The notes under the pieces: model-generated
Databases searched by the model: none
What the model saw: only the letters and a program-made list of their open reading frames with translations
Told to the model about the DNA's origin: nothing
Assembly (NCBI GenBank): GCA_028288625.1
Contig: JAQBNI010000132.1
Span: 1 to 47,283 of the forward strand
Source of the DNA: Bacteroidota bacterium
Lineage (GTDB): Bacteria > Bacteroidota > Bacteroidia > Chitinophagales > JADIYW01
Reading direction: 5' to 3'
Length of the DNA stretch: 47,283 bases
Program-made: the position numbers and the translations under genes
Part shown: piece after piece, positions 1 through 47,283 of the stretch
Position numbering within the stretch: position 1 is the stretch's first letter
Layout of the letters: each line of letters opens with the position of its first letter

Positions 1-1499
1 CTAAATAAAGTATCGATCGCAACTTGTTGGGAAGGATAATTTATTTCCAGCTTTGTTTTTATATCTGACGGGCTTCTCATATCCGATGTAAAAAGATTGT
101 AGATCTGTGGAAATGTTATACCGGAAACCTGGTCAAACGGTTCATTGCTTCCTGCATCATTCAAATCAAAATATAATCCGTATGGTATCCAGTAAGGAGA
201 TTGATTTTCTTCGGTAGTCAGGTATTTTTGTTTCCCATAAGTATAATAACCGCATATCATGGAAAGGTCTTCCGCCCATGCTTCAGATAAGCTGACAATA
301 CCGGAATTCGGAAACGTTGGATCGCCGTAACCGGTATGAGAATAAATATATTCAACATACGGCAGCCAGAAATCCGGACCTACTTTAGTGTAATGTGTTG
401 CATGTGATAATTCATGAAACATGGTTTCGATAAAGGATGCTTTTGCAATGGTTAAGTAAGAAGTGAAGAACGGGGCATACAGATCGGGTAACTGATCTTT
501 TACAAGAGGCGCTAAAATTGCAGCCTGGCTTGCAGGAATATTAAAAAGACCTGTCAGTAATTGCTCCGGGTTCGCAATATTCTGTATAGCCATATTTTTC
601 AACATGGGTGTAGCAAAGTGCGAGCTGATCACGGCATCCTTTCCCAGCCAGAAAAGCATTTTTTTATCCGGCATTAAAAAACCATAATGCCTTGCAAAGT
701 CGATATATTTATTTAATGCTAAGAGTGCTGCACACGAATGATGCAGTTCGGCATTTTTAAATCCGTTTCCAATCGCAATATTAATGTTGCTGAATGCACA
801 CGATTTTTTAAAACCCATGGAGTATGCATTTGGATTTACAACACCTGCAATGTTGGAAAGATTCAGCGTGTGTATTTCAACATAATCGTTATCAAATTTC
901 AATAATATTTCTACAGTATCGGAAATGATGGAAGAAGAAGTAATAGAAAATTTTCCAAGAGAATCAGTAAAGCCGTAGATTGTATTTGTTACATCTTTCA
1001 GGATCACTCTTACACCTTTCAATGGCACCATTATGCTGTCTATCGGATCAAAGAAAGTAACCTGTCCGTGGTAAGTCGTACTATTCGTTGCCGAAGTTCT
1101 GCTTAAAGAGGAATTGTCGGAAATATACAGATCGCTGATTTTTTCTGTTTGATATTGTGAGATATTTACTCCATTCGGCACCACACCATAATAGACGCCG
1201 TATTGCTGTGTATGCTCTGTTTTATAATTCAAATTTCGATCCGGTACTGCATCAAAAGGATGGTCGAGTAAAATTACACCCTGTGATTCCAGGTCGCTGT
1301 ATTGTTTGCTGTTATAGATCCTGAATTTTAAATATTGATGAGATGGATTTCCAGTTATTGTATTCCGGTTTGGCAAGATATATGGATTGTGAAGCTGGTG
1401 CGTAATAATTACGGAACAGCTGTCAACAGGTTGAGGACCGTTGGTTGGAACACAGCCCCCAACAAGCATCGTAAGTAAAATGTAAATATATTTTTTCAC
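1..1499 (-). CDS. Putative zinc-metalloprotease lipoprotein with HELSH motif (partial, 3' end outside window)
   Basis: I read an open frame from a GTG at 1499-1497 down to base 1, 499 codons with no stop, so the C-terminus is missing. The N-terminus is a lipoprotein signal with the lipobox LVGGC and Cys16 as the predicted lipidated residue. Residues about 145-215 look like a carboxypeptidase-regulatory-like beta domain. HELSH lies at residues 362-366 (bases 402-416), and SEAWAEDL at about 405-412 offers a glutamate (E406 or E410) as third ligand, the gluzincin layout. I infer a zinc peptidase anchored to the envelope; substrate unknown. The GTG start is supported by the signal peptide directly after it and by a TATCTTTA box at 1517-1524. 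I cannot name a specific family. Confidence 0.72.
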   Translation of the reverse strand, partial: MKKYIYILLTMLVGGCVPTNGPQPVDSCSVIITHQLHNPYILPNRNTITGNPSHQYLKFRIYNSKQYSDLESQGVILLDHPFDAVPDRNLNYKTEHTQQYGVYYGVVPNGVNISQYQTEKISDLYISDNSSLSRTSATNSTTYHGQVTFFDPIDSIMVPLKGVRVILKDVTNTIYGFTDSLGKFSITSSSIISDTVEILLKFDNDYVEIHTLNLSNIAGVVNPNAYSMGFKKSCAFSNINIAIGNGFKNAELHHSCAALLALNKYIDFARHYGFLMPDKKMLFWLGKDAVISSHFATPMLKNMAIQNIANPEQLLTGLFNIPASQAAILAPLVKDQLPDLYAPFFTSYLTIAKASFIETMFHELSHATHYTKVGPDFWLPYVEYIYSHTGYGDPTFPNSGIVSLSEAWAEDLSMICGYYTYGKQKYLTTEENQSPYWIPYGLYFDLNDAGSNEPFDQVSGITFPQIYNLFTSDMRSPSDIKTKLEINYPSQQVAIDTLF

Positions 1500-1516
1500 A
1501 GCAGTATTTATTTCAA

Positions 1517-1524
1517 TAAAGATA
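1517..1524 (-). promoter_or_regulatory. Candidate -7 element of the HELSH lipoprotein gene
   Basis: TATCTTTA on the minus strand differs only in the last base from the Bacteroidota -7 consensus TAnnTTTG. It would start transcription about 12 bases before the GTG start at 1499. I see no clear TTTG at the -33 position. Confidence 0.35.
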
Positions 1525-1569
1525 AGAATAAATTTTCCGCCTGCTAAGCGAAATCTGCAGTCAGTCCAT

Positions 1570-1599
1570 AAAAAAAAGACTTCCCCCAAAGGAAGTCTT
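1570..1599 (-). terminator. Intrinsic terminator of icd
   Basis: A perfect 9-bp stem (AAGACTTCC pairing with GGAAGTCTT, 6-base loop) is followed on the minus strand by a run of eight T. It begins 22 bases after the icd stop and separates icd from the lipoprotein gene downstream on the same strand. Confidence 0.85.
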
Positions 1600-1620
1600 A
1601 TATAAGAATATTCTATCTAA

Positions 1621-2892
1621 TTATTGCATATTGCTGATCAGCGCGTCTGCAAATTCAGAACTTTTTAAAAGTTTTGCATCCTGCATCAGCCGGTGAAAAT
1701 CATATGTAACCGTTTTGTTTTCTATTGTTTTTTCCATCGCATTTACAATCATGCTTGCGGCTTCTATCCATCCTAAGAATTCAAACATCATTACACCAGA
1801 CAGGATCACAGAACTTGGGTTCACTTTATCCTGGTTCGCATATTTCGGGGCAGTACCATGTGTTGCTTCAAACACTGCCATGCCGGTTAAGTAATTAATA
1901 TTTGCACCGGGAGCAATACCAATCCCGCCTACAAGCGCCGCCAAAGCATCGGAAATATAATCACCATTTAAGTTCAATGTTGCAACCACATCATATTCAT
2001 CCGGGCGAAGAATGATCTGTTGTAAAAAATTATCTGCAATCGCATCTTTCACAATTAATTTTCCTTCTGATTCCGCTTTCTTCATTGCAGCATTCGCTTC
2101 TTCCTGTCCTTCTTCCGCCAGTATTTTATCATACTGCGGCCATGTGAACACTTTGTCGCCGAATTCTCTTTCCGCAAGCTTGTAACCCCACTCCTTGAAT
2201 TTACCTTCCGTAAATTTCATGATGTTGCCTTTATGTACAAGCGTCAAACTTTTGCGGTTGTGCTTCAATGCATACTCCATAGCAGAGCGCACAAGGCGTT
2301 CCGTACCTTCGAGCGATACGGGTTTAATTCCAAGTGAAGATGTTTCGGGGAAACGGATCTTATCCCCGATGTTCATTTCTGTTTGCAGGAAGTGCAATAA
2401 TTTTTTACACTCATCCGTTCCTTCCATCCATTCAATTCCTGCATAAATATCCTCGGTGTTTTCACGGAAGATGATCATGTCAACTTTTTCCGGGACCTTC
2501 GAGTTAGAAGGCACGCCCTGGAAATATCTCACCGGTCGAACGCAGGCGTATAGATCGAGGATCTGTCTCAATGCAACATTTAAGGAACGTATTCCCCCAC
2601 CGACCGGTGTGGTTAAAGGACCCTTGATAGCAATACGGTTTTCATTGATCACTGCTAAAGTTTCATCCGGCAGCCACGAGCCTGTTTGCTTGTATGCTTT
2701 TTCTCCGGCAAGTACTTCTTTCCAGTGTATCTTTTTCTTGCCTCCATACGCTTTTTCTACTGCTGCATCAAAGACGCGCACCGATGCGCGCCAGATGTCG
2801 GGTCCTGTTCCATCACCTTCAATAAAAGGAATAATAGGTTCATTTGGCACGTTCATCTGCCCTCCGTTTATTGTTATTTTTTCTGCTGACAT
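1621..2892 (-). CDS. icd: NADP-dependent isocitrate dehydrogenase
   Basis: Converts isocitrate to 2-oxoglutarate and CO2 with NADP+ in the citric acid cycle. The 423-residue length matches the E. coli-type homodimeric enzyme (416). Visible family signatures are IEGDGTGPD near the N-terminus, [11 protein letters not shown] (containing the serine phosphorylated by AceK in E. coli), [13 protein letters not shown], the lysine-containing [12 protein letters not shown] and the cofactor loop [13 protein letters not shown] in that loop together with KTVTYDF near the C-terminus points to NADP rather than NAD. A second ATG at codon 13 is possible, but the upstream one keeps the usual N-terminal extension. 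The gene has its own promoter (2912-2919) and terminator (1570-1599), so it is monocistronic. No AceK kinase gene is in the window, so the phosphorylation control is not implied. Confidence 0.96.
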
Positions 2893-2911
2893 ATTAATTT
2901 TTTCTAGTTGG

Positions 2912-2919
2912 CAAATATA
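2912..2919 (-). promoter_or_regulatory. icd promoter, -7 element
   Basis: TATATTTG on the minus strand is an exact TAnnTTTG match 20 bases upstream of the icd ATG, predicting a short leader. No clear TTTG -33 element is visible. Confidence 0.6.
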
Positions 2920-3067
2920 ATCAAACTTCGAAGCTTTGGCACGGAAATATCGTTTTTATAAAATACGAAGATGCCAATAGTTGTTATATTAAATCTTTCA
3001 TTTGAAAAAAGGTTCATGCATTTTGTTCCGTTTTACTGTTCGCGCTTTAAATCGTGTCGTATTTTAT

Positions 3068-3075
3068 TACCTTTG
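3068..3075 (+). promoter_or_regulatory. ruvB promoter, -7 element
   Basis: TACCTTTG is an exact TAnnTTTG match ending 5 bases before the ATG at 3081. If used, the transcript would start at or next to the start codon (leaderless or nearly so). It also argues against the in-frame GTG at 3054, which would lie upstream of the transcription start. Confidence 0.5.
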
Positions 3076-3080
3076 TTGAA

Positions 3081-4106
3081 ATGCAAAATCCAAATCTTGA
3101 CGCGTCAGGCGATTTCTTATCCAAAACTGAAAAGGAGTTGGAAAAAGTATTGCGCCCGCAGGTATTGGAGCATTTTGCAGGGCAGCAGCAGATCATAGAA
3201 AATCTGCATATTTTTATCAAGGCAGCAAAGCAGCGCGATGAAGCTTTAGATCACGTTCTGTTGCACGGACCGCCCGGGCTCGGAAAAACTACGCTATCAA
3301 ATATTATTGCAAATGAATTAGGTGTGGAGATGAGAACAACCTCCGGACCTGTATTGGAAAAGGCGGGAGACCTTGCAGGCTTGCTCACGAACCTGCAGCC
3401 GAATGATGTATTATTTATCGACGAGATACACCGGTTAAATACGACCATTGAAGAATATTTGTATTCCGCTATGGAAGATTATAAAATAGATATTATGATC
3501 GATAGCGGACCGAGTGCGCGCAGCATCCAGCTTACACTAAATCCTTTTACGCTGATCGGCGCTACAACGCGTTCCGGTTTGCTGACGTCACCTTTGCGCT
3601 CTCGTTTTGGAATTACTTTTCGTCTTGAATATTATACAGCAGAAGTGTTGAAGAATATTATCAAGCGATCCGCGAATATTTTAAATACGGAGATTGATGA
3701 AAAAGGCGCGATGGAAATTTCAAAGAGAAGCCGCGGAACACCGAGAATAGCGAACGCATTGCTGCGTCGCGTGCGCGATTTTGCACAAATAAAAGGCACC
3801 GGAAAAATTGATATTGAAATCGCAAAATATGCATTGGCTGCTTTAAATGTGGACGAGCATGGACTGGATGAAATGGACAATAAAATTTTATCTGCCATCA
3901 TAGAAAAATTTGCAGGCGGACCTGTGGGATTAACAACGATTGCTACTGCTGTGGGTGAAGAAGCAGGAACTATTGAAGAAGTGTATGAACCGTTTCTTAT
4001 ACAGGAAGGTTATTTAAAACGCACACCTCGCGGTCGTGAAGCTACAGAAAAATCATATCGCCATATCGGCAAAGTTCCGCCGTTACAATCCGGTACATTG
4101 TTTTAA
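3081..4106 (+). CDS. ruvB: Holliday junction branch-migration helicase RuvB
   Basis: AAA+ motor that, with RuvA, drives branch migration of Holliday junctions. Starting at ATG 3081 gives 341 residues beginning [12 protein letters not shown], close to the usual size. Walker [10 protein letters not shown] lies at about 63-71, Walker B appears as LFIDEIHRL, sensor 1 as IGATTRSG, and the arginine-finger region as PLRSRFG. The C-terminal winged helix contains [10 protein letters not shown] and [12 protein letters not shown], all typical of RuvB. An in-frame GTG at 3054 would add nine residues but precedes the predicted -7 element, so I reject it. The gene is followed after 9 bases by a small lipoprotein gene and then a DUF2007 gene on the same strand, probably one transcript. 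Confidence 0.97.
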
Positions 4107-4115
4107 TTCATTTTA

Positions 4116-4532
4116 ATGAGACCTGCTATTTTTTGTTTGTTGATGATGTTCTTTATCGGGTGTAAACCGCGTGCAGCAAAAGAAGTGTCTATAACCGAGA
4201 TCATTAGAACAGCTAAGGTGGAAGAGCATAAAAATGTATCCTGGCATATAACAGGGACAGAACCTTTCTGGAGCATGTATATACATAATGATACGTTTAT
4301 CTATTCCAGGTTAAGTGAAAAAATTGATACGGTATATTTTAAAATGGATAATTATATTTTTAGTGGTGACAGTATTACCTATTGGTTGTCTGATCCTGAT
4401 AAGCAACAAGCGAAAATAAATATCTTTCAAAGTGAAAAGCCTTGCAGTGACGGTATGAGCGACAAGGCTTATTCGTTTCATGCAACAGCTTTATATAAAA
4501 ATGAACGGCTAAATGGCTGCGCAGAAAAATAA
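4116..4532 (+). CDS. Small lipoprotein, COG3650-like (GTEPFWS motif)
   Basis: A 138-residue predicted lipoprotein: signal peptide with lipobox FFIGC and lipidated Cys16. The mature part has GTEPFWSMYI and, later, a PCSDGMSDKAYSF segment and a closing LNGCAEK. This pairing of an xEPFWS motif with two C-terminal cysteine motifs is what I associate with the COG3650/MliC-like family of small envelope proteins. The two C-terminal cysteines could form a disulfide. Its role is unknown. It sits 9 bases after ruvB and 5 bases before the DUF2007 gene, which suggests co-transcription rather than functional relation. Confidence 0.75.
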   Translation: MRPAIFCLLMMFFIGCKPRAAKEVSITEIIRTAKVEEHKNVSWHITGTEPFWSMYIHNDTFIYSRLSEKIDTVYFKMDNYIFSGDSITYWLSDPDKQQAKINIFQSEKPCSDGMSDKAYSFHATALYKNERLNGCAEK

Positions 4533-4537
4533 TAATA

Positions 4538-4765
4538 ATGGAAAACTCAAAACTAATTAAGATCGCCACTTACTATAATCAATTTGATGCAGAACTTGCA
4601 AAACTAAAGCTGGAAGAAAACGGGATATATTGTTTTTTAAAAAATGAATATGTCGCGCAACTGCAATTTGGTATTGCAAATTTTGAGTTAATGGTGAATA
4701 GCGACGACAAAGAAACTGCTTTGAAATATCTTGAAACAGATGAAGATATTACCCGGGAAAATTAA
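4538..4765 (+). CDS. DUF2007 family small protein
   Basis: A 75-residue soluble protein with the pattern of DUF2007 (putative signal-transducing domain): LIKIATYYNQFDAELAKLKL, then GIYCFLKNEY, then a FELMV strand and a closing helix. The family fold is a small ferredoxin-like alpha/beta unit; function is not established. It is the last gene of the ruvB group. Its stop at 4765 is only 4 bases from the stop of the convergent pssA gene (4770), with no hairpin between them. Confidence 0.8.
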   Translation: MENSKLIKIATYYNQFDAELAKLKLEENGIYCFLKNEYVAQLQFGIANFELMVNSDDKETALKYLETDEDITREN

Positions 4766-4769
4766 TAAG

Positions 4770-5495
4770 TCAGGAAATTACTTTCTCTTTTTCAAATGCA
4801 TTTTGCAGCATTGAGAAAAAGATGTAAGTTATTATGATCGTGCTGAAGGCTATCCAGTCTAAAAAAATGATCTGTGGCACGCAAGCAATTAAAAACAATA
4901 CGCGAAATTTATTTTGTGTCCAGCTGAACGGATTTCCCTTCAAAGAAAAGAGCCTGATTTCAGTGACCATTAAAATGGATATAATTAAGGTAACCGCGAG
5001 GATAGAGTATGGATGATAGAATATCTTTAATATCGCTGGATTAATATGCCCTGCATAAAATAGGTTACAGTAATAGCCGAGCACAAATATGGCAGCAGCA
5101 GGGGTAGCCAGTCCTAAAAAATTTTGCTTCTGGCGTGTATCAATATTAAATTTTGCCAGCCGGAAACATGCAGCCACCGAATATATAAATACAATATATC
5201 TTATAAAGTGAATACCGAAATAAAACGCCTGCATGGAAAAGCTGGACACCTTGAATAGCATTACCGCCGGTAAAAGACCAAATGTTACCATATCCGCAAG
5301 AGAATCCAGTTGTACACCAAGACTTGAATCAGCATTTAACAACCGTGCTGCATACCCATCAAGGAAATCAGCCAGCAAAGCTATACCCATCAGGTACGGC
5401 ACATAATAAAATTGATTTTGCAAACAAACCGTGATACCTAAACATCCTGAAATTAAATTTAATACAGTGAGTGCATTCGGGATTTGTTTTTTCAT
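4770..5495 (-). CDS. pssA: CDP-diacylglycerol--serine O-phosphatidyltransferase
   Basis: Integral membrane enzyme that makes phosphatidylserine, precursor of phosphatidylethanolamine. The 241-residue protein has the CDP-alcohol phosphatidyltransferase signature: DG-x2-AR-x8-G-x3-D-x3-D, read here as DGYAAR followed by GVQLDSLAD at about residues 46-68. The remainder is a series of about six hydrophobic segments separated by short loops. VTFGLLPAVML directly after the signature is typical of the bacterial PssA type II group. The start is the ATG at 5495, with a TAGTTTTG -7 element 41 bases upstream. No decarboxylase (psd) gene is adjacent in this window. Confidence 0.93.
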   Translation of the reverse strand: MKKQIPNALTVLNLISGCLGITVCLQNQFYYVPYLMGIALLADFLDGYAARLLNADSSLGVQLDSLADMVTFGLLPAVMLFKVSSFSMQAFYFGIHFIRYIVFIYSVAACFRLAKFNIDTRQKQNFLGLATPAAAIFVLGYYCNLFYAGHINPAILKIFYHPYSILAVTLIISILMVTEIRLFSLKGNPFSWTQNKFRVLFLIACVPQIIFLDWIAFSTIIITYIFFSMLQNAFEKEKVIS

Positions 5496-5536
5496 AGCAG
5501 CTATTTTAATCTCAAAAACTTAAAGTGATGGACATG

Positions 5537-5544
5537 CAAAACTA
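5537..5544 (-). promoter_or_regulatory. pssA promoter, -7 element
   Basis: TAGTTTTG on the minus strand is an exact TAnnTTTG match 41 bases upstream of the pssA ATG. No TTTG is visible at the expected -33 distance. Confidence 0.45.
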
Positions 5545-5661
5545 ATTATTTTATTCATTTTTCTATGCTTTCGCATTGGATGGAGATGGTGCAGCTGAAA
5601 TTTTTATCCACGTCTTTATGGAATTTGAATGTAAAATGTCTCTCAATGGTAAAGACGTCCT

Positions 5662-7197
5662 ATGCTGGTTAAAATTTTTGGAAGCGCTGTGTTTGGCGTT
5701 GATGCGGTAACTATAAACGTAGAGGTAAATGTTTGCAGCGGGAGAAAATATTTTCTTGTGGGGTTACCCGATAATGCGATCAAGGAAAGCTGGAGCCGTG
5801 TGGAAAGTGCGCTGCGTGTAAATAATTATAAAATGCCGCGTATTAAGATCATTGTAAATCTTGCACCGGCGGATATCCGCAAAGAAGGCTCTGCTTATGA
5901 TCTGCCGATTGCTGTGGGTGTGCTCACGGCTTCAAACCAGATCACAGTTGACACGCTTTCAAAATATATTATTATGGGCGAGCTTTCTTTAGATGGAAAA
6001 GTACAGCCGATCAAGGGTGCGCTGCCGATTGCGATACAGGCGAAGAAAGAAGGTTTTGAAGGCATCATACTGCCAAAGCAAAATGCAAATGAAGCGGCGA
6101 TCGTCAGTGACTTCAATGTGTATGGCGTTAGCCATCTTGATGAAGTGGTTGATTTTTTATGCGGGAAGAAAATGATTACGCCGACTGTTGTAAAAACACA
6201 CGACCAGTTTTATGCGAATGTAGAAAACGCAGGTTTTGATTTCTCTGATGTGAAAGGACAGGAAAATATTAAGCGCGCACTGGAGATCGCTGCTGCCGGC
6301 GGGCATAATGTAATTTTGATCGGTCCGCCTGGTGCAGGAAAAACTATGCTTGCTAAAAGAATGCCTACGATTTTGCCGCCATTGTCGCTACAGGAGGCGC
6401 TGGAAACCACGAAGATCCATTCGGTAGCAGGAAAGTTGAAGAAAGATGCATCGCTGTTATATCAAAGACCATTCCGTTCACCGCATCATACGGTAAGCGA
6501 TGTTGCTTTAGTAGGTGGAGGGGGACATCCGCAGCCGGGTGAAATTTCTCTTGCGCATAATGGCGTGTTGTTTTTGGATGAATTACCTGAGTTTAAGCGC
6601 GGAGTACTTGAAGTCATGCGTCAGCCGATGGAGGAGCGGAAAGTAAATATTTCTCGTGCGAGATATTCTATTGATTATCCTGCAAACTTTATGCTGGTGG
6701 CGAGCATGAACCCGTGTCCGTGCGGTTATTACAATCACCCCGAGCGTACGTGTGTTTGCGGACCGGGAGTTGTACATAAATATCTCGCAAAAATTTCCGG
6801 TCCGTTGCTGGATAGGATCGATCTGCATGTGGAAGTAACGCCGGTGAACTTGCAGGATATGTCATCGAAAAGAATTTCTGAAAGCAGCAGCGAGATACGA
6901 AAGCGTGTCGTAGCTGCAAGAAAAATACAGGAGGAGCGTTTCAATGGGGAAGATTTGTATTGCAACGCGCAAATGACAACTAAACTTACAAGGGACATTT
7001 GTATACTGGATGATACCTCACAAAATTTATTAAATACCGCCATGAAAAGATTAGGACTTTCCGCAAGAGCGTATGAACGAATTATCCGGGTAGCGAGGAC
7101 GATAGCCGATCTTGCTAAAAGCGAAAATATTCAAATGGAACATTTAGCTGAAGCTATACAATTCAGAAGTTTGGATAGAGAGAATTGGGCGACGTAG
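5662..7197 (+). CDS. comM: YifB/ComM family Mg-chelatase-like AAA ATPase
   Basis: A 511-residue protein of the YifB/ComM family. ComM in Gram-negative bacteria is a hexameric helicase that helps integrate DNA during natural transformation. The N-terminal Lon-protease-like domain (about 1-170) starts MLVKIFGSAVFGVDA and has SAYDLPIAVGVL. The AAA domain follows, with Walker A GPPGAGKTM at about 221-229 and Walker B FLDELPEF. Four cysteines at about 352, 354, 364 and 366 (CPCG and CVCG) form the zinc-finger-like loop typical of the family. The C-terminal Mg-chelatase lid ends at QFRSLDREN. It is alone on its strand. Competence itself is not shown by this window. Confidence 0.92.
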   Translation: MLVKIFGSAVFGVDAVTINVEVNVCSGRKYFLVGLPDNAIKESWSRVESALRVNNYKMPRIKIIVNLAPADIRKEGSAYDLPIAVGVLTASNQITVDTLSKYIIMGELSLDGKVQPIKGALPIAIQAKKEGFEGIILPKQNANEAAIVSDFNVYGVSHLDEVVDFLCGKKMITPTVVKTHDQFYANVENAGFDFSDVKGQENIKRALEIAAAGGHNVILIGPPGAGKTMLAKRMPTILPPLSLQEALETTKIHSVAGKLKKDASLLYQRPFRSPHHTVSDVALVGGGGHPQPGEISLAHNGVLFLDELPEFKRGVLEVMRQPMEERKVNISRARYSIDYPANFMLVASMNPCPCGYYNHPERTCVCGPGVVHKYLAKISGPLLDRIDLHVEVTPVNLQDMSSKRISESSSEIRKRVVAARKIQEERFNGEDLYCNAQMTTKLTRDICILDDTSQNLLNTAMKRLGLSARAYERIIRVARTIADLAKSENIQMEHLAEAIQFRSLDRENWAT

Positions 7198-7465
7198 ATC
7201 AGATGAAACTTCGTGATGTACGCCATACAATTTAGTTGTATGGGATCGGGAGGGATCCGTAGTATAATGAATTGCATAGCGGTAATATTATATGTATTGA
7301 CGTATATCAAGAAAAAAAAATTGAAAAGAGTATCGAGCATTGCTTTATGTCATAAAATTACTGATTCCAACACTTTATGCAATATTGTGGATATTAGAAG
7401 ACTGATTTTTTGAACAATTTCCTGATCTTTGGATATCGCAAATTTTTAAATTAAAAAAAGTATTC
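7198..7465. other. Intergenic region with a short inverted repeat
   Basis: A 268-base stretch between yifB and the next lipoprotein gene. It holds a perfect 8-bp inverted repeat (CCATACAA at 7223-7230 and TTGTATGG at 7236-7243, 5-base loop) 26 bases after the yifB stop. There is no T run after it, so it is not a clear terminator. I see no convincing gene or promoter consensus in the rest. Confidence 0.5.
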
Positions 7466-8083
7466 ATGAAAAAACTAACACTTATTGTAATGGCAGTAAT
7501 AGCAATTTTAGTTGCTTGCCAAAAAGAGTCGCAACAGGCTCAAAATGTTACCGGGAAAACCACTACCGGAAGCCTTAATCAAACCCTTGATACCAAACAA
7601 CTATCCGGAGGTGCGGGAGTACATATGGGCAGCTCAGGTAGTAGTGCAGCAGGTGATAATTATATCGTATTGAAGACTGTGCCATTGTTAGCCGGTCAAT
7701 TTTTAGCTGTCGGAACTGTTACCGTGGCTAATGACGATCTATATGTTTATGTATCCTACAACATTACACTTCCTGTTTGGAAAATTTCTGAACTCCACTT
7801 ATATCTTGGAGACTCTACAGAAATTCCTGCAAATAATTCAGGAAATCCTATTCCGGGACAGTTTCCAAATAAGATCACATTTAAGAAAACTAAAGTGAGT
7901 TCTTATACCTTTGCTTTTCCAAGGGAAGATGTTGGCGAATGCTTCAGCGTTGCGGCACATTGTGTTGTAAGTGGAGGTGGATCTGAAACCGCTTGGGGAC
8001 AAGGATCACTTTTCCCGAATGCAAATCAGTGGGGAATGTTTTTTAACGTTTGTACAACTCCTGTAGGTCCGCCTAAAGGGTAA
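7466..8083 (+). CDS. Predicted lipoprotein of unknown function
   Basis: A 205-residue protein with a clear lipoprotein signal: KKLTLIVMAVIAILVAC, lipidated Cys18. After it comes a low-complexity Ser/Thr/Gly/Gln linker to about residue 65, then a beta-rich domain with YVYVSYNI, LHLYLGDSTEIP, a GNPIPGQFPNK segment and AFPREDVGECFSVAAHC. The order strand / HLYLG / GNP.PGQFP / cysteine pair / AWGQGS near the end looks like a conserved extracellular beta-sandwich found in Bacteroidota surface proteins, but I cannot assign a named family. Cys residues in the domain could form a disulfide. It ends in a strong terminator at 8101-8133. Confidence 0.8.
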   Translation: MKKLTLIVMAVIAILVACQKESQQAQNVTGKTTTGSLNQTLDTKQLSGGAGVHMGSSGSSAAGDNYIVLKTVPLLAGQFLAVGTVTVANDDLYVYVSYNITLPVWKISELHLYLGDSTEIPANNSGNPIPGQFPNKITFKKTKVSSYTFAFPREDVGECFSVAAHCVVSGGGSETAWGQGSLFPNANQWGMFFNVCTTPVGPPKG

Positions 8084-8100
8084 TTCAAATTATAACAATA

Positions 8101-8133
8101 AAAAAAGGTTGACGGGATAGTCAACCTTTTTTG
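8101..8133 (+). terminator. Intrinsic terminator after the 7466-8083 lipoprotein gene
   Basis: Perfect stem AAAAAGGTTGAC / GTCAACCTTTTT with a 6-base loop (GGGATA) and a T run, 18 bases after the stop codon. Its A and T flanks would let it work in both directions, but no gene converges here. Confidence 0.85.
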
Positions 8134-8252
8134 TTTTAAGCTGACAGATAAAAGAAGCTTGTAAGTTATAAGATCAACAACTAGAAATAAATCTCGTTGT
8201 GTGATTACCGGAACAATTACACTTATATTGCGTTTAATACAAAACACATCTC

Positions 8253-8843
8253 TTGAAAAATAAAATTTACACGATACTTGGTATCTGTCTTGTATGCGCT
8301 AATATCTTTACAGCCTGCAAATCTTCCGATAATTCGAAAGTTGGAAATGAAACATCCGATAAAAAAGATACAACTATAAATGAGATCTTGGAACCGCAAC
8401 CTGTGCCTGAAAAAGATACAACGGCAGAAGTGAAACCATCAACAGAAACAAGTGACACTACAAAGAAAGCGGATGCAAAAATAGTTCCGCTAACTGTTTC
8501 CATCGGTAATCTTAAATCCCCGAGTGCGCCTGTAATTGTTAGTTTTTATACACCACAAAACAAATTCCTCGATCTGTACGATCAGAAGAAATATCAATTC
8601 AAACCTAAAAACGGAAAGTTGTCTGAAAAGATCACGGATCTTCCTTACGGTGTATATGCAATTGCTATTTTCGAAGATTTAAACAGCGACGGTAAAATTG
8701 ATAAGAACATGCTCGGTATACCAACAGAGCCTTATGCTTTTTCTCAAAACTATAAGCCGAAAATACATGCACCGTCTTTTGATGATTGTAAATTCACTTA
8801 CAATGCAAAAGAGAATTCTGTAAAGATGACGCTTCTTCATTAA
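8253..8843 (+). CDS. DUF2141 lipoprotein
   Basis: A 196-residue protein starting at a TTG codon (8253), since no ATG or GTG is in frame before the signal peptide. The signal ends in lipobox FTAC with lipidated Cys22. A charged, threonine-rich linker (about 23-75) leads to the DUF2141 domain, recognisable from LTVSIGNLKSPSAPVIVSFY, LPYGVYAIAIFEDLNSDGKI and LGIPTEPYAFSQN. DUF2141 proteins are small exported beta-sandwich proteins of unknown function, common in Bacteroidota. The linker suggests the domain is held away from the membrane. The gene is convergent with pyk (76 bases between stops). Confidence 0.85.
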   Translation: MKNKIYTILGICLVCANIFTACKSSDNSKVGNETSDKKDTTINEILEPQPVPEKDTTAEVKPSTETSDTTKKADAKIVPLTVSIGNLKSPSAPVIVSFYTPQNKFLDLYDQKKYQFKPKNGKLSEKITDLPYGVYAIAIFEDLNSDGKIDKNMLGIPTEPYAFSQNYKPKIHAPSFDDCKFTYNAKENSVKMTLLH

Positions 8844-8918
8844 TTGAAATAGTGAAATTGAGGGTGAAAATTAAAGTGAAGTGGATGTCTAAGTAAGAAT
8901 ATAATCTTACGACTTCCA

Positions 8919-10346
8919 TCATTTTATCTTACTTATTTTGATCATGTTTGCGCGTCCCTTATTCTTGATCGGCATGCTCGCCGTACTCACAACAATATCT
9001 CCCGTAGCAACAAGCTTTTTATCTTTCAGCAAGTGAATAATATCTTCGATCGATTCATCCGTACTTACAAAGCTGTCGTAAAAAAATACATCCACCCCCC
9101 AAACCAGGCTGAGCGTGTTCATCAACAGAGGGTTGCTTGTGAAAATATGTATATCTGCCTTAGGGCGATAACTCGCCAGCATAAATGCCGTGTAGCCGGA
9201 ATAAGTCATGCCGTTAATAGCCTTAGCTTGCACATCCGCTGCCATTTTGCATGCATTAAAACAAATAGCATCAGATAAGAATGTTTTTGAATGTTTATCC
9301 GGCAATAAATTTTTTTCATAGATCTCATCTTCGTGTTCCGTGCGGCGGATGATCTTCGCGATCGTTTGCACCACGCGCGCAGGATATTTTCCAACAGAAG
9401 TTTCACCGCTCAGCATGATCGCATCCGCACCATCGAGTACTCCATTCGCAACATCAGTGATCTCCGCGCGTGTCGGTCGAGTCATATCCATCATCGACTC
9501 CATCACCTGTGTAGCAATGATCACTGGCTTTGACGCCTGTATGCATTTCTTGATGATCTTTTTTTGTATCAGCGGCATTTCTTCCATAGCTACTTCCACG
9601 CCAAGGTCGCCGCGTGCGATCATCACCGCATCCGTTGCTTTTATAATACTGTCGATATTTTTTACAGCTTCGGGTTTTTCGATCTTCGCAATGATCTTTA
9701 TACCGGATTGCTGTCCGTCTATAATATTTCTGAGATCTGTAATGTCTTTTGCAGTTCGCACAAACGATAACCCGATCCAGTTCACAGGATGCTTTAAAAT
9801 AAAATTGAGGTCTTCATGATCTTTTTCCGTTAAGCTTGGCAATGTGATCACCGTATTAGGTAAATTAAATCCTTTCTTGGAAGATAAAATTCCTCCGGAG
9901 ATAACTTTACACTGTATTGCTTTTTCACTTAAGATCGCTTCCACCTGCAACTCTAATTTTCCATCGTCTATCAGTATAAATTCACCCACCTGCAGATCTT
10001 TCGCGAGTTGTTCATAGGTAACAGAAAAAATTTCCTTCGTACCGATCACTTCATCGCTTGTTACTTTTATACTTTTTCCTTCCTCTAACTCAATCGCATT
10101 ATTTTGCATCAAGCCTGTACGCAATTTCGGTCCCTGCAGATCCGCTAAAATTCCTGCATTCGATTGATGTGTTTCATTCAATTTTACAATACGTTCAATA
10201 ACGAGCTGGTGATCTTCATGCCTGCCGTGGGAAAAATTAATACGGAAAACATCTACACCGCTGAGAAATAATTCTTCCAGTTTTTCATAGCTGCTGCTTG
10301 CAGGACCAATCGTGGCTACTATTTTAGTTTTTCTTCTTCGAATCAT
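8919..10346 (-). CDS. pyk: Pyruvate kinase
   Basis: Transfers phosphate from phosphoenolpyruvate to ADP, the last step of glycolysis. The 475-residue protein begins IRRRKTKIVATIGPAS with FRINFSHG soon after. The barrel active site is seen in IIAKIEKPEAV (catalytic lysine) and MIARGDLGVE (metal and substrate ligands), followed by MESMMDMTRPTRAEITDVAN and IMLSGETSVGKYP. The C-terminal domain is present and complete, giving the standard single-copy A/B/C-domain enzyme. Its start overlaps the end of the upstream IPExxxVDY gene by 23 bases, so the two are translated from one transcript. Confidence 0.97.
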   Translation of the reverse strand: MIRRRKTKIVATIGPASSSYEKLEELFLSGVDVFRINFSHGRHEDHQLVIERIVKLNETHQSNAGILADLQGPKLRTGLMQNNAIELEEGKSIKVTSDEVIGTKEIFSVTYEQLAKDLQVGEFILIDDGKLELQVEAILSEKAIQCKVISGGILSSKKGFNLPNTVITLPSLTEKDHEDLNFILKHPVNWIGLSFVRTAKDITDLRNIIDGQQSGIKIIAKIEKPEAVKNIDSIIKATDAVMIARGDLGVEVAMEEMPLIQKKIIKKCIQASKPVIIATQVMESMMDMTRPTRAEITDVANGVLDGADAIMLSGETSVGKYPARVVQTIAKIIRRTEHEDEIYEKNLLPDKHSKTFLSDAICFNACKMAADVQAKAINGMTYSGYTAFMLASYRPKADIHIFTSNPLLMNTLSLVWGVDVFFYDSFVSTDESIEDIIHLLKDKKLVATGDIVVSTASMPIKNKGRANMIKISKIK

Positions 10347-10770
10347 TCAAGTGTCGGATTAATAAATTGTGTTTTGATTTCAGTGAGTTCACTTCAAGCT
10401 GTATTGCCGATTGCACGCCGGGAGTTTTTGTGAGCAGATCGGTAAATGCTTCCCTTTCAAAATAATCTTCTTCGCCGTGCAACAGGAATAAAAAGTCAAA
10501 GTTTTTTAATTCCGGGATAAGAATATTTCCGGCATTTTTATTCTGGATGATTTCAAGCGTATAAAACAACGCCTCATTTTTAAATTTATAAACATTGAAA
10601 TGTTTGAAGCCTTTTATCTGCGGACTGTAAAATTCAAGATCGGAAACGCGCTTAAAATTCCAGTTGAGATATTGATTCAGATGCAGGCACAAGCGATAAT
10701 CTTCCATCCCCGAGTTAATTCCCCAGATCGAAAAATCGTATTCAATATCTATGATTTGCCTTTTTCCCAT
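10324..10770 (-). CDS. IPExxxVDY family protein
   Basis: A 148-residue protein from ATG 10770 (a GTG at 10782 would add four residues). It contains DIEYDFSIWGINSGMEDYRLC and LIPELKNFDFLFLLHGE, which match the Bacteroidota family named after its IPExxxVDY motif (here IPELKNFDF). The family has no known function. It precedes pyk and overlaps it by 23 bases, and it diverges from acpP-fabF-rnc; in my recollection of Bacteroidota genomes this gene usually keeps company with rnc and pyk, so the placement supports the assignment. Confidence 0.82.
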   Translation of the reverse strand: MGKRQIIDIEYDFSIWGINSGMEDYRLCLHLNQYLNWNFKRVSDLEFYSPQIKGFKHFNVYKFKNEALFYTLEIIQNKNAGNILIPELKNFDFLFLLHGEEDYFEREAFTDLLTKTPGVQSAIQLEVNSLKSKHNLLIRHLNDSKKKN

Positions 10771-10918
10771 ATAAGCAGGCACAATTTAATGAACGGATAC
10801 ATTAAAAACAGGTGGGTTTTTCAACATTTCGCATTGTAATTTTAAAAACTATTGATATACAGTAATTTAGATAAAAATTAATTTAGCTCACTTTTATGCA
10901 GAATATCAAAAATTACCC

Positions 10919-10926
10919 TAATTTTG
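10919..10926 (+). promoter_or_regulatory. acpP promoter, -7 element
   Basis: TAATTTTG is an exact TAnnTTTG match 28 bases before the acpP ATG. No TTTG is visible at the usual -33 spacing. It would drive acpP and probably fabF and rnc. Confidence 0.5.
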
Positions 10927-10954
10927 CACTTCAATTTTATAAAATATATTGACT

Positions 10955-11188
10955 ATGTCAACCATTGCAGAGCGCGTAAAAAAGATAATCGTCGAGAAGT
11001 TAGGTGTAGAGGATAGCGAAGTAACTCCTGAAGCAAGTTTTGAAAATGATCTGAAAGCTGATTCGCTGGAAACAGTGGAACTGATCATGGAATTTGAAAA
11101 GGAATTTAATATCATCATACCGGACGAGCAAGCCGACAAAATAAAGACGGTAGGCGAGGCGATCGCTTACCTGGAAGCCAACGTATAA
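10955..11188 (+). CDS. acpP: Acyl carrier protein
   Basis: Carries growing acyl chains on a 4'-phosphopantetheine arm during fatty acid synthesis. From ATG 10955 it is 77 residues, acidic and helical, with the attachment motif ADSLETVEL and the modified serine at position 37. [18 protein letters not shown] is a standard ACP N-terminus, which is why I prefer this ATG over the TTG at 10949. It lies 80 bases upstream of fabF, which supplies the next enzyme of the pathway. Confidence 0.96.
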
Positions 11189-11268
11189 TTGTAACGCTTC
11201 TTTTTTTCTTTTGTAACGACTATCTTCGTTGCTAACATCACTAATTTTAGTTCAATTAAATTAATCCG

Positions 11269-12528
11269 ATGAAATGGAATCGCGTTGTCGTAACCGGAAT
11301 GGGCGCCATTACTCCTATCGGGAATACAGTAGAAGCATTCCGGGAGAATTTAATTAAAGGAACCAGCGGCTGTGAAAGCATTACTAAATTCGATACAACA
11401 CAATTCCGCACAAAATTTGCCTGCGGGATAAAAAACTATCAACCCGAAAATTTTTTCGATAAAAAGGAATTAAAAAAACTCGATCCGTTCGGGCAATACG
11501 CGTTGATCAGTGCAGATGAAGCGATCAAGGATTCGGGTCTTTTAGATTTTTATGAACTCAATAAAAAACGCGTGGGCGTTTTATTTACTTCGGGGTTCGG
11601 CGGTGTGCAAACTTTCCAGGATGAGTTAATGCAATATTTTCAAAACGGAAAAAACCCGAGATACTTCAGTCCGTTCTTTGTTCCGCGCATGCTGCTCGAT
11701 CTTGCAGGTGGAAATATTTCTATCAAGTATGGTTTTAAAGGAATGAATTTTTCCGTGGTTGCGGCATGCGCAAGTTCTACGAACGCACTCATTGATGCAT
11801 TAAATTATATACGGTTAGGAAAAGCAGATGTATTAATTGTGGGTGGATCGGAAGCATCTGTTACGGAAGTTTCTGTTGGCGCATTTGGTGCCATGAAAGC
11901 ATTATCGGAGCGCAACGATGATCCCGCAACTGCTTCGCGACCTTTTGACCTGGAACGCGATGGATTTGTAATGGGTGAAGGCTCAGGCTGCATGGTAATT
12001 GAAAGCCTGGAGCACGCTCAAAAACGGAATGCAAAAATTTATGCAGAGCTTGCAGGCGGCGCGATGAATGCGGATGCGTATCATATTACTGCGCCGCATC
12101 CTGAAGGAGAAAGTGTAGTGGATGTAATGAAGGAAGCGCTTGAAGATGCAAATATAACAATTCATGATGTTGATTATATCAACGTACATGGAACATCAAC
12201 ACCGCTTGGCGATCTGTCTGAAATCAAAGCGATACAAACGGTTTTTAGCGGGCGGGCTTATGAGCTCAATATCAGTTCAACAAAATCTATGACGGGTCAT
12301 ATGTTGGGTGCAGCAGGTATTGCAGAAGCTATTACATCAGTATTTGCGATACAGGACAATGTTGTTCCGCCAACTATAAATCATTTTAATGATGATCCCG
12401 CATTCGACAGCAGGCTGAATTTTACATTTAACCATGCGGAATATAAAAATATTGACACGGTACTTTCTAATAATTTCGGTTTTGGCGGACATAACGCCTC
12501 TGTTGTTTTTAAGCGATTTGTTGCTTAA
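11269..12528 (+). CDS. fabF: 3-oxoacyl-[acyl-carrier-protein] synthase II
   Basis: Condenses malonyl-ACP with acyl-ACP to elongate fatty acids. The 419-residue thiolase-fold protein shows the Cys-His-His triad: Cys167 in VVAACASSTNA, His307 in VHGTSTPLGD and His344 in TGHMLGAAG. The N-terminus RVVVTGMGAITPIGN and the C-terminal NNFGFGGHNAS are typical of FabF. It follows acpP and is followed 32 bases later by rnc, a common bacterial order. Length and motifs are complete. Confidence 0.97.
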   Translation: MKWNRVVVTGMGAITPIGNTVEAFRENLIKGTSGCESITKFDTTQFRTKFACGIKNYQPENFFDKKELKKLDPFGQYALISADEAIKDSGLLDFYELNKKRVGVLFTSGFGGVQTFQDELMQYFQNGKNPRYFSPFFVPRMLLDLAGGNISIKYGFKGMNFSVVAACASSTNALIDALNYIRLGKADVLIVGGSEASVTEVSVGAFGAMKALSERNDDPATASRPFDLERDGFVMGEGSGCMVIESLEHAQKRNAKIYAELAGGAMNADAYHITAPHPEGESVVDVMKEALEDANITIHDVDYINVHGTSTPLGDLSEIKAIQTVFSGRAYELNISSTKSMTGHMLGAAGIAEAITSVFAIQDNVVPPTINHFNDDPAFDSRLNFTFNHAEYKNIDTVLSNNFGFGGHNASVVFKRFVA

Positions 12529-12560
12529 TATTGTAATGTTGTTTGATATAATTCCATTGC

Positions 12561-13280
12561 ATGATCTCTTTTTTACGAAATTTATTTTCCAGGAAAAAAC
12601 CTGCGCAGAAATACGCTTTTCCCGATCTGTATGAAAAAATAAATTACTATCCGATATCTTCCGAAGAAAATTATATCCGCGCTTTAACACACTCTTCCTT
12701 TACGAAAAAAATGGAAGAAAAAAATGAGCGGCTGGAATTTTTAGGTGATGCCGTGATTAATTTTTCCGTGGCAGAAGCCTTGTTTCACAAGCTTGATGGT
12801 AAGAACGAAGGTACATTGACTAAGGCGCGCGCTGCGATTGTTAACCGCAAGAATTTAAACCGCGTAGGAATTGAGATAGGGATCACTAAATATTTACGAC
12901 ATAAATTATCTGACAAACAGCTGGAAGAAGCTCCGGATATTATCGGTAATGCATTTGAAGCATTGATTGGCGCATATTACCTCGAATATGGAATGCAGGA
13001 CATGGAAAATTTAGTTGCTGATCTGTTGATGAAAGATTTCGATGCAGAAAATTTTCATAAGAATATTTCAGATCCCAAAAGCCACCTCATAGAATGGATG
13101 CAATCCAAAAAGAAAATATTTTCCTTTGTACATCATACTGCGCCAAATGAAACCGGGGTATTTTCCGTGTCATTAAAGATAGATGGTGATATTACTGCGA
13201 ATGGGGTTGGCAAGAATAAAAAAGAAGCAGAGCAGGATGCATGTTTCAATGCAATAAAACTCCTTGAGCTGGATGTTTAG
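12561..13280 (+). CDS. rnc: Ribonuclease III
   Basis: Cuts double-stranded RNA in rRNA maturation and mRNA processing. The 239-residue protein has the catalytic signature NERLEFLGDAVINFSVAE at about 54-71, a second acidic site in PDIIGNAFEALIGAYYLE, and a C-terminal double-stranded-RNA-binding domain from about 170 ending in NKKEAEQDACFNAIKLLE. An N-terminal extension of about 20 residues (ISFLRNLFSRKKPAQK) precedes the core, as in many Bacteroidota. Overlap with fabF is absent (32-base gap), and no promoter consensus is seen, so it probably reads from the acpP promoter. Confidence 0.96.
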   Translation: MISFLRNLFSRKKPAQKYAFPDLYEKINYYPISSEENYIRALTHSSFTKKMEEKNERLEFLGDAVINFSVAEALFHKLDGKNEGTLTKARAAIVNRKNLNRVGIEIGITKYLRHKLSDKQLEEAPDIIGNAFEALIGAYYLEYGMQDMENLVADLLMKDFDAENFHKNISDPKSHLIEWMQSKKKIFSFVHHTAPNETGVFSVSLKIDGDITANGVGKNKKEAEQDACFNAIKLLELDV

Positions 13281-13334
13281 TGATGTCGGTGTTTATCTAC
13301 GACAAGCAAATCATTAGTGATATATACTTTTCAG

Positions 13335-13427
13335 ATCCCAAAGCAAGTTTGGGATGCTTAGTGTTGTTGTGCTGTGCGGCTTTGCCGCACCAGCACATTG
13401 TACGTCATCCTGAACTTGATTCAGGAT
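13335..13427. repeat. Cluster of three intergenic palindromes (REP-like)
   Basis: Three hairpin-forming units sit in a row. 13335-13355: ATCCCAAA / TTTGGGAT with a 5-base loop, perfect. 13368-13397: 12-13 bp GC-rich stem with one bulge and a TTT loop. 13407-13427: ATCCTGAA / TTCAGGAT with a 5-base loop, perfect. Unit three resembles dispersed intergenic palindromes that I recall from many bacterial genomes. None is followed by a T run, so I do not call them terminators of rnc. Confidence 0.7.
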
Positions 13428-13488
13428 CTAAAATCATCAGTCATCAAAGTCACCACTAACTAAAGAGATCTTTTTCTGTTTTACCTGT

Positions 13489-13713
13489 ATGTGGCAAAAA
13501 TATGAAAAGAAAGATTCAGGAGTGGAGTCCTATAAAATCGGAAAGGACTTTATAGAAGTGAAATTCAAAACAAAGTTCAAGCCTTATATGTACAATTATA
13601 AAGTAACAGGGAAAACCCATGTAGAAAAAATGAAAAAACTTGCACGTGCCAATAAAGGTTTAAGCACTTATATTTCACAAAATGTTAAGGATAAGTATGA
13701 CGATGATTATTAG
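13489..13713 (+). CDS. Small KTSC-domain-like protein
   Basis: A 74-residue soluble protein. The pattern SGVESYKIGKDFIEVKFK, a FKPYMYNYKV strand pair, a KMKKLARANKGLSTY helix and a closing NVKDKYDDDY resembles the KTSC domain, a short alpha/beta domain named for its Lys-Thr-Ser-Cys segment and often found alone or next to nucleic-acid-related genes. I see the general shape but not the exact name-giving residues, so this is a tentative family call. Function unknown. It stands alone, 61 bases after the palindrome cluster. Confidence 0.6.
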   Translation: MWQKYEKKDSGVESYKIGKDFIEVKFKTKFKPYMYNYKVTGKTHVEKMKKLARANKGLSTYISQNVKDKYDDDY

Positions 13714-13769
13714 AGTAATAATAGTAATTCAAACTTTAATCTTCTGCTATCAACACTCGTTGAGTAAAT

Positions 13770-13803
13770 TTTGATTTTCATCACCGCCTTAGTTTTAAAT
13801 TTG
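13770..13803 (+). promoter_or_regulatory. Promoter of the arginase-fold gene
   Basis: TTTG at 13770-13773 and TAAATTTG at 13796-13803, 22 bases apart, match the Bacteroidota TTTG / TAnnTTTG pair. The predicted transcript starts about 10 bases before the ATG at 13820. Confidence 0.6.
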
Positions 13804-13819
13804 TTTCAAAATTCCCATT

Positions 13820-14962
13820 ATGCTCAGCGATTTTCTGCAACCGGTCAGCGATACTTTACTTGAAAAATTTTATCACCCAAATACATACGCTAAAGAATAT
13901 ATACACCTTTACCAGGAAAAGCAAACGCTGGAGAATTATTCCATCGCGTTGTTGGGTGTGGAAGATTTCAGGGGATATTTGACAAATATCGGAACGGAAA
14001 AAGCGCCGGATGAAATTCGTAAGCAACTGTATCAATGCTCTGCATTTACAAATGGCACGAAACTGCTCGATGTCGGCAATATAAAAGCGGGCGCCACTTA
14101 TATCGATACGCTTGTGGCTGTAGTCGAGATCATGCATGAGTTATTCCGGAATAATATCATCACGATTATTATCGGCGGAGATTCAGCTCTCGCTTCTGCA
14201 CAATTTAAAGCTTATGAAATTTTTGAAAATGATATTACGGTAGCCCATGTGGCTTCCCGAGTGCTTTGGGAAAACAGTGAAGTGGATATTCATAAAACAT
14301 ATCTTAAAGATTTCTTTCTGAGCAACTATTTACGAAAGTATAATTTGCTTGCATATCAATCTTATTTTCTTCATGAAAAACAATTGAGTTTTCTCACCGG
14401 TAAAAATCACGATATACTTCGCGTAGGAAAAATACGTGAACATATTTTTGAAGCAGAACCTTTTTTAAGGGAAGCTGCAATGGTGACTTACAACATCAAT
14501 GCATTAAGGTTTTCAGATGCGCCGGGTCAGCCTGATCCTTCACCCAATGGCTTGTTTGGAGATGAAGCTTGTGCTCTTGCAAGGTATGCAGGAATGAGCG
14601 ACCAGCTGATGAGCATTGGTTTTTATGATTACAATCCCGATCATGATAAAGCCAATATTACAGCAAAGCAATGTGCGCAGATGATATGGTATTTTATTGA
14701 AGGTGTAAGCTTGCGAAGGAGCGATTATCCTATCGTAGATGAAAAAGATTTTAATACTTATATCGTACAAATAGATGATGCGGAAAACGATTTTGTTTTT
14801 TTAAAGAGCAAGAAAAGCGATCGCTGGTGGATGAAAATATTGTATGATAAAAATGAATTTCAAAAACATTTACTCGTGCCCTGCACCTATAAAGACTATC
14901 TCACCGCCTTAAACAATGAGATCCCGGAACGATGGATGCGCGAATGGGTACGGTTATCTTAA
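13820..14962 (+). CDS. Arginase/formimidoylglutamase-fold protein lacking metal ligands
   Basis: A 380-residue member of the ureohydrolase fold, of the Bacteroidota branch usually annotated formimidoylglutamase or arginase. Recognisable landmarks are YSIALLGVEDFRGYL, IIIGGDSALASAQ (119-128), YNINALRFSDAP (224-235), SPNGLFGDEACALARYAG and MIWYFIEG. The manganese-binding residues of true ureohydrolases appear replaced: GGDH is GGDS, the DAHxD motif is read as ASRVLWE, and DxDxxDP becomes NINALRFSD. I infer that the protein is probably not a manganese hydrolase; it may be a structural or regulatory pseudoenzyme. It is a monocistronic gene with its own promoter. The fold assignment is firm, the loss of activity is inference. 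Confidence 0.8.
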   Translation: MLSDFLQPVSDTLLEKFYHPNTYAKEYIHLYQEKQTLENYSIALLGVEDFRGYLTNIGTEKAPDEIRKQLYQCSAFTNGTKLLDVGNIKAGATYIDTLVAVVEIMHELFRNNIITIIIGGDSALASAQFKAYEIFENDITVAHVASRVLWENSEVDIHKTYLKDFFLSNYLRKYNLLAYQSYFLHEKQLSFLTGKNHDILRVGKIREHIFEAEPFLREAAMVTYNINALRFSDAPGQPDPSPNGLFGDEACALARYAGMSDQLMSIGFYDYNPDHDKANITAKQCAQMIWYFIEGVSLRRSDYPIVDEKDFNTYIVQIDDAENDFVFLKSKKSDRWWMKILYDKNEFQKHLLVPCTYKDYLTALNNEIPERWMREWVRLS

Positions 14963-15057
14963 TCTCCTAATTTATTGTTAATTAAACCATTTGCTTTTGT
15001 AATGGTTAAACATAGCGTGTATTCCTGCGTCTAAGAAATATTATTTAAAATTATAAA

Positions 15058-18000
15058 ATGCCCCGAGTCCTTTTATTGTGTTGTTTGTTTTTTTGTGGAA
15101 TTACGATCTGTGTTTCTCAATCATTTACAGTTACGGGAAAAATAATAGATGTTAAAGATAATTCCGGATTGATCGGCGTGAACATATTATTGACTAACAA
15201 AGATGATACAACGCAATGGAAGGGAGGTGTAACGGATTTGGAAGGAAATTTTATGATCAGCGATCTGCAAAAAGGAAACTATATACTCAATATCAGTTAT
15301 GTGAGCTATAAGACTGTGATCAGGACTATTGTGGTGAAGGATAGCACGGATGTTGGTACGATTCCGATGACTGAAGAAAGTAAACTGCTGAAAGAAGTAC
15401 TCATCCAGGATAAGCAGATACGCGCGCAGCAGTTGAATGACACCACGCAATACAACGCCAATTCTTTTAAAACAAACAGGGACGCAAACGCGGAAGACCT
15501 GTTGGGAAAAATGCCCGGCGTGTCTTCTGAGAACGGAACTGTGAAAATAAATGGTGAACAGGTAAAAAAGATTTACGTGGATGGGAAAGAATTTTTTGGT
15601 GATGATCCGAATATCGCTTTAAAAAATCTTCCTGCAGAAATTATTGATAAAGTGCAGGTGTTTGATAAGTTGAGCGACCAGGCGCAGTTTACAGGATTCG
15701 ACGACGGCAATTCGCAAAAGACGCTAAATATAATTACGAAGAAGGGTAAGAATAACGGGGTATTCGGAAAAGTATATGGCGGTTACGGCGGACCGGGAAA
15801 CCGTTATAATGCAGGGGCAAGCATTAACTTTTTTAAAAATGACAGGCGGCTGACGATTATCGGTATGTCTAATAATCTCAACCAGCAAAATTTTAATTCA
15901 CAGGACTTGTTAGGTATTACTTCGGGTTCGGGAAATGCACGGGGAGGAGGCGGTCCTTCCGGCGCGCGTGGTGCAGGCTCCGCCGGAAGAGGTGGTGGAG
16001 ATAATTCACTGAATAATTTTCTCGTGTCTCAACAGAACGGCATCGCAACAACACATGCAATAGGTTTAAATTACACGGACCTTTTAGGAAAGAATAAAAA
16101 GGTAAAACTGACCGGAAGTTATTTCTTCAATTATACAAAGAATACAAACTCAAACGACCTCACAAGAAATTATATTACAAATGCGGACAGTGGATTGGTA
16201 TATAAAGAAACAAGTAATTCGGTAACCAATAATTTCAATCACCGGCTAAATCTCAGGATAGAATATAGTATTGATTCTTTTAACTCCATCATTTTTACAC
16301 CTAGATTAAATTTTCAGGTGAACAGATCTGAAAGTGATGTTTCTGCTAATAGCTCAAGCGTTGAAGGTCTTATTAATCAAACACAAAATAGTACAACATC
16401 AAAATTGTCCGGTTATAATTTTGCAAATGATATTTTATACCAGCACAAATTTCATAAAAAGGGACGGACACTGTCTTTCAATTTTACAACATCCTACAAT
16501 AACAAAAATGGCAACGGCAGTTTATATTCTTTAAGTGATTATTTTTTAGACAGCAATTCAACGCTCACCAATCAGAGAAATAACCAGCATACAAAGAGCT
16601 ATACGCTGTCGGGTAATATTTCTTATACTGAACCGGTTGCAAAGAACGGGCAAATGCAGTTTAATTACGGACCGTCCTATACAAAAAGTAAAACTGATAA
16701 AACCACGTATGATTTTGATTCGCTCACAAATGATTATACCTTATTCAGTTCAGCTTTAAGTAATCAATTTGATAATACTTATCTCACGAATAAGGTCGGC
16801 GTAAGCTATCGCTACAATAAAGAAAAATTAAACTGGATGGTTGGTTTAAATTTCCAGCATGCATTATTGCAGAGCATGCAGAGTGTGCCGTACAGCTTGC
16901 AGGTAAAAAGGAATTTTTATAATGCTTTGCCTCAGGCGATGTTGAATTATAAATTTTCAAAAGAAAAAAATATTCGCATCATGTACAGGAGTTCTACGAA
17001 TCCTCCTTCAATAAGCCAGCTACAGGATGTTGTCAATAACAATAATCCTTTGTTGCTAACTACCGGAAACCCTGATCTAAAGCAGGATTACTCCCATACA
17101 TTAACTGTCCGGTACGGTCAGAACAATATTACAAAGGCAACAAATCTCTTCGCATTTTTATTTGCTTCGTACACACAGAATTATGTTGCCAACGGAACAT
17201 TTATTCCCGCTGGTGATTCTCTCGTTTCAGGAGTTTTGCTTGCGCGCGGCAGTCAGTTGACAAAGCCGGTTAATTTAAGCGGGTACACGAGTGTAAGAAC
17301 ATTTCTGACATACGGCGTACCCATCAACAAATTAAAATCAAACTTTAATGTAAACGGTGGTTTCTCCTATACGAGAACCCCGGGGTTGATCAATAACCTC
17401 GCGAATTTTTCAAATAATTATGCATTGAATGCAGGCGTGGTATTGAGCAGCAATATCAGCGAGAAAATAGATTTTACTATTTCGTATTCCGGAAATTATA
17501 ACATTGTAAAAAATACATTGCAACAAAAGAGCAACAATAATTATTTTAATCACAACGCTTCTGCAAAATTCAACTGGCAGTTCTGGAAAGGCTTTGTGTT
17601 TAATACTTCAATCAATAATACATTGTATGCAGGCATTTCTTATAACACAAGCTATTGGTTGTGGAACGCTTCGTTAGCTTATAAATTTTTGAAGGCTGAA
17701 AACCTGGAAGTGAAATTCAGTGTTGCGGATATTCTGAATCAAAATAAAAATGTTACGCGGACTGTAACGGAAACGTACATTGAAGATGCGAGATATACCG
17801 CCTTACAGCGTTATTATATGGGAACGATCACGTACACTATCAGAAAATTCGGAAGTGCTGAAATAAAAACTCCTAAAGATTTTATCGGAACACCACAGGA
17901 AGAAAATAAAACAACTCCACGGCAGTCCGGAAATAAACCTGTTCCTCCGTCATCGGGAAATACCAACCCACCGTTAACACCGCAAAAGGATAGTATTTCT

Positions 18001-18087
18001 TTACCTGTAGTTGTACCTCAAAGAGATACCATTATTATTCCACCGGCGCCAAGAGATAGCAGCAATTCACCAACACCGAGGCAATAA
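15058..18087 (+). CDS. Outer-membrane beta-barrel protein with carboxypeptidase-like N-domain
   Basis: A 1009-residue predicted outer-membrane protein of the TonB-receptor-like barrel family common in Bacteroidota. A signal peptide ends near VSQ (residue 21). Residues 22-112 are a carboxypeptidase-regulatory-like domain (SGLIGVNILL, YILNISYVSYKT). A plug-like domain follows: DLLGKMPGVSSENGTVKINGE and KKIYVDGKEFFGDDP. The rest is a long array of amphipathic strands rich in Asn, Tyr and Ser. I see no TonB box and no SusD partner next to it. Two oddities: a Gly/Arg-rich insert at about 294-316, and a Pro-rich tail of about 65 residues after the last barrel-like strands. Substrate unknown. Confidence 0.88.
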   Translation: MPRVLLLCCLFFCGITICVSQSFTVTGKIIDVKDNSGLIGVNILLTNKDDTTQWKGGVTDLEGNFMISDLQKGNYILNISYVSYKTVIRTIVVKDSTDVGTIPMTEESKLLKEVLIQDKQIRAQQLNDTTQYNANSFKTNRDANAEDLLGKMPGVSSENGTVKINGEQVKKIYVDGKEFFGDDPNIALKNLPAEIIDKVQVFDKLSDQAQFTGFDDGNSQKTLNIITKKGKNNGVFGKVYGGYGGPGNRYNAGASINFFKNDRRLTIIGMSNNLNQQNFNSQDLLGITSGSGNARGGGGPSGARGAGSAGRGGGDNSLNNFLVSQQNGIATTHAIGLNYTDLLGKNKKVKLTGSYFFNYTKNTNSNDLTRNYITNADSGLVYKETSNSVTNNFNHRLNLRIEYSIDSFNSIIFTPRLNFQVNRSESDVSANSSSVEGLINQTQNSTTSKLSGYNFANDILYQHKFHKKGRTLSFNFTTSYNNKNGNGSLYSLSDYFLDSNSTLTNQRNNQHTKSYTLSGNISYTEPVAKNGQMQFNYGPSYTKSKTDKTTYDFDSLTNDYTLFSSALSNQFDNTYLTNKVGVSYRYNKEKLNWMVGLNFQHALLQSMQSVPYSLQVKRNFYNALPQAMLNYKFSKEKNIRIMYRSSTNPPSISQLQDVVNNNNPLLLTTGNPDLKQDYSHTLTVRYGQNNITKATNLFAFLFASYTQNYVANGTFIPAGDSLVSGVLLARGSQLTKPVNLSGYTSVRTFLTYGVPINKLKSNFNVNGGFSYTRTPGLINNLANFSNNYALNAGVVLSSNISEKIDFTISYSGNYNIVKNTLQQKSNNNYFNHNASAKFNWQFWKGFVFNTSINNTLYAGISYNTSYWLWNASLAYKFLKAENLEVKFSVADILNQNKNVTRTVTETYIEDARYTALQRYYMGTITYTIRKFGSAEIKTPKDFIGTPQEENKTTPRQSGNKPVPPSSGNTNPPLTPQKDSISLPVVVPQRDTIIIPPAPRDSSNSPTPRQ

Positions 18088-18117
18088 AAGATGGCGTCGC
18101 TTTAAGCGATGACATCC

Positions 18118-19401
18118 TTACGCAATCACCTTTTCCATTTGCATACTTCTCGACCCTTTCAGTAAAATATTTGCTCCGGAAAGATCCTGCTGCCTGAACC
18201 ACGTCTGTGCTTCATCAGAGTTGATAAATTTTAAAACCTGTCCGGGAGTTTTTGTTTTAGAAAAATCTTTTCCTACCAGGACAACAGTGTCAAAGTTCAA
18301 CTGCAGACACAGATCAGCAATTGACTGATGTTCTACTAATGAATTTTCACCCAATTCAAACATATCTCCTAAGATCACTATTTTTTGTTGTGCATTTAAT
18401 TTAGAAAAACTTTCCAGCGCATGCTCCATGCTTGTAGGATTTGCATTGTATGCATCGAGGATCATCCGGAAGCCGTTTTTCTCAATTACCTGTGAGCGTG
18501 CATTTGCAGGCGCATAATTTTCTATCGCAGTTTTCAGATTATTATTCGTCACACCAAAATATTTTCCCACAGCAATTGCACACATCATGTTGCTGTAATT
18601 ATAACTGCCGAACATTTGAGAATGGATCTCTGTATTTTCAAATTGAATATTTACAAACGGCTGATCGCTGATCATCTTTCCCATATACGTGTTTCCCGTG
18701 TTGCTTCCATAAGAAGTATAATTTTCAATCCCGCGTTCCTTCAGCATATCTAATAAAATATCATCGTCACCATTTACAAAAACATTCCCGAAATTATTTT
18801 TGATGTAGTCATACAATTCGCCCTTAGCCTTTCGGATATCTTCTATACCGCCGAACCCTTCTAAGTGTGCCTTTCCACAATTCGTAATAATTCCATGGGT
18901 TGGCTCAGCATACTTGCAATAACTTTCAATTTCCTTTTTGTGATTGGCACCCATTTCTATGATCGCAATTTCGGTATCCGGATCCATAGCTAACAGTGTT
19001 AAAGGAATTCCGATATGGTTATTTAAATTACCCTTCGTTGCATGAGTTTTAAAAGTAGTTGACAGCACTGCATACAGGAGTTCTTTCGTGGTTGTTTTTC
19101 CGTTAGACCCGGTAACGCCTACAACTGCCATAGGGTTAATTTTTTTGCGATGTAAATATGAGAGCTCCTGTAAGGTAGATAGCACATCGCTCGTTAAAAT
19201 ATACTTGTCGCTGAGCTTGTATTCGGCTTCATCTATCACACAATAAGCTGCACCGTTTTCAATTGCTTTGTGCGCAAAAGTATTGCCGTTAAAATGCTCG
19301 CCCTTGAGTGCAAAATAAATTTGCCCGTGCTGTATGTTTCGCGTATCTGTGGTAACGCCTGTAGAATGTTTAAAGACTTCGTATAATTCAGAAATATCCA
19401 T
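18118..19401 (-). CDS. murF: UDP-N-acetylmuramoyl-tripeptide--D-alanyl-D-alanine ligase
   Basis: Adds D-Ala-D-Ala to the UDP-muramoyl tripeptide, the last cytoplasmic step of peptidoglycan precursor synthesis. The 427-residue Mur ligase has the ATP loop VVGVTGSNGKTTTKE at about 93-107, then IIEMGANHKKEIE, TNCGKAHLEGFGG, and the C-terminal domain with MILDAYNANPTSMEHAL and ILGDMFELGENS, all MurF hallmarks. The start ATG at 19401 lies about 10 bases after the T run of a strong hairpin terminator between gldJ and murF, so murF expression should depend on read-through from gldJ. The gldJ-murF order is known from other gliding Bacteroidota. Confidence 0.95.
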   Translation of the reverse strand: MDISELYEVFKHSTGVTTDTRNIQHGQIYFALKGEHFNGNTFAHKAIENGAAYCVIDEAEYKLSDKYILTSDVLSTLQELSYLHRKKINPMAVVGVTGSNGKTTTKELLYAVLSTTFKTHATKGNLNNHIGIPLTLLAMDPDTEIAIIEMGANHKKEIESYCKYAEPTHGIITNCGKAHLEGFGGIEDIRKAKGELYDYIKNNFGNVFVNGDDDILLDMLKERGIENYTSYGSNTGNTYMGKMISDQPFVNIQFENTEIHSQMFGSYNYSNMMCAIAVGKYFGVTNNNLKTAIENYAPANARSQVIEKNGFRMILDAYNANPTSMEHALESFSKLNAQQKIVILGDMFELGENSLVEHQSIADLCLQLNFDTVVLVGKDFSKTKTPGQVLKFINSDEAQTWFRQQDLSGANILLKGSRSMQMEKVIA

Positions 19402-19410
19402 AGGCTAAAA

Positions 19411-19446
19411 ATAAAAAAGTCTCCCGAGAATAAGGGAGACTTTTTT
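19411..19446 (-). terminator. Intrinsic terminator between gldJ and murF
   Basis: Perfect 13-bp stem (AAAAAAGTCTCCC / GGGAGACTTTTTT, 8-base loop at 19426-19433) followed by T residues on the minus strand, starting 16 bases after the gldJ stop and ending about 10 bases before the murF start. With no visible promoter in between it should attenuate rather than isolate murF. Confidence 0.8.
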
Positions 19447-19462
19447 GTAACAGTTGTGAAGC

Positions 19463-20968
19463 CTATTTGTATTTTCTTGCTTTGTTGTTTTTGGAGATGG
19501 TTTTTTTCATTTCACCAAAACCCTTTCCGCCAAACATTGTTCCATCGGGAGATCCTACACGGATCATCGCGCAGCGGAAGCCCAAATCATCGGAAGACTG
19601 ATCTTCATTTAAGAATCTTCTTGTGCCTGGTGATAAATAATAACCCCTGTCTCTCCATGAACCGCCTTTGTAAACTCTTGCTTTGTTATTGATCAATGTG
19701 GATACACCGTATTGGTATTCTACCTGTGATGATGAATCGCCGTCGTTATAATCAAGTGCGTAAGATTTTCTGTAATTTCTTCTGTTGGTCAGGTCAGCGT
19801 CGTCTTCACGTACATATTTGATCCTTCCCATGCTATCCAAGCCTTCTTCCGTGGACGGTTTCATGAACATATTACCACGGTAAGTATTTAAATCGTCACC
19901 GTCTGCTCCTGTCATTGGGCGATAAACGTCCAGTACCCATTCGTTCACGTTTCCTGACATATTAAACAATCCGAAATCGTTCGGGAAATTAGCATGTACA
20001 TCGGAAGTGATTTCCGCATTGTCATTCAAAGCGCCTGCAACACCCATATAGTCACCACGTCCTCTCATGAAGTTCGCCATGAAATCTCCCTGGTTCTTAT
20101 TGTGTCTCTGGTAACGGAAAGTTGCACCATCCCAGGGATAGATCCTTCTGTCTGTAACCACTTCTTCGCCCGGCATAGGCATGTTGCCTCTTAAACCTAA
20201 AGCTGCGTATTCCCACTCTGCCTCTGTCGGAAGTCTGTAATCCGGTAAAAGGATACCATCATTCATGTTGATGTTTCTCTTGCCTGATCCGTTAGGATTC
20301 AGATCTTCTTTTTGTTTTTTTGTAGCGCCTTGATATAAGCCAACCGCGTATGCTTCAGTATTGAAGTTATCTTCATTCTTCTGGTTCGTATTCAGATCGA
20401 GGTAACCTTCTTTTACAAGGATCATCTCATTCACACGGTCAGTACGCCATTTGCAATATTCAGAAGCCTGTAACCAGTTAACACCAACTACAGGATAAGT
20501 ATTGTAAGCGGGGTGTGTGAAATAATATTTTACGTAAGGTTCGTTGTAAGCAAGGTTTCTTCTCCAGCACATGGAATCCGGTTTCGCATTTTTTACGAAT
20601 TCAGGATGGTCGGTGCCGAAAACACGATCCAGCCAATAAACATATTCACGGTAATCGAGATTTCTTACTTCCGTTTCATCCATATAAAATGAAGAAACAG
20701 TGATCCTGCGCTGAACGTTATTGTTGTCATATAACAGGTCATCTTCTGTAGCGCCCATTGCAAAAGTTCCGCCTTCTACAAGCACTAAATTTGGTCCGGT
20801 AATTTGATTGTTATTTGGAGAGCGCTCAAAACCACCCCATTTTTTGTCGTTGTAATTCCATCCGGTAGTAGCAGAAGTTCCGCCCTTGCCGCCGCCCTTA
20901 CAACTAACTGCAAATACACCTGCAATAATAATTAGGTGTAAGAAATTTCTCATTCTTTTATAGGTCAT
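19463..20968 (-). CDS. gldJ: Gliding-motility / T9SS lipoprotein GldJ
   Basis: GldJ is an outer-membrane-associated lipoprotein needed for gliding and for type IX secretion in Flavobacterium johnsoniae. The 501-residue protein has a lipoprotein signal (GVFAVSC, lipidated Cys23) and a formylglycine-generating-enzyme-like domain: LVEGGTFAMGATEDD, YRLPTEAEWEYAALG, FNMSGNVNEWVLDVYRP and VYKGGSWRDRGYYLSPGTRR, ending DLGFRC. It lacks a sulfatase neighbour, so the fold is structural here. The basic C-terminus (KKTISKNNKARKYK) is typical. An internal ATG at 20953 would give a shorter signal peptide. The neighbours murF downstream and porU-porV divergent repeat the known gldJ locus order. Confidence 0.93.
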   Translation of the reverse strand: MTYKRMRNFLHLIIIAGVFAVSCKGGGKGGTSATTGWNYNDKKWGGFERSPNNNQITGPNLVLVEGGTFAMGATEDDLLYDNNNVQRRITVSSFYMDETEVRNLDYREYVYWLDRVFGTDHPEFVKNAKPDSMCWRRNLAYNEPYVKYYFTHPAYNTYPVVGVNWLQASEYCKWRTDRVNEMILVKEGYLDLNTNQKNEDNFNTEAYAVGLYQGATKKQKEDLNPNGSGKRNINMNDGILLPDYRLPTEAEWEYAALGLRGNMPMPGEEVVTDRRIYPWDGATFRYQRHNKNQGDFMANFMRGRGDYMGVAGALNDNAEITSDVHANFPNDFGLFNMSGNVNEWVLDVYRPMTGADGDDLNTYRGNMFMKPSTEEGLDSMGRIKYVREDDADLTNRRNYRKSYALDYNDGDSSSQVEYQYGVSTLINNKARVYKGGSWRDRGYYLSPGTRRFLNEDQSSDDLGFRCAMIRVGSPDGTMFGGKGFGEMKKTISKNNKARKYK

Positions 20969-20993
20969 TATTCGGCTTTTTAAAAAATATTTT

Positions 20994-21024
20994 CAAAGAT
21001 ATGGCAAATTAATTAATTCCCAAA
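20994..21024 (-). promoter_or_regulatory. gldJ promoter (TTTG, 19-base spacer, TATCTTTG)
   Basis: Minus strand: TTTG at 21024-21021, a 19-base spacer, then TATCTTTG at 21001-20994. Both elements match the Bacteroidota primary sigma consensus exactly. It predicts a leader of about 20 bases before the gldJ ATG. Confidence 0.75.
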
Positions 21025-21156
21025 ATGTTTGGACTAACTTTATTTAACGGGAAATGCTTCAAAATATTGTTATTTAGCGTAAAATTGTAAAAAATATACG
21101 ATGCAGTCTTTTTATACGTTTTAACATCTAATAACAAGTTAACTCAAAGCAAAATA

Positions 21157-24100
21157 ATGATAGCATCATCCCGACAAGTTTTATTTTATCTCCTTATCTT
21201 TTTCTTTAGCAGTTTATTTGCCCAGGATCCTAATATCTCCGGTAAATCCGTTACACTGCAATGGCAGATCAACCGCGGTCAGATCAGTTTTGCTGGAGCA
21301 GTTTATCCCAAAGAATTTTCAGGTCTTCCTGTGTATTCATTTGCATGGAATAACGGCAGGAACGGAGGAGTGGATGCAGCACTCACCAATGCCGTGTACA
21401 AGCCGCTCCAGGGATTCAATCTTTCCCAGGTGCAGATCAGTCAGATCTCAAACCAACCCATTGTAAAAACGTATGTTGGTATAGAAAGAAAAAATAGTAT
21501 TGCAACGGTAACTGTTTTTCCTTTCAGGAATAATAACGGACAGGTAGAAGTCCTAAGTTCATTTGATCTCTCTTTCTCTCCATCCGGTAGCGCAAACAGG
21601 ACCTCCAATATTTCAGCACATACATATCCTGCGAATTCAATTTTAAACAACGGCAAATTTTATAAGTTCGGCGTATCCAAAGCAGGAGTATATAAGCTGG
21701 ATTATACTTTTCTGAAAAATCTTGGACTTAATGTAGATGCAATAAATCCTTCCGGTATCCGGATCTTCGGACAACGTGCAGGAATGCTTCCGGAGCTTTC
21801 CGGCGCTGCACGTGAAGACGATTCGAAAGAGATACCTGTAAAAGTAGTTGCTGCTTCTGCAAGCCGTTTCCAGCCGGGAGATTATGTGCTTGCATATTTA
21901 CCCGGACCGGAGCAATGGACTTACAATACATCGAAACAAATGTTCCTCGCAAAAAAACATTTGTACAGCGATACAAAAAACTTTTTTATTACTGCGGATG
22001 CAGGCGCGGGTGCGAGAATAAACACAGTGGCTTCATCACCATTACCTGAAACAAAAAATATTTCAACATATGACGACTACGAATTTTTTGAAGAAAATAA
22101 AGTGAATATTGCTCAGTCCGGGAAACAATTTTTAGGGGATGAATTTGGTGGAATAACAGACAAGTCTTACAATTTTAATTTCCCAAATCTGGTTGCCGGG
22201 CAGTTGGTAAAACTAACAGTCGCGGTTGCCGCTTCTTCCTTGAGCAACGGGTCAACTTTTACCGTAACAACGGATAATGGAAATAATGCAAGCAGTATTT
22301 TTATCCGGATTGATTCAGAACCTTATCCGGAAATTTTTGATGTAGCAAGGCGGGAGGAAAGGACGCTGGCGCTTAGCAATTTATCTTCTTCTTTCAATAT
22401 AAATTTGAATTACGACAGGAACGGTGATTTCAATACGAAGGGATGGCTCGATTATTTACAGGTAAACGCGCCATCTACCTTGCGTTATAACGGTCAGCCA
22501 TTGTATTTCCGGAGTATCGCGTCTGTTGGAGCGGGAAGTATTTCTAAATTTTCTGTGCAGAATATGACATCAAATGTGGAAATATGGGATGTAACGGATC
22601 CTTTCAATATTCAAAAAATAAATTACGATCTTTCCGGTAATACGGCAACATTCAATATCGCTACCGATACTTTAAAAGAATTTGTTGCAGTGGAAAATTC
22701 TACCGCAGTCCCCACTGCAATGGGATCTGTTTCCAACCAGAATTTACATGCATTGCCGCAAGCAGATATGATTATTGTTGCGAGAACTTCGTTCATGTCG
22801 CAGGCACAAGACCTTGCGCAGTTTCACCGCGATAAACAAAACCTGAGAGTTGCAGTAGCAGATCTGAACCAGGTGTATAATGAATTTTCTTCAGGAACAA
22901 ATGATGTTACGGCAGTGCGCAATTTTGTAAAAATGTTTTATGATCGCGCGGGAGGAAATCCTTCTCAGCTGCCTAAGTATTTATTGCTGTTTGGCGACGG
23001 CACTTTCGACAATAAGAATCTTGGGGATTTTTATATGCCCACTTATCAAAGTGAAAAAACTTATGAAACGCTGGAAACATTTTTATCGGATGATTACTTT
23101 GGTTTGCTGGATGATAACGAAGGAGCAGAGATCACGAATACCGCCACAGAAATTGAAGACATCGGCGTAGGCAGAATTCCTGCAGATGATGAAACAAAGG
23201 CGCAGGTGGAAGTAAGCAAGATCAGGTCGTATGCATCAAATGCAGCTTACGGCGACTGGAGAAACCAGGGAACATTTGTTGCAGATGATGAAGATTTCGA
23301 CATCCATATTTCTGATGCGAATTCATTTGCGGACAACTATGCTGCAGCGGAGAAAAAAACAAATGTCGATAAGATCTATCTCGATGCGTTTCAGCAGCAG
23401 TCAGGCGCCGGCGGCGCAACTTATCCTGCAGTAAATGAAGCCATCAACAGGAAATTATTTACTGGCACATTGTTTTTAAATTATGTAGGTCATGGCGGTC
23501 CGCTTGGTCTTGCGAAGGAAAGAATATTGACGTACGATGACATCAATCAATGGACAAATTCAACAAAATTACCGCTCTTCATTACAGCCACATGCGAGTT
23601 TGCCCCGTATGATAAATTCGATGAGTACAGTGCAGGGGAACGCGTTTTATTTAAATCCGATGGCGGTGGTATCGCACTGGTAACAACAACGCGGATCGTA
23701 TATTCCAACAGGAATAAAACCATGAACGAGAATTTTATGGCGCAGATGGTGAATGCTTATGGAAATGAGCAAATGAACCTGGGAGATATTGTTCGCGAAG
23801 CGAAAAAATTCACGAACACTTCTGATGGTAACCGCAAATTCACATTGCTGGGCGATCCTGCGTTACGCCTTGCATTTCCAAAATATAATGTTGTCGCAAC
23901 GCTCATCAACAATAAGCCATTTACTTCACTGCACGATACGCTTAAAGCATTGTCAAGAATAGTGATTGAAGGCGAAGTGCAAAACAACAGTAACGTTTTA
24001 ATGGCTACGTTTAACGGTCTTGCTGCTGTAAGTATTTATGATAAGGCGAAAACGATCCATACACTGGTAAATGATCCGGAAAGCCCGTCATTCCCCTTCA

Positions 24101-24963
24101 CCCTTCAAAAAAATATTATTTATAAAGGAAGAACGAAAGTGACGAATGGCAAATTTAAATTCTCATTCCTCGTTCCGAAAGACATCGACTATAATTACGG
24201 CATCGGGAAAATAAGTTTGTATGCAAGCAGCGATACGACTGATGCATCCGGTTATGATGCAAATATTGTTATCGGGGGCGCAAGCGATACTTTTCCTTTA
24301 GACAATAAAGGTCCTGTAGTAGATGTTTTTTTAAATGATGATAAATTTGCATTCGGCGGAATAACAGATGAAACTCCAAAATTATTTTCAAGGTTGTTTG
24401 ATGAAAATGGAATCAATACTTCCGGCAACGGCGTTGGTCATGATATCACCGCCATCATCGATAATGACACAAAGAAAATTTATAATCTCAACGATTTTTA
24501 TGAAACAAACGTCGATGATGTTTCGCGCGGCGTGATCACTTATCCTTTTTCAAAATTGTCAAAAGGACGGCATACGCTGCAGGTAAAAGCATGGGATGTA
24601 TTAAATAATTCGGGTGTTGGTTATACGGAGTTTATTGTGGAGGAAAAAGCGAATCTTGCTTTGTCGCATGTACTCAATTATCCCAATCCATTTACAACAC
24701 ATACAAGGTTCATGTTTGAACATAATAAGCCGGGAATGCCTTTAGATCTTAAAATAGAAATATTTACGGTTTCCGGTAAGGTGATCAAGACCATTGCGCA
24801 GAATATAAACAGTGAAGGCTATAGAGTAGACGATATAAGCTGGGACGGCAGGGATGATTATGGTGATAAAATTGGGAAAGGTGTGTATATTTACAGAATT
24901 TCTTTGCGTGATGACGACGGTAAGAAAGTCAGTCAGTATCAAAAATTAGTTATACTAAATTAG
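21157..24963 (+). CDS. porU: Type IX secretion system sortase PorU
   Basis: PorU is the cell-surface C25 (gingipain-like) cysteine protease that removes the C-terminal signal of T9SS cargo and attaches cargo to the surface. The 1268-residue protein has a signal peptide ending at FAQ, a beta-rich N-terminal part to about residue 540, and the C25 domain with ADMIIVARTSFMSQAQDLAQF, YLLLFGDGTFDN, His779 in YVGHGGPLGLAKE and Cys813 in ITATCEF. The His-Cys spacing (34) fits the gingipain dyad. After an Ig-like region the protein ends in a NYPNPFTTHTRFMF/GKGVYIYRI-type FlgD-like C-terminal domain. porV follows 42-54 bases later. gldJ diverges upstream. Confidence 0.96.
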   Translation: MIASSRQVLFYLLIFFFSSLFAQDPNISGKSVTLQWQINRGQISFAGAVYPKEFSGLPVYSFAWNNGRNGGVDAALTNAVYKPLQGFNLSQVQISQISNQPIVKTYVGIERKNSIATVTVFPFRNNNGQVEVLSSFDLSFSPSGSANRTSNISAHTYPANSILNNGKFYKFGVSKAGVYKLDYTFLKNLGLNVDAINPSGIRIFGQRAGMLPELSGAAREDDSKEIPVKVVAASASRFQPGDYVLAYLPGPEQWTYNTSKQMFLAKKHLYSDTKNFFITADAGAGARINTVASSPLPETKNISTYDDYEFFEENKVNIAQSGKQFLGDEFGGITDKSYNFNFPNLVAGQLVKLTVAVAASSLSNGSTFTVTTDNGNNASSIFIRIDSEPYPEIFDVARREERTLALSNLSSSFNINLNYDRNGDFNTKGWLDYLQVNAPSTLRYNGQPLYFRSIASVGAGSISKFSVQNMTSNVEIWDVTDPFNIQKINYDLSGNTATFNIATDTLKEFVAVENSTAVPTAMGSVSNQNLHALPQADMIIVARTSFMSQAQDLAQFHRDKQNLRVAVADLNQVYNEFSSGTNDVTAVRNFVKMFYDRAGGNPSQLPKYLLLFGDGTFDNKNLGDFYMPTYQSEKTYETLETFLSDDYFGLLDDNEGAEITNTATEIEDIGVGRIPADDETKAQVEVSKIRSYASNAAYGDWRNQGTFVADDEDFDIHISDANSFADNYAAAEKKTNVDKIYLDAFQQQSGAGGATYPAVNEAINRKLFTGTLFLNYVGHGGPLGLAKERILTYDDINQWTNSTKLPLFITATCEFAPYDKFDEYSAGERVLFKSDGGGIALVTTTRIVYSNRNKTMNENFMAQMVNAYGNEQMNLGDIVREAKKFTNTSDGNRKFTLLGDPALRLAFPKYNVVATLINNKPFTSLHDTLKALSRIVIEGEVQNNSNVLMATFNGLAAVSIYDKAKTIHTLVNDPESPSFPFTLQKNIIYKGRTKVTNGKFKFSFLVPKDIDYNYGIGKISLYASSDTTDASGYDANIVIGGASDTFPLDNKGPVVDVFLNDDKFAFGGITDETPKLFSRLFDENGINTSGNGVGHDITAIIDNDTKKIYNLNDFYETNVDDVSRGVITYPFSKLSKGRHTLQVKAWDVLNNSGVGYTEFIVEEKANLALSHVLNYPNPFTTHTRFMFEHNKPGMPLDLKIEIFTVSGKVIKTIAQNINSEGYRVDDISWDGRDDYGDKIGKGVYIYRISLRDDDGKKVSQYQKLVILN

Positions 24964-25017
24964 ATTTTATAAAATAAAATTAGCAATTTAACGTTTCCAA
25001 ACATAGTGCATAAACTT

Positions 25018-26304
25018 ATGAGATATCTCTTGAAGCCCAACTTTCTGCTTATTGCTATTATTTTGACGAGTTTTTACTCTAATTCTATAGCCCAAACAAG
25101 TAACAACAATTCCATAAATAATTCATTAACAAGGGTTGTGAATACAGCTGTTCCATTTCTCAGGATCATTCCGGATGCCCGCGGTGGGGGTATGGGAGAT
25201 GTAGGAATTGCGACTTCAGTAGACCCGAATACTGCATTTTACAATGCTTCCAAACTGGCTTTTGCAAGAAGAAAGGTAGGTTTGGCGCTCTCTTATGCTC
25301 CATGGCTGCGTGCTTTAGGTATTACCGATATCTATATGGCGCATTTTACGGCGTATTATAAGATATCTCAAAATGACGTCGTTCATACTTCGCTTAAATT
25401 CTTCAGCCTTGGTGATATAGATTTTACAGATGCAGCCGGCAATCCTATCGGCAGCGGTCACCCGCGGGAGTTAGCATGGGATGCAGGCTACACTCGTAGG
25501 TTAGGCAAACACTTCGCTTTAGGAGTGGCTTTTCGCTATATCTATTCGAACCTGGCTTCCGGTCAAAACATTGGCAGCGAACCAATTAAGGCAGGAAATG
25601 CATTTGGTGCAGACCTTTCCGGAACGTACAACCTCGACATGACCGTAGGAAAAAAGAAAATGAAGTCAAATTTCATGACAGGTATTGCAATAACTAACAT
25701 GGGTACAAAGATCGCATACACCGCAAATGCAAGGGAAAAAGATTTTATCCCGTGTAATCTCGGTATTGGTTTCGGTTTCCGTTTACAGCCTAATAAATAT
25801 CATGAATGGGGAATCTATCTTGATGTCAATAAGCTGTTAGTGCCAACGCCAAAAGTGGGAGACAAGGACAGCAACCAGGTTCCTGATTTTAAACAGCAAT
25901 CTTCTATAAAGGGGATGTTTACATCGCTTGGAGATGCTCCGGGCGGCTTCAAGGAAGAAATACGCGAATGGACAATGGGTATCGGTACCGAATATTGGTA
26001 TGATCATATATTTGCTGTGCGTGCCGGATATTTCCTGGAAGCAAAAGATAAGGGCAACAGGCGTTTTGTTTCTGCCGGTGTTGGCGTGAAGTACAGTGTA
26101 TTCGGTCTTGATTTTTCTTATTTGATACCTACAGGCGGTGCTCGTAACCCGCTCGATAATACGTTCAGGTTTACCTTAAAATTCGATTTTGCGAAAGTCG
26201 GTGGAACTCAGCCTAAGGATGAAGGAGATGATATAAATCCTAGAACCGACCAGGTTGATAAAGCTACACGCAGAAAAATGAAGAAAGGTAAGGCAGCGGA
26301 ATAA
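25018..26304 (+). CDS. porV: Type IX secretion system outer-membrane protein PorV
   Basis: PorV is an outer-membrane 14-strand barrel that receives cargo from the T9SS translocon and hands it to PorU. From ATG 25018 the protein is 428 residues (a GTG at 25006 would add four). A signal peptide ends at SIAQ. VPFLRIIPDARGGGMGDVGIA, SVDPNTAFYNASKLAFA and GVALSYAPWL-like LALSYAPWLRALGITDIYM are conserved PorV segments, and the C-terminus contains FDFSYLIP-like LDFSYLIPTGGARNPLDNT followed by a basic tail. It follows porU in the same transcript with no terminator between. The stop is 26 bases from that of the convergent hydrolase gene. Confidence 0.95.
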   Translation: MRYLLKPNFLLIAIILTSFYSNSIAQTSNNNSINNSLTRVVNTAVPFLRIIPDARGGGMGDVGIATSVDPNTAFYNASKLAFARRKVGLALSYAPWLRALGITDIYMAHFTAYYKISQNDVVHTSLKFFSLGDIDFTDAAGNPIGSGHPRELAWDAGYTRRLGKHFALGVAFRYIYSNLASGQNIGSEPIKAGNAFGADLSGTYNLDMTVGKKKMKSNFMTGIAITNMGTKIAYTANAREKDFIPCNLGIGFGFRLQPNKYHEWGIYLDVNKLLVPTPKVGDKDSNQVPDFKQQSSIKGMFTSLGDAPGGFKEEIREWTMGIGTEYWYDHIFAVRAGYFLEAKDKGNRRFVSAGVGVKYSVFGLDFSYLIPTGGARNPLDNTFRFTLKFDFAKVGGTQPKDEGDDINPRTDQVDKATRRKMKKGKAAE

Positions 26305-26330
26305 TTCTACCGCGGTTATCAATAATTATT

Positions 26331-27638
26331 TTACTTTAAAGGTCTTCTGTTGAAATATTGCAGGATAGTTTCCTTATTACCTTTATTCCATTCCTTAAAT
26401 CCTGCCCGTTGCGCAGCTTTTAAAAATTCATCACTTTTTACAGGGTTGTTTTTTTTCGCATAAAATACGGCGCTTAAAAAGTTTGGTTCAGCATATCCGG
26501 GAAATGCAAGATGAAAGACTGAAAGTATTTTTTCTGCTGCCGGTAAATCATTTGCCATCAGGATATCAGTAGTTGTATAATAACATTCCGCCCATATGTA
26601 TCCGGATAATCTTTGGTTGGAAAGCATCCGGGCATTGCTGCCTTTTGCATCTAATCGCTCAAATTCAGCCTTCCACCATGTAGTATCCTTTGAAAAAAAA
26701 TAGCGGTCATAATTGTTTCTTGTGATCCTTTCCTCTTCTAATATATCTTCGGTTTCTTTTTTTAATTTTTTATAAGATGAATTGCTTTCAATAAATTTTT
26801 GCTGTGCGGAGAACCATTTTACATCTGTTGATGCTGATAAAAAATATTGTGCTTTTTTTACGATATGATATGCGTTCAGCCAATCTTTTATTGCAATAAG
26901 CGAATCTGTTTCCTGTTGATATTTGGAAAACAACATTTTTACAAATGCAGTATCACGCGGAATGGTACCGCTGTTCATAAAGTTAAGTTGCAGCCATATA
27001 AATGTATTTTCCATTGTTGTCGTATCGAACCATCCATGCGGTCCGCCATATTCTATAATGAAGTGGTGGACATTAAGTTTTATATTGAGTGATTTGTCAT
27101 AATCGAGCAGGTCTGTATAGTTCATGTCCCTTGCTCCGGCAAAGCCGAGCACTTCTTTTCCTGAAAGATATTCATCAACAGTAGCGCCGCCGTACACTAA
27201 ATATTTTATGCCGGATTGTGCAACAGCTTTAATTGCAACCTTGCCTGCGCCTGAAAATCCTGCTAAACACACCAGGTGTGCGTTCAATCCATAATCTGTA
27301 ACCAGTTCGTTAAGTGTGATATTGAAGAACCGCAAAGATTCATCAAACTGCATTCCGTTCCTGGAGGAATTAAATCCGATGAGAGCGAAATTATATTTCT
27401 TTGCAAGCTCCATGTATTTTGAAACCGGATAAGCGCCATTCCCTGCCGGATCAAAAAAGAAAATAATACGTTTGTTTTTAAGATCACGTGTTCCATCCGG
27501 AGTATATAGAACGAAAGATAATGTGGTATCTCTTTTTATTTTTATAGTGATGATTTCCGGATTGCTGTTTTGTGCATACAGAATACTTATGCAGGAGAAA
27601 CATAAAATAATGCTCAATATTTTCCCACGGCTGATCAT
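26331..27638 (-). CDS. Exported alpha/beta-hydrolase-like protein with helical C-terminal half
   Basis: A 435-residue predicted secreted protein: signal peptide ending at YAQ (residue 23). Residues about 30-230 look like an esterase-type alpha/beta hydrolase: IIFFFDPAGNGAYP, a nucleophile elbow CLAGFSGAGK with Ser129, and a candidate catalytic histidine in GGPHGWF (His201). The residue two after Ser is Ala rather than Gly, as in the GFSGGA-type elbows of related proteins. The C-terminal half is helical with repeat-like segments (WLNAYHIVKKAQYFL, YAEPNFLSAVFYAKK) suggesting TPR-type repeats. It is the last gene of a three-gene minus-strand operon, overlapping the DUF4286 gene by four bases (ATGA). 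Substrate unknown. Confidence 0.72.
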   Translation of the reverse strand: MISRGKILSIILCFSCISILYAQNSNPEIITIKIKRDTTLSFVLYTPDGTRDLKNKRIIFFFDPAGNGAYPVSKYMELAKKYNFALIGFNSSRNGMQFDESLRFFNITLNELVTDYGLNAHLVCLAGFSGAGKVAIKAVAQSGIKYLVYGGATVDEYLSGKEVLGFAGARDMNYTDLLDYDKSLNIKLNVHHFIIEYGGPHGWFDTTTMENTFIWLQLNFMNSGTIPRDTAFVKMLFSKYQQETDSLIAIKDWLNAYHIVKKAQYFLSASTDVKWFSAQQKFIESNSSYKKLKKETEDILEEERITRNNYDRYFFSKDTTWWKAEFERLDAKGSNARMLSNQRLSGYIWAECYYTTTDILMANDLPAAEKILSVFHLAFPGYAEPNFLSAVFYAKKNNPVKSDEFLKAAQRAGFKEWNKGNKETILQYFNRRPLK

Positions 27639-27952
27639 AAAAAAGTTTCATAAACTATTTTGTAGAATAACCTTTCAGCAGAAAATTTTCCATTAAATTT
27701 TTCCATCAGCTCAGCTTGCAAAGCGGGCGCTACAAACTGCCGGTACGCATTATAATCGTCCTTTGTTTCCACTCCATATTCCAAATTGTAAGTAATATGC
27801 TGATCATCATTTTCATTTAAAACTTTTCTCATCGAACACGATTTAAAATAGCCTGCAGCTAATACGTCACCAATGTGTTTTTCTTTCATAAACACAAGCC
27901 ATTCGTCTTCTGTATTTTTATCAATATGAATTGTAACGCTATAGATATACAT
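27635..27952 (-). CDS. DUF4286 family protein
   Basis: A 105-residue protein of the DUF4286 type, a ferredoxin-like (ABM-like) small fold. Markers are MYIYSVTIHIDKNTEDEWLV, then MKEKHIGDVLAAGYFKSC, the strand NLEYGVETKDDYNAY and a closing helix with EKFNGKFSAERLFYKIVYE. Function is not known. It sits between the metallo-hydrolase gene (9-base gap) and the exported hydrolase gene (4-base overlap), so the three are translated from one mRNA. Confidence 0.85.
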   Translation of the reverse strand: MYIYSVTIHIDKNTEDEWLVFMKEKHIGDVLAAGYFKSCSMRKVLNENDDQHITYNLEYGVETKDDYNAYRQFVAPALQAELMEKFNGKFSAERLFYKIVYETFL

Positions 27953-27961
27953 GTTGAATGA

Positions 27962-28621
27962 TTAATTATTTAAATAAGGATTGAATTTTTTTTCTTCCCC
28001 GATTGTAGTAGACGGACCATGTCCGTTATAGATCTTCATTTCGTCATCTAATATGAACAATTGCGTGCGAATAGATTTGATGAGCGTATCGTAATCACCG
28101 CCCGGAAGATCCGTGCGCCCGATGCTGCCCTGGAACAGTACATCTCCTGCAATAGTATATTTTTCTTCCCTGTTTAAAAAACAAATGCTTCCGGGAGAAT
28201 GTCCGGGTGTAAATAAAATATCAAACACCACATCATTCAGCAAAAGCTGTTCTCCTTCTTTAATAAAATATGCAGGCTCGCAGGGTTCGGGAATTTTGGA
28301 TCCAAACATGCGTGCAGCCATTGGCGCAGCTTGCAGCACAGGAATTTCTTTTTCATGTATTCCTAATTCCAAATGAAATTCATCTGCAATAAACTTATTG
28401 CCGTAAATATGGTCTAAGTGACAATGCGTGTTCAGCAACCGTACAGGTCGTAACTGATTTTGTTCAATATGATTAATTAATTTCTTCTGTTCCTGCAGTG
28501 TGTAGCAACCCGGATCAATGATCCAGCAGTCTTTATTTGTATCAGATATTACATACGTATTCTCCTGGAAAGGGTTGAAACAAAAAACGGCAATATCTGT
28601 CTTTATTTTTGTGTTGTCCAT
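27962..28621 (-). CDS. MBL-fold metallo-hydrolase (glyoxalase II-like)
   Basis: A 219-residue cytoplasmic metallo-beta-lactamase-fold hydrolase. Metal ligands are visible: THCHLDH at 65-71 (the HxHxDH motif), a histidine in LFTPGHSPGSICF, the aspartate in YTIAGDVLFQGSIGRTDLPG and a histidine in IYNGHGPSTTIGEE. The GDVLF..SIGRTDLPGG segment is characteristic of the YcbL/glyoxalase II-like subgroup. The specific thioester or other substrate cannot be told. First gene of an operon with the DUF4286 and exported hydrolase genes; it diverges from the 1152-residue envelope gene, 74 bases apart. Confidence 0.92.
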   Translation of the reverse strand: MDNTKIKTDIAVFCFNPFQENTYVISDTNKDCWIIDPGCYTLQEQKKLINHIEQNQLRPVRLLNTHCHLDHIYGNKFIADEFHLELGIHEKEIPVLQAAPMAARMFGSKIPEPCEPAYFIKEGEQLLLNDVVFDILFTPGHSPGSICFLNREEKYTIAGDVLFQGSIGRTDLPGGDYDTLIKSIRTQLFILDDEMKIYNGHGPSTTIGEEKKFNPYLNN

Positions 28622-28695
28622 AAGATTTGTTTACTTTGTAAAAGTAGTAAGTTAACAGCATAAACGTTAAAAAGGCAATAAAAATTCAGGTTCCT

Positions 28696-31600
28696 ATGTT
28701 TCGTGGCGGTGAAGAAAAAAAGCTATTGAAAATATTCCTTTTAGGTTTATTTCTGTTACCTGTTTGCATCTCAGCACAAACTACGCAAGTTCAGTTCGGA
28801 CAAAACCGCGTGCAGTATCATCCATTCGACTGGCAATATTATAACTCCGATAATTTTACGATTTATTTTTATCCCGGCGGACAGGAGATCGGAAAGTTTG
28901 TGTGGACCACTGCAGAAATGAAATTAAAGGAACTGGATAAAATGATGGATTTTCATTACCGCTCCAAAGTAGACATACTCGTTTATAATGATATCGGCGA
29001 TCTCGCGCAAACAAATATCGGTTTGGGTCAGGAAGATTATAATATCGGCGGCACTGCAATTCTCAGGGACAATAAATTATTTCTTCATTATGACGGCGAT
29101 CACCGGCATTTACTGCGCGACCTGATGAAAGGCTTATCTGAGTTATATGTGCGGCAGATGATGCAGGGCAACAGCTTCGGTCAGAAAATACAAAACGCAA
29201 TCTTTCTTGTGCTGCCTGATTGGTACCGCGATGGCTTGTCTTCATATATAGGAGAACCATGGAATACGGAATTAGATGCGCGACTGAAATTTTATATGCA
29301 AACGGCGAAGAAAGCTGACTTTAACAGGCTGGTCGCGGTGGATCCGGAGTTTGCAGGACATTCTTTCTGGTATATGATCAACGAATTGTACGGGAAAGAA
29401 TCCATACCGAATATTTTGTACCTCACGCGCGTGAACCACAGTATTAATAACGGTTTTGTATACGGAGTAAACAGCAGGCTGGATGATCTTATGCGCGATT
29501 GGAAAGAATTTTATAAAAGCCGTTATGAGTCAGATAATAAGGACAGAGACAGCACGAATAATTTCACTGCGGTTAAAATTAAAAAACGAAATAACAGGGA
29601 TATCGGTGATCTGAAAGTATCGCCTGATGGCAAGTATGCAGCGTATGCATCTTTTGACGGAGGATTTTACAGGATATTTTTGGAAGATCTTACAACAAAG
29701 AAAGCTAAACGTATTGCGAAAGGTGGTTTTCATTCCGATCAATATCCTTTCGATAAATCATATCCGATTCTTACATGGACAAAAACAGGTCATAAGATCG
29801 CGATCATTTCCGAGAAGAGAGATGTGATCCGCCTTAAACAGATCGATCTCGATAAAAAAGAAAAAACAAAAAACAAGATCATCAAATTCCAGAAAGTTTA
29901 CGGAGCAGATTATACTAATGATCCGCATGTACTCATTTTTTCCGGACAGAACAAAGGACAAACGGATTTATATTTATACAATACACTCAATACAAATGCC
30001 ACTCAATTAAATAATGATCTTTATGATGACCTGGATCCTGTTTATGTAAACTGGAATGGTAACGACGGCGTATTGTTTTCTTCTAACCGTACGGAAGACC
30101 AGTTATATCTTGATAGGAATGATACTGTATTGCCCGTAAAAACACGCGATCTTTTTTATTACGATCTCAACAAGAAAGGCACATCGCTTGCCCGCGTAAC
30201 GGAAACACCTTTTGCAAATGAAAAAGCGATCGGCAGTTATAACGATTCTTACTTTACATTCTTAAGTGATGAGAACGGCATCAATAATCAATATGTAGGA
30301 ACCATGGATAGTTTCTACATTGGAAGAGACACCGTGGAAACAACGATCAATGAAGAAACAGATTCTGCGCAAACCATCAAAGAAGTTCAGGCAATTTATA
30401 AATGGAAAGGCGTAACATTTCCCGTTACAAATTTTTCAAGAGGAATAGAGCAAGGCGGCACTTCAAAACAAAACAGCTATTATTTTTTTGGAGTGAGTAA
30501 AAAGAAAACGTATTTATATTCACATCCCAATATTGCAGATGAAGACCTGATCAGTAAGAAAACATTTGGTTTGCGTCCAACCGCTTTTCGCAAATTTTAC
30601 AGAGATGATATTCCGGGGAATATGAAGCCCGGTGTTTCAAATAATATATCACAAGGCAACAACGCCCCTGATAAGGATGCAGTGGAAGAGGTTACCTTTG
30701 ATAGTTTGTATACGGGACCGTTTAAATATACTTTTGAATCAGGCTACAACGCAACACTTTCCAATTCTGATGAACAGCCACAGAAAACAGATACCGTAAC
30801 ACTAGCAAAAACAGATACTATAAAGGTCATTGAAGAAGAAGCCCCGCCGTTCTTACAAAATACGCCTGTTGCGAGTAATGAGAATGTGGAGCGTACAACG
30901 GGGCAAAAGATCAGGATACTACCTTACCGCGCAAGGTTTACATCAGATTACGTGGTAACGCAACTGGACAATAGTATTCTTATCCAGAGCTACCAGAGTT
31001 TTGGTCAAAATTTAGGAAAGTATAATTTCCCAAACTTAAGCGGGATGATCAATTTTGGCATCAGCGATCTAATGGAAGACCATAAGATCATCGGTGGCTT
31101 TCGTATTCCTTTTGATTTAAAGGGAATGGAAACTTATGTAAAATATATCAACCTTAAAAAAAGACTCGATAAATCTTTGCTGTATTATCGCCGTTCAGAT
31201 AAAGTGGATCTTTCTGTTTCTGATCAGAATGGAAATGTTTTACCATTTGCATATACAGGAAAAACTAAAACAAATTATGTGGAAGCGGGTTTCAGTTACC
31301 CGTTTGATGTTACAAAAAGTTTGAGATGGTCAGTATCATATAGAAACGAACGGCTGGATATTTCTTATACCGACCAGATCAGTTTATTGCTGAAAGACGT
31401 GAAAGAAAACTGGATTTCCGGGCGCGTGGAATTTGTAAATGATAATTCAAAAGAGATCCAGCTCAATATTTTAAACGGCTACAGGTATAAGATTTATGCA
31501 GAATATTTTTATAATGCAAATGAAAAAAAATCCAACATATGGAATATCGGTTTTGATATCCGTCATTACCAGAAAATATTCAGGAACATAATTTGGGCAA

Positions 31601-32154
31601 ACAGGTTTGCCGGCGCGTCTTCTTTCGGGCAAAAGAAAATTTTGTATTTTCTCGGAGGTGTGGATACCTGGCTGAACCCTAAGTATGATAACAGCATACC
31701 AATTGCACAGGATCAGAATTATGGGCTGCAGGCGCCTGTGACCAATATGCGCGGATTGCCGCAAAATATCCGCAACGGAAATAATTATTTATTATGGAAT
31801 TCTGAAGTACGCTTTCCGATATTTTCATTTTTTGCAAAGAAGCCTCTAAAGCAAGCGTTCCTCAGGGACTTTCAATTAGTTGGATTTTTTGATGCAGGCA
31901 TAGCATACAGTTTTGCAAACCCGTTTAACAGGAATAATGCACTGAGCAGCGAAGTTGTAACGCCTCAACCCGATAATACTCCTATCGTTGTAACTATTAA
32001 TTATTACAGGAATCCGTTTGTATTCGGAACAGGCGGTGGCGTTCGTACGAATATTCTTGGATACTTCATCCGCCTTGATGCCGGCTTCGGTTATGATGGC
32101 TTGAAATTTAATAGGAAACCGATGTGGCAATTTTCACTAAGTAAGGATTTTTAA
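28696..32154 (+). CDS. Giant envelope protein: pseudoprotease, beta-propeller and Omp85-like barrel
   Basis: A 1152-residue exported protein, of a Bacteroidota family often labelled 'translocation protein TolB'. A signal peptide ends near SAQ (residue 28). Residues about 30-290 resemble a gluzincin peptidase: LPDWYRDGLSSYIG stands where the peptidase partner helix lies, but the HExxH position reads LLRDLMKG, so zinc binding is lost. Residues about 300-620 carry TolB/PD40-type blades (LKVSPDGKYAAYAS, VLFSSNRTEDQLYL). After a threonine-rich linker, about 735-1152 look like an outer-membrane barrel: FNFGISDLMEDHKIIGGFR-type segments, MRGLPQNIRNGNNYLLWN near 1018 recalling the Omp85 VRGF loop, LVGFFDAGIAYSF and a final WQFSLSKDF. 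I infer an outer-membrane protein with a periplasmic or surface propeller. yicC follows 24 bases on. Function unknown. Confidence 0.82.
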   Translation: MFRGGEEKKLLKIFLLGLFLLPVCISAQTTQVQFGQNRVQYHPFDWQYYNSDNFTIYFYPGGQEIGKFVWTTAEMKLKELDKMMDFHYRSKVDILVYNDIGDLAQTNIGLGQEDYNIGGTAILRDNKLFLHYDGDHRHLLRDLMKGLSELYVRQMMQGNSFGQKIQNAIFLVLPDWYRDGLSSYIGEPWNTELDARLKFYMQTAKKADFNRLVAVDPEFAGHSFWYMINELYGKESIPNILYLTRVNHSINNGFVYGVNSRLDDLMRDWKEFYKSRYESDNKDRDSTNNFTAVKIKKRNNRDIGDLKVSPDGKYAAYASFDGGFYRIFLEDLTTKKAKRIAKGGFHSDQYPFDKSYPILTWTKTGHKIAIISEKRDVIRLKQIDLDKKEKTKNKIIKFQKVYGADYTNDPHVLIFSGQNKGQTDLYLYNTLNTNATQLNNDLYDDLDPVYVNWNGNDGVLFSSNRTEDQLYLDRNDTVLPVKTRDLFYYDLNKKGTSLARVTETPFANEKAIGSYNDSYFTFLSDENGINNQYVGTMDSFYIGRDTVETTINEETDSAQTIKEVQAIYKWKGVTFPVTNFSRGIEQGGTSKQNSYYFFGVSKKKTYLYSHPNIADEDLISKKTFGLRPTAFRKFYRDDIPGNMKPGVSNNISQGNNAPDKDAVEEVTFDSLYTGPFKYTFESGYNATLSNSDEQPQKTDTVTLAKTDTIKVIEEEAPPFLQNTPVASNENVERTTGQKIRILPYRARFTSDYVVTQLDNSILIQSYQSFGQNLGKYNFPNLSGMINFGISDLMEDHKIIGGFRIPFDLKGMETYVKYINLKKRLDKSLLYYRRSDKVDLSVSDQNGNVLPFAYTGKTKTNYVEAGFSYPFDVTKSLRWSVSYRNERLDISYTDQISLLLKDVKENWISGRVEFVNDNSKEIQLNILNGYRYKIYAEYFYNANEKKSNIWNIGFDIRHYQKIFRNIIWANRFAGASSFGQKKILYFLGGVDTWLNPKYDNSIPIAQDQNYGLQAPVTNMRGLPQNIRNGNNYLLWNSEVRFPIFSFFAKKPLKQAFLRDFQLVGFFDAGIAYSFANPFNRNNALSSEVVTPQPDNTPIVVTINYYRNPFVFGTGGGVRTNILGYFIRLDAGFGYDGLKFNRKPMWQFSLSKDF

Positions 32155-32166
32155 AAAACTTACGTT

Positions 32167-32174
32167 TATCTTTA
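32167..32174 (+). promoter_or_regulatory. Possible -7 element of yicC
   Basis: TATCTTTA lies 4 bases before the yicC ATG and differs from TAnnTTTG only in its last base. It could give a near-leaderless yicC transcript independent of the large upstream gene. Confidence 0.3.
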
Positions 32175-32178
32175 CGCT

Positions 32179-33051
32179 ATGCTGCTATCAATGACCGGTT
32201 ACGGGAAATCAAAAGTAAAATTAGGGGATAAGGCGTATTCCGTCGAAATAAAATCACTGAACAGCAAGCAGCTCGATCTCAATTTTAAGATCATTGCGGA
32301 ACTTAGAGAAAAGGAACTTGTTATTCGAAAGATGATCTCTGAAAAACTGGTGCGCGGAAAGATCGATCTGTATTTCCAGGAAGACAGGGCAAACGGATCT
32401 GCGGGAAGTTTAAACTTTACCCTGATCGAGCAGTACTTTAACCAACTGCAATCTTTTTCAACAGAAAAAAATATTCCGCTGGGAGATGTGATTCCCGCGA
32501 TACTGCGTTTCCAGGATATTAATAAAACTGAGCTGTGCGAACTGGATGACGACGATGTTGCAGCACTGCATAAAAGCGTAAGTGAAGCGCTGGATGATAT
32601 CATTGAATTCAGGAAAGCGGAAGGAGAAGAACTGGAAAAAGACCTGATAGGAAGAATAAATGCAATACAGCAGTTGAAAAATGACCTGTTACCTTTTGAA
32701 AAAAACAGGATAGAAAAACTAAGAGAAAAATTAAAACAGGATCTCGCAAATCATTTGCAGGATGAATCGATCGATAAGAACCGTTTTGAAGAAGAGCTGA
32801 TCTATTACCTGGAGAAAATAGATATCAATGAAGAAAAAGTTCGTCTCGATACGCATTGCAATTATTTCCTTGAAATGCTCGAAGAGAAAGGTTATGAAAA
32901 AGGGAAAAAATTAGGTTTTATCGCACAGGAGATCGGCAGGGAAATAAATACGATAGGATCGAAAGCCAACGATGCGGAAATGCAGAAGTCCGTTATTTTA
33001 ATGAAGGAAGAACTTGAAAAAATTAAAGAACAGGTATTAAATATTCTTTAG
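32179..33051 (+). CDS. yicC: YicC/YloC family endoribonuclease
   Basis: A 290-residue member of the YicC family, which was found to act as an endoribonuclease in E. coli and is often linked to gmk. The family ends are both clear: MLLSMTGYGKSKV at the N-terminus and GSKANDAEMQKSVILMKEEL / KIKEQVLNIL at the C-terminus. The middle is long, charged and helical (coiled-coil-like at about 140-200). The gene is followed 51 bases later by gmk, the order seen in many bacteria. The start ATG is the only one consistent with the conserved N-terminus. Confidence 0.94.
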   Translation: MLLSMTGYGKSKVKLGDKAYSVEIKSLNSKQLDLNFKIIAELREKELVIRKMISEKLVRGKIDLYFQEDRANGSAGSLNFTLIEQYFNQLQSFSTEKNIPLGDVIPAILRFQDINKTELCELDDDDVAALHKSVSEALDDIIEFRKAEGEELEKDLIGRINAIQQLKNDLLPFEKNRIEKLREKLKQDLANHLQDESIDKNRFEEELIYYLEKIDINEEKVRLDTHCNYFLEMLEEKGYEKGKKLGFIAQEIGREINTIGSKANDAEMQKSVILMKEELEKIKEQVLNIL

Positions 33052-33102
33052 CAACTCTGCATAAAGATAAAATCATAATAACTTACAACTTTTAATTCGT
33101 CT

Positions 33103-33672
33103 ATGCAAAAAGTCATTATTCTTTCAGGTCCTTCCGGTGTTGGCAAAAATACACTGGGCGATTTTTTGCTTCAACAGTTTCCCGATCTTTCCTATTCCGT
33201 ATCGGCAACCACGAGACCCATCCGCAAAGGGGAAGAAGAAGGGAAGGACTATTATTTTATGAACAGGGAAGCATTTGAAGAAAAAATTCGGAATGAAGAA
33301 TTTTTAGAATGGCAGGAAGTATATGAAGGTACCTATTACGGCACGCTGAAATCGGAACTCGATCGAATTAACCAGCTGAATAAATTTCCATTGCTCGTGG
33401 TGGATGTATTTGGCGCATTGAACGTAATGAAAAATTTAAAATTTAAGCCGCTTTCATTATTTATCCAAACAAAGGATCTCGATATTCTCCGTCAGCGACT
33501 CGAACTAAGAGGTGCAGATGCACCGGAAAGAATTGAAAAACGATTGCAAAAAGCGGAAGTGGAAATGCATGAATTTGACAAGTTTGATCTCACTATTATT
33601 AATGATGATCTGTTGAAAGCCCAGCAGCAGGTAACTTCTATCGTCAACTATTTTTTAAAATTCTCAAACTAA
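33103..33672 (+). CDS. gmk: Guanylate kinase
   Basis: Phosphorylates GMP to GDP with ATP. The 189-residue protein has the P-loop LSGPSGVGKNTLGDF near the N-terminus; asparagine after the lysine parallels the GKGT form of some other guanylate kinases. The GMP-binding segment shows VSATTRPIRKGEEEGKDYYF, followed by FLEWQEVYEGTYYGT and LELRGADAPERIEKRLQKAE in the lid. Size and motifs are complete. It is the second gene of a yicC-gmk pair; apaG follows 50 bases later with its own -7 element. Confidence 0.96.
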   Translation: MQKVIILSGPSGVGKNTLGDFLLQQFPDLSYSVSATTRPIRKGEEEGKDYYFMNREAFEEKIRNEEFLEWQEVYEGTYYGTLKSELDRINQLNKFPLLVVDVFGALNVMKNLKFKPLSLFIQTKDLDILRQRLELRGADAPERIEKRLQKAEVEMHEFDKFDLTIINDDLLKAQQQVTSIVNYFLKFSN

Positions 33673-33701
33673 TTTTGTTTTTTTCTTGTTATATTTAATT
33701 A

Positions 33702-33709
33702 TAATTTTG
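33702..33709 (+). promoter_or_regulatory. apaG promoter, -7 element
   Basis: TAATTTTG is an exact TAnnTTTG match 13 bases before the apaG ATG. A second TAATTTTG at 33670-33677 straddles the gmk stop and could also supply a TTTG 24 bases upstream, a slightly long spacer. Confidence 0.45.
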
Positions 33710-33722
33710 TGAGACGAATTAT

Positions 33723-34106
33723 ATGACAAGCGCAATAACAAATAAAATTAAAGTAAGTGTTGAAACCTTTTATCAATCGGAGTATTCCTACCCGATGAGC
33801 CAGCACTTTATGTTTGCATACAGGATCACGATTGCTAACAACGGCGAGGACAGCATACAATTGCTGCGAAGGCATTGGTTTATTATAGATGGCTTGGGTC
33901 AGCAGCGCGAAGTGGAAGGAGAGGGCGTTGTGGGAGAGCAGCCTGTAATTCAACCCGGAGAAAAATACGAATACATTTCAGGTTGCGATCTGAAAACAGA
34001 TATCGGAAAAATGTACGGCACTTACTTAATGGAAAGTAAAGGTGGAAAATTATTCAATGTTGTTATTCCCGAATTCTTTATGGTCAGCCCGATGAAGATG
34101 AATTGA
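33723..34106 (+). CDS. apaG: ApaG (DUF525) protein
   Basis: A 127-residue ApaG domain protein, an immunoglobulin-like beta-sandwich. Family segments are VSVETFYQSEYSYPMSQHFM, FAYRITIANNGEDSIQLLRR, HWFIIDGLGQQREVEGEGVVG, QPVIQPGEKYEYISGCDL and GKMYGTYLM. ApaG was linked to Co2+/Mg2+ resistance in Salmonella, but its molecular role is not settled. It is the last recognisable gene of the yicC-gmk group and stands 51 bases upstream of the T9SS cargo gene. Confidence 0.95.
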   Translation: MTSAITNKIKVSVETFYQSEYSYPMSQHFMFAYRITIANNGEDSIQLLRRHWFIIDGLGQQREVEGEGVVGEQPVIQPGEKYEYISGCDLKTDIGKMYGTYLMESKGGKLFNVVIPEFFMVSPMKMN

Positions 34107-34135
34107 TATCACCCTAATCCTCTAATATTATTTCA

Positions 34136-34143
34136 TATCTTTG
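34136..34143 (+). promoter_or_regulatory. Promoter of the T9SS cargo gene, -7 element
   Basis: TATCTTTG is an exact TAnnTTTG match 14 bases before the TTG start at 34158, predicting a short leader. Confidence 0.5.
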
Positions 34144-34157
34144 AGATAAATATTATT

Positions 34158-36386
34158 TTGATACCAAGATTCTATAAGGTAGTATTAATAAGTATTCTGC
34201 TTAGTGTATGTATAAGTGCATCGTCGCGTAATTGTATACCATACGGTACAAACATTAATTTGAGTTCTCAATCTCAAATAGATTCTTTCCCCATTAATTT
34301 TCCAGGATGTACAGTTGTAAATGGTAGTATAACGATTTCAGGTAATAACATTCTTAATTTAAACGGATTGTCAGGATTAAAAAAAATATACTCCTTAGAA
34401 GTTAGATATAGTCCTTCACTTGTAAATTTAAATGGATTAAACAATGTAGATACCGTTTTATCTTTAAATATAGAAAACAATATTACTTTGACGAGTTTAA
34501 CTGGATTAGATGGGTTGATGTATTCAAATAATATTAGTATTAGTGATAACCCGTTATTATTAAATTTTACAGGATTAGGTGCTTTAAAAAAAGTAGAGAA
34601 TGGAAGTTTTTGGATTTCAGGAAATACATCTCTTATAAATTTCGTTGGGTTGAATAGCTTGATCGAAATATTTTCGTTATCTGTTTATAATAATGACTCA
34701 TTGATTGACTTGAATGGATTACAAAGTCTGAAAACATTAGATAATTTTGCTGTAAATGGAAATCTTTCACTTATAAATTTATTTGGCTTAAATAATATTA
34801 CTAATCTTAATCAAGGTGCCATTATTAGCGGTAATCCATCACTTATAAATTTAAATGGGTTAAATAATCTGGATAGCAGTTCAAGTATTTCAATTCATGG
34901 CAATAATTCTTTAACTAATTTTATAGGGCTAGAAAATTTAAAATCAACTGCTCTTTTTGATGTGTCAGGCAACAATAACTTAATTAGTTTCGTGGGGATT
35001 GATTCCTTAATTAGATCTAATTGGTTTTTTATTCAAGACAATCCTTTATTAGAAACCTTAAATGGAGTAAATCCGTCTATTCATATAGATGAAATATGGT
35101 TAAAAAATAATCCAAAATTGAGTTGTTGTTTTTTGGCCAAGTTAATATTAGAAAATAATCCTAATATGGACTTAATAGATATTCAGAATAATGATACTGG
35201 TTGTAGTAGTGAAGCTGAAGTGAGAGCTTTAACAACATCTTCGACATGCTGTATTACGACAATTTTTTCAGTGTCGCGAATAATCTGTCAAGGAGAAAGT
35301 ATTAAAGTTGGAGCACATGTTTATTCAGTATCTGGAATTTATAAAGATACTTTCAAGATAGGTGCAACATGTGATAGTATTGTAACTACTCATCTTACAA
35401 TTCGTCCTAAATCTTATCAAGTTAAAACGCTTAACCTTTGTACAGGTCAACAAATTACACTAAGCAACGGAAAAATAATTACAATTAGTGGAATATATAA
35501 TGATAGTATACCAAATATCTGTGATAGTATTATAGAATACCATGTTAGTTTTTCAAATAATATTACAGTTAACCAGAATGTAATTATCTGTCAGGGGAGA
35601 AGATATACATTGCCCGGAGGAAATGAAGTTGCAAATTCCGGTATTTATAAAGATACATTGCAGTCTTCTTTCGGTTGTGACAGCATTGTAATTACAAATC
35701 TTTCAGTAACTAATTCCGTTCCTTTTGATACTACAGTTTCCATTTGCGAAGGCCAGATATATAAATTACCCGGTGGAAAAAAAATAACAGTGGCAGGTGA
35801 TTATACAGATACAATTCAAAATGCTGATGGATGCGATAGCGTCGTCGTGACGCATTTATCCTTTTTCCCAAATATTTTTACTGTTCAATTAAATGCTACG
35901 GATACAATAGATGCCGGAGCTTCCACTGAACTCAACCCGTCTTATAGTAACGGAATCCCTTTAACATGGAACTGGACACCTGTTTCGGACTTAAGTTGTA
36001 CAGCTTGTGAAGATCCTTTAGCGAATCCCGTTCAGACAACTACCTACATTGTAAATGTAAGATCGGAAGACGGATGCGAAGATACAGCCCAGACAAAAAT
36101 CATTGTACAGCAGACGGATATTTATATGCCCGCAGCTTTTACTCCGAATAACGATGGGCTCAACGATGTAGTGGATGTATTTGTGAAAGCGCCGGTTTTA
36201 TTTCATATTTCAATTTTTAACCGTTGGGGAGCCATGGTTTTTGAAAGCAATTCCCTTTTGATAAAGTGGGACGGGATTTTTAATGGTACAACTTCTCCTG
36301 CAGATGATTATATGTTTGTTGTTGATGCTACTTCTCCTGCAGGCAAAAAAATGCACAAGCAAGGAATTATTACTCTTATCAGATAA
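34158..36386 (+). CDS. Leucine-rich-repeat surface protein with type B T9SS sorting domain
   Basis: A 742-residue secreted protein starting at TTG 34158; no ATG or GTG is in frame between the promoter and the signal peptide, which ends near SAS (residue 22). Residues about 45-335 hold roughly eleven repeats of 23-25 residues with the pattern NxSLxNLxGL, an L-domain/leucine-rich-repeat-like solenoid. About 370-565 contain four similar modules, each ICQG/ICEG..., GIYKDT..., CDSIV (Ig-like). A PKD-like domain (about 575-655) is followed by the gliding-motility-associated C-terminal domain, PAAFTPNNDGLNDV to the end, a type B T9SS signal. The protein is thus expected on the cell surface or in the medium via PorV/PorU-type machinery. 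The first 1.7 kb look more AT-rich than neighbouring genes. Likely adhesin; ligand unknown. Confidence 0.88.
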   Translation: MIPRFYKVVLISILLSVCISASSRNCIPYGTNINLSSQSQIDSFPINFPGCTVVNGSITISGNNILNLNGLSGLKKIYSLEVRYSPSLVNLNGLNNVDTVLSLNIENNITLTSLTGLDGLMYSNNISISDNPLLLNFTGLGALKKVENGSFWISGNTSLINFVGLNSLIEIFSLSVYNNDSLIDLNGLQSLKTLDNFAVNGNLSLINLFGLNNITNLNQGAIISGNPSLINLNGLNNLDSSSSISIHGNNSLTNFIGLENLKSTALFDVSGNNNLISFVGIDSLIRSNWFFIQDNPLLETLNGVNPSIHIDEIWLKNNPKLSCCFLAKLILENNPNMDLIDIQNNDTGCSSEAEVRALTTSSTCCITTIFSVSRIICQGESIKVGAHVYSVSGIYKDTFKIGATCDSIVTTHLTIRPKSYQVKTLNLCTGQQITLSNGKIITISGIYNDSIPNICDSIIEYHVSFSNNITVNQNVIICQGRRYTLPGGNEVANSGIYKDTLQSSFGCDSIVITNLSVTNSVPFDTTVSICEGQIYKLPGGKKITVAGDYTDTIQNADGCDSVVVTHLSFFPNIFTVQLNATDTIDAGASTELNPSYSNGIPLTWNWTPVSDLSCTACEDPLANPVQTTTYIVNVRSEDGCEDTAQTKIIVQQTDIYMPAAFTPNNDGLNDVVDVFVKAPVLFHISIFNRWGAMVFESNSLLIKWDGIFNGTTSPADDYMFVVDATSPAGKKMHKQGIITLIR

Positions 36387-36389
36387 TAT

Positions 36390-37601
36390 TTATTTCCGCA
36401 AAATTTCCGCCATGTAAAATCCATCGCAGCCGTGCAGATGTGGATGGATCCGCAATTCTTTTTTCAAAATATATTCAGAATTTTTTCTCAGGAAATTTTT
36501 TATCTGATCTTCTCCTTCTGAGGGCAGAATACTGCACGTTGCATAAATTATTTTCCCCGAAGTACGAATAATGCTTTTGTTTTCCTGCAACAGCGAAGAT
36601 TGAATTCCAATGTATTGCTCTATATCCTCATTTTTTAATTTCCACTTTGTATCCGGATGGCGTTTTATAGTTCCCAAGCCTGAACATGGTGCATCGATCA
36701 GCAATACGTCAATATCTTTCAACGTTTTCACTTCATCATAATTAATTACTTTGATATTCCCGCATCCTGCTTGTTGTGTACGCTTCTCCAGGTTTTCAAG
36801 ACGCGCCTGATTTTTGTCGGTAGCATAAATTTTCCCGGTATTATTTAGTAATGCAGATAATTGCAATGTTTTTCCTCCTGCACCTGCGCAGAGATCAAGA
36901 ACTGTTTGTCCGGTTTTAACCTCGCAGAATTGTCCGATCGCTTGTGATCCCAGGTCCTGGAATTCTAATAACCCACTTTTATATAATCCGGAATTTCGTA
37001 AATTATTTTTCGATAAAATTTCAATACAGGTTTTTATTGCTCTTTCGGGATTCATGGATGAGAATGGAATAACTGCATCGATCCCTTCTTTCTTTATTAA
37101 GGTCAATAATTTTTCGGCAGTGGTCTTCAGCGTATTGGCGCGGATAAAAATCCTTGCTGGAATATTTAAAGATGAAGCGATCTCATTCCATGCTTCGTCC
37201 AGTTCGTTATAACATCTTTGATCCAGCCATTCCGGAAAGCTTATCCTTGAATCGTTCAGCGGTAAGTCCAGTTGATCATTGTCGTTTAAGGTATCAATAT
37301 CTATTTCAAAAATTTCAGGATTTAAAAGATCATATTGACGTCTTAGCAAGCTGACAAAAATAAAAGCCTGCCAATTTGCATCAGGAATTTGCAAACCTTT
37401 AATAATGATCTCATAATTTCTTTTCCATCTTACAATATCATAGATCGTTTCAGCAATAAAGCTTCTATCCTTCGATCCGAATTGTTTATTTGTTCGAAGA
37501 ATTTTTTGTACTTCCTTATCTGCATAGCTGTCTGCAAAAATATTTTCCAGTCCTTTTTGAACAGTTTGTAACAATGGTTTATGAAGTTTGATTGGTTTCA
37601 T
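36390..37601 (-). CDS. RsmB-like rRNA cytosine-C5 methyltransferase
   Basis: An S-adenosylmethionine-dependent RNA m5C methyltransferase of the RsmB/NOP family; RsmB methylates C967 of 16S rRNA in E. coli. The 403-residue protein has a NusB-like N-terminal helical domain with KQFGSKDRSFIAETIYDIVR. The SAM-binding motif is LDLCAGAGGKTLQLSALL. The two catalytic cysteines of the family are in LIDAPCSGLGTIKRHPD and YATCSILPSEGEDQ. The last strands end HGCDGFYMAEI, standard for the group. The stop is only 3 bases from that of the convergent cargo gene. The exact target base is inferred from family only. Confidence 0.9.
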   Translation of the reverse strand: MKPIKLHKPLLQTVQKGLENIFADSYADKEVQKILRTNKQFGSKDRSFIAETIYDIVRWKRNYEIIIKGLQIPDANWQAFIFVSLLRRQYDLLNPEIFEIDIDTLNDNDQLDLPLNDSRISFPEWLDQRCYNELDEAWNEIASSLNIPARIFIRANTLKTTAEKLLTLIKKEGIDAVIPFSSMNPERAIKTCIEILSKNNLRNSGLYKSGLLEFQDLGSQAIGQFCEVKTGQTVLDLCAGAGGKTLQLSALLNNTGKIYATDKNQARLENLEKRTQQAGCGNIKVINYDEVKTLKDIDVLLIDAPCSGLGTIKRHPDTKWKLKNEDIEQYIGIQSSLLQENKSIIRTSGKIIYATCSILPSEGEDQIKNFLRKNSEYILKKELRIHPHLHGCDGFYMAEILRK

Positions 37602-37634
37602 GAGAAAGTATAAAGATTGATATGATAGTTGAAA

Positions 37635-37714
37635 TGACCACAGTCCACAGACAACAGACCACAGTAATTTTTTTCAGAAATAAACGGTGGACCGTTGACT
37701 GTGGACAGTGGACT
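37635..37714. repeat. Long imperfect inverted repeat between the rRNA methyltransferase gene and proB
   Basis: Arms of 31 bases at 37635-37665 and 37684-37714 pair at about 24 positions around an 18-base T/A-rich loop. Both arms are built from repeats of the words CCACAG / GTGGAC. It lies in the divergent region between the methyltransferase gene (starting at 37601) and proB (starting at 37802). No T run follows the right arm, so a transposon-derived or REP-like element fits better than a terminator. Confidence 0.65.
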
Positions 37715-37801
37715 ATTTTCGCCAATCATCAAGTTAATTTAAAATACAAAATTCAACAGACTCCAAAATTAGTATTACTTTGGATAAACTTAAATTAATT
37801 C

Positions 37802-38836
37802 ATGCAAAAACCGATTTTGGTTTTCAAGATAGGTACTTCCTCTATTACAGATGAGAAAGGGAACCTTGATGAAACAGTGGTCAAAAGCGTTGCTAAGCAG
37901 CTGGCAGCCTTGCACCGCGATTTTCATATCGTGCTTGTTTCTTCAGGTGCGGTCGGTACAGGAAAAAAATATATAAAGGATTATTCCGGAAAAATTGAAG
38001 AAAGAAAGGCGGCTGCCGCGATCGGCAATCCCATTCTCATTCATAAATATTCTGAAGTATTCAAAAAATATAAAATAGCTATTGCGCAGAGTTTGTGCGA
38101 ACGGGGACATTTTTCTGACCGCGAAAAATTTCTGCAGCTGCGCGCTACGTACAGGGAATTATGGAGCAATGGTGTTATCCCGATAGCAAATGAGAATGAT
38201 GTCGTGTCTTCAAGGGAATTAAAATTTTCTGATAATGACGAACTCGCTACATTGTTAGCGGTTGGTTTCGGAGCGCAGTATTTGCTCATCGGCACATCCG
38301 TAAAAGGAGTGATGGATAAGGATGGAAAATTGTTGAAGAAGATTGAAAAATTTGATGATAAGGTTTTAGCATTAGCCACGAAGGAAACCAGCGCGTTTGG
38401 CTTGGGAGGAATGATCACAAAACTCACATTTGCGCATCTGGCAACCAGCATGGGAATTAAAGTAGTGATATTTTCCGCCAAAGAAAAAAACGGTTTGATC
38501 AATGCGGTACATGAGAAAACGGGTACGGTTTGTACTCCGAAAAATGTAACAAAATCCGCAAGACAAAAATGGCTGGTGAGTGGCAGTCTTGTCATTGGAA
38601 GTATAGTAGTTGACGATGGAGCACATAAAGCATTGCTGAAAAGAAAAAGCTTGCTGGCGGTTGGAATTAAAAGTATCGGCAGTATGTTTGAAAAAGGAGA
38701 AGCGTTTGAGATACAGGATGAAAACGGAAATGCATTTGCCGTTGCACGTTCAAAAATTTCATCGTCAGAGCTGCAAAAGAAATTGAAAGAAAAAAACCTG
38801 GTACTCGCGCACGCCGATGATATTGTGTTGATATAA
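37802..38836 (+). CDS. proB: Glutamate 5-kinase
   Basis: First enzyme of proline synthesis: phosphorylates the gamma-carboxyl of glutamate. The 344-residue protein has the amino-acid kinase core (VFKIGTSSITDE, VLVSSGAVGTGKKYI, NENDVVSSRELKFSDNDELA, GLGGMITKLTFA) and a C-terminal PUA domain at about 260-344 (GSIVVDDGAHKALLKRKSLL, VGIKSIGSMFEKGEAF). Proline feedback acts on the kinase core in known ProB enzymes. proA begins 10 bases after the stop, so the two form an operon. Confidence 0.95.
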   Translation: MQKPILVFKIGTSSITDEKGNLDETVVKSVAKQLAALHRDFHIVLVSSGAVGTGKKYIKDYSGKIEERKAAAAIGNPILIHKYSEVFKKYKIAIAQSLCERGHFSDREKFLQLRATYRELWSNGVIPIANENDVVSSRELKFSDNDELATLLAVGFGAQYLLIGTSVKGVMDKDGKLLKKIEKFDDKVLALATKETSAFGLGGMITKLTFAHLATSMGIKVVIFSAKEKNGLINAVHEKTGTVCTPKNVTKSARQKWLVSGSLVIGSIVVDDGAHKALLKRKSLLAVGIKSIGSMFEKGEAFEIQDENGNAFAVARSKISSSELQKKLKEKNLVLAHADDIVLI

Positions 38837-38846
38837 AAATAAAAGT

Positions 38847-40094
38847 ATGGAGTCCATTCAATCGATATTAGCTGCAGTGCATAAGGCGTCCGTTTCTACA
38901 AGACAATTAAGTCTTGAGCAAAGGAAGAATGTGCTTATCCGCTTATCGGAACTGCTGATCGGGAATCAAAGTGATATCATCACGGAAAATCAAAAAGATC
39001 TGGATAAGATGAAAGACTCAGATCCGAAAAAAGATCGATTGATGTTGAATGAAGAAAGAATAAAGGATCTCGCTGCAAGCTTACATGATATTTTAAAATT
39101 AGAAGATTCGACAGGAAAAATATTGCGTGAAAATAAATCTGATAATGGTTTGCGCATACAGAAAATAACTGTTCCGATCGGCGTCGTTGGAGTCATTTAT
39201 GAATCACGTCCGAATGTAACTATTGACGTTGCTGCTCTATGCCTGTATGCAGGCAATGCAGTGGTGTTGCGCGGCGGAAGCGATGCCGAGTATTCAAATA
39301 AAATATTAGTTGCATTGATCCATCAGGCATTAAGTGAAAATAAGATCGATGAAAACACGGTACAGCTGTTGCCGACAGACCGGAAATTTGTGAAAGAATT
39401 ACTGGAAGCCGTAAAATATGTAGACATTATTATTCCACGCGGTTCACAGCAGCTGATAGATTTCGTTCGCAGCAATTCAAAAGTACCGACAATAGAAACC
39501 GGCGCGGGCGTTTGCCATACTTATGTGGAAAGCTCTGCTGATCTTGATGCCGCGGCAAAAATTGTGATCAATGCAAAAACCCAGCGCCCTTCCGTTTGTA
39601 ATGCACTGGATACAGTGATCGTCGATAAAAAAATTGAGAAAGAATTTCTACCGAAACTATTGAAAGGATTTAATGAATTTAATGTAGAGATTTTTGCAGA
39701 TCTCGATGCGTATAATATCCTGAAAGAAAATAATTATCCGAATTTGAAAAAAGCAACCGAAGAAAATTTCGGCATAGAATATTTAAGTCAAAAATGTTCG
39801 GTTAAAACGGTAGATAATATAGACGAAGCCTTAGAGCATATCCGCAAATATTCTTCAAAGCACAGCGAAGCAATTATTTCCAAAGATGAAAATAAATGCG
39901 AACGCTTTTTGTCGGAAGTGGATGCCGCTGCCGTTTACACCAATGCATCGACGCGTTTTACAGATGGCGGATGTTTCGGCTTAGGTGCGGAAATAGGCAT
40001 TTCAACACAAAAACTTCATGCACGCGGACCATTCGCTTTAGAAAAACTAACTACTGAGAAATGGATCATTCGCGGCAGCGGTCAGATTAGATAA
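38847..40094 (+). CDS. proA: Glutamate-5-semialdehyde dehydrogenase
   Basis: Reduces glutamyl-5-phosphate to glutamate-5-semialdehyde with NADPH, the second step of proline synthesis. The 415-residue aldehyde-dehydrogenase-fold protein shows VPIGVVGVIYESRPNVT, LYAGNAVVLRGGSDA, ETGAGVCHTYVE and the catalytic cysteine in AKTQRPSVCNALDTV. The C-terminal part has NASTRFTDGGCFGLGAEIGI and the usual ending LTTEKWIIRGSGQIR. It is co-transcribed with proB. Its stop is 3 bases from that of the convergent lipoprotein gene. Confidence 0.97.
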   Translation: MESIQSILAAVHKASVSTRQLSLEQRKNVLIRLSELLIGNQSDIITENQKDLDKMKDSDPKKDRLMLNEERIKDLAASLHDILKLEDSTGKILRENKSDNGLRIQKITVPIGVVGVIYESRPNVTIDVAALCLYAGNAVVLRGGSDAEYSNKILVALIHQALSENKIDENTVQLLPTDRKFVKELLEAVKYVDIIIPRGSQQLIDFVRSNSKVPTIETGAGVCHTYVESSADLDAAAKIVINAKTQRPSVCNALDTVIVDKKIEKEFLPKLLKGFNEFNVEIFADLDAYNILKENNYPNLKKATEENFGIEYLSQKCSVKTVDNIDEALEHIRKYSSKHSEAIISKDENKCERFLSEVDAAAVYTNASTRFTDGGCFGLGAEIGISTQKLHARGPFALEKLTTEKWIIRGSGQIR

Positions 40095-40097
40095 AAA

Positions 40098-40547
40098 TTA
40101 TTGCGCGGTAAACGTTTCTGCCCATGTACTTGCATAAGAATATCCTTTATTTACATAACGCTCTGTTTTTAAAGTAGACGCATCAATACTGATAATTTTA
40201 AAGGAATCAGCTTCATCCGGTGGAATAGATAAATTATCCTGGGTGATGATCCACTTGTTGTCAGGAGATAGATTCCAATAAGATTTATATATCGTACCAG
40301 CCGGATCTCCGCTACATCCGATTATATTTTCTTTTTTCTCTTCAAATACAAAACCACTGTTGGAATAAGTGTACAAGTTATTCATCCAGCACCATTCTGT
40401 TGAAGCAACCCCTTTGTCTGAGAGCGCTGTAGCTTTCCATGTTTTAGCCGTGAGCATGTCTTTGGTTGAAGGAGAAGACGTAGTGGATTTCTTGCATGCG
40501 TTTAATAATAGCAGTCCCGCGATAATAAAGAAGAACAATTTTTTCAT
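40098..40547 (-). CDS. Lipocalin-like lipoprotein
   Basis: A 149-residue predicted lipoprotein: signal LFFFIIAGLLLLNAC with lipidated Cys18 followed by KKST. The mature domain is a small beta-barrel candidate: LTAKTWKATALSDKG, LYTYSNSGFVFEEKKE, SYWNLSPDNKWIITQD, then FKIISIDASTLKTERY. The KTWK opening and the repeated antiparallel strand pattern match the lipocalin-like domain often found in Bacteroidota lipoproteins. Two or three cysteines are inside the domain. Function unknown. It is monocistronic and converges on proA. Confidence 0.72.
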   Translation of the reverse strand: MKKLFFFIIAGLLLLNACKKSTTSSPSTKDMLTAKTWKATALSDKGVASTEWCWMNNLYTYSNSGFVFEEKKENIIGCSGDPAGTIYKSYWNLSPDNKWIITQDNLSIPPDEADSFKIISIDASTLKTERYVNKGYSYASTWAETFTAQ

Positions 40548-40613
40548 AGGTATGATATTAATTTTTTCGTAGAAATATAAATGTAATAATTTTTAACTGA
40601 TAAATGTAAATGA

Positions 40614-41651
40614 TCAGACAACTTCCTGGGGCATATAATTCGGCTGCAAAGAATCTTCATAATAAAATTGCTGCGCCCACATCCTGTATTGAGCAACAGG
40701 TCCGTCGCCTTTTGCAAGAATAGGCGGATCGATATAGATCTTGTTTTCCCAGATCCTGAAATCCATGCTTACATCGTGACAATAACCTTTATACGTACCT
40801 TTCAATGCAAGATGCGTCGCCATTTTTTTAGGCATCAACTTTAAAAAAGGAGAAATTTTTCCGGGGTTCTTCAGTTTTTTTATACTTACACCGATGCGCA
40901 GTTTTAATTTTCCTTTATCCGTTGGAGTCGGTAAAACAAAATGACGTGTTTGCATACCGAGCTCGGTAACATCCGTATCTACAAAAGAATATCCGAGACC
41001 ATGAACATGAACATTAAATTCTGTACGTATTGTTTTTTTTATTCCCACAAAATCAGCAACGCGCTTCATTGCATATTTTGCATACAGGTAATGATCATGC
41101 GGTTCCATGGTATGCAAAACTTCAACGCCTGTGTAACCATGAACAATACTGAAGTGTCCAACATCCACACTGTTCTCCGTTGTTTCCTGCGGATGTGAGT
41201 TGAAATTATATTCTGCAAATAAAACCTTTGTCCATTCTTCCCAGTTTTCCTGTGGCACAAACCACGTTGGCGCATTTCCTTTCTCATCAAACCATATCAG
41301 GATGAGTTCATTCTTTTCATCACAGAAGTACGTAGGTAATTTTAAAATAGAAGATGGTTTTGTTCCATATCCCGTTTCTGTGCAATTACCTTTTGCATCA
41401 TAACAAAAATGATGAAACGGGCATTTAATAGTTTCTCCTACTATCTTTCCTCCATATCCCAGGTGTCCGCCCATATGCGGACAATATGGTTCAGTGACAG
41501 CGAGATTTCCTGTTTCAGTCCGGAAGATCAAAACATCTTTTCCGGCAAATCTTTTTGTAATGATATCGCCATTCTTCACTTCGTTCGAATGAGCCAGAAC
41601 ATACCAGCCATTCGGAAAAGGTTTTAATGGGATTCGTTTGTAAGACGACAT
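40614..41651 (-). CDS. Rieske non-heme iron oxygenase
   Basis: A 345-residue Rieske-type oxygenase component. The [2Fe-2S] ligands are Cys57 and His59 (CPHMGGHL) and Cys77 and His80 (CPFHHF). The mononuclear-iron site is seen in ENSVDVGHFSIVHGY, with His166 and His171 and an upstream acidic residue. This architecture and the C-terminal domain resemble the 3-ketosteroid 9-alpha-hydroxylase / cholesterol 7-desaturase (Neverland/DAF-36) branch. Such enzymes need a separate reductase, and none is adjacent. It is monocistronic and diverges from the acyl-CoA dehydrogenase gene. Substrate, possibly a sterol-like or other hydrophobic molecule, is inferred only. Confidence 0.83.
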   Translation of the reverse strand: MSSYKRIPLKPFPNGWYVLAHSNEVKNGDIITKRFAGKDVLIFRTETGNLAVTEPYCPHMGGHLGYGGKIVGETIKCPFHHFCYDAKGNCTETGYGTKPSSILKLPTYFCDEKNELILIWFDEKGNAPTWFVPQENWEEWTKVLFAEYNFNSHPQETTENSVDVGHFSIVHGYTGVEVLHTMEPHDHYLYAKYAMKRVADFVGIKKTIRTEFNVHVHGLGYSFVDTDVTELGMQTRHFVLPTPTDKGKLKLRIGVSIKKLKNPGKISPFLKLMPKKMATHLALKGTYKGYCHDVSMDFRIWENKIYIDPPILAKGDGPVAQYRMWAQQFYYEDSLQPNYMPQEVV

Positions 41652-41778
41652 ATCAGCACGTTTTAAAATATGTTTGTAACAGATTTGGAATGTAAATTTA
41701 TGTTAAAAAATTGAAAATTGATCATAGTCAACAGAAAAATTTGATAACAAATTATTAACTGAACCGAAGCCCCGAAAA

Positions 41779-41810
41779 TTTGTAATTGCAATGCACGCAT
41801 TGTAATTTTA
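41779..41810 (+). promoter_or_regulatory. Acyl-CoA dehydrogenase promoter with palindrome in the spacer
   Basis: TTTG (41779-41782), a 20-base spacer, then TAATTTTA (41803-41810), one base off TAnnTTTG. Inside lies a 24-base imperfect palindrome (arms 41784-41794 and 41797-41807, one mismatch), which could be an operator for a repressor. Confidence 0.5.
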
Positions 41811-41871
41811 AAGTGATAAACCGGCGGGATAAATATTCACGCAAAAAAAATAACAACTAATAAAAATTGCA

Positions 41872-43671
41872 ATGAGCGAAACCTTAACCGAAGTAAAAAA
41901 CCTTTTGAAAGGAGGAGAATTTCTTGTAAAAGACACGAATTACCAGGATGCTTTTACGCCTGAAGATCTGAACGAAGAACAGTTGATGATCATTCAGTCT
42001 ACGGAATCCTTTATAGAAACAGAGATCTTACCGGTCTATGATAAAATTGAAAAGCAGGAGCCGGGCTTAACGGAATCCTTGCTGATGAAGGCAGGCGAAT
42101 TAGGCTTGCTTGGATTGGCGATCCCGGAAGAATACGGTGGTCTTGGAAAAGATTTTAATACGAATTCTTTGCTGATAGAATATATGGCAAAAGCGCGTTC
42201 ATTTTCTTTATCGCTTGGCGCGCATATCGGGATCGGCACATTACCGATCGTATATTTCGGAAACGAGCAGCAAAAATCTTATTACTTGCCAAAGCTGGCA
42301 ACAGGCGAATTAAAAGCATGTTACTGCCTGACAGAGCCGGGTTCAGGTTCTGATGCATTGGGTGCAAAAACAACAGCAATTTTAAATCCTGAAGGAACAC
42401 ATTATATCGTTAACGGTCAGAAGATGTGGATCACGAATTCAGGGTTTTCTGATGTGTTTATTGTATTCTGCCAGATCGATGGAAATAAATTTTCTGCATT
42501 GATCATGGAAAAAGAAATGGAAGGATTGACCTTAGGTGCGGAAGAAAAAAAGATGGGTATAAAAGGTTCTTCTACTCGCCAGGTGTTTTTAGAAAATGTA
42601 AAAGTGCCGAAAGAAAATTTATTGGGAGAAATAGGCAAAGGACATTTGATCGCATTTAATATTTTAAATATCGGTCGTTATAAATTAGCGGCAGGTGTGT
42701 TGGGTGGTTCGAAAATGGCATTGGAGCAAGCGTCAAAATATGCAATGGAACGTGTGCAGTTTAAAGTTCCAATCGGTACGTTCGGTGCTATTCAATATAA
42801 AATTGCAGAGATGGCAACGCGCATTTATGTTTTGCAAAGTGCTTGTTACCGCGCTTCCGATATGATCGATAATAAAGAAAAAGAATTAGTGGCAAATGGA
42901 ATGCCGTTCCAGGAAGCGATCATGAAGGCTGCTGATGAATATGCTATTGAATGTTCTGTGCTGAAATTTTTCGGATCTGAAATTTTAGATTATTGTGTGG
43001 ATGAAAATGTACAGATACATGGCGGGATGGGCTATTCGGAAGAACTCGGTGCCGCCGGTGCTTACCGCGATGCAAGGATCAACAGGATCTTTGAAGGTAC
43101 AAATGAGATCAACAGACTGCTTACTGTCGACATGCTGCTAAAGCGTGCAATGGGCGGAAAAATTGATATGATGGGTCCTGCAAAAGAAATTCAGAAAGAA
43201 TTGATGAGCGTTCCGGATTTCGGAAGTGATGATAATGAATCGCCGCTCGCAGCAGAAGTGAAGACTGTAAAAAATGCGAAGAAAGCAATACTAATGGTAG
43301 CAGGTGCAGCAGCGCAGAAACTAGCCGCTCAATTAAAAACAGAGCAGGAGATCCTGATGAACATTGCGGATATGATCGCTGAAGTTTATGCGATGGAATC
43401 GGCAGTTTTAAGAACGCAAAAACTGATCAGCATTCGCGGCGAAGCAGCTTGCGAAACACAAACTGATATGACGAAGGTATATATTTCTGATGCGATAGAA
43501 AGATTGAATCTGCACGGCAAACATGCTTTACAATCTTTTGCGGAAGGAGATGAATTACGTATCATGCTGATGGGCTTAAAGCGTTACACGAAGTACGAAA
43601 CCGTGAACACAAAAGAGCTCAGGAGAAAGATCGCGGCAAAAATTCTGGACGCGGGCAAATATATTTTCTGA
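41872..43671 (+). CDS. Acyl-CoA dehydrogenase with C-terminal extension (VLCAD-like)
   Basis: A 599-residue flavoprotein that oxidises acyl-CoA to enoyl-CoA in fatty-acid breakdown. The first about 430 residues are the ACAD core: CYCLTEPGSGSDALGAKTT, WITNSGFSDVFIVF, MGIKGSSTRQVFLENVKVP, YAMERVQFKVPIGTFGAIQ and YRDARINRIFEGTNEINR, where the glutamate of IFEGTNE corresponds to the catalytic base of VLCAD/ACAD9. The extra about 170 residues form a helical C-terminal domain as in VLCAD/ACAD9, which suggests long-chain acyl-CoA and a dimer. The gene has its own promoter with a palindrome and a terminator at 43692-43723; no electron-transfer-flavoprotein genes are near. Confidence 0.93.
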   Translation: MSETLTEVKNLLKGGEFLVKDTNYQDAFTPEDLNEEQLMIIQSTESFIETEILPVYDKIEKQEPGLTESLLMKAGELGLLGLAIPEEYGGLGKDFNTNSLLIEYMAKARSFSLSLGAHIGIGTLPIVYFGNEQQKSYYLPKLATGELKACYCLTEPGSGSDALGAKTTAILNPEGTHYIVNGQKMWITNSGFSDVFIVFCQIDGNKFSALIMEKEMEGLTLGAEEKKMGIKGSSTRQVFLENVKVPKENLLGEIGKGHLIAFNILNIGRYKLAAGVLGGSKMALEQASKYAMERVQFKVPIGTFGAIQYKIAEMATRIYVLQSACYRASDMIDNKEKELVANGMPFQEAIMKAADEYAIECSVLKFFGSEILDYCVDENVQIHGGMGYSEELGAAGAYRDARINRIFEGTNEINRLLTVDMLLKRAMGGKIDMMGPAKEIQKELMSVPDFGSDDNESPLAAEVKTVKNAKKAILMVAGAAAQKLAAQLKTEQEILMNIADMIAEVYAMESAVLRTQKLISIRGEAACETQTDMTKVYISDAIERLNLHGKHALQSFAEGDELRIMLMGLKRYTKYETVNTKELRRKIAAKILDAGKYIF

Positions 43672-43691
43672 TCATAAATTTTTAGTTGTTT

Positions 43692-43723
43692 AAATGCCGT
43701 GCTTTCAGTACGGCATTTTTTTT
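43692..43723 (+). terminator. Intrinsic terminator of the acyl-CoA dehydrogenase gene
   Basis: Perfect stem AAATGCCGT / ACGGCATTT with a 9-base loop followed by a run of eight T, 21 bases after the stop codon. Confidence 0.85.
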
Positions 43724-43785
43724 TATTTTTTTATGGAATCCGGGTAGTTTTTGTCTCTCAATAGCTGTAAAGATTATATACGGCA

Positions 43786-43998
43786 ATGGATGCATACAAA
43801 AAATTACAAGAAAAGGTCTCAGGATTAAAAAAAAATCTATACAATGAAGAAAGAAGGATTGCGGAATATAATTTGTTATTATCTATGCAACAGACAAAAG
43901 ATATGGAATATTATTTAAAAGGTTTATTGAAAAGTGCAGTGGAACGATATAGATTATTACGAATTGAAATAGAAAATTTAGAATGGTTGTTGAAATAA
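43786..43998 (+). CDS. Small helical protein of unknown function
   Basis: A 70-residue charged protein from ATG 43786. It is nearly all helix-forming, with heptad-like spacing (KKLQEKVSGLKKNLYNEER, YLLRIEIENLEWLL), so a short coiled coil is likely. I recognise no family. It precedes another tiny gene (44016-44255) and dnaX on the same strand, with a 17-base gap to the next gene. It could be a real small protein of a conserved pair, or a chance frame; codon use looks like neighbouring genes. Confidence 0.55.
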   Translation: MDAYKKLQEKVSGLKKNLYNEERRIAEYNLLLSMQQTKDMEYYLKGLLKSAVERYRLLRIEIENLEWLLK

Positions 43999-44015
43999 AA
44001 TCGTAAATTTAATTG

Positions 44016-44255
44016 ATGAATCCCGAATCTAAGAAATTGATAGATAGTTATATTAAAGCGCTCTTGGACGGAGATGCGGTTTTGTTAAGTAATATAGGGG
44101 ATTTAAGATCCAAACTTTCTGAAGAAGACAAACCATATTTTCGCAAACAATACCTCGCTAATTCAGAAAAAATTGAAAAAAAAAGAACGACCAGGGAAAC
44201 TAAGCTTCAGCAAACCCATAATAAGTTAATAGAAGAATTACTTATCCGTCATTAG
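44016..44255 (+). CDS. Small hypothetical protein
   Basis: A 79-residue protein from ATG 44016 (a TTG directly before it gives an extra Met). It has two short helical stretches, one around DSYIKALLDGDAVLLSNIGD and one with many Lys/Arg/Glu residues (EKIEKKRTTRETKLQQTHNK). I recognise no family. It is 17 bases after the 70-residue gene and 82 bases before dnaX, which has its own -7 element. Same caution as for the preceding gene. Confidence 0.55.
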   Translation: MNPESKKLIDSYIKALLDGDAVLLSNIGDLRSKLSEEDKPYFRKQYLANSEKIEKKRTTRETKLQQTHNKLIEELLIRH

Positions 44256-44324
44256 AATGATGATCCGCTTTAATTTTGTTTAAAACTTACCCCCGGTACA
44301 TTTTTTAATCCTTTCGTGTTTTCT

Positions 44325-44332
44325 TATTTTTG
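44325..44332 (+). promoter_or_regulatory. dnaX promoter, -7 element
   Basis: TATTTTTG is an exact TAnnTTTG match 5 bases before the dnaX ATG, predicting a near-leaderless transcript. No clear TTTG lies at the -33 distance. Confidence 0.45.
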
Positions 44333-44337
44333 TACAA

Positions 44338-45477
44338 ATGGAAAACTTCCTTGTTTCAGCCCGTAAATACCGTCCATCCAAATTTTTGGATGTCGTTGGG
44401 CAGGAGCAGGTCTCCGAAACATTGAAAAAGGCTTTGTCCACGGGGAAACTCGCACAATCCTTTTTATTTTGCGGACCGCGTGGTGTAGGTAAAACCACGT
44501 GTGCGCGAATTCTTGCAAAAGCGATCAATTGCGAAAATCCCGGCGCAGATTTTGAACCTTGCAACGAATGCAATTCCTGTACTTCATTTAACCAAAATGC
44601 ATCTTTCAATATTTTTGAACTGGATGCAGCTTCCAATAACAGCGTAGACGATATACGCACATTGGTTGACCAGGTGCGATTTGCACCGCAGGCTGGAAAA
44701 TATAAAGTGTATATCATTGATGAGGTTCATATGTTGTCATCCGGTGCATTCAATGCATTTTTGAAAACACTGGAAGAGCCGCCGTCATATGCGATCTTTA
44801 TTTTAGCAACGACAGAAAAGCATAAGATTATTCCAACGATCTTATCGCGCTGCCAGATTTTCGATTTTAAAAGAATTTCCGATAAAGATATTGTAAAGCA
44901 GTTGCAGAAAATATGCAAGAGCGAAGGTGTATCTGCAGAGCCGTCCGCATTGCATGTCATTGCACAGAAAGCCGATGGTGGCTTGCGCGATGCACTATCA
45001 TTATTTGATAAGATCGTAAGCTATGCAGGAAAAAAAGTCACTTACCAGGATGTGATCCGCAATCTGAATATTCTCGATCACGACTACTATTTCCGCATCA
45101 CGGAATATTTTATGATCGAGGATTCTTCTTCCGTATTAACTGCATTCAACGAGATCATCAACAATGGTTTTGACGGAGAGATGTTTCTGTTGGGATTGGC
45201 AGAACATTTCAGGAATTTACTGATCAGCAAGGATGAACGAACTGTGCAATTACTGGAAGCTGCGGATGATATAAAGGATAAATATTTTGCGCAGGCTAAC
45301 CTGGTGAATGAAACTTTCTTATTGAATGCACTCACCATCATTAATCAGTGCGACGTAGAATATAAAACTTCAAAAAATAAGCGATTACATGTCGAGCTCG
45401 CATTGCTTAAGATCTGTTTCCTGAATACGCAAATTGAAAATACACTCTCGGTGTTATTAGGTGAAAAAAAAAACTGA
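44338..45477 (+). CDS. dnaX: DNA polymerase III subunit gamma/tau, zero-frame (short) product
   Basis: Clamp-loader ATPase that loads the DNA polymerase III sliding clamp. The zero frame gives 379 residues covering the whole clamp-loader core: Walker A CGPRGVGKTT (45-54), zinc-binding Cys65, Cys75, Cys78 and Cys81, IIDEVHML (Walker B), TILSRCQIF (SRC motif), and the collar domain with LHVELALLKICF. It ends in EKKN-stop right after a run of ten A (45464-45473). The C-terminal part of tau continues in the -1 frame (45471-46196). So this zero-frame product resembles gamma, and tau of about 619 residues needs a shift. If the run were A11 the frame would be continuous, so an assembly error must be excluded. 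Confidence 0.93.
   Translation: MENFLVSARKYRPSKFLDVVGQEQVSETLKKALSTGKLAQSFLFCGPRGVGKTTCARILAKAINCENPGADFEPCNECNSCTSFNQNASFNIFELDAASNNSVDDIRTLVDQVRFAPQAGKYKVYIIDEVHMLSSGAFNAFLKTLEEPPSYAIFILATTEKHKIIPTILSRCQIFDFKRISDKDIVKQLQKICKSEGVSAEPSALHVIAQKADGGLRDALSLFDKIVSYAGKKVTYQDVIRNLNILDHDYYFRITEYFMIEDSSSVLTAFNEIINNGFDGEMFLLGLAEHFRNLLISKDERTVQLLEAADDIKDKYFAQANLVNETFLLNALTIINQCDVEYKTSKNKRLHVELALLKICFLNTQIENTLSVLLGEKKN
45464..45473 (+). promoter_or_regulatory. A10 slippery run for dnaX frameshifting or slippage
   Basis: The zero frame reads GGT GAA AAA AAA AAC TGA. The adenines allow a -1 slip of two tRNAs, or RNA polymerase slippage adding one A, and the stop codon TGA is next. AGGTG just upstream (45459-45463) is Shine-Dalgarno-like but too close, and I see no strong downstream hairpin, which favours transcriptional slippage. 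Confidence 0.6.
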
Positions 45478-46196
45478 AAGCCTTACTGGATTGGTATAAA
45501 AAACGCAGGGCAAGTTTACTGTCTGAACAAAATTCAAACTCTGTAAATCCAAAACTCACTGTTTTAACATCACAGGAAATTAAAGTAGAATTTAAAGCTG
45601 AAAATTCAGTTACTGAAAATGTACAGCTAACGGAACAAACTATACTTCGCGAACAAACTATCGCGAAGGAAACAGTGAATAGCGAACAGTTAAATGAAAA
45701 TCTTGTGGAAGAAGCAAGAGTTTCTCCGGCTTCAAACAAGCCTAAAAAAGAATTGCCACGGCAATCTGCGTTAGGCGCTATGATGAAAGAAGTTCACAAG
45801 GAAAATGCTGCGAAAAAAACCGAAGATAAACTTGAATTGAACGAAGAAACAGTTTTGCCGCTCTGGAAAGAATTCCTTGTGGAGAATAAAGAAAGACTGC
45901 AGAATGCTTTTTTAAGTGTTGCGGAAAGACAATCACCAACATATACAGATGAAAAGATCACGTTCATCGAAACAAATAATATCTCGCTTGAATTATTGCA
46001 ATTGCACAAAATTGATATCGTAACTTATTTCATGAAGAGGACCACGGCACCATTTGTACGGTTAGATTTTAAATTGAACCGCGCTGCAACTTCAGGCAGG
46101 ACTTATAAAACACCAAGAGAAAGACTGAAAGATATGATCGAACGCAATCCGTCAGTATTGAAACTGATCGAAAAGTTTGACTTAAACAACGATTGA
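45471..46196 (+). CDS. dnaX: dnaX tau-like C-terminal extension (-1 frame)
   Basis: Open in the -1 frame from the A10 run to the stop at 46196, about 241 codons. The first about 70 residues are a Glu/Thr-rich linker; from about 45825 a folded domain follows with LPLWKEFLVENKERLQNAFL, FIETNNISLELLQL and FMKRTTAPFVRLDFKLN, the pattern of Bacteroidota DnaX C-termini. In E. coli the equivalent region of tau binds polymerase alpha and DnaB. No ATG starts this frame near the A run (GTG 45675 is the first plausible start), so it is best read as the tail of a shifted dnaX product, about 619 residues in all. Confidence 0.82.
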   Translation, partial: KLKALLDWYKKRRASLLSEQNSNSVNPKLTVLTSQEIKVEFKAENSVTENVQLTEQTILREQTIAKETVNSEQLNENLVEEARVSPASNKPKKELPRQSALGAMMKEVHKENAAKKTEDKLELNEETVLPLWKEFLVENKERLQNAFLSVAERQSPTYTDEKITFIETNNISLELLQLHKIDIVTYFMKRTTAPFVRLDFKLNRAATSGRTYKTPRERLKDMIERNPSVLKLIEKFDLNND

Positions 46197-46229
46197 TGAA
46201 CTTAAATATTTCATAAATGTTTTAATAGT

Positions 46230-46592
46230 ATGAAAAAGAAAACAGTAGTCATCGGCGCAAGCGCAAAATCAGACCGGTACAGCAACCGTGCAGTTCGTAT
46301 GCTTAAAAAAAATGCACACGAGACCATTGCGCTCGGCTTTGAATCTGCAGACATTGATAGCATTCCGATAGAAACCGATTGGAAGAAGTTTGAAGATGTC
46401 GATACTGTTACACTCTATTTAAATCCTCAACGTCAGAAAGAATATTATGATTATATCCTGAGCTTAAAACCCAAACGCATTATTTTCAATCCCGGGACTG
46501 AAAATCCGGAACTCGAACAGCTTGCAAAAGCAAATAATATAGAACCCTTAGAAGCCTCTACATTGGTGTTATTGTCTACAGGACAATATTAA
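46230..46592 (+). CDS. CoA-binding domain protein (YccU-like)
   Basis: A 120-residue single-domain Rossmann-like protein. KKTVVIGASAKSDRYSNRAV at the start is the nucleotide-binding loop; ETIALGFESADIDSIPI, FEDVDTVTLYLNPQRQ, PKRIIFNPGTENPEL and a short C-terminal tail ending TLVLLSTGQY complete the CoA_binding_2 pattern. Similar single-domain proteins are YccU of E. coli. The ligand is presumed to be CoA or acyl-CoA; no enzymatic role is known. The gene is 33 bases after the dnaX stop on the same strand and may be co-transcribed. Confidence 0.9.
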   Translation: MKKKTVVIGASAKSDRYSNRAVRMLKKNAHETIALGFESADIDSIPIETDWKKFEDVDTVTLYLNPQRQKEYYDYILSLKPKRIIFNPGTENPELEQLAKANNIEPLEASTLVLLSTGQY

Positions 46593-46683
46593 GTATAGAA
46601 ATTCCGATTTTTTTTATTAGATTAAACCTTTGAAATTGTTTCAGGTCTAAAGAAAAACAACAAAGTCGATCACAATAAAAAGA

Positions 46684-47157
46684 ATGATTATGTACAACAA
46701 GATCAAGAGAATTTTAGCATTAACTATGATATTAGTTATGGCGATCCCTGCATTAAATGCAAAGAACATATCAAGGGCTGACGATCCGAGAGTGAAGTAT
46801 CCAAAAAAGACTGCTGAAGAAAGAGCTAAAACTTTAACGGATACACTCAGCAGTATTATCAGTTTAAGTTCAGATCAATATCAGAAAGCGTATGCTTCCA
46901 ATTTAAAGTATGTAAATGCAAAAGAGACTGCAAAAAGTACCGGTGGAGAAAACGTAAAAGCGGAAATGCTTGCAGCGATCAAAACCCGAAAACTGGAAAT
47001 TGCTGCAATATTAACGGCAGATCAGAAAGCAAAATGGATGACATGGAAAAAATCCAGGAAGGCTCAAATGCAAAGCAACAGAGAAGAAAATCAGAAGTCC
47101 CCTCAAAGTAACGGTACAGCGCCTGCTATTCCGATGGATGATATAGATGGCATGTAA
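46684..47157 (+). CDS. Exported Spy/DUF4890-like protein
   Basis: A 157-residue exported protein; signal peptide RILALTMILVMAIPALNA, cleaved near residue 26. The mature part is helical and charged, with KYPKKTAEERAKTLTDTLSS, LSSDQYQKAYASNLKYVNA and ILTADQKAKWMTWKKSRKAQ; the LTxxQ and LTADQKAKW motifs are the LTXXQ pattern of Spy/CpxP-like periplasmic chaperones and DUF4890. A Gln/Asn-rich tail ends the protein. I infer a periplasmic stress or scaffold protein. It ends 19 bases before a strong terminator (47177-47205). An alternative start is the ATG at 46690. Confidence 0.82.
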   Translation: MIMYNKIKRILALTMILVMAIPALNAKNISRADDPRVKYPKKTAEERAKTLTDTLSSIISLSSDQYQKAYASNLKYVNAKETAKSTGGENVKAEMLAAIKTRKLEIAAILTADQKAKWMTWKKSRKAQMQSNREENQKSPQSNGTAPAIPMDDIDGM

Positions 47158-47176
47158 TTCAAAAAGAAAGAAAATA

Positions 47177-47205
47177 AAAACCGTTCAGCAATGAGCGGTT
47201 TTTTT
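47177..47205 (+). terminator. Intrinsic terminator after the Spy-like gene
   Basis: An 11-bp stem AAAACCGTTCA / TGAGCGGTTTT with one G-T wobble, a 4-base loop and a T run, 19 bases after the stop codon. Confidence 0.8.
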
Positions 47206-47245
47206 ATTGATTAAACTTTACTTTTTTCTTATAGTCTAAAGTTTA

Positions 47246-47283
47246 ATGATCACGGAAAAAGAGAAAATAAAACATCTTTACAA
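47246..47283 (+). CDS. Start of a gene cut off by the window end (partial)
   Basis: ATG at 47246 begins a frame open to the last base: MITEKEKIKHLY. This opening (EKEKIKHLY) is reminiscent of DUF1800 proteins, whose N-terminus often reads similarly, but 12 residues are too few to be certain. The preceding terminator and the 40-base gap suit a new gene. Confidence 0.35.
   Translation, partial: MITEKEKIKHLY

Follow-up and report, generated by a model that had tools for sequence, protein, structure and literature searches.

The window, by which we mean the whole 47,283-nt stretch of DNA that was analysed, carries a dnaX gene in which the frame leading to the long product is broken at a run of ten adenines (A10). 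The features of this locus are as follows:

44338..45477, + strand: zero-frame open reading frame of dnaX, encoding gamma (379 aa), with its ATG at 44338 and its TGA at 45475-45477
45460..45464, + strand: GGTGA, which precedes and enters the A10 run; its columns are invariant in 8/8 genomes of the genus
45464..45473, + strand: A10 run, the proposed slippage site, followed by a C and then by the zero-frame stop
45474..46196, + strand: tau-specific tail in the -1 frame, 240 codons plus a stop, made up of a helix, a variable linker and a C-terminal folded domain

As the first-pass annotation had described, the zero frame ends at the A10 run. Its 3' end reads GGT GAA AAA AAA AAC TGA, and the sense strand holds exactly ten A at 45464-45473; programmed transcriptional slippage of the Thermus dnaX kind calls for at least nine. 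The 379-residue product contains the AAA+ ATPase, the lid and domain III, with Pfam matches to DNA_pol3_delta2 (E 2e-46), DNAX_ATPase_lid (E 3e-14) and DNA_pol3_gamma3 (E 6e-8), and the NCBIfam model TIGR02397 identifies it as DnaX at 448 bits (cut-off 250). The -1 frame is open from CTG at 45474-45476 to TGA at 46194-46196; the extension that had been put at about 241 codons therefore measures 240, and the long form comes to the predicted size of about 619 residues (379 + 240).

The same annotation had seen a DnaX-like C-terminal domain in the extension, and profile comparisons bear this out. By itself, the tail aligns weakly with the C-terminal end of the DnaX model PRK14971, over profile positions 408-612 of 614 (E 4.4e-7; 29 bits, where the whole-protein cut-off is 685). 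When a profile of 11 of the -1 tails from the family was compared using hhalign with a profile of 17 zero-frame tau tails, chosen among 81 listed from other families of the order, the two matched at 99.4% (E 1.8e-21). The tail is also constrained as a protein in the -1 frame, with pN 0.38 versus pS 0.74 among the eight genomes of the genus, and this is clearest in its C-terminal part (pN 0.33 versus pS 0.78); dN/dS is undefined for most pairs owing to the saturation of synonymous sites. The remaining two frames of the tail region contain 13-35 stops each. In the predicted structure, a helix and a disordered linker lead to a C-terminal domain at about residues 120-240 of the tail, with pLDDT of 92-94 over about residues 121-200 (mean 69.0, pTM 0.42). 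In E. coli, the C-terminal domain of tau binds the polymerase. A fold search of the predicted tail against the PDB gave no match at E 0.001: the best matches were SirA/DnaA domain I chains (E 0.02-0.04) and DciA (0.3-0.7), and the C-terminal domain of E. coli tau (2aya) was a weak match at rank 13 (E 0.54). As E values were weak throughout, we set fold matching aside as a structural proof of the tau tail.

To place the break among its relatives, we searched 60 related genomes for dnaX and found the gene in 58. An alternative that had been raised from the start was a one-base homopolymer error, in which the true run would be A11 and the frame continuous. The assembly is a draft in 161 contigs, errors are frequent in homopolymers, and two relatives from the same family, G012 (genus g3) and G008 (genus g2), do have a continuous frame, although in both of them tau runs through the same A10 run. 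However, the A10-C-TRA break is identical in all eight genomes of the genus, with the stop (TGA or TAA) at the same position, and the -1 tail is present in each of them (219-240 codons, the other seven having 219-233). This identity persists despite saturation of the synonymous sites in gamma (mean pS 0.78). Furthermore, AAG makes up 22.5% of the lysine codons in gamma, yet it interrupts the run in 0/8 of these genomes. The A10 run itself occurs in 13/13 genomes examined from the family, and three more of them, G009, G011 and G010 (genera g3 and g4), show the break too, reaching a zero-frame stop in no more than 5 codons and continuing in a -1 tail. Because the same A10 and stop recur in 8/8 genomes in the face of synonymous saturation, we reject the error for this genus, where it would require that all eight share one systematic error, and give it next to no credence; as judged from these alignments, the break in dnaX is a real site.

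The comparison also bears on whether gamma and the tail could be two separate proteins, the latter arising by internal initiation. The tail has in-frame starts at a GTG (codon 68) and an ATG (codon 103) after the run, and an ATG about 90-104 codons past the run is common to 7/8 genomes of the genus. This shared ATG nevertheless lies deep within the tail, the -1 frame is open from the run onward, and the motif LK.LL..YK just 3' of the run is conserved in the genus. No shared start nearer to the run was found in the eight genus sequences, and we discarded internal initiation as exceedingly improbable.

An A10 run is no proof of function by itself. This 3.7-Mb genome contains 17 such sites, and of the 16 others, eight lie within open reading frames of at least 80 aa (by our own reading), five of these in the same orientation as the A's. 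The proof lies in the conservation of the dnaX run. On other contigs of the genome, five loci (L233, L237, L244, L242 and L241) have A10 on the same strand within open reading frames of 149-383 aa, and these are possible further slippage sites.

To view the gamma/tau boundary more widely, we read across it in 139 genomes belonging to the order, which were chosen rather than drawn at random, together with 74 further named loci. The sample consists of short-frame genomes among the matches listed plus others picked by hand; L021 (the same gene as L130), duplicate sequences, L135 and L231 were omitted, as was G016 from the tree. In the order search, the zero frame was open for fewer than 450 codons in 25 among the 150 matches listed of 294 (our own count), and two of these 25, G174 and G016, are cut by a contig end. 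In G016, the contig end within dnaX (L128, end of contig C94) reads like what we take to be a Nextera adapter. The boundary carries A9-A12 in 129/139 genomes and A8 or longer in 132/139; one of the seven genomes that lack an A8+ run is cut by a contig end. Among the named loci, 43/74 have an A8+ run. The rest of the dnaX frames of these order genomes, counting gamma up to residue 355 and the tail from 60 nt past the run, holds a single A9+ run in 225,154 nt.

The frame in which tau follows the run is far more changeable. Tau lies in the zero frame in 114 of the order genomes (108 with the run and six without), in the -1 frame in 20 and in the +1 frame in four, with one genome without a call, although these shares are not natural frequencies because the sample was hand-picked. 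On a gamma tree of 138 genomes, the tau frame changes at least 10 times; this is a quick tree, in which 40/135 inner branches are left open and long branches are flagged. Several of the flips (L124, L125, L127, L129, L032 and L123) rest on one draft genome each, and outside the genus such single-genome flips may reflect one-base errors. Other frame states are backed by several genomes, namely those of this genus, of f19 (three genomes) and of genus g53 in f8 (four genomes). In the class, a search of 395 genomes with a Bacteroidales gamma query gave 235 matches at E 1e-140. The zero frame was shorter than 450 codons in 27 among the 150 matches listed (our own count), including the present genome and G324, which is cut by a contig end; the remaining 25 short-frame loci all have A9-A11, and tau continues in the -1 frame at 23 of them and in the +1 frame at the other two. 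Thus, in the sequences compared, the run is conserved and the tau frame is not. Within a single genus, g219, the default product differs by one A: L260 has A9 and its tau lies in the -1 frame, while L248, L249, L252, L255 and L269 have A10 and encode tau in the zero frame.

We consider it likely that this dnaX yields two products, gamma and tau, through slippage of RNA polymerase on the templated A10 run. The polymerase would slip on the run and produce transcripts of several run lengths. Unslipped A10 transcripts would give the 379-aa gamma, and on transcripts with A11 (or A8) the ribosome would enter the tail frame and complete a tau of about 619 aa, while an A9 transcript would reach a stop after about 386 residues and yield a gamma-like product. 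Here, we infer the slip at transcription, its efficiency and the production of both proteins from the arrangement of the locus. Since slippage of this kind would spread run lengths, both products would arise whatever the frame of the template, and the default frame would be free to drift while the run is kept.

Stops close to the run are informative in this respect, as a ribosomal -1 shift needs only one closed frame, so that two frames kept closed would favour polymerase slippage. Both non-tau frames are closed within 6 codons in 138/175 loci with the run. The corresponding shares are 15.5% for 26,451 control positions within these tails and 14.7% for 491 positions that follow a shorter A run, although the loci are related by descent and a binomial value would therefore be no true probability. 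A competing reading is a ribosomal -1 shift at the heptamer A AAA AAC, which is A AAA AAG in sister genera; tau would then be reached by the mechanism of E. coli dnaX, with the roles of the products reversed. The heptamer is correctly phased at the zero-frame stop in 8/8 genomes of the genus, and where tau lies in the -1 frame, only 12/22 loci have the two remaining frames closed, a point against polymerase slippage. Nevertheless, the run of 9-12 A exceeds the six that the heptamer needs, and other genomes have a +1 tau frame at the same run (both other frames being closed in 4/5 of these loci). The species with tau in the zero frame also keep the +1 frame stop near, both frames being closed in 122/148 loci, and for -1 shifting this would be needless.

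Ribosomal signals around the run were also sought. The GGTGA at 45460-45464 resembles what we take to be part of an extended Shine-Dalgarno sequence, but it touches the A10 run and is not conserved in most other genera. It is nearer to the run than the Shine-Dalgarno stimulator is to the heptamer in E. coli dnaX, where the spacing is about 10 nt. A consensus prediction for RNA structure 3' of the run gave 0 pairs for the eight genus sequences, in line with the earlier remark that no strong downstream hairpin is visible. Downstream folds were no better than shuffles in seven of the eight; in L015, the fold does beat shuffles (z -2.1), which counts against the slippage reading. Rfam matches were sought in six loci, including L009, and none was found at E 0.1. 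Atkins 2016 (PMC5009743) describes tau as seemingly derived from ribosomal frameshifting in many fewer bacteria, with Chlorobium phaeobacteroides as a candidate that has potential stimulators. On balance, we regard ribosomal -1 frameshifting as unlikely in the present genus. Polymerase slippage, which the first-pass annotation had guessed, is better supported than hairpin-stimulated ribosomal shifting by these comparisons, given the lack of a consensus structure, the occurrence of both shift directions in orthologues and the near stops in both frames.

Ribosomes could also slide on the A run during translation, in either direction and on a homogeneous mRNA. Sliding of ribosomes on A stretches is the subject of PMC4363877, and it would likewise account for both the long A run and the two directions. 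On the other hand, the precedents for dnaX genes with long A runs, in Thermus and in the cluster of Antonov 2013, have been attributed to transcription, and we hold sliding to be quite improbable.

A dnaX gene that makes tau by recoding has already been published, and the present gene joins this known type. Antonov 2013 (PMC3711429) reports a reversed dnaX type comprising 17 genes from 12 genera, all of them -1, with poly-A at the junction in 12/17 genes (10 A in nine of them), and proposes transcriptional realignment. The members of that cluster share with this dnaX the two adjacent open reading frames, the -1 shift for tau and the poly-A at the junction; the species named there are Chlorobium and Chloroherpeton, and Bacteroidetes may be among the nine A10 genes. 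The same source treats opposite shift directions among orthologues as a mark of transcriptional realignment, and the +1 members found here among the orthologues of this dnaX bring it under that rule. Compared with that cluster, our analysis adds members whose tau is in the +1 frame, others of the same family in which the same run is followed by tau in the zero frame, and the spread over Bacteroidia. It goes further than what we found in print with respect to spread, the two shift directions and the repeated flips, which we take as evidence for a frame-neutral slippage module across Bacteroidia. A literature search that went mostly without subscription papers and preprints pointed to Antonov 2013 and the Atkins review as the pertinent sources and found nothing on dnaX of Chitinophaga or on dnaX frameshifting in Bacteroidales.

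Other recoded genes resemble this one in part. The dnaX of Thermus thermophilus (PMC1088944, PMC5009743) likewise combines RNA polymerase slippage with a run of A9 and with stops close by in the two remaining frames, but its zero frame encodes tau and slippage leads to gamma, while here the zero frame encodes gamma. E. coli dnaX (PMC5009743) also gives gamma and tau from one gene through a frame change at an A-rich site, with tau in the zero frame, the heptamer A AAA AAG, an upstream Shine-Dalgarno sequence and a downstream stem-loop, in contrast to the long run and the lack of a consensus hairpin seen here. The proposal made at the outset, that gamma is in the zero frame and tau is reached by a shift, the reverse of E. 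coli and Thermus, is thus supported by our comparisons. In Shigella mxiE (PMC1088944), the longer product also needs slippage, although this gene is unrelated and has a U run. The conservation that had been sought in related dnaX genes was found, as the run and the break are kept in the genus and the continuous-frame relatives also carry A10.

Outside the window, one Bacteroidales clade, which includes L117 (Lentimicrobiaceae bacterium isolate Emb289P3bin108), has a different junction. In this clade, the zero frame of dnaX ends after gamma, and the tail (180-299 codons) is in the +1 frame, with a junction that lacks an A run. The members are L298-L319, L321-L323, L339, L340 and L344 (dnaX of relatives of G682), three of which are also labelled L067, L094 and L117. 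Their junction carries a near-invariant 18-nt motif, GTCAGGCAATCRCGGGAG (or ...TCRTGAGG), and reads GTC AGG CAA TCR, followed mostly by CGG GAG or otherwise by TGA GG. At AGGCAA and at the C of TCR, 25/25 sequences compared agree, although the surrounding region is otherwise variable; AGG is rare in this clade, at 8% of Arg codons. The exact 15-mer AGGCAATCRCGGGAG occurs in 18/60 related genomes, once for each copy of dnaX, whereas the reversed 15-mer used as a control is found in 0/60. By our own count, the motif or a near variant is present in 28 sequences from 27/60 genomes, while A runs or an unbroken frame are seen in other relatives. The motif looks like a sequence-specific +1 recoding signal, and it is possibly a ribosomal frameshift signal that uses the rare codon AGG; it had no Rfam match, and our literature search found nothing on it. 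G682 has two dnaX copies that are 94% alike (L298 and L344), both with the +1 motif, and is probably a mixed metagenome bin.

We lean towards the view that in dnaX of Bacteroidia, the selected unit is a frame-neutral slippage run of A9-A12 on which the default product flips cheaply and repeatedly, and that the clade with the +1 motif, where AGG may stall the ribosome, represents an independent route to both products. Genes of this kind resemble a broken dnaX, with a short gamma and an orphan tail, despite their conserved site, and are therefore easily misannotated. The role of gamma was controversial even in E. coli (PMC5009743). That the means for both products would have been kept while the default flipped repeatedly is an argument for the importance of both. 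Where related genomes differ in their default frame but have a near-identical run, they would serve as natural experiments, in which the ratio of tau to gamma should track the statistics of slippage.
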